From contig MFPR01000006.1 of assembly GCA_001784175.1 (NCBI GenBank), forward strand, positions 1 through 64,000: 64,000 nucleotides of DNA. Direction: 5' to 3'. The notes under the pieces were generated by a model that was not told the DNA's origin, did not search any database, and saw only the letters and a list, made by a program, of their open reading frames with translations. Both the position numbers and the translations under genes were made by a program. The stretch comes from Candidatus Lindowbacteria bacterium RIFCSPLOWO2_12_FULL_62_27. Its GTDB lineage: Bacteria; Lindowbacteria; 2-12-FULL-62-27. Shown here piece by piece: positions 1 to 64,000 of the stretch; position 1 is the first letter of the stretch; the number at the start of each line of letters is the position of its first letter.

Positions 1-2
1 CC

Positions 3-3000
3 ACAAATTTCTGGAGGTACTCCATCTCCGGCAATACGTGGGAGACGAAGGCGGCCACGCCCGCCGGCGTGTCGTACGGGGGCGCGCTGGTCTATCCCGC
101 CACGGGCGACACCCTCTATGCCCTCGGCGGCAACGGCGGCAACTTCTGGGCGTATACGCTTCCCGCCGCGTATGCCGGCCCGATCTGGTACGTGAACGAC
201 ACGTCCACGTCGGGCGACTCATTCACATCCGCCGTCGGCAGTGACACCAATGAAGGGAGCGCATCCGCGCCGTTCCGCACCATCATCGCCGCGATGGCCG
301 CCGCATCCGAGGGCGATACCATCTACATCGACGCCGGCATCTACGATTCATACACGTGGGTCAGCGCGACCGAGACGGCGGGCGTGAACATCGACAAGGA
401 CTCCATCACGCTGGTCGGCAAGGACTCGGGTTCCACCATCATCGACCCGCCGGGCGCAAGCTCCATCTCGACGATGTACGGCATCTACGCCGACACGCAG
501 GTCAATCTCGTCATCCGAGGTATCGGCGTCACCGGCGCGTATCACGGAATCCGGTTCGACAACGTGGACCTATCGACCATCTCGTCGGACAGCGTCGTCT
601 CCTGCGGCGGATACGGGATGTATCTCACGTCCGGGTCTGACACCTGCACGCTGACGAACAACCGGACGGGCGGCATGTCGTACGGGATGTATATTTCGGC
701 GAGTCATTTCGCGAACATAGACAGCAACGACGTTCGAGGGAATACCCGCGGCATCTACCTCTATCAGTCGTATGTCGACACGGTGAACAACAACAACGCC
801 TCTTCGTGCAACGAGGGCATCTACTTGGACGGCGCGCGCAACTGCGTCATCTCGGGCAACACCGCAAGCGCGACGACATCGTCCGGCCTCAATCTGACGG
901 GGTCGGACACCAACACGGTGACGGGCAACAACATCTCGTCGAACACGTCCGTCGGCATCTATCTGGGGGGCGGCAGGAACAACACATTGTCGAATAACAC
1001 AGCAAATTCGAATTCAGGCGAGGGCATATATCTCTCGGGCGCCCAGCGAACCACTATGACGGGCAACACGGCCAACCAAAACGGTGGCGCGGGCGGGTTT
1101 CGAATAACCGGAAGCAGCCACTTCTGCACGATGACGGCCAACATCGCCAACTCGAACAATGTCCGGGGGGTCTATGTCGCCAGTTCGAACTCCATCGTCT
1201 TTACGGGCAACACCACCAATTCGAACGCGAACACCGGTTTCGCCATGGATGTGGTCACCGACGTCCGGGCGGCCAACAACGTCGCCAAATCGAATCTGAA
1301 CGACGGTTTCGGCATATCCTCGGTCGCCAACGGCGTGTTCGAGCAGAACACGCTGGACTCCAACGCCAAGTACCAGATCTATCTGGCCGGCGATGTCACC
1401 TCCGACACGCTGCAGAAGAACAACGTCCGGACGTCCCCGACCAATCCGGACAGCGGCGTATATGTCACGATGAACAACACGACGCAGAAGTTCACCCTCA
1501 CCCGCAACTGGTGGAACTCGACCGACACCGTCCAACTCAAGCGGATGATGTTCCACCCCGGCGGCGGCGATTCGATCATCTGGCAGCCTTTCCGTCTCGG
1601 CATCGTGGACACAACCGCGGGCGCGGACACGACGGCGCCGAAAGCGCCGGATACGGTGGCGGTGACGCCGAGCGACACGTCCCTGATCGTGTCGTGGGCG
1701 GCGGTGACGGCGCTGGAGGAGCCAAACGGTGGCGCGGTGGGGCTGGCGGGGTATCGCGTGTATCGAAGTCCGGCCATTTCCGACACGTCGCTTTGGACAC
1801 AGATCGCGCAGGTGGGGTCGACCGCGGACGGCTGGCAGGACACGAGCCCCTTTGTCGGCAAAATCTACTACTACCGCGTGACCGCCTTCGACGGCGCCTC
1901 TCCATATATAAATGAGAGCTTCTACAGCGACTCCATCCCGGGCGGCAGTGCGCCCTACACGTCGACGACCGACTGGTACGTCAACGACGGCTCGACCGCC
2001 GGCGACTCGTACACGTACGCGACGGGTTCGGACATCAGCGGCAACGGGTCGAAACAGACGCCGTTCGCGAGCATCCCGAAGGCGATGTCGGTCGCGACGG
2101 CGGGGGACACCGTCTGGATCGACGCCGGGTTGTACGACTCGTACGTCACCGTCAATGGCACGGAGACGGCGGGGGTCAACATCGACAAGGACTCGATCAC
2201 TCTCATCGGCGCCGACTCCAACGCCACCGTGATCGACCCCCCGGGGGCGAAGACACTGGCCGGACTCTACGGCATCCACGCCGACACGCAGGTCAATCTC
2301 ACGATCAAAAACATCGGCGTGACGGGGGCGCGTGAAGGCATATACCTCGTCAACGTCGACTGGTCGACCGTCACGTCGGACAGCGCCGGCGCCTGCGGCG
2401 GCGCCGGCATTTATCTGCGGGCCGGCTCCGACACCAACACGGTGACGAACAACACGACCAGTTCGAACAGTCAATACGGCATCTATCTGCGATCGAGTTC
2501 GAACAACAACACGCTGACGAACAACACGGCCCGTTCGAATTCTTTGTACGGCATCTATCTGAATACGACGTCGAACAACAACACGGTGACGAACAACATG
2601 GCCAGTTCGAATGCCGGATACGGCATCATTCTGCAATTCGGTTCGAACAACACGGTGACGAACAACACGGCCAATTCGAATTCTTTGAGCGGCATCCTTC
2701 TGACTTCGAGTTCGAACAACATGGTCATTCAAAACTCGCTGGATTCAAATCTTCAATACCAAATCCGGATAGACGTTTCATCGTCGTCCGACACCGTTCA
2801 GAAGAACAACATCCGCACGTCGCCGACCAATCCCGACAGCGGCGTGTACAACGCCACGGGCAACACGTTCGATTTCACGCGCAACTGGTGGAACACGACC
2901 GACTCCGGCCGCATCGCGCAGATGCTGTACGACACGGGCGGCGTCAATCGCATCATCTACCAGCCCTTCCGCCTCGGCGAGGTCGACACGACTGCGGGCG

Positions 3001-6000
3001 CCGACACGACCGCGCCGGACGCGCCGGATACGGTGGCCATCGTCGGAACGCCTGACACGTCGGTCATCATCGAGTGGGCGGCGGTGGGCGCGCTCGAAGA
3101 GGCCAACGGCGGCGCGGTGGGGCTGTCGGGATACCGCGTCTACAGAAGCGAGACGAAAGACACGTCGTCGTGGGTCAAGGTGGCGCAGGCGGGGTCGGGA
3201 ACGATCCGGTATCAGGACACGGATGTGATTCCCGGCCGGATTTATTACTACCGCGTGACGGCCTTTGACGCCGCCACTCCATATATGAATGAGAGCTTCT
3301 ACAGCGACTCCCAGCCCTCCGACAGCGCGAGTTTCTCCAGCGCCGTCAACTGGTACGTGAACGACACGTCCGTCACGGGCGACATCTACACGAGCGCGGC
3401 CGGTTCGGACACATCGTGGGGGCTCGGTACGGCGGCACGGCCGTTCGCATCGATCCCGCGCGCGATGCAGTTCGCGACGGACGGCGACACCATCTTCATC
3501 GACGCCGGATTGTACGACTCGTACGTGTGGGTCAGCGGGACCGAGACCGCGGGCGTCAACATCACCAAGGACTCCATCACGCTGGTCGGCAAGGACTCCG
3601 CATCAACTGTCATCGACCCGCCGGGGGCCAAGACCATCTCGACGATGTACGGCATCTACGCCGACGCGCAGATCAATCTGTTCATCCGCAACATCGGCGT
3701 GACGGGTGCGTATGACGGCATTCATTTCTACAACGTGGACTACTCGACCATCGACGGCGACAGCGCGAGTTCCTGCGGCAATTATGGCTTCCACCTGCGT
3801 ATCGGATCCGACACAAACACGGTCAGAAACAGCATGGCGGTGGCGAATACAAGCTACGGCATCAATCTGTCTTCGAGTTCGAACAACACGGTGACGAACA
3901 ACATGGCCAATTCGAATGCCTACGGCATCAATCTGTCTTCGAGTTCGAACAACACGGTGACGAACAACACGGTCAATTCGAGTACGAACTACGGCATCTA
4001 TCTGACTTCGAGTTCGAATGCCAACACGCTGACGAACAACACGGCCAGTTCGAATCCCAACACCGGCATCTATCTGGTTTCGAGTTCGAACAACACGCTG
4101 ACGAACAACACGGCGAATTCGACCGGCGGCTCCGGCATCCGTCTGCAATCGAGTTCGAACAACACGCTGACGAACAACACGACCAAGTCGAATTCGAGCC
4201 ACGGCATCCATCTGTCTTCGAGTTCGGACGCCAACACGCTGACGAACAACACGGCCAGTTCGAGTGGCTTGTACGGCATCTATCTGTCTTCCAGTTCGAA
4301 CAACACGGTCGTTCAGAACGATGTCAGAAATAATGCCAGATATCAGGTCTATATTGACGGCACGTCCTCCTCCGATACCGTCCAGAAGAACAACCTCGTG
4401 ATGTCAGGGACGAATCCGGACAGCGGCGTCTACAACAGCACCACCAACACGTTCGATTTCGCGCGCAACTGGTGGAACACGGTGGACACGGTGGCCATCG
4501 GGCGCAAGATGTTCGATACGGGCTACGTCAACCGCATCGGATACACGCCGTTTCGCCTTGGCGAGGTCGACACGACGGCAGGCGCGGACACGACCGCGCC
4601 GAAAGCGCCGGACACGGTGGCGGTGACGCCGAGCGACACGAGCCTGATTGTGTCATGGTCGGCGGTGACGGCGCTGGAGGAGGCCAACGGCGGGGCGGTG
4701 GGTCTGGCGGGGTATCGCGTTTATCGAAGTCCGGCCATTACCGACACGTCTCTTTGGACGAAGGCGGCAGAGGTCGGCTCGGGCGTCACGCAGTGGCAGG
4801 ACACGAGCCCCTTTGTCGGCAAAGTCTATTACTACCGCGTGACGGCATTTGACGCCGCCTCTCCATATATTAATGAGAGCTTCTACAGCGACTCCATCCC
4901 GGGCGACAGCGCGCCGTACACGTCGACGACCGACTGGTACGTCAACGACGGTTCGACCGCCGGCGATTCGTACACGTACGCGACGGGTTCGGACATCAGC
5001 GGCAACGGCTCGAAACAGACGCCGTTTGCGAGCATCCCGAAGGCGATGTCGGTTGCCACCGCCGGGGACACGATCTTCATCGACGCGGGCCTGTACGATT
5101 CGTTTGTCACTGTGAACGGCACGGAGACCGTCGGTGTGAACATCGACAAGGACTCGATCACTCTCCTCGGCGCGGACTCAAACGCGACGGTGATCGACCC
5201 GCCGGGTTCTGCGTCGACGAACGGACTGTACGGAATATACGCTGACACACAGACGAATCTGCGAATACAGAACCTCGGCGTGACGGGGGCGTATGACGGG
5301 GTCAGATTCGTTAACGTCGATCTTTCAACCGTATCCGGCGACAGCATCTGTGACAACGGCAGAAACGGCATATATCTTCTGAACGGTTCCGACAACGACG
5401 CGATTACGAACAACACCATCGTTTCGAATTCAACCAACGGCATCTACCTGTTATCGAGCCTTGGCAGTACGGTCAGCGGCAACACGGCAAATTCGAACGG
5501 TGGAGGCCGCGGCATCCTACTGCAGACCAGTTCGATGAGCACGGTGAGCAACAATACGTTCAGTTCGAATGGGCAGGACGGCATATCCCTGCAGACCAAC
5601 GCCGAAACCAATACGGTGAGCAATAATACGATCAGTTTAAATGCGGTCTACGGCATCTACGTGCTCGGATGCACCGGCAACACGGTGATCGGCAACACGG
5701 TCACTTCAAATGGGAACAAAGGCATATATCTACTAAACGCAAGCGTCAACACGCTGGCCGGCAACATGGTCTCCCTCCATGGCTCCCCCGGCATCGATCT
5801 GTCGTCATCCTCCAATCAGAACGTGATACGCAACAACAGGGTCGTTTCAAACCAATATGGCATCAGGTTCTGGCGAAGTTCGTACAACAGGGTAATTGAG
5901 AACACGATCGATTCCAACACGACGTATCAGGTCCACATCGACCATGGAAGCGGATCTGACACCACGATGAAGAACAACATCATCCCGTCTCCGGCCAACC

Positions 6001-9000
6001 CTGACAGCGGTGTACTCAACACCACGGGTAGCTCGATCGACATGACGCGCAACTGGTGGGGCACGACGGACACGGGCCGCATCGGGCAGATGATGTACGA
6101 CACAGGCGGCGTGAACCGAATCCTGTATACGCCGTTCCGCCTCGGCGCGGTCGACACGGCCGCGGGCGCGGACACGACCGCGCCTGACGCGCCGGATACG
6201 GTGGCGGTGGCGCCAAGCGACACGAGCCTGATTGTGTCATGGTCGGCGGTGACGGCGCTGGAGGAAGCCAATGGCGGGGCGGTGGGTCTGGCGGGGTATC
6301 GCGTTTATCGAAGTCCGGCCATTTCCGACACGTCTCTTTGGACGAAGGCGGCAGAGGTCGGCTCGGGCGTCACGCAGTGGCAGGACACGAGCCCCTTTGT
6401 GGGCAAAGTCTACTATTACCGCGTGACCGCCTTCGACGCCGCCTCTCCGTATATGGATGAGAGCTTCTACAGCGACTCCATCCCGGGCGACAGCGCGCCC
6501 TACACGTCGCAGACCGACTGGTACGTCAATGACGGCTCGACCGCCGGCGACTCGTACACGTACGCGACAGGTTCGGACGTGAGCGGCAACGGGTCGAAAC
6601 AGACGCCGTTCGCGAGCATCCCGAAGGCGATGTCGGTTGCCACGTCCGGCGACACCATCTGGATAGACGCGGGATTCTACAACAGTATCGACACCTTCAG
6701 TGCCGGCTCGGAAACGTCTGTCGTCACCGTAACCCGGGACACGATCGCATTGATCGGCAAAGACTCGAATGCGACGGTACTGGATCCTCCGGGGCCGAAG
6801 ACGCAATCGGGGCTGTACGGCGTGATTGTCAGCGGGCGTACGGGCGCAACCATCCGGAACCTCGGCGTCACGGGCGCGTACATGGGAATCCGTATCCAGA
6901 GTTCGGCCCTGTGCGCCGTGGACGCTGACAGCGCCTGCGCCAACGGCAGTGTCGGAATTTATCTGTTGAACGCCGCCGCCCGGCAGAATACCGTCACAAA
7001 CTGCGTGGTGGACGGAAACACCACATCGGGCATCGAAGTATCCTCCAGTGCGAGCGCCAACACCATCCAGAACAACATCTGCAATTCAAATTCGGTCAGC
7101 GGCATCCGGCTGACGTCGAGCGTGACCAATACGGTGGTGGCGGGGAACACGGTCAATTCCAATACATACCAGGGCATTTACATCCAATCGTCGGACAGCA
7201 ATACGATCCGGCACAACACGGTCGTGTCAAATCCGAGTATCGGGATCCGGTTAAGCAGCGGGTCGAACTACAACGTCATCTACCAGAATCAGATCACCGG
7301 CAACGACACCGGGATCAAAATCTCTGACACGTCGTCTCTCAACCTCATCGCCAGGAACAACCTCCACGGGAACACGACGTCCAACCTCGAGAATGCGGGT
7401 GGGCAATCCCAGACGACCGCAAGGAACTGGTGGGGTTCCACCGACTCCGTCGCGATTGCGGCGAAGATCAGCGACACGGCCAGCGCGTGGCAGCCCTACC
7501 GCCTCGGCGTCGTGGACACGGCCGCGGGCGCGGACACGGTGGCGCCGCTCGCGCCGGACACGGTGGCGGCGAGCGCGACGGCGGGCGCAGGGACGGTGCT
7601 CGTCACGTGGAGCGCGGTGACTGCGAACGAGGACGGCATTGCTGGCGCGGCTGGGGTGGCGCAGTATCGCGTGTATCGCGCGGGCGTGGCGGACACGTCG
7701 AGCTGGACGCTCGTCGGCACACCCACGGGCACGTCGTTCACGGATTCGGGGATGGCGTTTGGGACGACGTACTACTACCGCGTGACCGCGCGGGACGGCG
7801 CGGCGTTTCCGAACGAGTCGTACTACTCCGACTCCGTCGCCGGCGCCACGCCGTCCGGATTTACAAAGGCGGCGGAGCCGATGGGCGCCAACGAGGGGGT
7901 CGGTGACTATTCATCCATCCAGTGGGGCGATTACGACAACGACGGCGACCTCGACCTTGCCGTTTCGGGTAGGAACAACAATGTTGGCGGGAACTACTAT
8001 GAGTTGGACATCTATCGGAACAACGGGGGCAACAGTTTCACGGACGTGGCGGAACCGCTGGGCGCCAACTATGGGCTGTATATGCGTTCTTCCGTCCAGT
8101 GGGGCGATTACGATAACGACGGCGACCTCGATCTTGCCGTGTCGGGATATACTACGCAACCCGCCACAGCCGTTCGATTGATCGTCTATCGGAACGACGG
8201 GGGCGGCAGTTTTACGAACGTGGCCGAGCCGCTTGGCGCCGGCGCCGGTCTACGGGAGAGCTCCATCCAGTGGGCCGATCACGATAATGACGGCGACCTC
8301 GACCTTGCCGTGTCGGGATGGGATGGAACCTTCAGGCGATTGATCATCTATCGAAACAACGGGGCAGGCAGTTTCACGAACATGGTCGAGCCGCTGGGCG
8401 CCAACGCGGGGGTGGATCAGGGTTCCATCCAGTGGGGCGATTACGACAATGACGGCGACCTCGACCTTGCCGTGTCGGGATGGGATGGCGCAAACCATAG
8501 ATTCATCATCTATCGAAACAACGGGGGCGGAAGTTTCACGAACGCGGCGGAGCCGCTGGGCGCCAACTCGGGGGTATACTTGAGTTCCATCCAGTGGGGC
8601 GATTACGACAACGACGGCGATCTTGATCTTGCGGTTTCAGGCGCCGGCACTGCCAATCGATTGGTCATCTATCGGAACGATGGCGGAGGCAGTTTCACGA
8701 ACGCGGCGGAGCCGAGGGGCGTCAACGCGGGGTTCATTAGAAGTTCCATCCAGTGGGGCGATTACGACAATGACGGCGACCTCGACCTTGCCGTGTCGGG
8801 AGATGATGGCTCAAACTATCGACTCATCGTCTATCGGAACGACGGCGGGAACATTTTCACGAACGCGGCGGAACCCATGGGCGCCAACAAGGGGGTGGAG
8901 CAGGGTTCCATCCATTGGGGCGATTATGACAACGACGGCGACCTCGACCTTGCCGTGTCGGGAAATGATCTCACAAGGAAGCGATTGATCATCTACCGCA

Positions 9001-12000
9001 ACGACGGCATCGCATCGCCCAATCAGCGGCCTTCCGCGCCGACGACGAACTACCCCAAAGGCGCATCATTCGCGCAAGGCGACACCGTGGCGTTCCGCTG
9101 GACGAAAGTCTCAACCGACACGACGCCCGACACCGGCATGACGTACAACCTGCGCGTGGGGACGGCGAGCGGCAAATGCGACATCGTCGCCGCCGATACG
9201 AACAGCGCCGATTCGGTCGGCCACGCCCCACTCGGCAACGTCCAGAACGACACGTCGGCGGTTCTCGTGAAAACGTTGACCGTCGGGCAAACCTATTACT
9301 GGTCGGTTCAGGCTGTGGACGGCGCGATGATGCGTTCGCCGTGGGCGAGCGAGGAGACCTTCGCGGTGACGCTCGCGCCCAACACGAGCGGCGAGTGGTA
9401 CGTGAACGACGCGTCCACCGCCGGCGATTCGTTCAGCACAGCCGCCGGCTCCGACACGTCCAACAACGGCACGCCGACCTATCCGTACCGCACGATCACG
9501 TACGCGCTCTCGCAGGCCAAATCGGGCGACACGATCTACATCGACGCCGGGACGTACGCCGAAACCGTCGTCATCGATACGGACAACGTCGCGCTCATAG
9601 GCAAGGATTCCGGCGCTGCGGTCATTGATCCGCCCGGGGCGGCGGGGACGGCGGGGCTGTACGGCATCTACGCCGACACGCAGATCGGGCTCACGATCAA
9701 GAACCTCGGCGTGACGGGAGCTTACAACGGCATCCGGTTCGACAACGTCGATCTGTCGACGCTGGATCAGGACAGCGTGTCGTCCTGCGGCGCCAGCGGG
9801 ATTTATCTTCTGAACGGCTCCGACACGAACACGGTCAGCGCCTGCATGGCCAACGCCAATGCGGACAACGGGATTTATCTGCAGGCGAGCTGCGGCAACA
9901 GTTTCGGCGGCAACACCGCCAATTCGAACGGGACCGACGGCTTTGAAATCGCCGACAACTCGAACAACAACACTTTCACGGACAACATCGCCGGTTACAA
10001 CCCCGAAGTCGGCATTTTCATCAACCTGTCGTCGAACAACATCATCAAGCGGAATACGACGATCTCGAACAGCCAGAGCGGGATCTGGATCGACACCGGT
10101 TCCGGCAACCTCGTCTCTCGCAATCTGGTCCTGGCGAATGGATGGTCCGGCATCGGGCTGGACAATTCCGGTGCGAATGTGGTGCGCGGAAACGAAATCA
10201 GAGGCAGTGACACCGGCCTGTATATCGCGGGGTCGTCGAGTTCCAATTACATTTCAAGAAACAACATTTTCTCGAACAACGCCAGCAATATTTTGAACCT
10301 CGCCGGTCTCGCGCAGTCGACCCTGACCCGCAACTGGTTCGGGACGGCCGATTCGGCGGCGATCGCGGCCAAAATCAGCGACACGGCGAACGCGTGGCAG
10401 CCCTACCGCCTCGGCATCGTCGACACGGCCGCGGGCGCGGACACGGTGGCGCCGAACGACCCGGAGACGGTGGCGGCGAGCGCGGCGTCGGGCGCCGGGA
10501 CGGTGCTCGTCACGTGGAGCGCGGTGACGGCGAACGAGGACGGCATTGCTGGCGCGGCGGGCGTGGCGCAGTATCGCGTGTATCGCGCGGCGGTGGCCGA
10601 CACGTCGAGCTGGACGCTCGTCGGCATACCCACGGGCACGGCGTTCACGGACTCGGGAATGACGCTCGGCACGACATACTACTACCGCGTGACCGCGTGG
10701 GACGGCGCGACATTCCCGAACGAGTCGTACTACTCCGACTCGGTCGTCAGCGCCACGCCGACGGGGTGGACAAAGGCGGCCGAGCCGATGGGCGCGAACG
10801 CGGGGGTTTATTACAGTTCCATCCAGTGGGGCGATTACGACAACGACGGGGACCTGGACCTTGCGGTGTCGGGAGATGACGGCACAAACAAACGATTGAT
10901 CATCTATCGGAACAATGGAGGAGGAAGTTTCACGAACGTGTCGGAGCCGATGGGCGCGAACGCGGGGGTGTATTATGGTTCGATCGAGTGGGGCGATTAC
11001 GACAACGACGGGGACCTGGACCTTGCGGTGTCGGGAACAATTGATAACGGCACAAACAAACGATTGATCATCTATCGGAACAACGGCGGGGGAAGTTTCA
11101 CGAATGTGTCGGAGCCGATGGGCGCGAACGCGGGGGTGTATTATAGTTCGATCGAGTGGGGCGATTACGACAACGACGGGGACCTGGACCTAGCGGTGTC
11201 GGGATACGATAACAGCACAAACTACCGATTGATCCTCTACCGCAACGACGGCATCGCCACGCCGAACGTCCGGCCCAACGCGCCGGCGCTGAATTATCCC
11301 AAAGGCGACACGGTCGCTGGGGGCGACACCGTGACGTTCCGGTGGACGAAAGTTTCAAGCGACACGACGCCGGATACCGGCATGACGTACAACCTGCGGG
11401 TGGGGACGGCGAGCGGCAAGGCCGACATCTTCGCCGCCGACACGAACAGCGCCGATTCCGTCGGCCACGCCCCACTCGGCAACGTCCAGAACGACACGTA
11501 CGCGTATCTTGTCGGGGCGAATAATAATTCGCCCCTACCGTTTGGAACATATTACTGGTCGGTGCAGGCCGTGGACGGCGCGATGATGCGGAGCGCGTGG
11601 GCGACGGAGGAAACCTTTGCGGTGACTCCGGGACCGAACACGGGCGGCAAGTGGTACGTGAACGATGCGTCCACGACCGGCGACTCATTCACCACCGCCG
11701 CCGGTTCGGACAATTCGCTGACGAACAACGGCAGCGCCTCGCTTCCCTACAGCACGATCACGAAAGCTCTCTCGCAGGCCAAGTCTGGCGACACGATCTT
11801 CATCGACGCCGGCCTCTACTCCGAAACCGTCGTCATCGACAGCGACTTCGTCGCCCTGATCGGTAAAGATTCGAACGCGACCGTCATCGATCCGCCGGGG
11901 GCGAAGACGACGAGCGGCCTCTACGGCATCTACGCGGACACGCAGACGGGGCTTCTCATCAAAAACCTCGGCGTGACGGGGGCGTATTACGGAATCTATT

Positions 12001-15000
12001 TCAGCAACGTGGACATATCCACGATCACCGGCGACAGCTTATGCTCCAACGGGCAATCCGGCATCAATCTACTCACCGGCTCGGACACCAACACGATCTT
12101 GGGCAACATCGCGGACTTCAACTCCGGCCGGGCCATCCGGCTGGACGCAAGCTCCTTCAACACCATCAGCGGCAACACGGCCGACAGCAACACGCAGGAG
12201 GGCATCGGGATATACCAGGGGTCGAAGAACAACACGATCAGCGGCAACACAACCAACAACAACATCGGCGGCATCAGTCTCTCTGCGAGTTCGTACAACG
12301 CCATCAGCGGCAATACCGCCGCCTACAATACAGGGAACGGGATTTCTCTGTCCTCCAGCTCGAACAACACGTTGAGCAATAATACCTGCACGTCGAACCT
12401 CTCCCACGGACTCGGAGTGCAAGGCGGGTCGGATACAAACACGGCGGCCGACAACACGATCCTTTCAAACTCCCAGAACGGGATATTCCTGTCTTCCAAC
12501 GCCAACGGAAATGTTTTCAGCGGCAACTCCATCCGTTTAAACGGACAGGACGGCATCGCCGCCCAATCCTCTTCGAACGGAAACTTTTTCCGCAATAATC
12601 TGATCCAGTCCAATACGCGCTCGGGAATCCGGATCGAGGCGAACGGCAACGAAGTCCATCAAAACGACATCTCCGGAAACGACACCGGCATCCGGATCGA
12701 ACTGTCTTCGTCGGGAAATGTCATCACCAAAAACAATCTGGCCGCAAACAACGTCAACCATGTTTACAATCCGTCCGGCAATTCCCAGACGCTGACCCGC
12801 AACTGGTTCGGGTCGACGGACGAGTCTGCCGTGAGCGCAAAGATCACCGATGCGGCTTCGACGTGGCGGCCCTACCGCCTCGGTGTTGTGGACACGGCTA
12901 CAGGCGCCGACACAACCGCCCCCGCGCCGCCGGCCGGGGTGACGCTGAACGCTTCCACGCCTGGGCAGATCACGGTGACGTGGACGAATCCTGCGACGAA
13001 TGAGGAGACGAACGGCGGCGCGGTGGGGTTTGCGGGCGTTCGGATTTACCGCCTGCGAAACGCCGTCGACACGACGCATTGGGCAAGCGCCCTCGCGTTC
13101 ACGACGACCGGCGCGAAATCGGACTGGGACGACACGGGCGCCAACGATGGTGCGACGTACTATTATCGCCTGACCTCGCGCGACGCGGCGGCGTTTCCGA
13201 ACGAGTCATGGTTCACCGACACGGTGTGGGCGGCGTCCGTCGCCCTCGCGCCGGAGACGATCTCGCTGGTTTCGGGCAATCACCAACTGGCGGCCGCGGG
13301 CGAGTCGTGCGGGGCGCCTTTGAAGGTGCGCGTGGTCGATCAAAACGGCAATCCCATCGCGTCGGAAACCGTCGTGTTATCCATTTCGTATCCGTCGGGT
13401 GGAGCGCTCACGTCGAGCGGGGCGCATCTGGGGACGATCAGCGGTCAGACCAGCACGACCGTGCTCACCGACACGGACGGCTATGTTGGCGATGGACTCG
13501 TCGTCGGCACGACCGGCGACGTCTACCGCGTGGAGGCGGAACTTGGCCGCGCGCCGGCGAAGGCCGTCACGTTCACCGCCTACGCGGACGGCCGGGACGC
13601 GCCCGATTCAAGCTGGCGGATGATGGGCGTGAACAAGCGGCTGTTCGACACTGTCACGGCGCCCTCGACTCTGCTTCACGCCGACCTCGGCGCGGGCACG
13701 CTGATCTATGAATGGCTGGCGAACGCGAACACGAACAGCTCCCTCAACAACTCGCGGTACTACGCGCCGTCCGAGATCGAGCGCGGCGACGCGTACTGGA
13801 TCAAACCCGGCGACGCGGGCGCGCAGAGGTGGGTGATCGACGAGGGGACGCAGGGCGAGGCCGGGTTCGACACGGTGGCCATCGCGCTCGACGCAGACAA
13901 CGGCGGCTGGAACCAGATCGCGTCGGGGCAGTATTTCTATGTGGACTGGCAAAAATCCGTGATGGTCGACACGGGGTTGCCGGCGTCCGGCCCGCAGGAC
14001 GACGCGTGGGTGAGCAATTATCTCTGCCACATGATCAGCGTCGACTCCGCGCATGCGGCCGGCGTCCTGAGCAAGATTCTGTATTGGTACGACGGCACGC
14101 AGTATCTGTGGGGCCCGAACACGCTGGCGTCCCCGAGCGGCGCGATCGTGGACGACACGTCGACCGTGCCGGGCGTTCAGATGAAACCGATGGTGGGGTT
14201 CTGGGTCAAGGCCAGTCAGGCCTGCACGCTATGGGTGCTACCGAACCCGGCGGAGGTTGCGGATACTGCCACCGTCATTTTGCAGCAAGCCCCGCGGCTT
14301 CTTTCCGCCGTGTACGGCAAGGTGGCCGCCTCCGAGAATGACTGGGCGATTCAGCTCATGGCGTCGGGCGGCGGGAAAACCGACGCGCAGAATTACGTGG
14401 GGGTGAAGCCAGGAGCAGCAGCAGCGCGGCTGGCGAGCGTGTACGAGCCGCCGCCGGCGGCGGGGGGATACGTGGCGGTGGCGGTGAGGCCCTCACCCCA
14501 ACCCTCTCCCGCAAGCGGGAGAGGGGGTGAGGACGCATGGATGGCCGCGGCGTTTACGGAACCCGTGGCGGCTGCGGACGCGAAAACCGCCGGCCGGTCC
14601 TGGGACGTTCTCGTGGCCTCCGACTTCGGCGGGCCTGTCACTCTCGCCTGGGACAACGTCCCAAACCTTCCGCACACCTACGAGGCGTATCTCGTTGGCG
14701 CCCCGGCCGGCCCCGTGAATCTGCGCCAATCGTCATCTCTGGTTTTAAAATCCGAAATCCAAAATCCAAAATCCAAAATCTCATTGACCTTGGCCGTGGG
14801 CCTGCCCGAATACCTCGCGCCCTTTTTAGCCCCGCCGTTCTCGAAGGAAAACGCCTTCGTCTATCCCAATCCCGGCCCGGACGGCGCAACGCAAACGATG
14901 ACGTTCAAGTGGGGTCCGACGGCGACGGGCGAGGTCAAGCTGAAAATCTTCGACGTGGGCGGGCGGCTGGTAAAGGAGTTCTCGGCCGACGCCGCGGCGC

Positions 15001-15119
15001 AAAAAATCGAGTGGGACTGCGCCAACAAGAGCGGCCAGAACGTCGGATCGGGCGTGTACATCTACATCCTGGAGTCCGGCGGAGACAAACTCGTGGATAA
15101 GCTGGCGATTGTGCGGTAG
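3..15119 (+). CDS. Giant modular beta-helix/FN3/FG-GAP secreted protein, 5' partial
   Basis: The reading frame is open from the window edge, so the true start lies upstream; 5038 residues are visible. Order by nucleotide position: a Kelch-like remnant (to about 180); right-handed beta-helix modules opening with WYVND and a GDTIxIDAG motif at about 181, 1972, 3350, 4930, 6520, 9396 and 11650, rich in NTVTNN-type Asn ladders; an FN3-like domain with YRVYRS and YYYRVTA after each helix; ten FG-GAP-like repeats with the calcium motif DYDNDGDLD (seven at 7860-9010, three at 10770-11245); an FN3 and a Big-1-like domain (13250-13590); and a C-terminal YPNP domain with a GSGVYIY core (14830-15116), like type IX-sorting or FlgD-type C-terminal domains. 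The likely role is an extracellular or cell-surface protein, perhaps polysaccharide-binding. Substrate and secretion route are inferred, not shown. Confidence 0.9.
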   Translation, partial: TNFWRYSISGNTWETKAATPAGVSYGGALVYPATGDTLYALGGNGGNFWAYTLPAAYAGPIWYVNDTSTSGDSFTSAVGSDTNEGSASAPFRTIIAAMAAASEGDTIYIDAGIYDSYTWVSATETAGVNIDKDSITLVGKDSGSTIIDPPGASSISTMYGIYADTQVNLVIRGIGVTGAYHGIRFDNVDLSTISSDSVVSCGGYGMYLTSGSDTCTLTNNRTGGMSYGMYISASHFANIDSNDVRGNTRGIYLYQSYVDTVNNNNASSCNEGIYLDGARNCVISGNTASATTSSGLNLTGSDTNTVTGNNISSNTSVGIYLGGGRNNTLSNNTANSNSGEGIYLSGAQRTTMTGNTANQNGGAGGFRITGSSHFCTMTANIANSNNVRGVYVASSNSIVFTGNTTNSNANTGFAMDVVTDVRAANNVAKSNLNDGFGISSVANGVFEQNTLDSNAKYQIYLAGDVTSDTLQKNNVRTSPTNPDSGVYVTMNNTTQKFTLTRNWWNSTDTVQLKRMMFHPGGGDSIIWQPFRLGIVDTTAGADTTAPKAPDTVAVTPSDTSLIVSWAAVTALEEPNGGAVGLAGYRVYRSPAISDTSLWTQIAQVGSTADGWQDTSPFVGKIYYYRVTAFDGASPYINESFYSDSIPGGSAPYTSTTDWYVNDGSTAGDSYTYATGSDISGNGSKQTPFASIPKAMSVATAGDTVWIDAGLYDSYVTVNGTETAGVNIDKDSITLIGADSNATVIDPPGAKTLAGLYGIHADTQVNLTIKNIGVTGAREGIYLVNVDWSTVTSDSAGACGGAGIYLRAGSDTNTVTNNTTSSNSQYGIYLRSSSNNNTLTNNTARSNSLYGIYLNTTSNNNTVTNNMASSNAGYGIILQFGSNNTVTNNTANSNSLSGILLTSSSNNMVIQNSLDSNLQYQIRIDVSSSSDTVQKNNIRTSPTNPDSGVYNATGNTFDFTRNWWNTTDSGRIAQMLYDTGGVNRIIYQPFRLGEVDTTAGADTTAPDAPDTVAIVGTPDTSVIIEWAAVGALEEANGGAVGLSGYRVYRSETKDTSSWVKVAQAGSGTIRYQDTDVIPGRIYYYRVTAFDAATPYMNESFYSDSQPSDSASFSSAVNWYVNDTSVTGDIYTSAAGSDTSWGLGTAARPFASIPRAMQFATDGDTIFIDAGLYDSYVWVSGTETAGVNITKDSITLVGKDSASTVIDPPGAKTISTMYGIYADAQINLFIRNIGVTGAYDGIHFYNVDYSTIDGDSASSCGNYGFHLRIGSDTNTVRNSMAVANTSYGINLSSSSNNTVTNNMANSNAYGINLSSSSNNTVTNNTVNSSTNYGIYLTSSSNANTLTNNTASSNPNTGIYLVSSSNNTLTNNTANSTGGSGIRLQSSSNNTLTNNTTKSNSSHGIHLSSSSDANTLTNNTASSSGLYGIYLSSSSNNTVVQNDVRNNARYQVYIDGTSSSDTVQKNNLVMSGTNPDSGVYNSTTNTFDFARNWWNTVDTVAIGRKMFDTGYVNRIGYTPFRLGEVDTTAGADTTAPKAPDTVAVTPSDTSLIVSWSAVTALEEANGGAVGLAGYRVYRSPAITDTSLWTKAAEVGSGVTQWQDTSPFVGKVYYYRVTAFDAASPYINESFYSDSIPGDSAPYTSTTDWYVNDGSTAGDSYTYATGSDISGNGSKQTPFASIPKAMSVATAGDTIFIDAGLYDSFVTVNGTETVGVNIDKDSITLLGADSNATVIDPPGSASTNGLYGIYADTQTNLRIQNLGVTGAYDGVRFVNVDLSTVSGDSICDNGRNGIYLLNGSDNDAITNNTIVSNSTNGIYLLSSLGSTVSGNTANSNGGGRGILLQTSSMSTVSNNTFSSNGQDGISLQTNAETNTVSNNTISLNAVYGIYVLGCTGNTVIGNTVTSNGNKGIYLLNASVNTLAGNMVSLHGSPGIDLSSSSNQNVIRNNRVVSNQYGIRFWRSSYNRVIENTIDSNTTYQVHIDHGSGSDTTMKNNIIPSPANPDSGVLNTTGSSIDMTRNWWGTTDTGRIGQMMYDTGGVNRILYTPFRLGAVDTAAGADTTAPDAPDTVAVAPSDTSLIVSWSAVTALEEANGGAVGLAGYRVYRSPAISDTSLWTKAAEVGSGVTQWQDTSPFVGKVYYYRVTAFDAASPYMDESFYSDSIPGDSAPYTSQTDWYVNDGSTAGDSYTYATGSDVSGNGSKQTPFASIPKAMSVATSGDTIWIDAGFYNSIDTFSAGSETSVVTVTRDTIALIGKDSNATVLDPPGPKTQSGLYGVIVSGRTGATIRNLGVTGAYMGIRIQSSALCAVDADSACANGSVGIYLLNAAARQNTVTNCVVDGNTTSGIEVSSSASANTIQNNICNSNSVSGIRLTSSVTNTVVAGNTVNSNTYQGIYIQSSDSNTIRHNTVVSNPSIGIRLSSGSNYNVIYQNQITGNDTGIKISDTSSLNLIARNNLHGNTTSNLENAGGQSQTTARNWWGSTDSVAIAAKISDTASAWQPYRLGVVDTAAGADTVAPLAPDTVAASATAGAGTVLVTWSAVTANEDGIAGAAGVAQYRVYRAGVADTSSWTLVGTPTGTSFTDSGMAFGTTYYYRVTARDGAAFPNESYYSDSVAGATPSGFTKAAEPMGANEGVGDYSSIQWGDYDNDGDLDLAVSGRNNNVGGNYYELDIYRNNGGNSFTDVAEPLGANYGLYMRSSVQWGDYDNDGDLDLAVSGYTTQPATAVRLIVYRNDGGGSFTNVAEPLGAGAGLRESSIQWADHDNDGDLDLAVSGWDGTFRRLIIYRNNGAGSFTNMVEPLGANAGVDQGSIQWGDYDNDGDLDLAVSGWDGANHRFIIYRNNGGGSFTNAAEPLGANSGVYLSSIQWGDYDNDGDLDLAVSGAGTANRLVIYRNDGGGSFTNAAEPRGVNAGFIRSSIQWGDYDNDGDLDLAVSGDDGSNYRLIVYRNDGGNIFTNAAEPMGANKGVEQGSIHWGDYDNDGDLDLAVSGNDLTRKRLIIYRNDGIASPNQRPSAPTTNYPKGASFAQGDTVAFRWTKVSTDTTPDTGMTYNLRVGTASGKCDIVAADTNSADSVGHAPLGNVQNDTSAVLVKTLTVGQTYYWSVQAVDGAMMRSPWASEETFAVTLAPNTSGEWYVNDASTAGDSFSTAAGSDTSNNGTPTYPYRTITYALSQAKSGDTIYIDAGTYAETVVIDTDNVALIGKDSGAAVIDPPGAAGTAGLYGIYADTQIGLTIKNLGVTGAYNGIRFDNVDLSTLDQDSVSSCGASGIYLLNGSDTNTVSACMANANADNGIYLQASCGNSFGGNTANSNGTDGFEIADNSNNNTFTDNIAGYNPEVGIFINLSSNNIIKRNTTISNSQSGIWIDTGSGNLVSRNLVLANGWSGIGLDNSGANVVRGNEIRGSDTGLYIAGSSSSNYISRNNIFSNNASNILNLAGLAQSTLTRNWFGTADSAAIAAKISDTANAWQPYRLGIVDTAAGADTVAPNDPETVAASAASGAGTVLVTWSAVTANEDGIAGAAGVAQYRVYRAAVADTSSWTLVGIPTGTAFTDSGMTLGTTYYYRVTAWDGATFPNESYYSDSVVSATPTGWTKAAEPMGANAGVYYSSIQWGDYDNDGDLDLAVSGDDGTNKRLIIYRNNGGGSFTNVSEPMGANAGVYYGSIEWGDYDNDGDLDLAVSGTIDNGTNKRLIIYRNNGGGSFTNVSEPMGANAGVYYSSIEWGDYDNDGDLDLAVSGYDNSTNYRLILYRNDGIATPNVRPNAPALNYPKGDTVAGGDTVTFRWTKVSSDTTPDTGMTYNLRVGTASGKADIFAADTNSADSVGHAPLGNVQNDTYAYLVGANNNSPLPFGTYYWSVQAVDGAMMRSAWATEETFAVTPGPNTGGKWYVNDASTTGDSFTTAAGSDNSLTNNGSASLPYSTITKALSQAKSGDTIFIDAGLYSETVVIDSDFVALIGKDSNATVIDPPGAKTTSGLYGIYADTQTGLLIKNLGVTGAYYGIYFSNVDISTITGDSLCSNGQSGINLLTGSDTNTILGNIADFNSGRAIRLDASSFNTISGNTADSNTQEGIGIYQGSKNNTISGNTTNNNIGGISLSASSYNAISGNTAAYNTGNGISLSSSSNNTLSNNTCTSNLSHGLGVQGGSDTNTAADNTILSNSQNGIFLSSNANGNVFSGNSIRLNGQDGIAAQSSSNGNFFRNNLIQSNTRSGIRIEANGNEVHQNDISGNDTGIRIELSSSGNVITKNNLAANNVNHVYNPSGNSQTLTRNWFGSTDESAVSAKITDAASTWRPYRLGVVDTATGADTTAPAPPAGVTLNASTPGQITVTWTNPATNEETNGGAVGFAGVRIYRLRNAVDTTHWASALAFTTTGAKSDWDDTGANDGATYYYRLTSRDAAAFPNESWFTDTVWAASVALAPETISLVSGNHQLAAAGESCGAPLKVRVVDQNGNPIASETVVLSISYPSGGALTSSGAHLGTISGQTSTTVLTDTDGYVGDGLVVGTTGDVYRVEAELGRAPAKAVTFTAYADGRDAPDSSWRMMGVNKRLFDTVTAPSTLLHADLGAGTLIYEWLANANTNSSLNNSRYYAPSEIERGDAYWIKPGDAGAQRWVIDEGTQGEAGFDTVAIALDADNGGWNQIASGQYFYVDWQKSVMVDTGLPASGPQDDAWVSNYLCHMISVDSAHAAGVLSKILYWYDGTQYLWGPNTLASPSGAIVDDTSTVPGVQMKPMVGFWVKASQACTLWVLPNPAEVADTATVILQQAPRLLSAVYGKVAASENDWAIQLMASGGGKTDAQNYVGVKPGAAAARLASVYEPPPAAGGYVAVAVRPSPQPSPASGRGGEDAWMAAAFTEPVAAADAKTAGRSWDVLVASDFGGPVTLAWDNVPNLPHTYEAYLVGAPAGPVNLRQSSSLVLKSEIQNPKSKISLTLAVGLPEYLAPFLAPPFSKENAFVYPNPGPDGATQTMTFKWGPTATGEVKLKIFDVGGRLVKEFSADAAAQKIEWDCANKSGQNVGSGVYIYILESGGDKLVDKLAIVR
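1969..6640 (+). repeat. Near-identical DNA module copies inside the giant gene
   Basis: The DNA opening the beta-helix modules is almost identical at about 1970-2095, 4930-5055 and 6513-6640. The FN3 stretches before them (about 1620-1960, 4590-4920, 6170-6510) are also near copies. Low divergence at the DNA level indicates recent duplication or gene conversion, and these stretches could cause assembly collapse. Confidence 0.8.
11514..11535. repeat. Small palindrome inside coding sequence
   Basis: The arms GGGGCGAA and TTCGCCCC flank a TAATAA loop. The stretch interrupts an otherwise conserved FN3-like domain (compare the parallel copy at about 9240-9290) and is read through in frame as a short Asn-rich insert. 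It looks like a mobile palindromic mini-repeat. Confidence 0.65.
14490..14532. repeat. REP-like palindromic element inserted in frame in the giant gene
   Basis: A hairpin with arms CCCTCTCCCGC and GCGGGAGAGGG is flanked by CCCTCACCCC and GGGGTGAGG. It is translated in frame as a Pro/Ser/Arg-rich peptide. The same CCCTCTCCC/GGGAGAGGG core recurs in the intergenic element at 21050-21195, so this is a dispersed repeat family that has entered a coding region. Confidence 0.75.
14746..14780 (+). repeat. AAAATCC tandem heptamer repeat in coding sequence
   Basis: Four to five imperfect AAAATCC-type units (one reads GAAATCC) give a low-complexity peptide near the C-terminal domain of the giant protein. 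It lies 210 bases after the inserted palindrome, in a region that seems tolerant of insertions. Confidence 0.7.
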
Positions 15120-15128
15120 GCGGTTGGT

Positions 15129-15548
15129 TTATGTGGAGGATGTATGTTCCAGAACTTGTTTGAGGTAATTCGGAATGTCTTTGACGGCGTCGCGGGCGGC
15201 CTCCAGCAGTTTGGCGGGATCGATCTCGTCGTATTCATGGGCGATGCGGTTGCGCAGGCCGGCCGACACGGAGATGTGTTTGGCGAAGGTGGGTTCCAGA
15301 ATCGACATTCGCCCGAGTTCCACGAACGATTCGTGGTAATCCTTCGGCGCCGGCCGGCCGCTCTCGGTAATGAGGTGGAAATTGATGTCGATCATGCGTC
15401 CGATCATGCGTTCCAACAGGCGTTCGAACAGCGCCTGTGCGGGGGCGTCGAGCTGGGGCGTCGCCTGTTTCTTCAGCGCCTCGCCCAGAACGATCAGGTC
15501 CTTCTCGATCAATCCGGCTTTCCGAGCGACCAGTTCCGGGTCGATCAT
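15129..15548 (-). CDS. hepT: HepT-like toxin (DUF86 family)
   Basis: A 139-aa all-helical protein with the HEPN-type RxxxxH motif (RNRIAHEY near residue 107-114), as in HepT ribonuclease toxins that pair with MNT nucleotidyltransferases. It overlaps the upstream mntA-like gene by 4 bp (ATGA), which fits a co-transcribed type VII-like toxin-antitoxin pair in which the MNT partner modifies and silences HepT. It converges on the giant gene with about 9 bp between the stops. The family call is firm; activity is inferred from the motif. Confidence 0.85.
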   Translation of the reverse strand: MIDPELVARKAGLIEKDLIVLGEALKKQATPQLDAPAQALFERLLERMIGRMIDINFHLITESGRPAPKDYHESFVELGRMSILEPTFAKHISVSAGLRNRIAHEYDEIDPAKLLEAARDAVKDIPNYLKQVLEHTSST

Positions 15549-15967
15549 GAGGCCATCCGGTCCGCCACCCGGAGGGCCGCGGCGCGTTCGATTTTCAAGT
15601 ATGGCCGGAAATCTTCGTATGCGTGAAACGCCTTCAGCCTCCAGGCGGCAAATTGCGCCGGCGGGCCGTGCAGCAAGACTGCCGTTTCAAATATTTTTTT
15701 CAGAAACAGCGGATCAGCCCGGTCCAGATACCCAATATCAAACTCGCGCCCAAATCCCGGGCCGGCCGCTTCGGACAGGTCGCCCGCCAGCCCCAGCCGC
15801 TCGCGGAAATCGACGGCCGGGTCGAAATCCACGGCAACGTCCACATCGCTGTCAGGCCGCAATTTTCCGGCGGCCGCCGAACCGAACAACAACGCCAAAC
15901 GCACTTTGCGGGTTTCAAAAACGCCCTGCAACCGTGTGCGCAATTCATCCATATCCAATGTTTCCAT
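15545..15967 (-). CDS. mntA: MNT-type minimal nucleotidyltransferase antitoxin
   Basis: A small nucleotidyltransferase of about 140 aa with the signature LFGSAAAGK followed by a DSDVDVAVDFD acidic cluster, the GSx(n)DxD catalytic pattern of MNT domains. In known MntA/HepT pairs this enzyme AMPylates the HEPN toxin. The frame stays open to 16003, but the ATG at 15967 (METLDMDEL) gives the usual family N-terminus, so I place the start there with moderate certainty. It overlaps hepT by 4 bp. Confidence 0.8.
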   Translation of the reverse strand: METLDMDELRTRLQGVFETRKVRLALLFGSAAAGKLRPDSDVDVAVDFDPAVDFRERLGLAGDLSEAAGPGFGREFDIGYLDRADPLFLKKIFETAVLLHGPPAQFAAWRLKAFHAYEDFRPYLKIERAAALRVADRMAS

Positions 15968-16039
15968 TGGGGGTATTGTCTCAATTTGGAGGGTACCTGG
16001 CAAGTCGGCCGGGCAACGCGATCGTGCGCTGAGCGCCGG

Positions 16040-16861
16040 TTACGCCCCGGCCGAGGCGAAGGACTGGAGTTGTTCGAAATACGATTTGGTGCCCACCATG
16101 TAGCAGTCGTTGTGGCCGCCGCGGTCGACGGCGAAGAAGGATTTCGGGGGATCGGCCAGTTCGAAGAGTTTCTGGCCCATGTGGAAGGGGATGACCTCGT
16201 CGTGGGTCCCATGGATCACGAGGAGCGGGCACCGCCTCAGTTTCAGATGGGAGACGGTGTCCAGCCGGACGCTGATCAGAAAGCCCGGGACCCGCATCGG
16301 CGCGAACATCTGTTCGGCCATGACCCCGGCCGACGGAAACGTCCCTTCCAGAATCAGCCGGCGGATGGGCCGGCCCCGCGCCGCGTGCGCCGCGATGACG
16401 CCGCCGAGCGACCGGCCGAAAAACACGATGTCTTCCGGCTTCACGCCGATCTGGTGCGTCAGCTCCTCGTAGGCGGCGTCGCCGTCCATCAGGATTCCCT
16501 CCTCGGTCGGCCGGCCTTCGCTTTCACCGTAGCCGCGGTAATCGAAAACAAATACGGAGAACCCGGCCTCGTGGAGATACTGCAGGAACTGGATCCGGTC
16601 GCCGATGTTGCCGGCGTTGCCGTGAAAAAAAAGGACGGTGGCCAGGGGCTTGGGATGCGGGATCCACCACCCGCTCAGAAGATGCCCGTCGTAGGACAGG
16701 AACCGCCGCCACTCGAAGTCGAGCCCCAGTTCCCTCGGTGTCTGGTTGACCTGCCGGACCGGAAAGAAGACGAGGCGGCGTTCGTAGTAGACGATATAGA
16801 GCTTCGCCATCGCCGCCATCGCGGCGAGGAGGAGGAGGACTTTGAAAAGGAAGGTGAGCAC
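16040..16861 (-). CDS. Membrane-anchored alpha/beta hydrolase
   Basis: A 273-aa protein with one N-terminal hydrophobic segment (residues 3-22) and then an alpha/beta hydrolase fold of the BEM46/COG1073 type. Visible elements are the oxyanion motif FFHGNAGN (about 78-85), a nucleophile elbow GRSLGG with the catalytic Ser, an Asp in GTHDEVIP and a His in GGHND. It is probably a periplasm-facing esterase or lipase-like enzyme; the substrate is unknown. It lies 19 bp after the PilT-family gene on the same strand. Confidence 0.85.
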   Translation of the reverse strand: MLTFLFKVLLLLAAMAAMAKLYIVYYERRLVFFPVRQVNQTPRELGLDFEWRRFLSYDGHLLSGWWIPHPKPLATVLFFHGNAGNIGDRIQFLQYLHEAGFSVFVFDYRGYGESEGRPTEEGILMDGDAAYEELTHQIGVKPEDIVFFGRSLGGVIAAHAARGRPIRRLILEGTFPSAGVMAEQMFAPMRVPGFLISVRLDTVSHLKLRRCPLLVIHGTHDEVIPFHMGQKLFELADPPKSFFAVDRGGHNDCYMVGTKSYFEQLQSFASAGA

Positions 16862-16880
16862 GCCGCCGGCCCTGCCCGCC

Positions 16881-18008
16881 TCAGCCCATTCCGGACGTTC
16901 CGGAATAAATGCCCTTCAGGTTGAGCTTGAGCTCGTCGGGCTTGGAGGAGGCGGCGATCGCGTCCTCCTCGGAAATCGCGCCGGCCTGGACGAGCTTGAC
17001 CAGCGCCTGGTTGAAGGTCTGCATGCCTTCGGAGGTCGCCGCCTGCACGGCCGCCGGCAGTTTGGACGTGACGCCCTCGAGCAGCAATTTCCGCACAAGC
17101 GGCGTGGCGATGAGAATCTCGATCGCCGCCGCGCGGCCCTTGCCGTCGGCTTTCGCGACCAGCCGCTGGCAGAGGATCGCCTGCAGGCCCAGGGAAAGCT
17201 GCATGCGGACCTGCTGGATTTTGTCGGCCGGGTAGAGGTTGAGAATGCGCTCGACCGACTGCGCGCAGTCCTGCGTGTGGAGCGTGCCGAACACGAGGTG
17301 CCCGGTCTCGGCCGCCGTCAGCGCGACGCTGACGGTTTCGATGTCGCGCATCTCGCCGATCAGGATGACGTCCGGGTCCTGGCGCAGCACGTATTTCAAG
17401 GCAGACGCAAAACTCGGCGTGTCGGCGCCGACCTCGCGCTGGTTGATGAGGCACATCTTGTTTTGATGGACGAATTCGACCGGATCCTCGATCGTCATGA
17501 TGTGTTCGGGCCGCGTGGCGTTGATGTAATCGATCATCGCCGCCAGCGTCGTCGACTTGCCGCTGCCCGTCGCGCCCGTCACGAGCACCAGTCCCTGCCC
17601 GGCCTCGCAGATTTTTTTCAGCACCGGCGGCAGGTTCAGATCGTCAATCGACGCGATCTTCGTCGGGATCTGCCGCAGGACCATCCCGATCCGGCCCCGC
17701 TGGAAGAAGAGGTTGGCGCGAAACCGCCCGACGCCCTCGATCGCGACGGCCGAATCGAACTCGTGCGCCTTCTCGAACTGCGCGTACCGGTCCGAATCGT
17801 TGAGCGCCTCCTTCGCGAGCCGCACCACCTCCTCGGGGGGCAGCGGCTCGACCGGAAACGCGACGAGCTCGCCCCGGATCCGGCCGCGCGGCGGATCGCC
17901 GGCCTGGATGTGGAGGTCCGAGCCCTTGTTCTCGACGAGGATCTGGAGGAGATACGCCATCGTCACGTCTTTGGCGGCAATCGTGTCAGCCATGTCGATG
18001 CCATTCAT
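16881..18008 (-). CDS. PilT/PilU-family twitching motility ATPase
   Basis: 375 aa, the usual PilT/PilU length. It has the N-terminal SDLHIQAGDPP motif, Walker A GATGSGKST (about residue 146), the Asp box region TIEDPVEF, a Walker B segment DPDVILIGEMRD and the His box TLHTQD. It should drive type IV pilus retraction at the inner membrane. A second, diverged PilT is encoded divergently at 18081, so this copy may be PilU-like. A start at the internal Met at 17993 is also possible. Confidence 0.9.
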   Translation of the reverse strand: MNGIDMADTIAAKDVTMAYLLQILVENKGSDLHIQAGDPPRGRIRGELVAFPVEPLPPEEVVRLAKEALNDSDRYAQFEKAHEFDSAVAIEGVGRFRANLFFQRGRIGMVLRQIPTKIASIDDLNLPPVLKKICEAGQGLVLVTGATGSGKSTTLAAMIDYINATRPEHIMTIEDPVEFVHQNKMCLINQREVGADTPSFASALKYVLRQDPDVILIGEMRDIETVSVALTAAETGHLVFGTLHTQDCAQSVERILNLYPADKIQQVRMQLSLGLQAILCQRLVAKADGKGRAAAIEILIATPLVRKLLLEGVTSKLPAAVQAATSEGMQTFNQALVKLVQAGAISEEDAIAASSKPDELKLNLKGIYSGTSGMG

Positions 18009-18024
18009 ATCACGGGGGCGGGCT

Positions 18025-18053
18025 AAGGTTCAACCTTGAACCTTGAACCTTGA
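18025..18053. repeat. TTGAACC palindrome and tandem repeat between divergent pilT genes
   Basis: The arms AAGGTTCAA and TTGAACCTT flank a 2-bp centre, followed by another CCTTGAA/CCTTGAG unit. It occupies most of the 72-bp gap between two divergent PilT-family genes, so it either holds regulatory sites for both or is an inserted mini-repeat. Confidence 0.7.
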
Positions 18054-18080
18054 GCCCCGAACATCTAATATGCCCCTCTT

Positions 18081-19138
<1,058 letters not shown>

Positions 19139-19139
<1 letters not shown>

Positions 19140-20095
19140 TGGACGCCGGAAAGCTGAAGACGATCCCCGTCTTTTCGACAATCGAGCCCGCCATTTTGGC
19201 GGATCTCGCGTCCATCGTCGAGGAAAAATCGTTCGAGGCCGGCGGGACCGTGTTCAAGGAGGGCGAAGAGGGCGATGCGATGTATGCGATCCTCGAGGGC
19301 GCGGTCAAGATCGTGAAGATGATCGATCCGGCGAAGGGGCTCTCCAAGGACCTTGCGATCCTGGGCGCGGGCGATTTTTTCGGCGAAATGTCGCTGATCG
19401 ACCGAAGCCCGCGGTCGGCGTCGGTCGTGGCCGCCGGGCCGGCGACCCTCGTGCGGGTGTCGCGACAGGCGTTTCAGGACCTGCTGGAAAAAAGCGCGAT
19501 CACCGCCGCCAACCTCCTCTTCGGCATCATCCAGACCGTCAGCGGCCGGCTCCGCCAGACGAACGCCGAGCTTGTGACGCTCTACGAGACCGGCAAGACC
19601 ATCGGCGAGGCCCAGCAGCTTCAGGACATCGTGTCGGTCGTGTTCCGCCGGCTGGTATCGTCGACCGGCGCGCAGTGCGGCCTGTTCGTCCTGCGCAACG
19701 AGCTGGCGGGCGGTTTGGAAATCCGGGATTCCGAGGGATTCCCGGCTGGCCAGTCGGCGTTGCTCAAGATCGTGGAGGATCGCGGGCTGGTTGGCCGGGC
19801 GCTTCGGGACGGCGCCGCCGTGCTGATCGCCGACGTGGAACACGACGATCGGATCTCAAAAGAGGATATGGAGGGCTACGAAACCCCCTCGATGATGCTC
19901 GTGCCGCTCCACGCGCAGGACCGCATCCTCGGCGTGATCGTGTTCGGCCACCGCGAAAAATCCCGGTTCACGCCCAACCACCTCAACCTCTGCCTCGGCG
20001 TCGCCTCCCAGACCGCCCAGGCCATCCTCAACGCCCGCCACCGGGAGGAGGAATCGGCGCGGTCGAAGCTGCACCGGCATTATGTGAAGTTCTGA
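19139..20095 (+). CDS. Cyclic-nucleotide-binding and GAF domain protein
   Basis: 318 aa. Residues 1 to about 125 form a cNMP-binding domain (FKEGEEGDAMYAILEG and GDFFGEMSLIDRSPRSASV, the phosphate-binding cassette). A linker helix leads to a GAF domain (about 165-305). There is no DNA-binding helix or output enzyme, so it is probably a sensor or adaptor. Its start overlaps the pilT stop by one base, suggesting it tunes pilus retraction in response to a nucleotide or other small ligand. Its end overlaps the convergent exosortase-like gene by 16 bp. Confidence 0.85.
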
Positions 20096-20661
20096 CCGCG
20101 CGATTTCCAGGCCCAAAAGGTCAGGGTAGCCAAAGAAAGCACAAACGTCACGGAGCCGATGGCGCCGTGGAGGTGCGATTCGAGGACTCCGGCGCCGCGC
20201 GCATGCACGACCCATGCGAGGATGGCGATGCGCACGCCGTTGCTGAGGAGCGCCAGCGACGCGGCGGCCGCGACGAAGAGGATGCGGGTTTTGGCGGCGA
20301 GTTCGAAAACGCCGGCCATGAAGAGGCAGAGCGTGACGAGAAAATACAGCGTGTAAAACCCGTCGCAGACCGGCGTGATGTCGAGGTAGTTGCGGGGCAG
20401 ATGGAGCGTCGCATCTTGCAACTGGACGGGCATGCCTGTCAGGGTGAGAATGAACCACGAAAGCCGCGCGGCCAGCCGCCGAAGGCCCATGCCCAGACCG
20501 GCGCCCAGCGCATATAAAGGAAGCACCCAGCCCACCATCAACGCAATCCATGCCCACATTTCCCGGCGTGGCCGCTCGGGATGCGTGTCGACGAAATGGT
20601 GGTAATAGAGGTTGGCGCAGAAAACCGAAAAACATAGAACCACCCAGACATCAACCGACAT
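20080..20661 (-). CDS. Exosortase/archaeosortase-family membrane protein
   Basis: A 193-aa polytopic membrane protein of about six hydrophobic segments. It carries the three family landmarks in order: a Cys in PVCDGFYTLYF (catalytic position), an Arg in SNGVRIAILAW, and a His in HGAIGSV. Exosortases cut and transfer proteins that carry short C-terminal PEP-CTERM-like tails. A candidate substrate, a tiny protein with such a tail, is encoded at 22769-23014. It is short for a full exosortase, closer to the minimal XrtX/archaeosortase forms. Assignment rests on motifs only. Confidence 0.7.
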   Translation of the reverse strand: MSVDVWVVLCFSVFCANLYYHHFVDTHPERPRREMWAWIALMVGWVLPLYALGAGLGMGLRRLAARLSWFILTLTGMPVQLQDATLHLPRNYLDITPVCDGFYTLYFLVTLCLFMAGVFELAAKTRILFVAAAASLALLSNGVRIAILAWVVHARGAGVLESHLHGAIGSVTFVLSLATLTFWAWKSRGQNFT

Positions 20662-20682
20662 AAGGCTTGAACGAAGAACGGT

Positions 20683-20901
20683 TCAGGACGAAATGGCCGG
20701 TTTCAGTCCGGTTGAAAGGATGTCTCCCTTGATCGTCAGTTTCCCCTTGAGCTTGCCGATCAAATTTACGGATTTCGAGCGTATCGGGACAACCTTGGCA
20801 ACCGGCTTTTTGTGCTTCGTAATGATCATGCCTTCTTCATCCAACCGTCCCAGAATGGCCAGACACTGCTCCTTGAATTTTGTGGCGCCGATCATTTTCA
20901 T
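20683..20901 (-). CDS. Phd/YefM-family antitoxin, apparently orphan
   Basis: A 72-aa protein with the Phd/YefM fold signature (KFKEQCLAILGRLDEEG, then IITKHKKPVAKVVPI). The usual co-encoded toxin (PIN or RelE type) is absent; the next gene on this strand is the exosortase-like gene. It is either a stand-alone regulator or the relic of a lost pair. Confidence 0.75.
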   Translation of the reverse strand: MKMIGATKFKEQCLAILGRLDEEGMIITKHKKPVAKVVPIRSKSVNLIGKLKGKLTIKGDILSTGLKPAISS

Positions 20902-20990
20902 TTAAACGAAGTATATAACAGTCCATAAAAAAGTCCAGTCGTTTTTGTGCCCGTGTGTAATGCGTCGGAACGTGTGAAACGGCGACGGAG

Positions 20991-21032
20991 ACCCCCCTTC
21001 ATCCCCCCTTGCAAAGGGGGGAAAGAGGGGGG
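20991..21032. repeat. C-rich/G-rich intergenic palindrome
   Basis: A long imperfect inverted repeat (ACCCCCCTTC... to ...AGAGGGGGGTT) centred on TTGCAAA. It belongs to the common family of palindromic mini-repeats and may act as a bidirectional terminator-like hairpin. It lies in the 374-bp gap between the Phd gene and the next plus-strand gene. Confidence 0.7.
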
Positions 21033-21040
21033 TTACCGCT

Positions 21041-21204
21041 GTTCACAGACTTTCAATTACCCACATTCCCCCTCTCCCGCCTCTGGCGGGAGAGGGTCGG
21101 GGTGAGGGTGGCCGCACGGCGCGTCGAAACCCCCCTCACCCCTACCCTCTCCCCCCGCTTCGCGTGGGGAGAGGGGGTTTGTGGGTAATTGAAAGGTTCA
21201 CAGA
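21041..21204. mobile_element. MITE-like element with terminal inverted repeats and 9-bp target duplication
   Basis: The element spans 21050-21195. Its ends are perfect 16-bp inverted repeats (CTTTCAATTACCCACA at 21050-21065 and the reverse complement at 21180-21195), extending to about 29 bp with two mismatches. Both ends are flanked by the direct repeat GTTCACAGA (21041-21049 and 21196-21204), a 9-bp target-site duplication. The interior holds CCCTCTCCC/GGGAGAGGG palindromes and no coding sequence, so it must be moved by a transposase supplied elsewhere. Confidence 0.85.
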
Positions 21205-21275
21205 TCGGTTACGCCCGTGTTTGTGGCCTCTTTGACGGGGCGCCGCCGATAAGATACACGGGCGACGTGCGAGGC

Positions 21276-22760
21276 ATGAATGTTTGCATGTTCGTGTCCG
21301 GGATGGCGGTGCTGGTTCTGGAGATTGTCGGCGCCGCCCTGATCCGGCCGTTCATCGGCGTGGGGCTTTTTGTCTGGTCGTCGATGATCGCCGTGACGCT
21401 GGCGGCGCTCGCGGCCGGATATCTCCTCGGCGGCCGGTGGACTCGCGACCTGACGGGGCCTGACGAACTGGAGCGGCGGTTCTTTCGTGCCGCGTTCCTG
21501 GCGGGCGCATCGATGATTGTGCTGCCATGGTTGACCGCGCCGGTTTTACGGGCCGTCGAATCGCTGGATCTGCGCGTCGCGTCCCTCGTTTCCGCTTTTC
21601 TCTTCACTCCCTCTCTGATTCTCCTCGGCAGCCTGACGCCGATGGCGGTCGCACTCTGTGTCCGCGCCGGTTCCTCCGCCGGACCGGCGGCCGCGCGTCT
21701 CTTTGCGATCTCGACGATGGGCGGTTTTGTTTCGGCGCTGGCGAGCGGCCTGTGGCTTCTGGCGGTGGCGTCCGCGCCGGCCGTTCTCCAGGGAACGGGA
21801 ATATTATTGATGGTGGCCGCGTTTGGGTCGCCCGGGGGCATTGGCCGGATGCGCGGCCCCCGGATGCTGGGACTGAGCTTGTCTTTGGCCGTTCTCGGCG
21901 CCAGCGCATACCCGGCGTTTCACCGCCGACCGGAACAGGTCGTGCATCAGCGCCAGACGGTGGGCGGCAAAGTCCAGGTGGTCGACCGCAACGCCGAGCG
22001 GTGGCTGCTGGTGGACGGCGCCATTCAGGGCCGGGAGCGCATCGCGGACGGCGCGCCGACGTTTGAGTACGTGACCCTGATCGGAGGCTTGCCGGCCCGT
22101 CTGGCCGCGTCTCCCGCCAACGCGCTCATGATCGGCCTCGGCGCCGGCACGCTCGCCGACCGGCTTGCGTCCGCAGGCGTTCGCGTGACCGCCGTCGACA
22201 TCCACGCCTTCATGCCCGAGATCGCGTCGCGCTATTTCAAGTTTGACGCCGTGCGCTCGCGCGTCGTGCTGATGGACGGCCGGGTCTACCTGCGCCGCGC
22301 CTCTGAAGACTTCGACTTGGTTGTCTTTGACGCGTACAACGCCTACGATCTGCCGGACCATCTCATGACGCTGGAAACATTCAGGCTGGTTCGCCGGCGG
22401 CTCCGGCCCGGCGGCGTTTTTGCGTTGAACGTGGTGACGCTCGCGGAACCGTACCGCCTGGCGCCGAAGGACGCGCGGGCGTCGGACGCGATCGGAACCA
22501 CGCTCAGGGCGGCCGGATTTGAGTCCGTCGAATCCCTCATGGTGGGAACGCCGGGCTGGGTGGGAAATCTCATTTTTCTCGCCTCGGACCGGCCGGTTGC
22601 GCCGTGCCTCACGGACAGGATTCAGGCCATCCATTCAAATCCGGGCGAGATTTTGCGGGACGGTTCCAGAAAGATGACGTACTGGGAGATCGACAGCGCC
22701 ACCGCATGGCGGAACGAAGCCTATGCGGTCTTCGGGATCAAAATCCTGCTGGGGATATAA
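21276..22760 (+). CDS. Membrane spermidine-synthase-like methyltransferase-fold protein
   Basis: 494 aa from the ATG at 21276, chosen because the membrane part begins there; upstream codons run into the MITE. The N-terminal half has six or seven hydrophobic segments. The C-terminal half is a Rossmann spermidine-synthase-like domain (LMIGLGAGTLADRL, VTAVDIHAFMPEIA, FDLVVFDAYNA). Such fused proteins are widespread and mostly uncharacterised; polyamine synthesis should not be assumed. It converges on the small PEP-CTERM-like gene. Confidence 0.8.
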   Translation: MNVCMFVSGMAVLVLEIVGAALIRPFIGVGLFVWSSMIAVTLAALAAGYLLGGRWTRDLTGPDELERRFFRAAFLAGASMIVLPWLTAPVLRAVESLDLRVASLVSAFLFTPSLILLGSLTPMAVALCVRAGSSAGPAAARLFAISTMGGFVSALASGLWLLAVASAPAVLQGTGILLMVAAFGSPGGIGRMRGPRMLGLSLSLAVLGASAYPAFHRRPEQVVHQRQTVGGKVQVVDRNAERWLLVDGAIQGRERIADGAPTFEYVTLIGGLPARLAASPANALMIGLGAGTLADRLASAGVRVTAVDIHAFMPEIASRYFKFDAVRSRVVLMDGRVYLRRASEDFDLVVFDAYNAYDLPDHLMTLETFRLVRRRLRPGGVFALNVVTLAEPYRLAPKDARASDAIGTTLRAAGFESVESLMVGTPGWVGNLIFLASDRPVAPCLTDRIQAIHSNPGEILRDGSRKMTYWEIDSATAWRNEAYAVFGIKILLGI

Positions 22761-22768
22761 GCGCTCTC

Positions 22769-23014
22769 TTATTCCTGTTTCTTCTTTCCCTTTCGCAACT
22801 TCCATGCCGTGCCCGCGCCGACGGCCGAGAGGATCGCGAGCAGGATCGACCCCGGCTCCGCGCCGCCGCCTCCGCCCGAGGTCGAAGTCGAACTCGTGGT
22901 GGTGCTTGACGTGGTGGTGGTGCCGCCTCCGGCGAATCCCTGCTCAGGCGTCATCCAAAGGAGAACGGCCAGCGCCATGCACGGCAGGCTTCGAAACAAC
23001 ATCGATCTTTTCAT
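22769..23014 (-). CDS. Small exported protein with PEP-CTERM-like tail
   Basis: 81 aa: a signal peptide (MKRSMLFRSLPCMALAVLL... ending near GFAGG), a Thr/Ser tract, a GGGGG run, then AEPGSILLAILSAVGAG, a hydrophobic helix and a basic end (KLRKGKKKQE). The EP motif, membrane helix and basic cluster have the layout of exosortase sorting signals. Almost no mature domain remains after processing. The exosortase-like gene is 2.1 kb away on the same strand. The start at 23014 is supported by the signal peptide; longer readings of this frame lack one. Confidence 0.75.
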   Translation of the reverse strand: MKRSMLFRSLPCMALAVLLWMTPEQGFAGGGTTTTSSTTTSSTSTSGGGGGAEPGSILLAILSAVGAGTAWKLRKGKKKQE

Positions 23015-23045
23015 AATTGAACTATACCCCCTTGCCGAATTCGAG

Positions 23046-24287
23046 TCAATAAAGTCCCGGAATAAACCTGTATCGCACCTGTTCGGCGTAGGCCCGGTAC
23101 TCGGGGTCCCGCTCCAAATGATCCTCCTCCGTGGTGGCGCGCAGGACATAAATGATGTTCCAGCCGATGAGCGAGACCAGATACACCGGATTGCCGAGGT
23201 ACGGAATCGTCTCGACCCACCAGGACAGGTTCTTGCCGGCGTAGGCCGGGTGCCGGAGGTACGCATACGGCCCGCGCGCGATCACGCCCCGGTGCGTGAG
23301 ATTGCTGAACCGGAACCCGAAGGCCATCGTGGCCCAGACGTAGAGGCCCATGAAAAAGAGGTCGAGCGCCATCAGCGCAAGGAGGACGGGTTCCGAATGG
23401 ATGATCTGGTATTCGGGATTCTGCTCGAACACCATGTATCGAAAAATCATTTCGTTGAAGGGCGGATAGCACGAGATCGCGGACAGCCAGCCGACGAAGG
23501 TAGGCTCGACCGACCGGATCTTGTTGTCGAGCCACCGGCTCGGCAGCGCATAGCCGGCGATGGCCAGCGCGACGTCCATCAAATAGAGGCTGTGAAAAAG
23601 AATCCGGTAGACCGTTTCCCAGTACGCGAACCCGCCCGGCGCGCCGCCCGCAAGCCTGCCGAGATGGATTGACAGTTGGGCGTACTGCATCGACAAAAAG
23701 ACCGTCATTAGCGGAAGGAAAAACGCCTCCACGAGGATCCCGCCCACCGCCGCCCAGACCCTCCGCCGGGGGCCCTCGCCTCCCGGCCGCGCGCCTCTCG
23801 TCCGCCACGCGGCCCGGCCCGCCGCCATCAGAATCAGCGCGGTGTCGCTCAGTTCCTCCTTGACGCTCCCCCGCCACCGCAGGGTCGCGACGATATATGG
23901 GTATCCGATCAACAGAAACCCAAGGTACAGGATGCGGACGAATGACCGAAAGGGATCAAAGTAGTCGGAGACGTAATAAGGAAACCGTTCATAGATCGCA
24001 TAGAAAACCGTCGCCACCGCCGCAAGGACCCCGTATCGCCAGGCAGCGGATACCAGAATTTTTTTCCACGACCGGTGATATCCCGGAAGCTCGGCCCACC
24101 GGCACAGCCGCAACGGCCGGGACGAGAACTCGATCCACAGCATCGCGGCGCACATCGGGATCAGCAGGAGATAGAACCGGTGCCCCCCCGCCAGAAACGC
24201 CGGCGGATTCACTGCCAGAACCGCGGCCATCGCCAGGACCGCCGCTCCGCCGACGCCGCCCGTCCACGGGTTCTGGCAGCCTCTCAT
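23046..24287 (-). CDS. Polytopic membrane protein with C-terminal ICMT-like methyltransferase domain
   Basis: 413 aa with about nine hydrophobic segments. The C-terminal 120 residues carry the isoprenylcysteine carboxyl methyltransferase/PEMT-type signature: GPYAYLRHPAYAGKNL and, near the end, EEDHLERDPEYRAYAEQVRYRFIPGLY, which bind AdoMet and the membrane substrate. The substrate is unknown. It lies 12 bp after the PBP1A gene on the same strand. Confidence 0.75.
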   Translation of the reverse strand: MRGCQNPWTGGVGGAAVLAMAAVLAVNPPAFLAGGHRFYLLLIPMCAAMLWIEFSSRPLRLCRWAELPGYHRSWKKILVSAAWRYGVLAAVATVFYAIYERFPYYVSDYFDPFRSFVRILYLGFLLIGYPYIVATLRWRGSVKEELSDTALILMAAGRAAWRTRGARPGGEGPRRRVWAAVGGILVEAFFLPLMTVFLSMQYAQLSIHLGRLAGGAPGGFAYWETVYRILFHSLYLMDVALAIAGYALPSRWLDNKIRSVEPTFVGWLSAISCYPPFNEMIFRYMVFEQNPEYQIIHSEPVLLALMALDLFFMGLYVWATMAFGFRFSNLTHRGVIARGPYAYLRHPAYAGKNLSWWVETIPYLGNPVYLVSLIGWNIIYVLRATTEEDHLERDPEYRAYAEQVRYRFIPGLY

Positions 24288-24299
24288 GCCGTCAGCGGA

Positions 24300-26357
24300 T
24301 TACTGCGGCGTCCGGTGTTCGGCGCAGTAGAGTTTGGGTTCGGTGCCGACCTGGAACGCGACTGATCGGGGTTTGGGGCAGAATTCTGTTGCGAGTTCCC
24401 CGGTTTTGCTGCAGATGGACGTGAATCCGACGCCGGATGGCACCAAAAAATCGCGGGGCGCAATGCCGGCCAGCGCGATCTGCATGAAATCCGTCCAGAT
24501 CGGCGCGACGACCACGCCGCCGCTCATCCGGCCGCCCAGACTCAGGGTGTGGTCGTCATATCCGACCCATATCCCGCAGGCCATGTCGGGCGTGTACCCG
24601 ACAAACCACGCGTCCTTGAATTCGTTGGTCGTCCCGGTCTTGCCGGCGGCCGGCCGGCCCAGATTTTTTCCGACATGCCAGCCGGTCCCCTCCTGCACGG
24701 CGGCGCGGAGCATGTTGGTGATGAGGTACGCGACGACCGGCGTCGTCACGTCGCTTTCGACCGGCACGCCCTCCTCGATGAGCGCGCCCTCGCGGTCGAG
24801 CACCTGCAGGACCGTCATCGGCTCGCGGCGCACGCCGCCGTTGGCGAGCGTCGCATAGGCGCCGGTGAGTTCGAGAAGATTGACGTCGTAGGAACCGAGC
24901 GCGAGGGACCAGAACGGTTCGAGCTTGGAGGTGATCCCGAACCGGCGCGCGGTTTCCATGACCTTGGGCGCGCCGACCCTTTCCATGAGTTTGACGGTGG
25001 CGACGTTGATGGAGAGCATCAGGGACGTGCGCAGGGTCACTTCCCCATGATATTCCTTTTCATAATTTTCCGGCGTCCAGTACAACCCCGGCCGCGTGTG
25101 CTGGTAGACGGCCGGCGCGTCCAGCAGTTTGTCCGACTGGGTCCAGCCGTTCTCGAGTGCGGTGATGTACACGAACGGCTTGAAGGACGATCCGGGCTGG
25201 CGGATCGCCTGGGTCGCGCGGTTGAACTGGTTCCCCACGCCCCACTCGTTCCCGCCGACCAGGGCCCGCACTTCTCCGGTGCGGGCGTCGATCGCGACGA
25301 GCGCGCCCTGGAGCGGCGGCTTGGAGAGCTTGCCGGCGGCGATCCGCTCCTTGTTCTTGACCTCGTCCCAGTGCGCCAGATGTTTTTTCAGAATCTCCTC
25401 CGCCGCCTCCTGCATGCGCAGATCCAGCGTCGTCTTGACCTCCAACCCGCCCTTGTACACCGCATCGAATCCGTATTTCTCCGCAAGGTCCTGCCGGAGG
25501 ACCTCCGCGAAAAACGGCGCGCGGACCGCGCGCATCTGGCCGCGGCGCGTCTGGATCGTCAGCTCGTAGGTTTTGAACCGCAGCCAGTAGTCGTCCAGAA
25601 TCGGAGGCGCCTCGGTGTCGGCGAGAAATCCCTCCCGGACCATCGCCCGAAGCACATATTCCTGCCGCTGCCGGGCCGCGTCGGGATAGCGATAGGGATT
25701 GTTGTAGACCGGCGCGCGCGGCAGCGCGGCCAGCATCGCGGCTTCGCCGACGGTGAGCTCCGTCGCCCGTTTTTGAAAATAGATGTTGGCTGCCGCCTGC
25801 ACGCCGTAGGCGCCCTCGCCGAGATAGATGGTGTTGAGATACCGCTCCAGAATCTCCTGCTTGGAAAACCGCCGTTCGATCCGCACGGCCAGGATCGCTT
25901 CGCGGATTTTCCGCTGGACCGTTTTTTCCCGCGTCAGAAAGAGGACCTTGGCGAGCTGCTGCGTGATGGTGCTGCCGCCCTCGACCACGCGGCCCGACCG
26001 GACGTTCTTGACCATCGCGCGCGCGATGCCCAGAAAGTCGATCCCGCGGTGCAGGTAGAAGCGGTGGTCCTCGGCGGCGAGAAAGGCGTTGGCGACGTGC
26101 GCGGGAATCGCGTCGAGATGGACGATCTCGCGTTTTTCCTGGAAAAACTCCGCGAAGAGCGTCCCGTGGATGTCGTACAATTTGGTCGGCAGTTCCCACT
26201 TGGGGTCGGTGTAATCCTCGAGGGGCGTAATGTCGGGCAGATCGTAGACCATGGCGCCGAACACTCCGAGGGCGACGCCGATCGCGGCGAAAAAAACGAT
26301 CCCGATCCCCTGCCGGTACCGCCAGAGACGGTCGCGAAACCCGCTGTAAATTCTCAC
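24300..26357 (-). CDS. mrcA: Penicillin-binding protein 1A (bifunctional class A PBP)
   Basis: 685 aa. A membrane anchor (about 19-38) is followed by a GT51 glycosyltransferase (catalytic Glu in AAEDHRFYLHRGID at residue 96; EGGSTITQQLAK) and a transpeptidase with QPGSSFKP (active-site SxxK), SINVA (SxN) and KTGTT (KTG box). It polymerises and crosslinks peptidoglycan in the periplasm. The first codons overlap the end of yajQ by 4 bp. All catalytic motifs are intact. Confidence 0.95.
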   Translation of the reverse strand: MRIYSGFRDRLWRYRQGIGIVFFAAIGVALGVFGAMVYDLPDITPLEDYTDPKWELPTKLYDIHGTLFAEFFQEKREIVHLDAIPAHVANAFLAAEDHRFYLHRGIDFLGIARAMVKNVRSGRVVEGGSTITQQLAKVLFLTREKTVQRKIREAILAVRIERRFSKQEILERYLNTIYLGEGAYGVQAAANIYFQKRATELTVGEAAMLAALPRAPVYNNPYRYPDAARQRQEYVLRAMVREGFLADTEAPPILDDYWLRFKTYELTIQTRRGQMRAVRAPFFAEVLRQDLAEKYGFDAVYKGGLEVKTTLDLRMQEAAEEILKKHLAHWDEVKNKERIAAGKLSKPPLQGALVAIDARTGEVRALVGGNEWGVGNQFNRATQAIRQPGSSFKPFVYITALENGWTQSDKLLDAPAVYQHTRPGLYWTPENYEKEYHGEVTLRTSLMLSINVATVKLMERVGAPKVMETARRFGITSKLEPFWSLALGSYDVNLLELTGAYATLANGGVRREPMTVLQVLDREGALIEEGVPVESDVTTPVVAYLITNMLRAAVQEGTGWHVGKNLGRPAAGKTGTTNEFKDAWFVGYTPDMACGIWVGYDDHTLSLGGRMSGGVVVAPIWTDFMQIALAGIAPRDFLVPSGVGFTSICSKTGELATEFCPKPRSVAFQVGTEPKLYCAEHRTPQ

Positions 26358-26845
26358 CGATAGTTCACAAACTGCAGCGCGCGGCCGAAATCCTGCGTCC
26401 GGAGGTCCGCCATCACCGCCTGCAGGTCGTCCTTGTTCCGGCCGCTCACGCGGACGAGCCCTCCCTGGATCTGCGGATTCACCTTGAGTTTGCGGTCCCG
26501 GATGAATTTCGCGATCGTCTTGGCCGTGTCGTCCGGCAGGCCCATGCCGATCTCGATCTCCTGCCGGGCGGACCCGCCGGGCGTTTCGACAACCTCGCCG
26601 AACGTCAGGTTCTGGATCGGGACATTGCGGCGGATGAGTTTTTGTTTGATAATCTCCTCCAGCGCCGCCAGCCGGTTCTTGTCCTGCGCCGTCAGCACGA
26701 GTTTCTCTTTCTCCCGCACAACGTCCGCCTGCACGCCCTTGAAATCAAACCGGTTCGCCACCTCGCGCCGCACCTGATCCACGGCGTTGTCGACCTCCTG
26801 CAGCTCGACCGTCGACACCACGTCGAACGAAAAGTCTTTGGCCAT
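26354..26845 (-). CDS. yajQ: YajQ/DUF520 nucleotide-binding protein
   Basis: 163 aa, full length for the family, beginning MAKDFSFDVVS and with the conserved QEIEIGMGLPDDTAKTIAKFI region. Family members bind cyclic di-GMP or nucleotides and act as regulators. It heads a minus-strand run yajQ-PBP1A-ICMT-like-small exported protein. It is divergent from the ABC exporter with an 81-bp gap. Confidence 0.92.
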   Translation of the reverse strand: MAKDFSFDVVSTVELQEVDNAVDQVRREVANRFDFKGVQADVVREKEKLVLTAQDKNRLAALEEIIKQKLIRRNVPIQNLTFGEVVETPGGSARQEIEIGMGLPDDTAKTIAKFIRDRKLKVNPQIQGGLVRVSGRNKDDLQAVMADLRTQDFGRALQFVNYR

Positions 26846-26926
26846 GCCAAGTATCTAACACAAACGGCCGCCGGAGGACAACAGGCGCGGTTGCACGCGC
26901 CGCGGGCCAAAGATAGGTTCGAGCGC

Positions 26927-27841
26927 ATGGCTGCATTTCTGTCTGTCACGGATCTGCGCAAATCCTACGACGGCGTCCCGGCGGTTCGGGGCGTGTCGTT
27001 TGACGTTCGTGCCGGGGAGACCTACGGGCTCCTGGGGCCGAACGGCGCAGGCAAAACGACGACCATTCATTGCCTGTACGGGCTGGTCCGGCCTGACGGA
27101 GGTGGTGCGGTCGTTCAGGGTCTGGACGTGGCGCATCGCCTGCGCGAGATCAAGGCGATCGCCGGGATTGTTCCGCAGGACGATTGTCTCGATCCGGACC
27201 TGAGTGTCGAGGAGAACCTGTGGGTCTACGGCCGGTATTTTGGCATCGCGGCGCCGGTGGTGCGCCGGCGCACGGACGAGATTCTGCAGTTCGTGGAGCT
27301 GACGGAGCACCGTCGCAAAAAGGTCCCGGAACTTTCCGGCGGCATGCGCCGGCGCCTCCTCATTGCGCGCGCCCTCATCAACGAGCCAAAACTCCTGATC
27401 CTCGACGAGCCGACCACCGGCCTCGACCCGCAGGCGCGGCATCTCGTGTGGAGCCGGCTCCGCGAGCTGAAGCGGCGCGGGATATCGATGCTGCTCACGA
27501 CCCACTACATGGAGGAGGCGCAGATGCTGTGCGACCGGCTGGCGATCATGGACCACGGCGCGTTCTGCGTCGAATCGACGCCGCCCGAACTGATCGAGCG
27601 GTTTGTCGGGCCGGGCGTGGTGGAAATCCGGGAACCGTTTGATCGCCTGTCCCCTGTCGTGCGCCAGGCGCTGGAAGGCGTGGAGCGGCGGGATTTCGAG
27701 GACACCGTGTTTCTCTTTCCGCGATCGCGCACGCCGGAGGTCCTCAAGACGCTCTCCGAATCCGGCCTCGCCTTCACGCACCGGCCGGCGAACCTGGAAG
27801 ACGTGTTTTTGAAAATTGTGGGGCACGGCCTCCGTGATTGA
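26927..27841 (+). CDS. ABC transporter ATP-binding protein (NodI-like)
   Basis: 304 aa from the ATG at 26927. It has Walker A GPNGAGKTTT, a signature LSGGMRRRL, Walker B LLILDEPTTGLD and the H-loop TTHYMEEA. This is a DrrA/NodI-type exporter ATPase with a C-terminal extension. It overlaps the permease gene by 8 bp, so the two form one exporter. The substrate is unknown (drug, lipid or polysaccharide types are common). Confidence 0.9.
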   Translation: MAAFLSVTDLRKSYDGVPAVRGVSFDVRAGETYGLLGPNGAGKTTTIHCLYGLVRPDGGGAVVQGLDVAHRLREIKAIAGIVPQDDCLDPDLSVEENLWVYGRYFGIAAPVVRRRTDEILQFVELTEHRRKKVPELSGGMRRRLLIARALINEPKLLILDEPTTGLDPQARHLVWSRLRELKRRGISMLLTTHYMEEAQMLCDRLAIMDHGAFCVESTPPELIERFVGPGVVEIREPFDRLSPVVRQALEGVERRDFEDTVFLFPRSRTPEVLKTLSESGLAFTHRPANLEDVFLKIVGHGLRD

Positions 27842-28595
27842 TCCGCGGTACGTCCTGCGCGTCTGGCGCCGCAACGCGATCGTCTGGTCGAAATACTGGT
27901 TGGGATCGTTTGTCGGCACGGCCGGCGAGCCCCTGCTGTATCTGTTCCTCCTCGGCTACGGCATGGAGCGTCTGATCAAGGAAGTCGGCGGCATGCCGTA
28001 CAGCCGGTACATCGCGCCCGGCCTGATTCTCACCGCCACGATGTATGACGCAACGTTTGAATGCACCTACGCAAGTTTCACCCGCATGACCAAGCAGAAC
28101 ACGTACCGGTCGATCATCTCAACGCCGGTCAATCTTGCGGAGGTCGTGGCCGGCGACATCCTGTGGGCGACGACGCGCGGGGTGTTGTCGGCGGCGCTGG
28201 TGAGCGCGCTCCTGGCGGGGCTCGGCATCCTGACGGCGCCGACCCTCGTGCTGATGCCGGTCCTGGCGATTCTGTGCGGCCTCCTCTTCGGCTCCATGGC
28301 GATGGTGGCGACGGGTCTCGCGCGGGACTATGATTTTTTCACGTATTTCTTCACGTTGATCGTCAGCCCCATGTTTCTGATGTCCGGAATTTTTTTCCCT
28401 CTGGAAGGCCTGTCGGGCTGGGCAGGCGCGATCGCCGAGAGCCTGCCGATGACCTGGCTCGTGCGCCTGTCGCGCGCGCTGTCGTACGGCCAGACCGACC
28501 CGCAGATGTTCTCCGACCTGGCGAAATGCGTGGCAGTGACGGCGGTTTTATTTGTGATCTCGATCCGCCTGGTCCGGCGCCGGCTGATCCGGTAG
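27834..28595 (+). CDS. ABC-2 type transporter permease (NodJ-like)
   Basis: 253 aa from a GTG at 27834 that overlaps the ATPase stop. It has six hydrophobic segments and the family motif near the end (MFLMSGIFFPLEGLSGW). It forms the membrane channel for the preceding ATPase. The family is that of NodJ and polysaccharide/drug exporters. Confidence 0.88.
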   Translation: MIDPRYVLRVWRRNAIVWSKYWLGSFVGTAGEPLLYLFLLGYGMERLIKEVGGMPYSRYIAPGLILTATMYDATFECTYASFTRMTKQNTYRSIISTPVNLAEVVAGDILWATTRGVLSAALVSALLAGLGILTAPTLVLMPVLAILCGLLFGSMAMVATGLARDYDFFTYFFTLIVSPMFLMSGIFFPLEGLSGWAGAIAESLPMTWLVRLSRALSYGQTDPQMFSDLAKCVAVTAVLFVISIRLVRRRLIR

Positions 28596-28614
28596 ACGGG
28601 CCTGGCAATCAATT

Positions 28615-28661
28615 TTGCAAAATACATGAAAATATGGTATTAATTTGCATTATGATGCAAA
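28615..28661 (+). promoter_or_regulatory. Promoter plus inverted-repeat operator before the DUF4143 gene
   Basis: TTGCAA (28615-28620), a 17-bp spacer and TATTAA (28638-28643) form a sigma-70-like promoter. Directly downstream TTTGCAT-N4-ATGCAAA (28644-28661) is a perfect inverted repeat placed to block transcription. The stretch is strikingly AT-rich against its neighbours. Confidence 0.55.
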
Positions 28662-28685
28662 TAATGATTTCGAGCGGGGCCGGCC

Positions 28686-29936
28686 ATGGTGCGTGACGTC
28701 CTGCTCGTTCAGAAACGTGAACTGGAAGACCGGCTTCGGGAGGGCTATGTCGAAAGGGCCGCCAAGGCCGGCGCGTTCAAATCCCCGCTGATCCACGTCG
28801 TCCTCGGGCCGCGCCGGGCCGGCAAATCTTTTTTTGCGATGCATGGGCTCAAGAAAATGGGGGGGTTTGGCTACGTCAATTTCGATGACGAGCGATTGGC
28901 GGAGATCCGCGATTACGACGAAGTCGTCGCGGCCGTGGACGCGCTGTACGGCAAACCGAAACGCCTTCTGCTCGACGAAATTCAAAACCTGCCGAAGTGG
29001 GAGCTGTTCGTCAACCGGCTCCAGCGGCAGGGATACCGGCTCGTCGTGACGGGCAGCAATGCGCACCTGCTCAGTTCCGAACTGGCGACTCACCTGACCG
29101 GCCGGCACATGCCGGTGGTTCTGTTTCCTTTTTCCTTTTCCGAATATCTGCGGACGATTCCCGGGGAGATGACCGGGCGGGAGAAGGCGGAGGCGTTTCG
29201 CCTATATGCGGAGGAAGGCGGGTATCCTGAACCGATCATCAAAAAAGTGGACCGGCGGGAATATCTATCCACGCTTCTGAACGCCATCCTGTACAAGGAC
29301 ATCGTCAAACGCTTTCAGGTGCGGGCCGTTCAGGGACTGGAGAACCTCGTGACGTATCTCATGTCAAACGTCGCGAATGAATATTCCCTGAACTCCCTGG
29401 CCAACGTCACCCGCTGCCGCAGTCCCCACACCGTCGAGAAATACCTGCGGTATCTGGAGCAGGCCTTTTTGTTTTTCTCACTTAAACGCTTTTCCTTCAA
29501 AGTCAAAGAACAGATCCGCGCCAATCGCAAAATCTATTGCATGGACAACGGATGGATCACGTCCACCGCGTTCAGATTCAGCCCGGACCGGGGCCGGCTC
29601 TATGAAAATCTCGTCGCCATCGCCTTGCGCCGGCGCGAATTGGCCGGCGAATGCGGCGTTTTCTACTGGAAAAATCCCGAGCACGAGGAGGTCGACTTCG
29701 TCGTCAAGGAGGGATTGAAAGTCACCCGGCTGATTCAGGTCTGCGCGCGCGCGGACGACCCGAAAGTCCTCGACCGCGAAACGCGGGCTCTGCTCAAGGC
29801 CGGCAAGGAGCTCAAATGCGGCGGCCTCTACGTGCTCACCGAAGGCATGGAAAAGGAGAAGGAAATGAAATGGTTCGGCCTGCGGGGCAAAATCCGATTC
29901 CTGCCGATGTGGAAATGGCTGATGGACTGCGGTTGA
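28686..29936 (+). CDS. DUF4143-type AAA ATPase
   Basis: 416 aa. The N-terminal AAA domain has Walker A GPRRAGKSFF, Walker B LLLDEIQN and sensor TGSNAHLL. The C-terminal DUF4143 part includes a PD-(D/E)XK-like end (FYWKNPEHEEVDFVVKEG). These proteins are common, often laterally transferred and of uncertain role. The AT-rich upstream region and operator suggest acquisition as a single regulated gene. Confidence 0.85.
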   Translation: MVRDVLLVQKRELEDRLREGYVERAAKAGAFKSPLIHVVLGPRRAGKSFFAMHGLKKMGGFGYVNFDDERLAEIRDYDEVVAAVDALYGKPKRLLLDEIQNLPKWELFVNRLQRQGYRLVVTGSNAHLLSSELATHLTGRHMPVVLFPFSFSEYLRTIPGEMTGREKAEAFRLYAEEGGYPEPIIKKVDRREYLSTLLNAILYKDIVKRFQVRAVQGLENLVTYLMSNVANEYSLNSLANVTRCRSPHTVEKYLRYLEQAFLFFSLKRFSFKVKEQIRANRKIYCMDNGWITSTAFRFSPDRGRLYENLVAIALRRRELAGECGVFYWKNPEHEEVDFVVKEGLKVTRLIQVCARADDPKVLDRETRALLKAGKELKCGGLYVLTEGMEKEKEMKWFGLRGKIRFLPMWKWLMDCG

Positions 29937-30022
29937 AGTCCAACATCACGCGTCATTCCCCGGCTCAAACCTCCGTCCCCGGCTCGTCCCCGGCTCAAAT
30001 TCGTTAGATTTCGCCCCGCGCG

Positions 30023-32803
30023 TCACTTCACCGTGAGAAAGTCTCTCATCATGTCCGTCCGTTGCTTCCCGCGGTGGTCCTTGTCCATGATGTTCAAGAG
30101 ATCGTTCATAGACCGCAGCCGCCGATTTTTCCGCAGTGCCAAGAGCGCCTCTTTCTCGTCCCTTCTCAGAAACGGGATCGCGTTGATCCGTTCGTCCGAG
30201 GCCGATGTGAGGTTCAGAGGCGTTCCCCAGTCCCTCAGATACCCCGGGTCGACCGTGACCGTCCGGTCGCCGGTGACGTACAGAACCTGGCGGAACTGAT
30301 CCGGGAGCTTCTCCGAGTACTTGGTTTCAGTTGTCTCGTAGTACCGTTTCACGTCCTCCAGGAACGCATCGACCGACTCGAACGCTCCGACCTTGTGCCG
30401 GCGCATCATGATATAGAAAACCCACCATGGCGCCTTCACCCGGGCGATCAAGTCGTACTGAGACGCGTGGTTGAGGTCGAGCCGGTCCGGCACGGAAACA
30501 GCGGCCGCCAACTGCGCGGCGTAATACTCATGAACGGCCGTTTGAAAAGTCCTGTCGAGCGCGGGATTTCCGAGGGAGATGAAGTCCAGCCATGTGACGA
30601 CCCCGGACTTGCTTTGCGAGTTCAGGACGTCCTCCAGCGTCCGAAACGGTCCGCTCGTTTTCCGTCTTGCCAGAAGCACCTCCGCGTCCCGTTGCCGGAT
30701 CAGCGATATGGGCAAGAGAGCTGGCAGGTCGGCCGCATTGATGTTGACGCGGCTGTATATTCCGGCATCCTGCGGGTCCGGCGGCGCAACTTCCCGGGAT
30801 TCGACTTTCAGTTGCGGCAAAATTTCCTCGGAAAGCTTGCCCGTCCAGCTGAGGACGGCCCGAACATCCCTCGTGTCTCTGAATGCCCCGTGATTCGTGC
30901 GGAACGAGATGAGGTAATGGGCGCGTTCAGCATTCATTTTCCGAATCTTGACCAAGTCCGAAAACCCGGCGGAATTGGCGTCCAGGACGATGTCCGCCGA
31001 TTTCTCGTAACGAACCCAGCGCGCCCTGTGGATGAGCTGGTCCGCATAATATCGATCGACCGCTTTCCGGTACTCGCGGTCAAGGCCGGTGTCTCCGAGG
31101 GATACAAAATCCATCCATGGTGTCGACCCTGTTTGAACCAAGGCGGCCGGCATCGCCTCCATAATGTCCTGCAGGGTGCGGAAGGCGCCGGCGGCCATGC
31201 GTTGCCTGATGATTTTTGGCACAGATTTCTCCGAAATGAACGGCGTGGACATCAGTTCCCCCTCGCCGGCCCGGTTGATGTCGACGCGGCGGTATCGCTT
31301 GAGAAACTCCGCATCCGGCGGCGCTGCGTCGGGCGTTTCGACTTTCAGGCGCGACAGAACGCCGGAGAGCGTCGCGGACAGGCTGGTCATCATGGAGAGA
31401 ACGACTTCAACCTGCCGGACATCTTTGAACGCCCCCCGGTTATGCCGCCATGCGAGCAGAAAGAGCGCGCGTTTCTCACCCATGCCCGGGATTTTTACCA
31501 GATCCTGAAATCCGGCCGCATTCGCGTCGATCAACACGTCGCCTTCTTGAGGCGGCCTCAGTCCAACCCACCCCCAATACACCAGCGCGGCCACGCCGAC
31601 GACGGCTGCAAACTTGCCGGCCATCCGGACGGCTTGACGGCGAAAGCGGCGTCTTAGTGCGATGGACTCCCGCGACACGATCAACTTGCAGTGCGGCAGA
31701 GCTTCCGCCGAAACAAGCCCGCAGGCCCGGCAATATCCCCCGGCCGTGACGGATCCCGAGCATTCCGCGCAGACGGCGTCTCCGACGCCGGCCGCCGCCC
31801 TCCCCACCCCGCAGGCCCGCCGGCTCGATGCGCCGCCCTGATGGACCAGGCCGAGATAGCGCGTTTTCTTCAACACGCCCTGCTCATCCACCACCGCCCA
31901 TCTTTTGACAAACGGCAAATACACAATGCCGTCCAGCGCGTACCGGCGCGACGGATCGAACGCTTCGGCCGGAAGTGTCTCCCGGTCAGAAACGGCTTGC
32001 GCGAGGTCCCCCGCCGTCTGATACCGGTGCGCCGGGTTGCGCTGCAGCAGCCGGTCCACCACGCGCGCCAGGCCGTCGGGCGCGTCCGGATGGACGTCCA
32101 GCACGGAGGGCGGCTGTGACGTGGGGTCGATGATCTGCCGGATGAGACTGACCTGATTCTCGCCCTCGTAAGGAAGCCGGCCGGTCAGCATCTGAAATCC
32201 GAGAATGCCCAATGACCAAAGATCGGCCCGCGCGTCCACGGCCTTGCTGCCCGCCGCGCCGAACTGCTCGGGCGCCATGTAGGCCGGCGTCCCCATGTGC
32301 TGGCCGGTCATGGTCAGCGTGATTTCGTCCACGAGCTTGGCGATGCCGAAATCGATCATCTTGACCTCGCCCTGTTTCGTCAGGATGATGTTCCTGGGCG
32401 AAACGTCCCGGTGAATCACGCCCTGCCGGTGGGCGTAGGCGAGGATGTCCGCGGTGTCGCGCAGAATGCGCGCCGCAAGTTCCGGCGGCAGGGGCCCCGC
32501 GTGCCGGGACATCAGACTGTCCAGTCCTTCGGCGTCAATGAACTCCATCGCAAGGTATCGGTGTCCTTCTGATTCCCCCTCGTCGTAGAGCTGCGGGATG
32601 CCGGGATGGGAGAGCCGGCGGAGGGACGCGCACTCGCGGGAGAAGCGTTCCCGGAACCGTTCGTTGCGGCTGAGATGTTCGGGCAGGATCTTCAGCGCGA
32701 CCGTCCGGCCGCCGGCATCCTCGGCGAGATGGACAACACCCATGCCGCCGTGGCCGAGTTCTCTCAGAAGCTTATAGGGTCCAAACGCGCCGGCGGCTGT
32801 CAT
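30023..32803 (-). CDS. Ser/Thr protein kinase fused to helix-hairpin-helix repeats
   Basis: 926 aa. Residues about 9-270 are a Hanks-type kinase (LGHGGMGVVHLAED, catalytic HRDVSPRN, DFG in IDFGIAK, activation loop GTPAYMAPEQ). Next come a short zinc ribbon (CAECSG...CRACG) and a transmembrane helix (about 400-415). Then several ComEA-like HhH units follow, such as DANAAGFQDLVKIPGMGEKR. Placing ComEA-like modules, normally DNA-binding, after a membrane helix is unusual: they would be outside the cytoplasm. It follows the nucleotidylyltransferase gene by 7 bp. Confidence 0.85.
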   Translation of the reverse strand: MTAAGAFGPYKLLRELGHGGMGVVHLAEDAGGRTVALKILPEHLSRNERFRERFSRECASLRRLSHPGIPQLYDEGESEGHRYLAMEFIDAEGLDSLMSRHAGPLPPELAARILRDTADILAYAHRQGVIHRDVSPRNIILTKQGEVKMIDFGIAKLVDEITLTMTGQHMGTPAYMAPEQFGAAGSKAVDARADLWSLGILGFQMLTGRLPYEGENQVSLIRQIIDPTSQPPSVLDVHPDAPDGLARVVDRLLQRNPAHRYQTAGDLAQAVSDRETLPAEAFDPSRRYALDGIVYLPFVKRWAVVDEQGVLKKTRYLGLVHQGGASSRRACGVGRAAAGVGDAVCAECSGSVTAGGYCRACGLVSAEALPHCKLIVSRESIALRRRFRRQAVRMAGKFAAVVGVAALVYWGWVGLRPPQEGDVLIDANAAGFQDLVKIPGMGEKRALFLLAWRHNRGAFKDVRQVEVVLSMMTSLSATLSGVLSRLKVETPDAAPPDAEFLKRYRRVDINRAGEGELMSTPFISEKSVPKIIRQRMAAGAFRTLQDIMEAMPAALVQTGSTPWMDFVSLGDTGLDREYRKAVDRYYADQLIHRARWVRYEKSADIVLDANSAGFSDLVKIRKMNAERAHYLISFRTNHGAFRDTRDVRAVLSWTGKLSEEILPQLKVESREVAPPDPQDAGIYSRVNINAADLPALLPISLIRQRDAEVLLARRKTSGPFRTLEDVLNSQSKSGVVTWLDFISLGNPALDRTFQTAVHEYYAAQLAAAVSVPDRLDLNHASQYDLIARVKAPWWVFYIMMRRHKVGAFESVDAFLEDVKRYYETTETKYSEKLPDQFRQVLYVTGDRTVTVDPGYLRDWGTPLNLTSASDERINAIPFLRRDEKEALLALRKNRRLRSMNDLLNIMDKDHRGKQRTDMMRDFLTVK

Positions 32804-32810
32804 TATGAAA

Positions 32811-33872
32811 TTAAAGCTGAATTTCCCCCTGGTCGCCCAGCATGAGCCGGTAGCTGCCTTCGCGGCTTCCGTCCCGCACGATCCGCACGCCCCGGCCGAG
32901 TAGGCTGTCAGTGAGGGGGCGCGGGAGATTGAACAGCTCGACGTCCTCCATCAGGATGCTGTGATGGATTTCGCTGCGGATGATCCGCGCGTTCGAAGAG
33001 ATGGACGTGAACGGCCCGAGCGTGGCGTCCTCGAGGAAACAGTTCTCCCCGACGACACAGGGACCCGTGACGCGGCACCGCACGAGCCGGGTGCCGGCGC
33101 CAATCCGTACCGGCCCCCGGATTTCACACTGGTCGGTCGACCCGCGGATATCGTCGTCGCTCATTTCTTTCAGGACAAACCGGTTGGCCTCGAGAAGGTC
33201 CTCCTTCTTGCCGGTGTCTTTCCACCACTGCTCGATTTTCCGGTAGACGACTTTTTGCCCGGACTCGAGCAGGACCTGGATCGCCTCCGTGATTTCGAGT
33301 TCCCCGCGCCCCGACGGCTTCAGTTTCGGGATCGCTTCGAAAATCGCGGCGCTGAACAGATACACGCCCACCAGCGCCAAATTCGACGGCGGATATTTCG
33401 GTTTCTCAATCAGCCGCACGATCCGGTCTCCCGCAAGCTCCACCACGCCGAAGGCCGAAGGGTTGGGCACCGGCGCAAGGAGCAGGAGCGCGCCCGGCCG
33501 GTCCCGCTCAAATTGCGCGACCAGCGGCCCGAGCGGGTCCTTGATGAGATTGTCGCCGAGAAACATGAGAAAGGGTTCGCCGCCGAGATACGCTTTCGCG
33601 GTCCAGACCGCATGGGCCAAGCCCAGCGGCGCCTCCTGCGGGAGATACGTGACCTCGAGCCCGAACGCCGACCCGTCGCCCACGGCGGCTCGAATGTCCG
33701 CCGCCGTGTCGCCGACGATCATGCCGACCTGCCGGATTCCCGCTTGCGCGAGGGCTTCGAGCCCGTACGCGAGGATCGGTTTGTTGGCGATGGGAATGAG
33801 TTGTTTTGCCGACGTGTGAGTGATGGGCCGAAGCCGCGTCCCTTTCCCGCCGGCCAGCACGAGCCCTTTCAT
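32811..33872 (-). CDS. Glucose-1-phosphate thymidylyltransferase (long form)
   Basis: 353 aa, beginning MKGLVLAGGKGTRLRPITH, the nucleotidyltransferase signature. EKPKYPP and the WWKDTGKKEDLLEANR segment place it with the long RmlA/RfbA-like enzymes that carry a C-terminal left-handed beta-helix (hexapeptide-like repeats at about 240-320). It makes dTDP-glucose or a related sugar nucleotide for surface polysaccharide. The exact sugar and nucleotide are not certain. Confidence 0.85.
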   Translation of the reverse strand: MKGLVLAGGKGTRLRPITHTSAKQLIPIANKPILAYGLEALAQAGIRQVGMIVGDTAADIRAAVGDGSAFGLEVTYLPQEAPLGLAHAVWTAKAYLGGEPFLMFLGDNLIKDPLGPLVAQFERDRPGALLLLAPVPNPSAFGVVELAGDRIVRLIEKPKYPPSNLALVGVYLFSAAIFEAIPKLKPSGRGELEITEAIQVLLESGQKVVYRKIEQWWKDTGKKEDLLEANRFVLKEMSDDDIRGSTDQCEIRGPVRIGAGTRLVRCRVTGPCVVGENCFLEDATLGPFTSISSNARIIRSEIHHSILMEDVELFNLPRPLTDSLLGRGVRIVRDGSREGSYRLMLGDQGEIQL

Positions 33873-33964
33873 CGAGGCGATCTAAAATGCTTTTCACCGG
33901 AAATTCAAGGGAAACGGCGCAAATCGGTCACCCCCTCTTGGGGGGTCTCTTTTCGTCCCGCGTC

Positions 33965-33993
33965 TTGACATACAGGCCAAGTCGGATCATAAT
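33965..33993 (+). promoter_or_regulatory. Sigma-70 promoter for the S1/upp/ATP synthase run
   Basis: TTGACA (33965-33970), exactly 17 bp, then CATAAT (33988-33993). It lies about 43 bp before the S1-domain gene and points into the long plus-strand run of closely packed genes. Confidence 0.75.
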
Positions 33994-34035
33994 TCATGAT
34001 TTTAACCTATCGAAATCGCAAAGGAGTGAGGTCGA

Positions 34036-34443
34036 GTGGGCAGCGGTACAGTGATGGTCGGGGACGTGGTGGAGGCGGAAGTGGTGAAAGTCGCCGAAAT
34101 CGGGTTCTTCGTGAAACTCCCCACCGGGCAGGAAGGCCTGGTGCATGTTTCGCAGATCGCCAACGAATTCGTCAAGAACGTCGGGGACTACGCGAAGCTT
34201 GGAGACAAGTTTCAGGTCAAGGTCGTCCAGACCCGCGGCGGCCGGCTGGAGTTGTCGGCCAAGGTCGTGGAGCCGTTGAAGAAGAAATTCGGGTCCGCGA
34301 GCGCCGAGCAGAATGCGCAGGATGCGTTTGAGGACAAGCTGAAAAAATTCATGATCATGTCGGAGCGCGCCCAGGCGGACTTGCGCCGCAACCGGGAGGC
34401 GCGGCGGACGGGCAAGAAGATCAGCCGGTTTCGCCGAGGGTGA
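34036..34443 (+). CDS. S1 RNA-binding domain protein
   Basis: 135 aa from a GTG at 34036 preceded by AAGGAG. Residues about 5-75 form an S1 domain (VGDVVEAEVVKVAEIGFFVKLPTGQEGLVHVSQI), followed by a basic tail. It resembles the YabR-type single-S1 proteins. It overlaps the next gene by 4 bp. An RNA-binding or translation-related role is inferred. Confidence 0.85.
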   Translation: MGSGTVMVGDVVEAEVVKVAEIGFFVKLPTGQEGLVHVSQIANEFVKNVGDYAKLGDKFQVKVVQTRGGRLELSAKVVEPLKKKFGSASAEQNAQDAFEDKLKKFMIMSERAQADLRRNREARRTGKKISRFRRG

Positions 34444-35003
34444 TCCTGGAGAAGGTCGTCGCGGCTCAGCTCGCGCGATCGCGCGTGCAGCCCTTTCAGG
34501 TCGCGCGCCGGTGTCCGGCCGGATATCCGATGGTGATCGAATGCGATCCCCTCCCGACCCCCTCCGAAGGCCGCGACCCGGGCCGCGTATTCACGACCCT
34601 GTACTGGCTCACCTGCCCGGAACTCATCCGGCATGTGGGCGGGCATGAATCTACGGGCGCGATCGGGCGCATGGAAAATTGGGTCGCGCAAAATCCAGCC
34701 GCCCGACAGGCGCTGGAGGCGCAGCACCTCCGATATTCGGAAGAGCGCCGCCGGCGCATCGGCGCGGCCCGGCTTCGGGCGCTGGCCGATGATCACCCGA
34801 AACTTGCCGCGTCGCTGGCGCAGACAGGGATTGGCGGCGTGTCGGGGGGAACACACTTGAAGTGCCTGCACGCGCATGCGGCGTATCATCTGGTGCAGGA
34901 GGACCATCCGGTGTTTCTCACGCATCCGGAGCTGTTGACAGACATTTCCGAATGCCGCCGGTGCGACCGGCTCGTCGCCGAAGGAGCGTCCCATGGCGTT
35001 TAA
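34440..35003 (+). CDS. DUF501 family protein
   Basis: 187 aa from a GTG overlapping the previous stop. It has the family landmarks: a CPAGYPMVI-like N-terminal segment, TTLYWLTCPELIR, a central GRMENW region and GIGGVSGGTHLKCLHAHAAYHL. Scattered Cys/His suggest metal binding. The function is unknown. DUF501 often sits beside an S1/DivIC-type gene, as here. It overlaps upp by 11 bp. Confidence 0.85.
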   Translation: MILEKVVAAQLARSRVQPFQVARRCPAGYPMVIECDPLPTPSEGRDPGRVFTTLYWLTCPELIRHVGGHESTGAIGRMENWVAQNPAARQALEAQHLRYSEERRRRIGAARLRALADDHPKLAASLAQTGIGGVSGGTHLKCLHAHAAYHLVQEDHPVFLTHPELLTDISECRRCDRLVAEGASHGV

Positions 35004-35628
35004 GGGCCTTCACACCATTTCGCATCCTCTCATTCATGAAAAACTCACCACCCTGCGGGACCGCCGGACGCCCAACCGGGAGTTCCGCCAGCTCATCGCG
35101 GAAATCTCGGCCCTCATGGTTTTCGAAATGACCCAGCGATTCCCCACGCGGTCCGTCCGGGTCGAGACGCCGCTGCGCACGGCCACGGGATGCCGGCTCG
35201 CGCGGCCCATTGCGCTCGTGCCGATCTGGCGCGCCGGGCTTGGCATGCTCGAGGGCGTCCACCGGTTGATCCCGTCCGCCGGCGTCGGGCATATCGGAAT
35301 TTACAGGGATGAAGTCTCCCTTCAGCCGGTCGAATATTTCTGCAAGCTCCCGCCCAACCTCGACGAGGCCGAGACGATCGTGATGGATCCGATGCTCGCC
35401 ACGGGCGGATCGGCCGCGCACGCGGTCAGCCTCTGCAAACGCGCCGGCGCAAAACATATATCCTTCTTGTGCCTGCTGGCCGCGCCGGAAGGCTGCCGTA
35501 AATTTTTTTCGGATCATCCCGCCACGCCGGTCTTCACGGCCAGCCTCGATCAGCGCCTCAACTCCCGCGGATACATTCTGCCCGGTCTCGGCGACGCGGG
35601 CGACCGGCTCTACGGGACGGAGAAATAA
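34993..35628 (+). CDS. upp: Uracil phosphoribosyltransferase
   Basis: 211 aa, usual length. The PRPP-binding loop VMDPMLATGGSA and the C-terminal uracil-site region YILPGLGDAGDRLYGT are present. It converts uracil and PRPP to UMP in salvage. It is followed 2 bp later by the ATP synthase delta gene. Confidence 0.95.
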   Translation: MAFKGLHTISHPLIHEKLTTLRDRRTPNREFRQLIAEISALMVFEMTQRFPTRSVRVETPLRTATGCRLARPIALVPIWRAGLGMLEGVHRLIPSAGVGHIGIYRDEVSLQPVEYFCKLPPNLDEAETIVMDPMLATGGSAAHAVSLCKRAGAKHISFLCLLAAPEGCRKFFSDHPATPVFTASLDQRLNSRGYILPGLGDAGDRLYGTEK

Positions 35629-35630
35629 CC

Positions 35631-36179
35631 GTGGGGGCCGCCGGCGGAGTCCTCGCGCTCGCCCGCCGGTACGCGCGCGGGCTGGCCGAGGCGGCGCCCA
35701 AGGATCTCGGGCGGGCCGCCGCCGCGCTCGACGGCTGGCGTGAAACCTTGCGGTACTCTCCGGATCTGTCCTCGATCCTCTCCGATCCGCGCCTGCCCAA
35801 ACCCGCGCGGGCGGCCATCGCGCGCGATCTGTTCGGCCGGCTGGACGCGCCCGTCCCGCTGTTGAATCTGGTCGGCCTTCTGATTGAGGAAAATCGCTTT
35901 GAACTTCTTTCGCCGCTCCACGAGGCTTTTGTCCGCGAGCGGGAGAAGCGGGAGGGTATCCTCCATATTATCGTGGAGACCGCCGCGTCCCTGGCGGACC
36001 AGGGCCGCGAGCGAATCCGGAGCCGGCTGGCCGAGAGCCTCCGGCGGCACATCCGGATCGAGGAGCGCGTCCGGCCGGAGCTTTTGGCCGGCGTCAATCT
36101 CCGGATCGGCAGCCGTGTATGGTACGGCAGCGCCAAACACCAGATCGACCAGCTATTCAGATTTCACATATCGGAATGA
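35631..36179 (+). CDS. atpH: ATP synthase subunit delta
   Basis: 182 aa from GTG. It has an N-terminal ARRYARGLAEAA motif and a C-terminal RPELLAGVNLRIGSRVWYGSAKHQIDQL segment, the OSCP/delta signature. It connects F1 to the peripheral stalk. The a, c and b subunit genes are not upstream, so the F0 genes are encoded elsewhere. Confidence 0.92.
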   Translation: MGAAGGVLALARRYARGLAEAAPKDLGRAAAALDGWRETLRYSPDLSSILSDPRLPKPARAAIARDLFGRLDAPVPLLNLVGLLIEENRFELLSPLHEAFVREREKREGILHIIVETAASLADQGRERIRSRLAESLRRHIRIEERVRPELLAGVNLRIGSRVWYGSAKHQIDQLFRFHISE

Positions 36180-36191
36180 GGTGAACTGAGC

Positions 36192-37706
<1,515 letters not shown>

Positions 37707-37711
37707 TACCG

Positions 37712-40001
<2,290 letters not shown>

Positions 40002-40009
40002 GTCGCGCC

Positions 40010-40414
40010 TTGAAGCCCTACACCCTCCGGATCGTGACGCCGACCCGGGAAGTCTTCAACGCCGACGTCGAACACGTCCGGCTGCCGGGGCTGCAGGGAT
40101 ATTTCGGCGTGTGGGCGAGCCACGCGCCCTTCCTGGCGATCCTCGACGTCGGCGCGGCGGAATTTCGCGCCGGAACGGGCACACGATATCTGAGTCTTTC
40201 CGGCGGCTACGCCGAGGTGCTCGGCAACCGCGTCACGGTGATCGCACGAAGCGCCGAGTACGTGGAGGAGATCGACGCCAAGCGCGCCGAATCCGCCCGA
40301 AAGCGCGCCGCCGACCGGTTGATGGCGCACGACCCCGGGACCGATCTTGCGCGCGCGCAGGCGGCGCTGCGCCGGTCGATCCTGCGGCTGAATCTGTCGA
40401 GGACCGCGCGATGA
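40010..40414 (+). CDS. atpC: ATP synthase subunit epsilon
   Basis: 134 aa from a TTG at 40010, 8 bp after atpD. This start is chosen because the product then begins with the family sequence LRIVTPTREVFNADVEHVRLPG. A beta-sandwich with GYFGVWASHAPFLA is followed by two C-terminal helices. It overlaps the next gene by 4 bp. Confidence 0.93.
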   Translation: MKPYTLRIVTPTREVFNADVEHVRLPGLQGYFGVWASHAPFLAILDVGAAEFRAGTGTRYLSLSGGYAEVLGNRVTVIARSAEYVEEIDAKRAESARKRAADRLMAHDPGTDLARAQAALRRSILRLNLSRTAR

Positions 40415-41103
40415 TCGCGGGCCGGATGGCGCCGGCGGGTGTTTTCCTACTCGTCCTGGTTCTTGCGCTCCCCGTCGATGCGGATGACACGAAGGCCGAT
40501 GCGCCGCAGGGGGCCACCACGCCGACGCCGGGAGAATCGAAGGAGGATTACGAATTCCGGATGATGCGTTTGAAAATGATGAACGACGACCTCGGACCTC
40601 GCTTCGACTCGGCCGCCCATCCGACCCCGCCTCGCCGGGGCGGCTACAAGGTCGGCCAGCGGGTCGTCTACACCGTCTGGGTCGACAACGACGATCCGAG
40701 CGACGGCATGCGCGATGTCGTCATCGGCATGTTTCCCCTCCCGCCCCACCTGAAACTCGATCTTTCGCCGGACCAGCCGGCCTACGGCAGCATTTTCACG
40801 GACAGCCGGTTGCCCTTCTATCCGGATCTGCCGGGCCGGTGCGTCGTGTACTATATCTCCCAGTCAGGGGAAACCCTGCCGCTCGTTCGGGGCACTCCGC
40901 CTGAGACGGTCCGGCATGTGATCTGGGTCGTGACCCGTGGAAACGGCGAGCAGGTGGTCGGGCCGCACAACGGGAACGACAACGTTTACGCCTGTGACAA
41001 GCCCGACACCGGCTACGGAGCGGCGGTGGACGGCGATCAGATGTACATGCGATACGCGGCCATCGTGGTCGGCAAGCCGGCCGCGCGCCGGACGAAAAAA
41101 TGA
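40411..41103 (+). CDS. Secreted protein of unknown function
   Basis: 230 aa from an ATG overlapping the atpC stop. A signal peptide (MIAGRMAPAGVFLLVLVLALPVDA) leads to a mature domain with no family I recognise; it contains GQRVVYTVWVDNDDPSDGMRDVVIG and two Cys. It overlaps the TPR lipoprotein gene by 4 bp, so the two are probably made together and may act at the same envelope site. Confidence 0.7.
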   Translation: MIAGRMAPAGVFLLVLVLALPVDADDTKADAPQGATTPTPGESKEDYEFRMMRLKMMNDDLGPRFDSAAHPTPPRRGGYKVGQRVVYTVWVDNDDPSDGMRDVVIGMFPLPPHLKLDLSPDQPAYGSIFTDSRLPFYPDLPGRCVVYYISQSGETLPLVRGTPPETVRHVIWVVTRGNGEQVVGPHNGNDNVYACDKPDTGYGAAVDGDQMYMRYAAIVVGKPAARRTKK

Positions 41104-42725
41104 AAATCGCGCCTCTGTTGGTGGTCGCACTCACACTTGCGGCCTGCACGGCGGCGCCGCCCAGACGGTCGGCGGGTCCCGCGCCGAAGGACCGAATCTC
41201 CGCCGCCGTTGATCCCCTCACCAAAAAATCCGCCGCGCCGACCGCGGAAGCGCGCATGGCCTGGAGCCGGGCGGTCTACGCCTTCGAACTCGGCGATTAT
41301 GGACCGGCCTCCGAACACGCCGCCGCCGCCATCGAGGGCGGCCTCGACAGCCTTGAGACCCGCCTGCTCCATGCCGAGTCCCTCGCCTACGCCGGCCAAC
41401 TGTCGCAGGCGGAGTCGGCGCTCCGGCATCTCGTCCGGCAGTATCCCGCGCCTCCCTCGGCCTTTTTTCTGCTCGGAAAAATCTATCTCATCTGGGGCGA
41501 TCACGAAAAAGCCGAGCACGCGATGACCCGGGCCTTTAACGCCGGCGGGTCCGACGACGAAGCCCTCTACCAGCTCGGTTCCCTCCAGCTTCGGCAGGGA
41601 TCGATCCCGCGCGCCATCGAATCCTTCCGCCAGTATGTAGACCGCCATCCGGAGGACGCCGAGGGCCTCACGCGGTACGCGGTCGCGCTTCTGGACGCGG
41701 GACATACCGCCGATGCGGAGGCTGTGTTGCGGCAGCTTCTCATGGCCGACCCCCGGAACCGGCTGGGCCTTTTTACGCTCGCCCTCATTTCCGAACAGCG
41801 CGGAGAGGCGGACCGGGCCTCGGAATTCTATGACCGGTTTCTCGAACTGGATCCCGACAACACGGAAGTCCTGAGCCAGCGTGCAACGCTGGCGGAGTCG
41901 CGCAAGGAGCTCGACACCGCCATCCGCCTGCGTGAGCGCCTCGCCCGGCAGACGCCCGCGGGCCTGCAGAACCGCTACCGGCTCGGCCAGCTTCTGGTCG
42001 ACGTCGGCCGTGACGACGATGCGGCGAATATTTTTCAGGCGCTGGCCGCGGATTTCCCCGAGCTGGGCCAGCCGTACGTCCAGCTCGGATACATTGAAAT
42101 TCGGCGGCATCACCACGCCGAGGCCATCCGGATGCTGCAGGAAGCGGCGAAACGCTTGAAAGACAACGCGGAGATTTTCAGCCTCATCGGGTTCACGCGC
42201 CTCGCCATGAAAGACGACACCGCCGCCGTCGCGGCCTTCAAGGAGGCGCGCCGGATCGATCCCAGGAACGTGAATATCCTGTTCACGCTGGGCGAAGTCC
42301 AGCAGAAGATCGGAGACTTTGACGGCGCCGTCCGGACCTTCCATGCGCTCCTGACGATCGAGCCGACCCACACGGAGGCCCTGAATTTTCTTGGCTACAT
42401 GTACGCCGAGCGCGGGGTGCGCCTGGTCGAGGCCGAGCGGCTGGTCAAGAAGGCCCTCGAGCGCGAGCCGGCCAACGCCTACTATCTCGACAGCCTCGGC
42501 TGGATCTATTTCAAAAAGGGCAAACTCAAACTCGCGCTCGAGTATATCGACCGCGCGTCCAGGATCCTGACCGATCCCGTCATCTTCGAGCATCTCGCGG
42601 ATGTCCTCGTGGCGCTGGGGTCGATCGACGAGGCCCGCGGATATTATGAGCGTTCGCTCGAAAAAAGCATGAGCGACGCCGTCCGGAACAAACTGCTGCA
42701 GCTCCCTGCTTCGGCCAATCGTTAA
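41100..42725 (+). CDS. TPR-repeat lipoprotein
   Basis: 541 aa. The lipobox LAAC places the lipidated Cys at residue 16. The rest is about ten to twelve tetratricopeptide repeats, ending with the well-conserved FLGYMYAERGVRLVEAERLV and DSLGWIYFKKGKL motifs seen in BamD/PilF-like tetratricopeptide lipoproteins. It is probably an envelope scaffold. It runs directly into ispE. Confidence 0.88.
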   Translation: MKIAPLLVVALTLAACTAAPPRRSAGPAPKDRISAAVDPLTKKSAAPTAEARMAWSRAVYAFELGDYGPASEHAAAAIEGGLDSLETRLLHAESLAYAGQLSQAESALRHLVRQYPAPPSAFFLLGKIYLIWGDHEKAEHAMTRAFNAGGSDDEALYQLGSLQLRQGSIPRAIESFRQYVDRHPEDAEGLTRYAVALLDAGHTADAEAVLRQLLMADPRNRLGLFTLALISEQRGEADRASEFYDRFLELDPDNTEVLSQRATLAESRKELDTAIRLRERLARQTPAGLQNRYRLGQLLVDVGRDDDAANIFQALAADFPELGQPYVQLGYIEIRRHHHAEAIRMLQEAAKRLKDNAEIFSLIGFTRLAMKDDTAAVAAFKEARRIDPRNVNILFTLGEVQQKIGDFDGAVRTFHALLTIEPTHTEALNFLGYMYAERGVRLVEAERLVKKALEREPANAYYLDSLGWIYFKKGKLKLALEYIDRASRILTDPVIFEHLADVLVALGSIDEARGYYERSLEKSMSDAVRNKLLQLPASANR

Positions 42726-43665
42726 CGCCCTCCGGCTTCGCGCGTTCGCCAAACTCAACCTCTGGCTCCGCGTCGGGCCGCGCCGCGCCGACGGGTATCA
42801 CGACCTGCTCACGCTGTTTCAATCGGTGGCGCTTTCGGACGAAGTGCGCATCCGGTTGGTTCGGTCGCCTCGGTCGTCCGGGCGCCTGAACCTGTGGATG
42901 TCCGATCCGGGCATCCCGGCCGGCGCGGGCAATACCGTCCACCGGGCGCACCGGTTTCTCTGCGAGCGCGTGCCCGCGGCGCGTTCCGTCGGATTCGACG
43001 TTCGCGTGGTCAAACATATCCCGGCCGGCGCCGGGCTCGGCGGCGGCAGCGCGGACGCGGCGGCGTTTCTGACGGGCGCGTGCCAACTTATGGGCGCCGG
43101 CCCGCTCACGTCGCGGGCTGATCTCATCGCTGTCGCCGGCGCGGTCGGCGCCGATGTGCCGTTTTGTCTTTTGGGCGGCACCGCCATCGGTCGAGGTCGC
43201 GGTGAGCGCTTGACGCGCCTGCCGCCTCTGCCGCCCCGGCGGGTCATCATCGCGGTCCCGCGCGCGCGGGTCTCGACCAAGCTCGCCTACGATCTCCTCG
43301 ATCGGTCCCGCGGCCGGAAAAACTTGACAAAGGCCCTTTCTGTCCGTAGCCTATATTCGGTGGTGCGATCCATTCGCAGGGGGCATGGCGTCAGGGTGCG
43401 GAGTGGGTTGATCAACGATTTTGAGCCGTACCTCTGTCAGCTTCACGCTGAGCTGGCGGAGGTGCGCGAAGGGTTGGGCCGATTCGGTCCGGCGGCGATG
43501 ACGGGCAGCGGTTCGGCCTTTTTTGTTTTGCCGGACCGCGGCGTCCGTCTGCCCCGCATTCGCGCCGCGGCGCCGGGTGCGGCGCTGTCGGAAGCGCGGT
43601 TCGTCCACAGAGGGGTTGAGTTGATCTCGGGCTCGTCGGGGGGTGTCGGTCGTGGAAGTCACTGA
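42706..43665 (+). CDS. ispE: 4-diphosphocytidyl-2-C-methyl-D-erythritol kinase
   Basis: GHMP kinase of the MEP isoprenoid pathway. It has the N-terminal AFAKLNLWLRVGPRRADGYH, then ATP motif PAGAGLGGGSADAAA, and the C-terminal MTGSGSAFF. The conserved N-terminus begins upstream of the first ATG/GTG/TTG: between the in-frame stop at 42670 and the GTG at 42826, which would delete the essential start, no standard start codon exists. The coordinate given (CTG at 42706) is the best guess; ATC at 42718 is another. Translation is probably coupled to the overlapping TPR gene stop at 42725. Confidence 0.85.
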   Translation: MLRPIVNALRLRAFAKLNLWLRVGPRRADGYHDLLTLFQSVALSDEVRIRLVRSPRSSGRLNLWMSDPGIPAGAGNTVHRAHRFLCERVPAARSVGFDVRVVKHIPAGAGLGGGSADAAAFLTGACQLMGAGPLTSRADLIAVAGAVGADVPFCLLGGTAIGRGRGERLTRLPPLPPRRVIIAVPRARVSTKLAYDLLDRSRGRKNLTKALSVRSLYSVVRSIRRGHGVRVRSGLINDFEPYLCQLHAELAEVREGLGRFGPAAMTGSGSAFFVLPDRGVRLPRIRAAAPGAALSEARFVHRGVELISGSSGGVGRGSH

Positions 43666-43984
43666 AGTTCGCATCAAGAAGACCGTTCGCGAATATGATC
43701 CGAACGCGAAGGAGAATCTGCTCGCCTGGGCGTCCATCACGTTCGACAGTTCTTTCGTCATCCACAATGTCCGCATCGTCGAGTCCCCCAAAGGCATGTC
43801 GGTCCTCATGCCGTCCCGCCGCATGAAGGACGGCGAGATCAAGGACATCGCGCATCCGCTCAACATCGCCACACGCCGCAAAATCGAGCAGGCGACCATC
43901 GCCGAATACAAAAAACACGTCGCCGCCGGCGCCCCCTCCAGGCCTCCATCCCGGACAGAGGAGCCCGTCCCGCCCGCCGTGTAG
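43652..43984 (+). CDS. spoVG: SpoVG family regulator
   Basis: 110 aa from GTG at 43652, giving the usual VEVTEVRIKK start; the frame's earlier GTG at 43643 is possible. The core NLLAWASITFDSSFVIHNVRIVE and FPSRR-like MPSRRMKDG are the SpoVG signature. Members bind nucleic acid and regulate gene expression. It overlaps the end of ispE by 14 bp, a neighbour pair seen in many bacteria. Confidence 0.92.
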   Translation: MEVTEVRIKKTVREYDPNAKENLLAWASITFDSSFVIHNVRIVESPKGMSVLMPSRRMKDGEIKDIAHPLNIATRRKIEQATIAEYKKHVAAGAPSRPPSRTEEPVPPAV

Positions 43985-44041
43985 GGGTTCAGTTGTTTTT
44001 TACTTGCATTACGGCCTTCAGGATGGGTACACTTGCCTATT

Positions 44042-44725
44042 ATGAGTACGACGACCATGCCTTCGGTTTTGCTGCAGCCTTCGCTGGTGCTCAACAGCGC
44101 CTTCCTGCCCGTGTCGATCGTCCGGGCCTTCGAGGCGCTGTGCCTGGTGGTGACGGAGAAGGCCGACATCCTGTCGGGAGATGACCGCGAACCGATCCGG
44201 TCACAGTTTCTGAGCTTTCCGCTGCCCCGCGTCATTCGACTGCTCAGCTTTTCCGGCATGCCGACCAACCCGTCCTGGTCCCGGCTGAAAGTGCTCTACC
44301 GGGACGACCAGACCTGCGCATGGTGCGGGGTCCGCCGGAAGATCGACCAGCTCGACTGCGACCACATCGTGCCGCGGTCGCGGTGGAAGGAGTGCCCGCG
44401 GGACGTCCGGAGAAAATACGAAGCCCTGCCCGGCAAACTCCAGAACGTCCACGCCCCCTGGAACTCCTGGGAAAACACCGTCGCCTCGTGCCGCCCCTGC
44501 AACGCCAAAAAAGGCAACCGGTTCCACTGGGAAATCGGCTTGAAACTCCTCTGGGAACCCCACGAACCGGAGTACGTGCCGTCGGTGGTCGTCTCCTTCG
44601 AGCGCGCGAGACAAATGGGCTGGCTGGAATATCTCCTGAACACGCGGGGCAAACCCATCTTCCCCTCGGCCGTCAAAATCCTCGCGCTCCCCCCGATCTC
44701 CCGCGCCGTTCATCCGCAACCTTAG
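44042..44725 (+). CDS. HNH endonuclease family protein
   Basis: 227 aa from ATG at 44042. It has the HNH motif with CAWC, DCDHIVPRSR, an Asn in NSWENTVASC and CRPCN, so both the metal-binding His and the paired zinc Cys are present. The N-terminal QPSLVLNSAFLPVSI and C-terminal GKPIFPSAVKIL fit the widespread chromosomal McrA-like HNH proteins rather than a mobile homing enzyme. It ends 14 bp before tRNA-Gln. Confidence 0.85.
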   Translation: MSTTTMPSVLLQPSLVLNSAFLPVSIVRAFEALCLVVTEKADILSGDDREPIRSQFLSFPLPRVIRLLSFSGMPTNPSWSRLKVLYRDDQTCAWCGVRRKIDQLDCDHIVPRSRWKECPRDVRRKYEALPGKLQNVHAPWNSWENTVASCRPCNAKKGNRFHWEIGLKLLWEPHEPEYVPSVVVSFERARQMGWLEYLLNTRGKPIFPSAVKILALPPISRAVHPQP

Positions 44726-44739
44726 TCCGCACCCGGTAT

Positions 44740-44811
44740 TGGGGCGTCGCCAAGCGGTAAGGCAGCGGCCTTTGGAGCCGTTATTCGCAGGTTCGAATCC
44801 TGCCGCCCCAG
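44740..44811 (+). tRNA. tRNA-Gln(UUG)
   Basis: The 72-nt gene has a 7-bp acceptor stem (TGGGGCG with CGCCCCA), D arm, anticodon loop CTTTGGA with anticodon TTG, T arm with GGTTCGAATCC, and discriminator G. The 3' CCA is not encoded. Its 3' half is the integration site of the island. Confidence 0.95.
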
Positions 44812-45067
44812 GTTGTTGACACGTCAAGCAGTCATAGAAATTTGAAGAACTTACGAAACAAGACGGACTTCGAAACATTTTTACCCATCTCACGGAATCT
44901 CACCCGATCTCACGCTATAGTTGGCACTTATTTGGCACCAAAATTCTTTCGTAAGCGCCCCTCGGGGTTTTCCATTCTCATGTCAGCTTGGCGATGTATT
45001 CTGGCTGACAACAACAAGAAAAATAGCTGGACGTAAAATATTTCAGGTTCATAAGTCGACGTTACTG
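44812..45067. other. Left-end non-coding region of the island
   Basis: The 256 bp hold no gene. They contain AACTTACGAAA (44848-44858) and the direct repeat at 44919-44942, both matched near the right end. No clear sigma-70 promoter was identified by eye, although the large operon must start here. Confidence 0.6.
44919..44942 (+). repeat. Island-end direct repeat, left copy
   Basis: A 24-bp sequence containing two copies of TTGGCAC (AGTTGGCACTTA then TTTGGCACCAAA) matches 63751-63774 at 23 of 24 positions. It lies 108 bp inside the left junction. The layout suggests recombinase arm-type sites. Confidence 0.7.
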
Positions 45068-46483
45068 ATGTATGATCCTGAATCTATGTCACGATCAAAA
45101 CATATCAAATCGCTACGGCGTATCCCGCAGAATAGTGTTGTCGATGACATAACATCAGTACACAGGGCTGCATCCCTGAATGTGGCCGATATCGAATCAG
45201 CGCATCGGTTCCACGTTTATTGCGCCCGATTCCCATCTGAAATCCCTCTGCAAGCCATCAAGGAATATTCAAAAGTCGGACAGATCGTCTTCGATCCGTT
45301 TTGTGGAAGCGGCACCACGTTGGTCGCCGGGTTGCTGATGGGCCGCCAAGTTTGGGGTTCCGACATCGATGAATTGGCGTCGCTCCTCTCATGGGCCAAA
45401 ACCCATCCCGACACTGAGAAAGCCTACGATGCTTTTTCGAATCAATATCAGAAAACTTTGTTTGAGACATTTGAATCTATTTCCGACCACATCGACCATG
45501 TGACATCGAATGTGACCAGCGCAGGGGAAATCCGCGTAAACGGATATTGTCTCGCTTTGCCTGAATTTCTTCCTTTAACCTACTGGTTTCCTCCCAAGGC
45601 CGTCGTGGGATTGGCGGCGATCTCGCAGTATGCGGCTTGCCGCCGCAAAAAAACTTTTCGAGTGGCGGCCGAACTGGCCCTTTCTGCGTCTATCATTTCC
45701 AAGTGGCCAAATACGGTGAGCTACGCCATGGACATCGATCACACGCGTCCGCACCGGAGGATTCGGCGAATTGGGCTTTCCAAAGTCTTTTCCATGTACT
45801 GCGGGCGTCTGGACCGCGTTCTTTCCGCGCTATCGGCATTGCGCCGCCGATACGAAGGAATGGGCATATCAAATAATCTGGATCAGTTGGCCAAAGTCTT
45901 TCCAAACATGGATGCCAGAAATTTGCATCAAGTATCCGATGAAAGTGTTGACCTGATCGTGACGTCGCCACCCTATTTTGACGCCGTTGACTACCCACGG
46001 TCCCATCGGTTTTCCCTTTGCTGGTTGAACAAGCCGGCGCCGCGCTACAATCGCTATATCGGGCTTTATAGAAATTCAAAGTTGAAACTTGATGAATGGT
46101 TGGCAGGCCGGGCGGAATTTATAAAAATATTGCCGGGGAAAGTGAGATCGGACGTTGCTAAAGGAAGCAAATGGGTAACGTTTTTTGAGGATTTGCGGCT
46201 GTCTCTTGGTGAAATGTATCGAGTTCTGGTCAGCGGGGGTACGGCGGTTTGCGTCATCGCGGACAATCAGGTCGGAGGAGTACGAATCGCCGCGCATCAG
46301 GCGATGGTCCATCTAAGCCGGGAGTGTGGATTCGAAGTCGTTCACGTGTCGAAACGGAAGATCGAACCGAGTAAGCGGCGTTTCCCATCCGGTACATTCG
46401 GGTTTGACGGGCCGATGCGGCACGAACACGTCATCGTTATTCGCCGCCCGCCGAAGTCGCGTATCAAAAAAGGCCAAGGCTGA
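45068..46483 (+). CDS. DNA methyltransferase (N4-C/N6-A type)
   Basis: About 471 aa from ATG 45068; ATG 45086 is equally plausible. The AdoMet-binding motif DPFCGSGTT (about residue 77) comes first and the catalytic TSPPY motif later (about residue 300), the order of amino-methyltransferases with the AdoMet motif N-terminal. No cognate restriction endonuclease is next to it, so it may be an orphan methylase protecting the element or a self/non-self marker for the nuclease genes in the same operon. It ends 6 bp before the sigma-like gene. Confidence 0.8.
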   Translation: MYDPESMSRSKHIKSLRRIPQNSVVDDITSVHRAASLNVADIESAHRFHVYCARFPSEIPLQAIKEYSKVGQIVFDPFCGSGTTLVAGLLMGRQVWGSDIDELASLLSWAKTHPDTEKAYDAFSNQYQKTLFETFESISDHIDHVTSNVTSAGEIRVNGYCLALPEFLPLTYWFPPKAVVGLAAISQYAACRRKKTFRVAAELALSASIISKWPNTVSYAMDIDHTRPHRRIRRIGLSKVFSMYCGRLDRVLSALSALRRRYEGMGISNNLDQLAKVFPNMDARNLHQVSDESVDLIVTSPPYFDAVDYPRSHRFSLCWLNKPAPRYNRYIGLYRNSKLKLDEWLAGRAEFIKILPGKVRSDVAKGSKWVTFFEDLRLSLGEMYRVLVSGGTAVCVIADNQVGGVRIAAHQAMVHLSRECGFEVVHVSKRKIEPSKRRFPSGTFGFDGPMRHEHVIVIRRPPKSRIKKGQG

Positions 46484-46489
46484 GAGTTC

Positions 46490-47107
46490 GTGTCAAAGCT
46501 GGCGCAAGATGCCCTGCTTCAATTACACGCTCATCTATTAAAAAGGGATCGCGAAGACGCGCCTGACGAAATGGCCGGCGTTCTTTTACCCTGGCTCATC
46601 GAACAACTCACAAGGGCGTATCCGGGTGTTTCCGATTCCCATCTGATCACCGAGTCTGGGGTGGATGCCCTTTGGGAATATCTGCGCCGCCCCGAACGAT
46701 ATCAGCCGGATCGCGCATCCCTGACGACCTATTTGATGGTGGCGGCCCGGGGAGACTTGTTGAACAAACTCCAAAAACAAAAGCGCATCGCGGTGCACGA
46801 AAAAAATTATGAGGAAGGTGTCGAACTTGAGGTGGCGGACGGGAATATGAATATGGGAGATGACTTGGAAGTCGTCGAAACCGTGGCGCAGGTGTCGCAT
46901 GCTGTGAATCAAAAAATACCAGACGGCGCGGACAGAAAGGTGCTTGAATTGATGATGAGCGGGGAAAGAAGGACTTCTGAATATGCCAAAGTCCTTGGTA
47001 TCGAGTTGCTGCCGGCGGACCGACAGGCGTGTGAGGTCAAGCGGGTGAAAGACCGCCTCAAAAAAGTTCTCATTCGTCTGAAAGGGGGTGATCTTCGTGT
47101 CGATTGA
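46490..47107 (+). CDS. Sigma-70-like protein
   Basis: 205 aa from GTG. The N-terminal half has a region-2-like segment (ALWEYLRRPERYQPDRASLTTYLMVAARGDLLNKLQKQKR). The C-terminal part resembles a region-4 helix-turn-helix (DRKVLELMMSGERRTSEYAKVLGI). It could direct RNA polymerase to the island promoters, or be a sigma-derived regulator. It overlaps the next gene and is followed by an ImmA/IrrE peptidase, a frequent regulatory grouping. Confidence 0.6.
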   Translation: MSKLAQDALLQLHAHLLKRDREDAPDEMAGVLLPWLIEQLTRAYPGVSDSHLITESGVDALWEYLRRPERYQPDRASLTTYLMVAARGDLLNKLQKQKRIAVHEKNYEEGVELEVADGNMNMGDDLEVVETVAQVSHAVNQKIPDGADRKVLELMMSGERRTSEYAKVLGIELLPADRQACEVKRVKDRLKKVLIRLKGGDLRVD

Positions 47108-47489
47108 ACAGGCCATGCCTCTTTTGGCGCGGAGGGCGGAATCCGACCCGCGTTTTATGGGCTGGATTTTGGCCCGATATTGCCAGATGGAAAAATTATC
47201 CATGAATGATCTGACACGCATTCTTGCTTGCACTAAAGAGACGGTCGATAGGCTTTGTATTTGTTTTCGCCCCCGGGCGGAGAATTTTTCAAGTGGGATC
47301 CGGCTTTTGGCCGAAAAATTTATTCTGTCCCCGATCGCGCTCGCTCAAATCGTGCGTCACGTGGATGCCACTGCGGCCATATCTGAAAAAGGGCCGTCAA
47401 AACAATCCATGGACGGTCTTCTCATGGCGGCGCGACCAAAAAAACATTTGCACAAGAAACCGCGCGACAAGGGCGGGAAATCCACATGA
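47097..47489 (+). CDS. Small protein between sigma-like and ImmA/IrrE genes, unknown function
   Basis: 130 aa from GTG 47097, chosen for the strong AAAGGGGGTGA ribosome-binding site; a GTG at 47088 is in frame. The N-terminal region (DLTRILACTKETVDRLCICFRP) looks like a helix-turn-helix and the C-terminal tail is very basic (RPKKHLHKKPRDKGGK). A DNA-binding or regulator-target role is possible. It overlaps the upstream gene by 11 bp and the peptidase gene by 4 bp. Confidence 0.6.
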   Translation: MSIEQAMPLLARRAESDPRFMGWILARYCQMEKLSMNDLTRILACTKETVDRLCICFRPRAENFSSGIRLLAEKFILSPIALAQIVRHVDATAAISEKGPSKQSMDGLLMAARPKKHLHKKPRDKGGKST

Positions 47490-48268
47490 ATATGAATCTG
47501 ATTGTCCGGTTGGCCGGAGAATTTTGGAGTCGGACGGGCGATCCGGACTCATTTCCAAGGGACATTGAATCGGCCGTATCTCTTTCGATTCCGATGGCCA
47601 TTGTTAAACTTCCGAGGCTTGAAGTGTCCGCGATTGCCCAGTGGTTTGATCAACGCGGCATCCAGCGTCCTTTTCCTCCCGATGGCCGACCTCTCGCGGG
47701 TTGTCTCATCGCCTTTCGAGGGCAGGCCATCGCCTTTCTGGACGGAGCGGAGCCGGCCGACGAACGAAGATTTAACCTCGCCCATGAGGTTGCGCATTTT
47801 TTGCTCGATTATCTGGATCCGCGCCTGCGCGCTTTGGACCATTTTGGCCCGAGTATACTGGATGTTCTCGATGGACTCCGGCGTCCCAGCGTAACGGAAC
47901 GGGTTGATGCTCTTTTGAGCCGTGTGGCCTTGGGTGTCCATGTCCATTTGATGGAAAGAGGACGCAGGCGTGAGGTCGATCCAGAATCTGTAGCTGTTTC
48001 GGAACACTGGGCGGATGTCCTGGCCTTCGAACTGCTGGCGCCGCGAAGGCGTGTGACATCGATAATTGGGCGCGCCGAATCGTCGTCGCTGGATAGCGTT
48101 TCTGATACCGGTGTCGAAAAGGCGGCGGGGTTATTGGCCAAAGAATTTGGATTGCCGCCTGGTGAGGCTGAAATATTGGCGAAACTGATTTTGAAACCGA
48201 AACACAAACCGCATTCCTTGCTTCACGAACTCGGATTCTCACCTGTAAAGAAAGGGGTGGATAGATAA
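47486..48268 (+). CDS. ImmA/IrrE-type metallopeptidase
   Basis: 260 aa. The zinc-protease motif HEVAHFLLDY (about residue 97) has HExxH with a downstream Glu/Asp candidate (SEHWADVLAFELLAP). ImmA/IrrE proteases cleave repressors or anti-sigma-like proteins after damage or phage signals. Here it may cleave the preceding small protein or the sigma-like factor and so switch the defence operon on. The next gene begins directly after its stop codon. Confidence 0.85.
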   Translation: MNMNLIVRLAGEFWSRTGDPDSFPRDIESAVSLSIPMAIVKLPRLEVSAIAQWFDQRGIQRPFPPDGRPLAGCLIAFRGQAIAFLDGAEPADERRFNLAHEVAHFLLDYLDPRLRALDHFGPSILDVLDGLRRPSVTERVDALLSRVALGVHVHLMERGRRREVDPESVAVSEHWADVLAFELLAPRRRVTSIIGRAESSSLDSVSDTGVEKAAGLLAKEFGLPPGEAEILAKLILKPKHKPHSLLHELGFSPVKKGVDR

Positions 48269-49492
48269 ATGGAAGAAGAATCAATTGCGGAAGTTCCGGC
48301 CCTGCCGGTTCTGGATGAAGATGCGGTGATCAGCGGTGCGGAGTGGGAACGCGCCTATGGCGAAAAAATTGAGCACATGCTGAATCTGGACACATGGAAA
48401 AGCGGTGACGATCTGCCCGGCCTATTGGAGCGATTGGACCGGGAGATCGGAGAGGCACTTTCACAAGAGGATAATCTTCAGAGACAGATTCGGGACTTGT
48501 TGTTCCCCAGAATCGGCAAACAAAAGGGCGCCCCGAAAAATGCGGGCGTTTACCAGGCCACGGCCGATCAGTTGGATCGTGTCTATCGCAAAATTCTGTT
48601 TAATGGCGGAGTCGAAGCCTGTGATGGAACAAGCCTCGTCCATGACACTCTGCCCATGACCATCATCCAGATCGGGGTGTGCCTTGTGTCCTATCATGGA
48701 GAGCAGGGATCGTGGATCCAGCGTTTTTACAGGCGTGATTTGCGCGTCCGCGGGACTGATATCGTGGATGAAGCCCTTAAGATTCTTGGGCAACGAGAGC
48801 GCAAAGATTCGCGCGGCAAACCTCTTCGCATGAAAATGACAGAACTCAGCAAGAGAGGAATCATGGCCTACGCGGAGCGGGCCGCGCTCCTGCAAAAATG
48901 CACGGCGCCTTGGAGAATGGGGCAAGGAAACCCGGCGCCTTATGAGCTTTTGACCGGCTCTGGCAGTCCGGAACTGATTGAGCAGAGTCTGCCGATTCTT
49001 GAAGAGTTGATCGGACACATCAAAAGATTTGTGTTTATTCCAAGCTCGACGACCAATGTTTTGATTCAAACGATTGGCCAGGCTCTGCGTCCCCTTGAAT
49101 TCGCTATTGTGGATACCGAAGCCCATCGGATAGGCGCGCTGGTAGACAGAGGCCACTACAGAGGCGATCAGTATCGAGCGCAGAAGGAGCGTTTGGATGC
49201 ATTCGTACAGGATTTGGGTCCGCAGATCGTGGTGGGCGTCTACCGAGCTACCCATGAGGCGCCTGCGCAAGTGTTCTACGCGCATGAGGAGCACGCGCAG
49301 GAAGCGGCGCTCATTGCGATGGCGGACAGCGCCCTGCAGGCGCATCGCGGATTTCCGATGCTGATCGACATTGCGGATTCCATTTGTAGCGGGGCCTTCG
49401 GGCTGGACGGATTCAATTCCAGTATCCAGAGCGCCTATGCGAAGCACGGCCAGCCCCTGCGTTATCTGGGCGAGAGGGAAACCCGTCGGTAA
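48269..49492 (+). CDS. NurA-like nuclease
   Basis: 407 aa. It has the NurA-type first motif DG (ACDGTSLVHD, Asp at residue 119) before a hydrophobic beta-strand, and C-terminal acidic residues (AIVDTEAHRIGALVDRGHY; IDIADSICSGAFG). NurA is a 5'-3' exo/endonuclease that works with the HerA ATPase, which is encoded next. Overall similarity is diverged; the assignment depends on the motif and the HerA neighbour. A zero-gap junction with the peptidase gene shows co-translation. Confidence 0.6.
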   Translation: MEEESIAEVPALPVLDEDAVISGAEWERAYGEKIEHMLNLDTWKSGDDLPGLLERLDREIGEALSQEDNLQRQIRDLLFPRIGKQKGAPKNAGVYQATADQLDRVYRKILFNGGVEACDGTSLVHDTLPMTIIQIGVCLVSYHGEQGSWIQRFYRRDLRVRGTDIVDEALKILGQRERKDSRGKPLRMKMTELSKRGIMAYAERAALLQKCTAPWRMGQGNPAPYELLTGSGSPELIEQSLPILEELIGHIKRFVFIPSSTTNVLIQTIGQALRPLEFAIVDTEAHRIGALVDRGHYRGDQYRAQKERLDAFVQDLGPQIVVGVYRATHEAPAQVFYAHEEHAQEAALIAMADSALQAHRGFPMLIDIADSICSGAFGLDGFNSSIQSAYAKHGQPLRYLGERETRR

Positions 49493-49563
49493 ATTTTTCG
49501 GATGTTGTCGAACTTTCCGTGGCCGGCGGGAATAAAGAGAGGACAACAAAAAAGGAGGCTGAC

Positions 49564-51456
49564 ATGGAAACTGAAACAAGCGGTTCGTCAACATTGGCGG
49601 ATAAGAAAGATTGGAAACCAGGCACCGTCTCATCCGAAACCATGGAAGGAATAGACGCTGTCGCGGAAGAGGTGGGAGCGGAATATACATCCCTGCCCGA
49701 ACACGAGGGCGCGATTGCGTTCACCCATTTTGATACGCCGAGCAGCGAGGACCACCGCATCACGGTCCTCCTGACAAAGGAAAATATGGCATCCATGCCT
49801 CTTCAGTCCCTTGTTCGGATAAAAAGCCTGGAGGACAGCAGATCTTACATCGGGAGCGTGACCGCCGGGCCGTTTGCCGAACCCGATGGCCTCCGGGCGG
49901 ATTCGCCCATTGTTGTGACAACGACCGTCAAGGGCAAAATATTTCTGCCGCGCTATCACGGGCGTGCTTACGTATCGATTCTTGGGGAAGAATCAAACAA
50001 TCAGATGTTGCCGCCCCGTTTCCGGCCTCGGCCGAACAGTCCGGTATTCCCTCTCACGACCGAGGAAACCATGAAGGCGCTGAAAATCGGGGGAGATATT
50101 CGGATTGGGAACATGGTGGGTGTCGACAATCTGGTGGTTTCGATCCCGTCGAAACGTAAAGATGTCCTTCCGCGTCACACAGGGATTTTTGGAACGACCG
50201 GCGGCGGTAAATCGACGACCAACTCCGGCCTCATCAGCAAACTTCACCGCGCGGGCGTGGCCACGATCGTGATTGATGTGGAGGGTGAATATGTGGAGAG
50301 CGACCAGCCCACGGCCGATCCCCAAATGAAGGAAGGGCTGGCCAAACTCAATCTTCCGAGAGACGTCGTGGCCGATCTTCGGGTTTATCACTTGGAAGGC
50401 CGGGAGACGAACCGGGAAATCCCGGGGAAACTCCATCCTTTTTGTTTGAAATTTTCAGACATCTCCCCGTATGCGGTCAAGGAGATTTTGGAACTGACCG
50501 AGCCACAGGAACAACGTTTTTTCAAAACCTATGACACGCTCAAAATCATTCTGGAACGTCTCAAGATTTATCCGCGGACGTCGGATGAAAAGACCGAGGC
50601 GCTGGAGATTGACGAATTTGATACGGGTTATCCACATGTGACGATTAGCCAGATGATTGATTTGGCCGGCGTGTTTCTTGCCCAGTTGGACGAGGATAAG
50701 AATTCTAAAAAAACAAAAACGTCGGATTCGGGCGAACAGAGGGTGTACCCCACGTGGACATCGGAGTTTCGAGGACATGAGGATGTTTTGAAATCCTGCG
50801 CCGCGCAGGCGCAGGCCCTTGGCATTCCCATCAGCTGGCGCGCCCTACTGGTTCATTTGTGGAAGGTGGCGCGATTGAAAGTGTTCGACAATCCCAAAGC
50901 GCCGGCGCTCAATTACGAGGATCTGATTCACCCGGGTCGGGTATCGGTGTTCGATCTTTCGGATACCGGATCGCCGCGAGTCAACAATCTGGTCATTTCG
51001 GATATTTTGCGCGGCGTACAGGCGGCGCAGGAGGCTAGCTACAAGGAGGCCGTTAAACGTGGCGTCGCGCCGAGTCCCGTCGTCATCATCATCGAGGAGG
51101 CGCACGAATTTTTGTCCGACCAGCGCATCAAGCAGATGCCCATCCTGTTTCAGCAGGTTGCCCGGATCGCCCGGCGTGGCCGCAAGCGCTGGCTGGGGCT
51201 TGTCTTTTCGACACAGATGCCCCAGCACCTGCCGGACGAGGTTCTGGGTCTGCTCAATAATCACGTCATTCACAAGATATCGGATTCTCACGTGATCGAC
51301 CACCTGCGAAAATCGCTGGGCGGATTCGACGCCGGCATATGGAAAATGGTTCCGAGCCTGGCTCCCGGTCAGGCCGTCGTATCCATGGCTCACATGGCGC
51401 GGCCGATCATGGTCAGCGTTGATCCGACTCCCTGCAGGCTCAAACTGTCCAACTGA
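49564..51456 (+). CDS. herA: HerA-like hexameric ATPase
   Basis: 630 aa from ATG 49564, preceded by AAAGGAGG. An N-terminal HAS-barrel-like region leads to Walker A GTTGGGKST (residue 210), Walker B VVIIIEEAHEF (about 506) and the HerA/FtsK-type RRGRKRWLGLVFSTQMP and LNNHVIHKISD segments. HerA translocates on DNA ends and drives NurA resection. Its stop is 2 bp before cas4-cas1, so it is translated with the CRISPR adaptation genes. Confidence 0.85.
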   Translation: METETSGSSTLADKKDWKPGTVSSETMEGIDAVAEEVGAEYTSLPEHEGAIAFTHFDTPSSEDHRITVLLTKENMASMPLQSLVRIKSLEDSRSYIGSVTAGPFAEPDGLRADSPIVVTTTVKGKIFLPRYHGRAYVSILGEESNNQMLPPRFRPRPNSPVFPLTTEETMKALKIGGDIRIGNMVGVDNLVVSIPSKRKDVLPRHTGIFGTTGGGKSTTNSGLISKLHRAGVATIVIDVEGEYVESDQPTADPQMKEGLAKLNLPRDVVADLRVYHLEGRETNREIPGKLHPFCLKFSDISPYAVKEILELTEPQEQRFFKTYDTLKIILERLKIYPRTSDEKTEALEIDEFDTGYPHVTISQMIDLAGVFLAQLDEDKNSKKTKTSDSGEQRVYPTWTSEFRGHEDVLKSCAAQAQALGIPISWRALLVHLWKVARLKVFDNPKAPALNYEDLIHPGRVSVFDLSDTGSPRVNNLVISDILRGVQAAQEASYKEAVKRGVAPSPVVIIIEEAHEFLSDQRIKQMPILFQQVARIARRGRKRWLGLVFSTQMPQHLPDEVLGLLNNHVIHKISDSHVIDHLRKSLGGFDAGIWKMVPSLAPGQAVVSMAHMARPIMVSVDPTPCRLKLSN

Positions 51457-51458
51457 TC

Positions 51459-53168
51459 ATGCTGCCGGCCAATTCGTCAGATCCGCTGATTCCAGTTCGT
51501 GCATTGAATCAAATCAATTTTTGCGAACGGCTGTTTTACTTGCAATATGTCGAAGGTCTGATGGCAGTGAACGCCTACGTGGAGGACGGCAGCGTCAAAC
51601 ATCGCCGGATGGCGGAAATATCGGCTCCCTGCCAGCCGCGCATGGAGGATGGAGTGATACACACCCGAAGCGTCAGCCTCTCATCCGAGAGACTTGGGAT
51701 TACGGCCAAGCTCGACCTCGTCGAGGAAACAGACAACAAGATATTTCCTGTCGAATACAAGCGGTCAGCCGCGCCCGCCGGCGGAAACCCATGGTGGGAA
51801 AATGACGCGATCCAGCTGTGCGCCCAGGTTTTTCTTCTGGAAGAACATCTGGGAAAGGCGATCCATGAGGGCGTACTCTATTACATTGGATCGAAATCCA
51901 GGAGCGTCGTTCCGATGGACGCATCCCTTCGGGAGAAAACACTGCATGCCATTCGCCGCGCCCGGGAACTGTTCGCGTCTGACAAGACGCCGCCTCCTTT
52001 GCCGGTCGAAAAGGCTCACCGGTGTGAGGGGTGCTCGCTGGTGGCGATCTGTCAGCCGGAAGAGACAAGAATGTTGACCGGAATGAAGACGCTCCGGAGA
52101 AATGCGGCCTCCGGAGTGACACGAGTGATGCCGACGCGGAACGATGGCGCCGTGCTTTACCTCCAGGAGCAGGGATCGCGGGTTTCAAAGCAAAGCGAGC
52201 ACCTGATCGTGCGATGCGAGGGGAAAGAAATGCAAAAGGTTCCAATGGCGGCTGTCCGGCAGGTGCTGCTTTTTGGCAACGTCCAAATTTCGACGCAGAC
52301 CCTGGGATTGTTGCTTCAGCAGGAAGTGGACGTCACGATTTTGAGCGCACGGGGCCGGTTTATCGGCGCTGTGGTCCCGGCGCCCACGAAAAATGTCACG
52401 TTACGGGCGGAGCAATATCGACTGTTTTCAAATCCGGCGGCCACGTTGCGACTGTCACAAGCCTGCATTCGGGCGAAAATTTCAAATCAACGAACGCTGC
52501 TCATGCGGTCCCTGCGATCCAGGGGCGGGGATGTCAGCGTGCCGCGCGGAGGCGATTCCCCGGCGGCGGAGGAGATGGCGCGATTGGCAAATTCAGTTGA
52601 ACGCGTGGAAGACGCGGAAACACTGCTGGGAGTCGAAGGGCAGGCCGCTCACGTTTACTTTTCAAATTTTCAGCAGATGATCAAATCCGTCGGCGGCGGA
52701 TTTGATTTCCAGTTCCGCAACCGCCGTCCGCCCCGGGATCCCGTCAACGCCCTTCTCTCGCTCGCCTATTCGCTTTTGGCGAAAGACGCCTTCGCGGCCG
52801 TCCTGACGGTCGGATTCGATCCCTATCTTGGTTTTTACCATGGCTCAAAATTCGGCCGGCCATCTCTCGCCCTGGACATGATGGAAGAATTTCGGGCTGT
52901 GATCGCCGATTCAGTTGTCCTCACCGTGATCAACACCGGTGTTGTTCAGGAAGCCGATTTTCTTCGCTGGGGAAATGCCTGTCAGTTGACCGACCCCGCT
53001 CGAAAACGTTTTTTTGAGGCGTATGAACAGCGGAAGGCCGTTGAAATTACGCACCCTGTCTTCGGATACAAAATGACCTGCGGCCGGATGCTCGAAGTTC
53101 AGGCCCGCCTGCTTGCGGCGTTCGTGCGTGGAGACATTTCCGAATACAAGGGATTCACCGTTCGCTGA
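51459..53168 (+). CDS. cas4-cas1: Cas4-Cas1 fusion, CRISPR adaptation protein
   Basis: 569 aa. Cas4 part (about 1-205): Cys22 plus C189, C192 and C198 for the iron-sulfur cluster, and RecB-like KLDLVEE...VEYKRS. Cas1 part (about 215-569): Glu393 in GVEGQAAHVYF, His461 in GFYHGSKFGRPS and the acidic D473/E476 in ALDMMEEFR, the metal-ligand set. Cas4 trims prespacers to the PAM and Cas1 integrates them. A Cas4-Cas1 fusion next to Cas2 and the effector is typical of type V-B. All motifs are intact. Confidence 0.93.
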   Translation: MLPANSSDPLIPVRALNQINFCERLFYLQYVEGLMAVNAYVEDGSVKHRRMAEISAPCQPRMEDGVIHTRSVSLSSERLGITAKLDLVEETDNKIFPVEYKRSAAPAGGNPWWENDAIQLCAQVFLLEEHLGKAIHEGVLYYIGSKSRSVVPMDASLREKTLHAIRRARELFASDKTPPPLPVEKAHRCEGCSLVAICQPEETRMLTGMKTLRRNAASGVTRVMPTRNDGAVLYLQEQGSRVSKQSEHLIVRCEGKEMQKVPMAAVRQVLLFGNVQISTQTLGLLLQQEVDVTILSARGRFIGAVVPAPTKNVTLRAEQYRLFSNPAATLRLSQACIRAKISNQRTLLMRSLRSRGGDVSVPRGGDSPAAEEMARLANSVERVEDAETLLGVEGQAAHVYFSNFQQMIKSVGGGFDFQFRNRRPPRDPVNALLSLAYSLLAKDAFAAVLTVGFDPYLGFYHGSKFGRPSLALDMMEEFRAVIADSVVLTVINTGVVQEADFLRWGNACQLTDPARKRFFEAYEQRKAVEITHPVFGYKMTCGRMLEVQARLLAAFVRGDISEYKGFTVR

Positions 53169-53175
53169 CCGCTCC

Positions 53176-53463
53176 ATGCCGGAAACCCACATCGTTTCGT
53201 ATGATATTCGGCATCCCAAGCGTCTGCGCCGCGTCGCCAAGACATGCCAGGACTTTGGCTGCCGGCGCCAGCTCTCCGTGTTTTTGTGTAGAATCTCTCC
53301 GGTCGACCTGATACGGTTAAAAGATCGATTGAATGAGATCATTGATCGCAAGAACGACCAGATTCTGTTCATCCGGCTGTGCCAAAGTTGCGGCGATGGC
53401 ATCGAATCGCTCGGTCAGCCGACCTTGCGTCACGATGTCACGGATGTCTGTCTGGTGATCTGA
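53176..53463 (+). CDS. cas2: Cas2 adaptation protein
   Basis: 95 aa from ATG 53176, chosen because the product then starts at MPETHIVSYDIRHPKRLRRVAK, the Cas2 ferredoxin-fold beginning with its conserved Asp10. It forms the Cas1-Cas2 integrase complex. It lies 7 bp after cas4-cas1 and 8 bp before the effector. Confidence 0.92.
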   Translation: MPETHIVSYDIRHPKRLRRVAKTCQDFGCRRQLSVFLCRISPVDLIRLKDRLNEIIDRKNDQILFIRLCQSCGDGIESLGQPTLRHDVTDVCLVI

Positions 53464-53471
53464 GGGTGCCT

Positions 53472-56400
53472 ATGGCCGTTAAAACCTATAAAGCTCGAAT
53501 CCATTTTGAATCCCTTCTGAAAGAACCCGCACAGGATCCCGCTCGCTTTCCGAACCGGGCAGCCGAGCTTCGCCAGTTGCTCTGGGATACGCACCGGGCT
53601 TTCAATCAGGGCGTCCGATATTTGATGCAGGAGCTGGTCTTGATGCGTCGTGGCGCCGGCGTCTGGAGAGAAAATTCATATGGAGTATGGAGGGAATGGG
53701 ACAAAATAAAAACATACGATCAGATTGTGGATATTCGCCGACGCATGTCCGCAACCCCGTCGTCAGTCCGTCTTTTGGAAAATCGGGAGCTTCTCGACCG
53801 ATTCCGTCAGGTTGTAAAATCTGAGTCGGAGGCGGTTGAATTGGCGAATGCGTGTTCCGTGATTTTTGATGCGATTTGCCAGCCGGCGGAAGATGGAGAA
53901 CTGGTTCAAATGCCGCGTGATGATCTGGATTTGCTGACCAACCTAAATTCAACTGCAAAGGGAATCCGGGAACGGGGTAAAACCAAAGAAGGGACGGACA
54001 AGAAAAAATCAGGACGAAAATCGTCATGGCCGATGGACAAGGCTGCATGGGAAACGGCGAAAACCTCCGATAGTTCGGCGCATTTTTTAGAGAAGTTGAA
54101 ACAGCACCCGGATTTAAAGGATGCGTTCGGAAACCTCAGTAGTGGTGGCTCGAAAAAACTGGAATATTATAAAAAACTTGCCGGCTCCGCGCCGTGGAAG
54201 GAGTCTCAATCCGTCATTTTGGAGAAAGCCGCGCGATGGAAAGAGGCGAAACAGGAGCGTGAAGAAAAGGAGCAAGATTCTTCCGAGCATGGTTCCAAGG
54301 CCGCTTATCGGCGGTTGTTTGACGCCGGCTGTCTGCCGATGCCTGAGTTTGCGAAATATATCGATGAGAACCAAATTGAATTTGGCGACCTGAAACTTAG
54401 TGATTGCGGGGCGGAATGGAAGCGCGGCATGTGGAATCAGGCGGGCCAGCGGGTGCGAAGTCACATGGGATGGCAGCGCCGGCGCGAAAAAGAAAATGCC
54501 GTCTATTCTTTAAGAAAGGAACTATTCGAAAAGGGCGGCGCCATTCGACGCAAGAAATCCGAAGAACTGACGCCGGAGGACATTTTACCCGGTAAGGCGG
54601 CTCCAGACCAGAATGATTGGCAGGAGCGGCCTGCCTATGGAAATCAGATGTGGTTCATCGGTCTGCGTTCCTATGAAGAAAATGAAATGGCCAAATATGC
54701 GGAAGAGGCCGGGATGGGTTCGCGGTCTGCTCCGCGAATTCGAAGGGGCACGATCAAAGGCTGGTCGAAGCTCCGCGAACGCTGGCTGCAGATTTTGAAA
54801 AGGAATCCGCAAGCGACTCGTGACGATCTGATCGGCGAGCTAAATGCCCTGCGCTCTCAAGACCCGCGGGCGTATGGCGACGCGCGGTTGTTTGATTGGT
54901 TGTCCAAGACGGATCAGAGATTTTTATGGGACGGTTTCGATGCGGATGGAAAAATTTTATGCGGGAGGGACGATCGTGACTGCGTCTCGGCATTTGTGGC
55001 GTATAACGAAGAATTCGCGGATGAGCCTTCGTCGATCACCTTGACGGAAACGGATGAACGTCTTCATCCCGTGTGGCCGTTTTTCGGCGAATCCTCGGCA
55101 GTGCCATACGAGATCGAATATGATTTGGAAACCGCTTGTCCGACGGCTATTCGATTACCCCTGCTGGTTGGCAAGGAGAACGGCGGATATGCGGAGAGAC
55201 AGGGGACTCGGTTGCCGCTTGCAGAATATGCGGATTTGGCCAGCAGTTTTCAATTGCCCACGCCTGTGCGGCTTGACGTCCTTGTAGAAATTCGAGAAGT
55301 CACAAGAGCCGGCAGGAAAGTGACATGCCCCTTTTCGTATTTTAAGCAGAATGGTGTTTGGTATGTCCGAGAGGGGGAGATTCCATCCGGAGAATCAATC
55401 CAGATCAAACAGACGGACCGCAAAATTGAAAATGGAAAAATATTCATTTCCTCCAAACTGCGAATGGCGTACCGGGACGATCTCATGGTGTCGCCTGCAA
55501 CCGGAGATTTTGGGAGCATCAAAATTCTTTGGGAGAGAATCGAACTGGCGTCGCATGTCGATCAGAAAAAACTGCCGGAAACAGCTCCCGCGCGTTCACG
55601 CGTTTTTGTCTCGTTCAGTTGCAATGTCGTGGAGCGGGCGCCGCGCAAACAACTGACCCGAAAGCCAGACGCCGTTGTGGTGACCATTCCAAGCGGTGTG
55701 GATCAGGGACTGGTTGTCGTCTCGACTGATGTCAGGACAGGGAAATCCAAATCTTCTTCCGCGCCGCCACTGCCGCCGGGATCGCGCTTATGGCCTGCCG
55801 ATGCCGTTCATGGTGATCCGCCTCTTCGTATTTTGAGTGTGGATTTAGGGCATCGTCATTCAGCCTATGCGGTGTGGGAGCTGGGTCTTCAGCAAAAGTC
55901 ATGGCGGGCCGGAGTCTTGAAGGGATCTACTCAAACTCCTGTTTATGCGGATTGTACGGGAACGGGACTGCTTTGCCTGCCGGGTGATGGAGAAGATACG
56001 CCGGCGGAGGAAGAATCCTTGCGTTTACGATCGCGGCAGATTCGCAGGCGGTTGAACCTGCAAAACTCCATCTTGCGCGTGTCGCGTCTTTTGTCGTTGG
56101 ATAAATTTGAAAAAACGATTTTTGAGCAGAGCGATGTCAGGGACAGGCCCAATAAAAAGGGATTGCGGATTCGCAGGCGTTGTCGCACAGAAAAAACTCC
56201 GCTCAGCGAGGCGGAAGTTCGGAAGAATTGTGACAAGGCCGCCGAGATATTGATCCGATGGGCTGATACGGACGCCATGGCCAAGTCGTTGGCGGCGACA
56301 GGGAACGCAGATATTTCATTCTGGAAATATATGGCAGTGAAAAATCCGCCGCTGTCGGCCGTTGTTGATGTGGCGCCATCGACGATTGTCCCTGACGATG

Positions 56401-58004
56401 GCCCGGATCGAGAAACGCTGAAAAAGAAACGGCAGGAGGAGGAAGAGAAATTCGCCTCCAGCATTTATGAGAATCGGGTGAAACTGGCCGGGGCTTTATG
56501 TTCCGGCTATGATGCCGATCATCGGCGGCCGGCGACAGGAGGATTATGGCATGATCTCGACCGAACATTGATTCGTGAAATCAGTTACGGGGACAGGGGC
56601 CAAAAAGGCAATCCGAGGAAGTTGAACAATGAAGGGATCCTTCGGCTTTTGCGCCGCCCACCCCGTGCCAGGCCTGATTGGCGTGAGTTTCATAGAACGT
56701 TAAATGACGCCAATCGGATTCCCAAGGGCCGGACTCTGCGAGGCGGACTGTCGATGGGCCGGTTAAACTTTCTGAAAGAAGTTGGTGATTTTGTCAAAAA
56801 GTGGTCATGCCGGCCGCGTTGGCCTGGTGATCGCCGCCATATTCCGCCCGGCCAACTATTTGATCGACAGGATGCCGAGCATCTGGAGCATCTCCGGGAC
56901 GACCGGATCAAACGTCTGGCGCATTTGATCGTCGCGCAGGCGCTTGGATTTGAACCGGACATCCGGCGTGGGTTGTGGAAATATGTGGACGGGTCGACCG
57001 GGGAAATATTGTGGCAGCATCCTGAAACGAGGCGCTTTTTCGCAGAAGGCGCCGCGGGTGAATTGCGGGAAGTCTCGCGGCCGGCTGAAATAGATGACGA
57101 TGCCGCGGCAAGACCCCACACGGTTTCAGCGCCGGCTCATATTGTAGTCTTCGAAAATCTCATCCGGTATCGATTCCAGTCGGACAGGCCGAAGACCGAG
57201 AACGCCGGCCTCATGCAGTGGGCGCACCGGCAGATCGTGCATTTCACCAAACAAGTGGCGTCTCTTTATGGCCTGAAAGTGGCCATGGTCTATGCGGCGT
57301 TCTCATCCAAATTTTGTTCACGTTGCGGTTCGCCGGGCGCCCGCGTCAGCCGTTTTGATCCTGCATGGAGAAATCAAGAATGGTTTAAACGTCGAACTTC
57401 GAATCCGCGAAGCAAGGTCGACCATTCGTTAAAGCGGGCATCGGAAGATCCAACGGCAGATGAAACCCGGCCGTGGGTTCTGATCGAAGGAGGCAAAGAA
57501 TTTGTATGCGCCAATGCCAAATGTTCTGCGCATGATGAACCATTAAATGCCGATGAAAATGCGGCGGCGAATATCGGACTGCGTTTTCTTCGGGGTGTCG
57601 AAGACTTCCGTACAAAGGTTAATCCGGCGGGAGCTCTCAAAGGGAAACTCAGATTCGAAACGGGAATCCATTCATTTCGACCGCCTGTGTCGGGATCGCC
57701 GTTCTGGAGCCCGATGGCAGAGCCGGCGCAAAAAAAGAAAATCGGAGCGGCGGCGCCCGGAGCGGATGTTGACGAAGCCGGGGATGCGGATGAAAGTGGC
57801 GTTGTGGTTTTGTTCCGTGATCCAAGCGGCGCCTTTCGGAACAAGCAATACTGGTATGAAGGCAAGATATTCTGGTCAAATGTCATGATGGCGGTCGAGG
57901 CCAAAATTGCGGGGGCAAGTGTTGGCGCAAAGCCTGTGGCGGCATCCTGGGGCCAAGCTCAACCGCAAAGCGGACCCGGACTCGCCAAACCAGGAGGTGA
58001 CTGA
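53472..58004 (+). CDS. cas12b: Very large Cas12b-like (type V-B) effector
   Basis: 1510 aa from ATG 53472. That start gives MAVKTYKARI and then LLWDTHRAFNQGVRYLMQEL, closely like the Cas12b N-terminus. The RuvC triad is D791 (SVDLGHRHS), E1228 (VVFENLIRYRFQSDRP, then LMQWAHR) and D1361 (LNADENAAANIG). A zinc ribbon sits between RuvC-II and III (C1282/C1285 and C1346/C1351). Well-known Cas12b proteins are about 1100-1300 aa; here about 220 residues extra lie before RuvC-I and about 160 between RuvC-I and II. It should be a crRNA:tracrRNA-guided DNA nuclease. Classification as V-B is strong; the large size is unusual. Confidence 0.9.
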   Translation: MAVKTYKARIHFESLLKEPAQDPARFPNRAAELRQLLWDTHRAFNQGVRYLMQELVLMRRGAGVWRENSYGVWREWDKIKTYDQIVDIRRRMSATPSSVRLLENRELLDRFRQVVKSESEAVELANACSVIFDAICQPAEDGELVQMPRDDLDLLTNLNSTAKGIRERGKTKEGTDKKKSGRKSSWPMDKAAWETAKTSDSSAHFLEKLKQHPDLKDAFGNLSSGGSKKLEYYKKLAGSAPWKESQSVILEKAARWKEAKQEREEKEQDSSEHGSKAAYRRLFDAGCLPMPEFAKYIDENQIEFGDLKLSDCGAEWKRGMWNQAGQRVRSHMGWQRRREKENAVYSLRKELFEKGGAIRRKKSEELTPEDILPGKAAPDQNDWQERPAYGNQMWFIGLRSYEENEMAKYAEEAGMGSRSAPRIRRGTIKGWSKLRERWLQILKRNPQATRDDLIGELNALRSQDPRAYGDARLFDWLSKTDQRFLWDGFDADGKILCGRDDRDCVSAFVAYNEEFADEPSSITLTETDERLHPVWPFFGESSAVPYEIEYDLETACPTAIRLPLLVGKENGGYAERQGTRLPLAEYADLASSFQLPTPVRLDVLVEIREVTRAGRKVTCPFSYFKQNGVWYVREGEIPSGESIQIKQTDRKIENGKIFISSKLRMAYRDDLMVSPATGDFGSIKILWERIELASHVDQKKLPETAPARSRVFVSFSCNVVERAPRKQLTRKPDAVVVTIPSGVDQGLVVVSTDVRTGKSKSSSAPPLPPGSRLWPADAVHGDPPLRILSVDLGHRHSAYAVWELGLQQKSWRAGVLKGSTQTPVYADCTGTGLLCLPGDGEDTPAEEESLRLRSRQIRRRLNLQNSILRVSRLLSLDKFEKTIFEQSDVRDRPNKKGLRIRRRCRTEKTPLSEAEVRKNCDKAAEILIRWADTDAMAKSLAATGNADISFWKYMAVKNPPLSAVVDVAPSTIVPDDGPDRETLKKKRQEEEEKFASSIYENRVKLAGALCSGYDADHRRPATGGLWHDLDRTLIREISYGDRGQKGNPRKLNNEGILRLLRRPPRARPDWREFHRTLNDANRIPKGRTLRGGLSMGRLNFLKEVGDFVKKWSCRPRWPGDRRHIPPGQLFDRQDAEHLEHLRDDRIKRLAHLIVAQALGFEPDIRRGLWKYVDGSTGEILWQHPETRRFFAEGAAGELREVSRPAEIDDDAAARPHTVSAPAHIVVFENLIRYRFQSDRPKTENAGLMQWAHRQIVHFTKQVASLYGLKVAMVYAAFSSKFCSRCGSPGARVSRFDPAWRNQEWFKRRTSNPRSKVDHSLKRASEDPTADETRPWVLIEGGKEFVCANAKCSAHDEPLNADENAAANIGLRFLRGVEDFRTKVNPAGALKGKLRFETGIHSFRPPVSGSPFWSPMAEPAQKKKIGAAAPGADVDEAGDADESGVVVLFRDPSGAFRNKQYWYEGKIFWSNVMMAVEAKIAGASVGAKPVAASWGQAQPQSGPGLAKPGGD

Positions 58005-58021
58005 TAGAATGACGGCGTCAT

Positions 58022-58306
58022 ATGAGAATTAAAGGCCTGATCTGGCTGGAAGAATATATCGATAAACTCGAGCACAAGCACCAATTGACGCAGGAGGAAG
58101 TCAGAGAGATTTTCAAAAACCAGCCTCGTTTCCGATATGTTGAAAAAGGCGCCCAAGAGGGGGAGAATGTGTATGTGGCGAAGGGGCAGACGGAGGCGGG
58201 TCGGTATGTGAGTGTGTTTTTTATTTATAAAAAAACGGGCTGGGCATTGGTTATCTCAGCGCGAGAGATGAAACCGAAGGAGAAAAAGAGATATGAAAAA
58301 AGGTAG
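58022..58306 (+). CDS. brnT: BrnT-like (DUF497) toxin
   Basis: 94 aa. It has the DUF497 pattern: WLEEYIDKLEHKHQLTQEEVREIF, a central YVAKGQTEAGRYVSVFFIY and the C-terminal ALVISAREMKPKEKKRYEK. BrnT proteins are RelE-fold ribonuclease toxins neutralised by BrnA. It begins 17 bp after the effector stop and overlaps the partner gene by 14 bp, so it is inside the CRISPR operon. Confidence 0.8.
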   Translation: MRIKGLIWLEEYIDKLEHKHQLTQEEVREIFKNQPRFRYVEKGAQEGENVYVAKGQTEAGRYVSVFFIYKKTGWALVISAREMKPKEKKRYEKR

Positions 58307-58568
58307 AGGTTCGATTTCTGGAGGTAAAACGTACAAGCAGATCGGCGAGTTTTGGGACACGCACGATCTTGGCGACTATTGGGCCCGGACACGACCCGCA
58401 TCCTTCGAAGTCGATCTCCAAGCCGAAATGACGTATTGTCCCCTGGAAAGGGATTTGTCGAAGAAAATCCGTTCCATCGCCCAGCGGCAGGGCGTTACGC
58501 CCGATACGCTGGTGAATCTGTGGTTGCAAGAAAAAGTGCAGACGCAAGTTCAGGAGAAGATGGCATAG
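58293..58568 (+). CDS. brnA: BrnA/CopG-like antitoxin
   Basis: 91 aa from ATG 58293 with a GAAGGAG ribosome-binding site. The N-terminal EFWDTHDLGDYWARTRPASFEVDL and C-terminal ribbon-helix-helix-like KIRSIAQRQGVTPDTLVNLWLQEK are typical of the CopG-type partners of DUF497 toxins. It probably neutralises the preceding protein and represses the pair. Confidence 0.75.
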   Translation: MKKGRGSISGGKTYKQIGEFWDTHDLGDYWARTRPASFEVDLQAEMTYCPLERDLSKKIRSIAQRQGVTPDTLVNLWLQEKVQTQVQEKMA

Positions 58569-58749
58569 GACAAGCCAAAAATTCCGCTTGACGGTTGCCG
58601 GGCCATATCGATTTTTGCGCGGATGCGCTCAGACTCGAAGGGACACCCGTTGCGGCATAGGGCCGATGATGAAAAGATGAGAAAGAGTTATTTGTTTTCA
58701 CTCAAAGTGTGTCTTCGGCCTCCCAGGCATGGCACAGCCTAGCCGAATT
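58569..58749. other. Non-coding region upstream of tracrRNA
   Basis: I see no gene here and no convincing promoter by eye, although transcription of the tracrRNA should start in it. A terminator for the operon was not clear either. Confidence 0.5.
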
Positions 58750-58845
58750 CGGGGGTGTTAGGTTCACGGTCTATTGGCCGTGAACTTAATCCCGCCTAAC
58801 CGCGGGACGACTGAGTGGAGTCAGCTGTTATGAGGAGGATTTTCA
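58750..58845 (+). ncRNA. Candidate tracrRNA
   Basis: The anti-repeat GCTGTTATGAGGAGGA (58824-58839) is complementary to the middle of the CRISPR repeat at 15 of 16 positions. Upstream, GTTCACGG (58762-58769) and CCGTGAAC (58778-58785) form a perfect 8-bp hairpin enclosed by CGGG (58750-58753) and CCCG (58791-58794). GTGTT (58755-58759) can pair with the GACAC end of the repeat. This order (GTG-type short anti-repeat, inner hairpin, closing CCCG, long anti-repeat) is the arrangement of known Cas12b tracrRNAs. Ends are approximate. Confidence 0.75.
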
Positions 58846-58859
58846 AAGCAGGTGTCCAG

Positions 58860-59056
58860 AGGACCGGGCGAGGGGCAAGGTGATAGTTGTTTGTTGCCGA
58901 TCCCTCGCATGTTCGATAAGTGGCTCATCACCTGTTGGATGCCGTGGTCTTTCACATTTTGTGCGGACGGAGATAGCGCTTCGTGACCCGATCGCAAGGG
59001 CCATTCTCGCAGTCCCGAACGCATCTTATTGAGTATGTGTGAGACACGACGAGGCT
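58860..59056 (+). other. CRISPR leader region
   Basis: About 200 bp between the anti-repeat and the first repeat without a gene. It presumably holds the leader used for spacer integration, as it is on the tracrRNA and cas side of the array. No clear promoter was identified. Confidence 0.5.
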
Positions 59057-59677
59057 GAGGAAATTTCCTCCTCACAACAGCGGGCTTGGACACTACGGAG
59101 ATAGTCACGGATTGTCTCCTGTGTTGTGAGGAAATTTCCTCCTCACAACAGCGGGCTTGGACACGGATCATCCTCTGGTCAACGGGTCTTTGGATCGTCG
59201 TGAGGAAATTTCCTCCTCACAACAGCGGGCTTGGACACAATTCCTTTACGATCTGGCCACAGCATCAGGCCACGGAGGAAATTTCCTCCTCACAACAGCG
59301 GGCTTGGACACAGCCCGCCGCCGACCTCGGCCAGCACCGGCGCGGTGAGAGGAAATTTCCTCCTCACAACAGCGGGCTTGGACACTTTCTTTTCCATGCT
59401 CGATACTCCTTCATCGACATGAGGAAATTTCCTCCTCACAACAGCGGGCTTGGACACTTATGACATAACCCGGACTAGCATTGTCTGTTAGTTGAGGAAA
59501 TTTCCTCCTCACAACAGCGGGCTTGGACACGCGTTGCAGTAACTGCGATATGCAGTTGCCCGATATGAGGAAATTTCCTCCTCACAACAGCGGGCTTGGA
59601 CACTCTAAACCTACATCTTCTCTACCTAATCATCCACGAGGAGGAAATTTCCTCCTCACAACAGCGGGCTTGGACAC
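59057..59677 (+). CRISPR. CRISPR array, 9 repeats and 8 spacers
   Basis: Nine identical 37-bp repeats begin GAGGAAATTTCCTC and end GGGCTTGGACAC, starting at 59057, 59128, 59202, 59275, 59349, 59421, 59494, 59567 and 59641. The eight spacers are 34, 37, 36, 37, 35, 36, 36 and 37 bp and all differ. The first 14 bp are a perfect palindrome. The -GGACAC end resembles the -GGCAC end of other type V-B repeats, implying transcription on the plus strand with the spacer after that end. No sign of repeat decay at either end. Confidence 0.97.
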
Positions 59678-59796
59678 AGAAATTTTTCGTGCCAGTATTT
59701 CCCGGCTGGCAGGCCGTGCGGCGAGGGGCCGCCTGAGATCGCGGGTGGTGGACTCGCTCTCGCGTGTCCTTGACCGCCTATCATGTGGTTGATTTT

Positions 59797-61454
59797 ATGC
59801 TGGGGATGAATCAGGAATTGGAGCAAGCCCGGCTTGAAATCGAGAGACTGAAAAATGAAAACGCGGAACTTCGAAAAACGCTGGGATTGCTGCCTGCCGA
59901 ACCACAGCCCCACCTCGAAATGGGCATTCGCGAAGTTGTGATCGATTCCATGCCATTGCCCTCAATGACAAAAGATTCGCCTACAAAAGAAAAAGTCGCG
60001 TTGTTCCGAATGCTTTTCAGAGGCAGGGACGATGTATATGCGCTCCGTTGGGAGAATGAACGAACAGGCAAGAGAGGTTATTCCCCGGTGCGCGAGGGAG
60101 GGGCGGTCGGGAAAGCGGCCAGGTCAAAAAAATGTTTGCCGCTGACGGATCGGGCCGTCCAGGATCATTTGTCCGGCGAGAAGATCATCGGCGCCTATCC
60201 GCTGCTCTTGGACAATACTTGCTGGTTTCTTGCATGCGATTTTGACAAGGAGGGGTGGACGCTGGATTCGCCGGCATATCTGAATGTCTGCAATCGATAT
60301 GGAGTGCCGGCCTGTCTGGAGCGATCGCGGTCGGGTAATGGCGGCCATGTGTGGATTTTTTTTTTTCGTCACCCATTTCGGCGACTTCGGCCAGACAGTT
60401 GGGGATGCGATTGCTTCGAGAAACAATGGTTGTGCGCGGCGAGATGGATCTCGCCAGTTACGACCGATTTTTTCCGAATCAGGACTTTGTCCCCAAAGGC
60501 GGATTTGGAAATCTCATCGCCCTGCCGCTCCAGAAGAAATGCCGGCAGCTTGGAAACACGGAATTCGTAAACCCGCAGGATTCGGTTCTTCGGCCATGGT
60601 CGGACCAGTGGGCTTTTCTAAGCCAGGTCAAACGGATTTCCCCTATCCATGTAGATGCCTTGCTTGAAACAATCCCGCCTATCGCCGTGGGGTTGGGATC
60701 TGCGGCCAGGGGTTCCGCCGAATTGCGCCGCATCCTCGGCCTCACGGCAACACCATACCGCCGTGACGGATTGCAAGGGATAATCGAGATGCAGTGTGGT
60801 CCGATCCGATACCGGATGCCGTCGGCGAAAAGCGGCATGACGGTCCATTTGATCGAGAGGCCGACAAATTTTTCATACCACTCGTTCGATCTCGCGAGTC
60901 CGGCCATACAGGATATTTTTGGCGCTCTGGTCAAAGACAATTCCCGAAATGCGCTGATCCTGGAGGATGTGCGGCAGGCGCTGTCACAGAAGGGGCATTG
61001 CCTGATGCTGACCCACAGAAAAGAGCATTGCCAATTGCTCGCTGAAGGGCTGGCCAGATCCGGCGTAAATCCATTTATACTGACCGGCGATCTAGGCAAA
61101 AAAGAACGGACAGCCATCATCAAGGAGATTCAGAATATGTCTTCCGACAAAGAATTCCTCATCATCGCCACAGGCCAGTACCTCGGCGAGGGATTCGACT
61201 GTCCGCAGGTCGACACACTTTTCCTGGCATTCCCCATTTCGTTCAAGGGCAATCTGGTTCAATACGTCGGGAGGACTCTGCGAACTCGCGAGGGCAAAGA
61301 GCGCGTTCGGATTTATGACTATGTGGACGCGGAAGTGCCCGTGCTCAAGAGAATGTTCGGCAAGCGCGTCAAGGCGTATAAATCTCTTGGTATCAGCGTG
61401 GATGACGAAGAGGAAGCATCGCAGAAATACACTTTACCGAATCTCGAATCTTAA
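59797..61454 (+). pseudogene. Broken AEP primase/SF2 helicase (TOTE-like) gene
   Basis: The first part (to about 60360) has a coiled-coil start (ENAELRKTLGLL), then FRGRDDVYALRWENERTGKRGYSP, the metal motif ACDFDKEGW and SGNGGHVWIFF, the archaeo-eukaryotic primase signature. A run of 11 T at 60356-60366 shifts the frame; the continuation (SSPISATSARQLG) is in the next frame. The helicase part has lost its first RecA domain: no Walker A or DExH is present, and the sequence jumps into LRRILGLTATPYRRDG, followed by an intact second RecA domain with GEGFDCPQVDTL and QYVGRTLR. It probably was a defence primase-helicase. Confidence 0.75.
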
Positions 61455-61497
61455 ATTTGCTTTTAGGGTGATTCTGGCATATCAAACGAAATGTTGA

Positions 61498-62556
61498 TTA
61501 CCTCGGCCGATCGAGGTCGGTTCGCATTTGTCCGATTTTTCCGGCGTTGAATTTTTCCTCGACCGCTGCCAGGTGCGTCATCATCGCAGCGAAAGGCGGC
61601 GGCGTGGACATGAACATGTCCGTCATATCCCGGTAGTCTCGCTCGATCTGCTGACGCCGATCGGGTGCAGGCGCCAGATGGAAACTGCCGGGCATGGCCG
61701 TATCATAGTGCGCCCATGCCGAGCGGAAAAAAGACTGTTTGTGTTTGCGCACTCGGGTCAACAGGTCAATGTCCGCCAGGGCGCGTTCTCCGGCGGGATT
61801 TCGGCTCAAGCAATACATATCGTAATAGTGCCGCGAAATGCCGATGGCCGGCGGCTTGTCCGCGGGACGATGATACTCGGCATGCAGGATCGTCGCCTTC
61901 TCCCAGAAAGTTCGTTCGGCTTCGAGAGCGACAACCGGACACGATGCCGCGCGAAACAAGTCGGAGAAGACATCCGCCACGATCGGTGTAATCGTGTGAG
62001 CGGCCACCGGCCGCTGGTCGTAGAGCGCGCCAAATTCCAGTTTCACCTGTGGTCGCAGAGATCCCGTTATCTTGCCGGATCGAGGGTAAGCGAATAGGAT
62101 GACCGGTGAGTGCGTCGCGGCGTCCACTTCGAACTCAAGCGCTGACGCCTGCGTGCCGGGCAACTTGGCAGTAATGTGGCGGGCCAGGACAGGCATGAAG
62201 CGGTCGCGAACCACCGTAATGCAGGCCTCCTCAAGAACCTTGGTACGCTTGTCGTGCTGTGAACGACTGGATGCGGCGTCCGGCCGCATGTCCCCGCCGA
62301 AGCCAAGCCAATCAGGGTCGACGGCAAGGTCAATGTCTTCGGAAAAGCGCTGGATGATGCCAAATACTTTCGAGAGCGATGTGCCGCCTTTGAAAATCAG
62401 GCGACCTCCCAATTCGGGATCGGAAAAAATCACTCCGAGAAGCCAGCACACCCAGAAATCCTTTTCGACGATATGGCTGCCAATGCTCCGGCGGGCACCG
62501 GCTTCCTCAAACACTGCAGACTGCTCCGGGGTCGGTGTTCGCGCAAACTCAAGCAT
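61498..62556 (-). CDS. abiEii: AbiEii-type nucleotidyltransferase toxin
   Basis: 352 aa. The core IFKGGTSLSKVFG and FSEDIDLAVD (about residues 54-80) is the GSx10DxD-type motif of AbiEii/MenT toxins, which transfer nucleotides to tRNA or other targets. ERTFWEKATILHAEYHRP and YYDMYCL are further family motifs. It overlaps abiEi by 8 bp. With abiEi it forms a type IV abortive-infection pair. Confidence 0.88.
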   Translation of the reverse strand: MLEFARTPTPEQSAVFEEAGARRSIGSHIVEKDFWVCWLLGVIFSDPELGGRLIFKGGTSLSKVFGIIQRFSEDIDLAVDPDWLGFGGDMRPDAASSRSQHDKRTKVLEEACITVVRDRFMPVLARHITAKLPGTQASALEFEVDAATHSPVILFAYPRSGKITGSLRPQVKLEFGALYDQRPVAAHTITPIVADVFSDLFRAASCPVVALEAERTFWEKATILHAEYHRPADKPPAIGISRHYYDMYCLSRNPAGERALADIDLLTRVRKHKQSFFRSAWAHYDTAMPGSFHLAPAPDRRQQIERDYRDMTDMFMSTPPPFAAMMTHLAAVEEKFNAGKIGQMRTDLDRPR

Positions 62557-63163
62557 TCGGTGGTGTCCTCCGGCATATTTCCAATAGATATGGGCGCATC
62601 CACGCCGGCGCGCGGATACGGTCCTTCGTCAGACATTGCTTGTCTTTCGTGTCCAATTTTTTCCGGAGTATTCCAACATGCCGGCTGGTCAACCGATCTT
62701 TGCCGACAAACCTCAATGCCTGAATCACGATTCCGCTTGTGCGGCCGGCGGTCGCCATAGTTCGGGGTGTGGCGCGTTTCAAAATGATCTCCCGCCCGCC
62801 AATCTTCACGCGCCGGGATATCCCGTCCGTCAGATACACGATCCGGGCCGGGACCTGTTCGGACAAGCCAAGCAGGTTTGCGGCGAAAGCGCCGGATGGC
62901 TGCATTCGGATGGCCCGGCTTCTGGACAGGGCGCGGGCTATCGCATCCGGATCGGGCGCCATCTGACCGAGTCGGGGATGGATGCGAGGAAAGTCGTAAA
63001 GTCCCTGCGCCAAACGGCGGATGGCCTTGCGCCGGGCTTGGCGATGCAATGCCGTCCAAACCGCGCCGTCTCCGCCCAAGTCGGCAAAGTCGGCTGGTGT
63101 AAAGCACCAACCTCTGCCTCTACCTCGGATACGCGCGGCCATCATTTTTTCGATATGTTTCAT
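62549..63163 (-). CDS. abiEi: AbiEi-type antitoxin/transcriptional autoregulator
   Basis: 204 aa from the ATG at 63163, preferred because GGAG lies at the right distance before it; the ATG at 63178 would leave only a few bases after the promoter. The N-terminal winged-helix region (RGRGWCFTPADFADLG, RRLAQGLYDFPRIHP) is followed by the AbiEi C-terminal domain. It represses its own promoter in known systems. Confidence 0.83.
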   Translation of the reverse strand: MKHIEKMMAARIRGRGRGWCFTPADFADLGGDGAVWTALHRQARRKAIRRLAQGLYDFPRIHPRLGQMAPDPDAIARALSRSRAIRMQPSGAFAANLLGLSEQVPARIVYLTDGISRRVKIGGREIILKRATPRTMATAGRTSGIVIQALRFVGKDRLTSRHVGILRKKLDTKDKQCLTKDRIRAPAWMRPYLLEICRRTPPNA

Positions 63164-63189
63164 GGATTTCGGCTCCATTTCTGTAAGGA

Positions 63190-63218
63190 ATTATAATCAA
63201 TTTTCCTTACAAATGCAA
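63190..63218 (-). promoter_or_regulatory. AbiE operon promoter
   Basis: On the minus strand TTGCAT (63218-63213), 17 bp and TATAAT (63195-63190) form a near-consensus sigma-70 promoter. Its -35 box is only one base from the degenerate CRISPR repeat. Confidence 0.75.
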
Positions 63219-63219
63219 A

Positions 63220-63256
63220 GAGGAAATTCTCTCCGCACAACGGTAGGCTTGGACAC
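63220..63256 (+). repeat. Solitary degenerate CRISPR repeat
   Basis: A 37-bp sequence identical to the array repeat at 31 of 37 positions, including the GAGGAAATT start and the complete GGCTTGGACAC end. It stands alone, 3.5 kb from the array, directly upstream of the AbiE promoter and facing the opposite way. Full length, conserved 3' end and isolation argue against chance similarity. Confidence 0.85.
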
Positions 63257-63279
63257 CCTGTAATTTCGTGTGACGTAGG

Positions 63280-63308
63280 TTGACTCATATATGGATTCCA
63301 TTCTAATA
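63280..63308 (+). promoter_or_regulatory. Possible promoter before the ORF6N gene
   Basis: TTGACT (63280-63285), 17 bp, then CTAATA (63303-63308); TAATAA with 18 bp spacing is an alternative. The GTG start follows within 10 bp, so the transcript would be nearly leaderless. Confidence 0.45.
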
Positions 63309-63316
63309 ATCGCTCT

Positions 63317-63658
63317 GTGAAAAAGATCAAACTTCGAGACAATGAAACGGTGCTTGAGGATGAGGCGGCACGACTATATCGCGTGGATGTACCCGCGCTC
63401 CGGCGTTCCCTGGGACGAAACAAAAAGCGATTTCCGGGCGGCGCTGTGTTTCAATTGACCAAATCAGAGATGACAGCACTCGGCTTGAAATTTGTCCGAT
63501 CCAGATCGGCGCCGTATGCGTTCACTCGATTCGGATACATCATGCTCGCCAACATCCTCAACAGCCCTACGGCCATCAAGGCGCACATCCGAAGAATCAG
63601 GAGTGTTTGCCGGCACCTGTCTTTTGAGGCGATTATCAGGATGATTGCCGGTCAATAG
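63317..63658 (+). CDS. ORF6N-domain protein
   Basis: 113 aa from GTG 63317. An N-terminal LYRVDVPALRRSLGRNKKRFP segment and FTRFGYIMLANILNSPTAIKAHIRRIRSV match the ORF6N DNA-binding domain often found in phages and mobile elements. It lacks the usual C-terminal extension. Probably a regulator belonging to the island. Confidence 0.8.
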   Translation: MKKIKLRDNETVLEDEAARLYRVDVPALRRSLGRNKKRFPGGAVFQLTKSEMTALGLKFVRSRSAPYAFTRFGYIMLANILNSPTAIKAHIRRIRSVCRHLSFEAIIRMIAGQ

Positions 63659-63825
63659 CGGAGGGTCGCACAATTCATTTTTAGAAAATCTCATTCCCAA
63701 GCGGCCTTCAAAAAACTTACGAAAAACTTACAAAAACTTTGGATGCAAAAAGTTGGCACTAATTTGGCACCAAATCGAAAATGGACTTTTGTAACCCATT
63801 CATTTATGAGCGACTAACAAAAATC
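63659..63825. other. Right-end non-coding region of the island
   Basis: Contains AACTTACGAAA (63714-63724), shared with the left end, and the TTGGCAC direct repeat. No gene is visible. Confidence 0.6.
63751..63774 (+). repeat. Island-end direct repeat, right copy
   Basis: Matches 44919-44942 at 23 of 24 positions, same orientation, and lies 51 bp inside the right junction. Confidence 0.7.
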
Positions 63826-63877
63826 AGGCAGCGGCCTTTGGAGCCGTTATCCGCAGGTTCGAATCCTGCCGCCCCAG
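63826..63877 (+). repeat. attR: 3' half of tRNA-Gln
   Basis: 52 bp identical to the tRNA 3' part except one T to C change. The acceptor-5' and D-arm portion is missing upstream, so it is not a functional tRNA but the second attachment site. Confidence 0.88.
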
Positions 63878-63906
63878 AATTTTTCCATCTTCCATTTCCT
63901 TCAGAT

Positions 63907-63941
63907 TTGACGAATGTATTGATCATACGTATAATATACGT
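63907..63941 (+). promoter_or_regulatory. Consensus promoter with palindromic operator
   Basis: TTGACG (63907-63912), exactly 17 bp, TATAAT (63930-63935). The -10 box lies inside the perfect palindrome ACGTATA-A-TATACGT (63927-63941), an ideal autorepressor site. Confidence 0.8.
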
Positions 63942-63964
63942 GTAAACTTAGGAGGTGGTCCACC

Positions 63965-64000
63965 ATGCCCAAGACGGCATTGAAAAAGGAAAAATGGACG
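63965..64000 (+). CDS. Start of a gene running off the window
   Basis: Only 12 codons (MPKTALKKEKWT) are visible, preceded by AGGAGG at ideal spacing. The strong promoter with an operator over the -10 box suggests an autoregulated small regulator, for example an antitoxin, but the family cannot be told. Confidence 0.6.
   Translation, partial: MPKTALKKEKWT

Follow-up and report, generated by a model that had tools for sequence, protein, structure and literature searches.

The 64,000-nucleotide stretch of DNA that was analysed (hereafter the window) is best explained, with high confidence, as carrying a complete type V-B CRISPR-Cas locus for DNA interference, with a long-form Cas12b as effector. 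The effector (the window protein) is a Cas12b and represents a deep, sparsely sampled lineage of that family. Its relatives were sorted into a short clade (Bacillota and MPTRTINLK types), a long clade A (ChCas12b-like) and a long clade B (Verrucomicrobiota-like). The contig that carries the window measures 266 kb, and the genome 4.39 Mb.

Organization of the locus

The genes and elements were ordered cas4-cas1, cas2, cas12b, a BrnT/BrnA-like pair, tracrRNA candidate and array (Table 1). The preliminary description had assigned the locus to type V-B, and this was upheld: the Cas12b family scores, intact catalytic triad, Cas4-Cas1 fusion, Cas2, repeats and tracrRNA candidate were all found. The order differed from that of the other V-B loci in which both genes were found: in 34 of 34 of these, cas4-cas1 was located downstream of cas12b and shared its strand; here it was upstream. 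Derivation of the Cas4-Cas1 protein from another subtype was considered and not upheld. Of ten V-B fusions compared with the Cas4g/Cas1g model, nine scored above its cut-off (the tenth, from L069, was truncated), and the model was therefore non-discriminating.

Two neighbouring gene sets were recorded. A pair made up of a BrnT-like toxin and a CopG/BrnA-like antitoxin was located at 58022-58568, between cas12b and the tracrRNA candidate. Directly 5' of cas4-cas1 (48269-51456), a HerA-like ATPase was preceded by an unmatched 407-aa protein, possibly forming a HerA-nuclease pair.

Table 1. Features of the type V-B locus, in window coordinates.
Feature	Position	Strand	Details
cas4-cas1 fusion, 569 aa	51459..53168	+	NF049935 670 bits, cut-off 560; lone branch in own tree
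cas2, 95 aa	53176..53463	+	PADLOC Cas2 1.8e-22
cas12b, long-form type V-B effector	53472..58004	+	1510 aa; NF033949 and PADLOC Cas12b; homologue alignment spans full length
Residues 594-659, insert before RuvC-I	55251..55448	+	Alignment columns 0.00-0.10 occupied in both long clades; near-absent in short clade
RuvC-I catalytic D791 (ILSVDLGHRH)	55842..55844	+	D in 21/21 aligned sequences
Residues 838-1092, expanded RuvC-I/RuvC-II interval	55983..56747	+	254 aa; medians: short clade 128, clade A 212, clade B 184
RuvC-II catalytic E1228 (VVFENL)	57153..57155	+	E in 21/21 aligned sequences
Zinc ribbon C1282xxC1285 / C1346xxxxC1351	57315..57524	+	From sequence; otherwise full set in L007 only
RuvC-III catalytic D1361 (NADENAAAN)	57552..57554	+	D in 21/21 aligned sequences
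tracrRNA candidate	58700..58850	+	Anti-repeat ~58815-58850; second pairing segment GUGUC near 58709
CRISPR array	59057..59677	+	37-nt repeat in nine identical copies; eight spacers, 34-37 nt
Orphan degenerate repeat	63220..63256	+	3.5 kb past array; 31/37 match by eye

Catalytic triad, segment lengths and zinc ribbon

The first alignment comprised 21 full-length Cas12b sequences, the window protein included. The proposed triad D791/E1228/D1361 aligned with D, E and D in all 20 of the other sequences. The inactivated V-B3 variant, in which RuvC-I and RuvC-II residues are substituted (PMC12669027), was excluded by this intact triad. Segment lengths were compared with those of AapCas12b (L016). 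The distance from the start to the RuvC-I aspartate was 787 residues against 566 (+221), and that from the RuvC-I aspartate to the RuvC-II glutamate was 437 against 278 (+159). The RuvC-II to RuvC-III distance (133 against 129) and the tail after the RuvC-III aspartate (149 against 152) were not enlarged. The extras of about 220 and about 160 residues, followed by none, that had been claimed from the sequence were therefore reproduced.

The CxxC/CxxxxC zinc ribbon was also present as described. Cysteines C1282, C1285, C1346 and C1351 were kept in the window protein and gone in AapCas12b. A kept ribbon was rare in this set but not unique, being also complete in the Elusimicrobia protein L007; these two were the only complete ribbons among the Cas12b rows examined. 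The pattern is consistent with an ancestral zinc ribbon that was lost more than once.

Long Cas12b homologues

Homologues were collected from GTDB contigs, a spread of 386 genomes, 387 Verrucomicrobiota (the phylum of L024) and 68 Hydrogenedentota (the phylum of L018). Open frames of 1346-1537 aa were obtained for n = 16 homologues, with start codons fixed for part of them. Cas12b scored above the cut-off in 12 of the 387 Verrucomicrobiota genomes, with full-length frames of 1346-1474 aa. Most non-Bacillota Cas12b recovered had 1350-1537 aa and the same two expanded regions. The start-to-aspartate and aspartate-to-glutamate segments were 721-768 and 387-417 residues in clade A and 718-758 and 331-384 in clade B, beside 787 and 437 in the window protein. 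A 1496-aa protein, ChCas12b, is represented by four PDB entries (9KLN, 9KLO, 9KLP and 9KLQ) released in July 2025. Over a 75-residue stretch, ChCas12b was identical to L069, which has the N-terminus of long clade A and finds its best matches there.

Size alone is therefore ordinary for the window Cas12b, since proteins of roughly 1,350-1,500 aa are common outside Bacillota. The large size had been put forward as a distinguishing mark because the comparison was made with compact Cas12b only; with long forms frequent outside Bacillota and the 1496-aa ChCas12b already solved, that point was not supported.

No close relative of the window protein was found in the searched GTDB contigs, the 386-genome spread, the 387 Verrucomicrobiota or the 68 Hydrogenedentota. 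Viral contigs, plasmids and phages likewise yielded no close relative, just a split, distantly related Cas12b carried by a plasmid of Alicyclobacillus dauci. This plasmid gene (L005, 2791-6155) appeared in the annotation as two overlapping ORFs, probably through a frameshift. In Alicyclobacillus cellulosilyticus (L012, 6116-11173), cas12b was broken by an inserted, transposase-like 453-aa ORF.

Phylogenetic position

Three Cas12b trees were made. The short clade was supported at 100/99, long clade A at 100/98-100 and long clade B at 100/99-100, each to the exclusion of the window protein. In all three trees the window protein formed a lone branch of approximately 2 changes per site and fell inside none of the three clades. 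In two trees it attached basally to the short clade (93/95 and 93/92, neither starred), and the third was undecided. A grouping with clade A, as its sister, was not rejected (p-AU 0.206). Full-length profiles of the short clade, clade A and clade B gave the window protein 329, 161 and 180 bits, respectively, a result that favours the short clade. The Cas4-Cas1 tree independently showed the window fusion as a lone branch too, basal to the short-clade group (88/88). The suggestion of a separate branch outside ordinary-length Cas12b was thus supported by the three Cas12b trees and repeated by the Cas4-Cas1 tree. Among the homologues, the Elusimicrobia locus L007 carried a clade-A Cas12b with a Cas4-Cas1 that grouped with that of Elusimicrobia L010 near the short clade, which suggests module exchange.

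A profile of the collected homologues built without the window protein gave it 454 bits, against 960 by NF033949. Eleven other members were scored both ways, and their two values differed by roughly a third at most. The NF033949 score, far above that of the held-out profile, suggests that NCBI's seed for this model already contains close kin of the window protein, so that such kin are probably known.

An unnamed V-B variant is a possible, though doubtful, reading of these data. The window protein would then be a fourth deep lineage, marked by the 594-659 insert, an ancestral TnpB-like zinc ribbon and the cas4-cas1-cas2-cas12b order, and its PAM or guide recognition may differ. The position outside three well-supported clades, with which the Cas4-Cas1 tree concurs, the upstream cas4-cas1 and the near-emptiness of the insert in clades A and B argue for it. 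Against this, the catalytic and locus features are all standard V-B, one sequence of the lineage was read, so that insert and gene order may be local quirks, and the difference between the NF033949 and held-out scores points to close kin in the NCBI seed. A standard V-B system with a long-form Cas12b is the preferred reading.

Location of the extra residues and predicted structure

The excess over the short clade was measured by blocks between conserved anchors. It was +71 residues in block 41-324, +32 in 324-438, +95 in 486-791, +126 in 838-1092 and +46 in 1150-1228, with no net growth from RuvC-II through the C-terminus. By the AacCas12b domain borders, the enlarged blocks are what we take to be REC1, the WED-II/PAM region and REC2. 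Of the "extra REC/Nuc domains" proposed in the preliminary description, the expansions before RuvC-I and between RuvC-I and RuvC-II stood and the Nuc part did not, as that region was not enlarged.

AlphaFold2 models were made as two halves from 26-27 sequences. Mean pLDDT was 65.7 and 61.2, indicating modest confidence, and values were below 50 at residues 597-648 and across much of 888-1091. Folded insert domains were not demonstrated, because much of the inserted sequence was modelled at low confidence (pLDDT under 50-60). It was the better-modelled parts that matched solved Cas12b. The N-terminal half was matched to 5WTI (Z 23.4, rmsd 5.6, 472 aligned), 5U30 (Z 21.9, rmsd 6.2, 480 aligned) and 9KLN (Z 15.7, rmsd 7.2, 441 aligned). 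The C-terminal half was matched to ChCas12b 9KLN (Z 24.0, rmsd 4.9, 460 aligned) and AacC2c1 5U34 (Z 22.4, rmsd 3.9, 419 aligned). The top structural matches for both halves were solved Cas12b chains.

Family identity and reading frame

The window protein scored 960.5 bits with the NCBIfam Cas12b model NF033949 (cut-off 150) and 970.6 bits with PADLOC Cas12b, the latter as a single continuous alignment over residues 21-1487. Models of Cas12c, Cas12f and TnpB gave weak matches in the RuvC/zinc part. These could point to a Cas12b-like protein of a different Cas12 subtype, but this is very improbable, given 31 bits for Cas12c against up to 970 for the Cas12b models and the lead of solved Cas12b chains for both model halves.

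The cas12b frame had no internal stop. Its ATG at 53472 corresponded in the homologue alignment to the MAVKxxK start of AapCas12b, and an alternative GTG at 53379, 5' of this ATG, overlapped cas2. The larger inserted segments had a codon-position composition similar to that of the remainder of the gene. Misassembly or a wrong start as the source of the large size, which the long branch and the lack of a close relative in the searched genomes might suggest, was ruled out to near certainty by the open frame, the PADLOC and NCBIfam models running across the whole protein, segment lengths agreeing with those of independent long homologues, the codon-position composition and the start match.

Guide RNA and CRISPR array

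Both strands of 48000-64000 were searched for duplexes with the repeat, and the best was at the tracrRNA candidate (−35.6 kcal/mol). The best duplex among 3000 random windows was −34.9, so that the anti-repeat energy alone is only approximately a 1-in-3000 event. The surrounding 211 nt (58700-58910) had a fold z of −4.4. When cofolded with the repeat, the candidate paired in two places, in one long duplex and in another with the repeat 3' end. The crRNA:tracrRNA of AacCas12b has a two-duplex layout, which the predicted cofold shares. A tracrRNA is accordingly predicted, from the modelled pairing, between cas12b and the array. In other V-B loci, the tracrRNA was found in this interval by Strecker and colleagues (PMC6342934).

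Six spacer cores had no exact match in viral contigs, and hence no protospacer was obtained that would give the T-rich 5' PAM expected of type V-B or a sign that the system is used.

TOTE-type primase, AbiEii and DUF6088 genes were located between the array and the orphan repeat and could represent an insertion within the array or next to it. The TOTE-type primase (AEP) domain at 59764-61454 was divided between two ORFs that overlap in different frames, with only a C-terminal helicase domain following, and looks like a decayed gene. Downstream of the array on the minus strand (61498-63178), an AbiEii nucleotidyltransferase and a DUF6088 protein form a probable type IV toxin-antitoxin pair.

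Comparison with known systems

ChCas12b resembles the window protein as a long, RNA-guided Cas12b with a RuvC nuclease, and is the best structural match of its C-terminal half. It differs in that the zinc-ribbon cysteines are absent in the aligned stretch. L069, identical to ChCas12b over the 75-residue stretch, shared a 297-residue BLAST match with the window protein at 32% identity, and its locus differs in having cas4-cas1 downstream. The short proteins AacCas12b, AapCas12b and BthC2c1 (about 1,110-1,130 aa) share the triad, the RuvC-II to RuvC-III spacing and the C-terminal length, but have approximately 380 residues fewer, have lost the zinc cysteines and are encoded with cas4-cas1 after cas12b. 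The Elusimicrobia Cas12b L007 (1452 aa) is likewise long and shares the CSRC / CxxxxC zinc ribbon, but falls firmly in long clade A and has the usual gene order.

Proposed function and significance

The V-B system is apparently functional. Cas4-Cas1 and Cas2 would take up spacers, and the array, once expressed, would give a transcript that pairs with the tracrRNA predicted in the cas12b-array interval. This dual guide would bring Cas12b to double-stranded DNA, to be cut by the single RuvC site. The approximately 380 extra residues expand the regions before RuvC-I and between RuvC-I and RuvC-II, like those of other long Cas12b; by analogy with AacCas12b, these would be the recognition and guide-binding lobes.

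The compact Cas12b adopted as a tool represents a single clade, and elsewhere in the family lengths of 1,350-1,500 aa are common. The window protein lies outside the sampled clades and has kept its zinc ribbon, which helps to place the loss of the ribbon. It also provides a test enzyme for the role of the extra regions of the long form.
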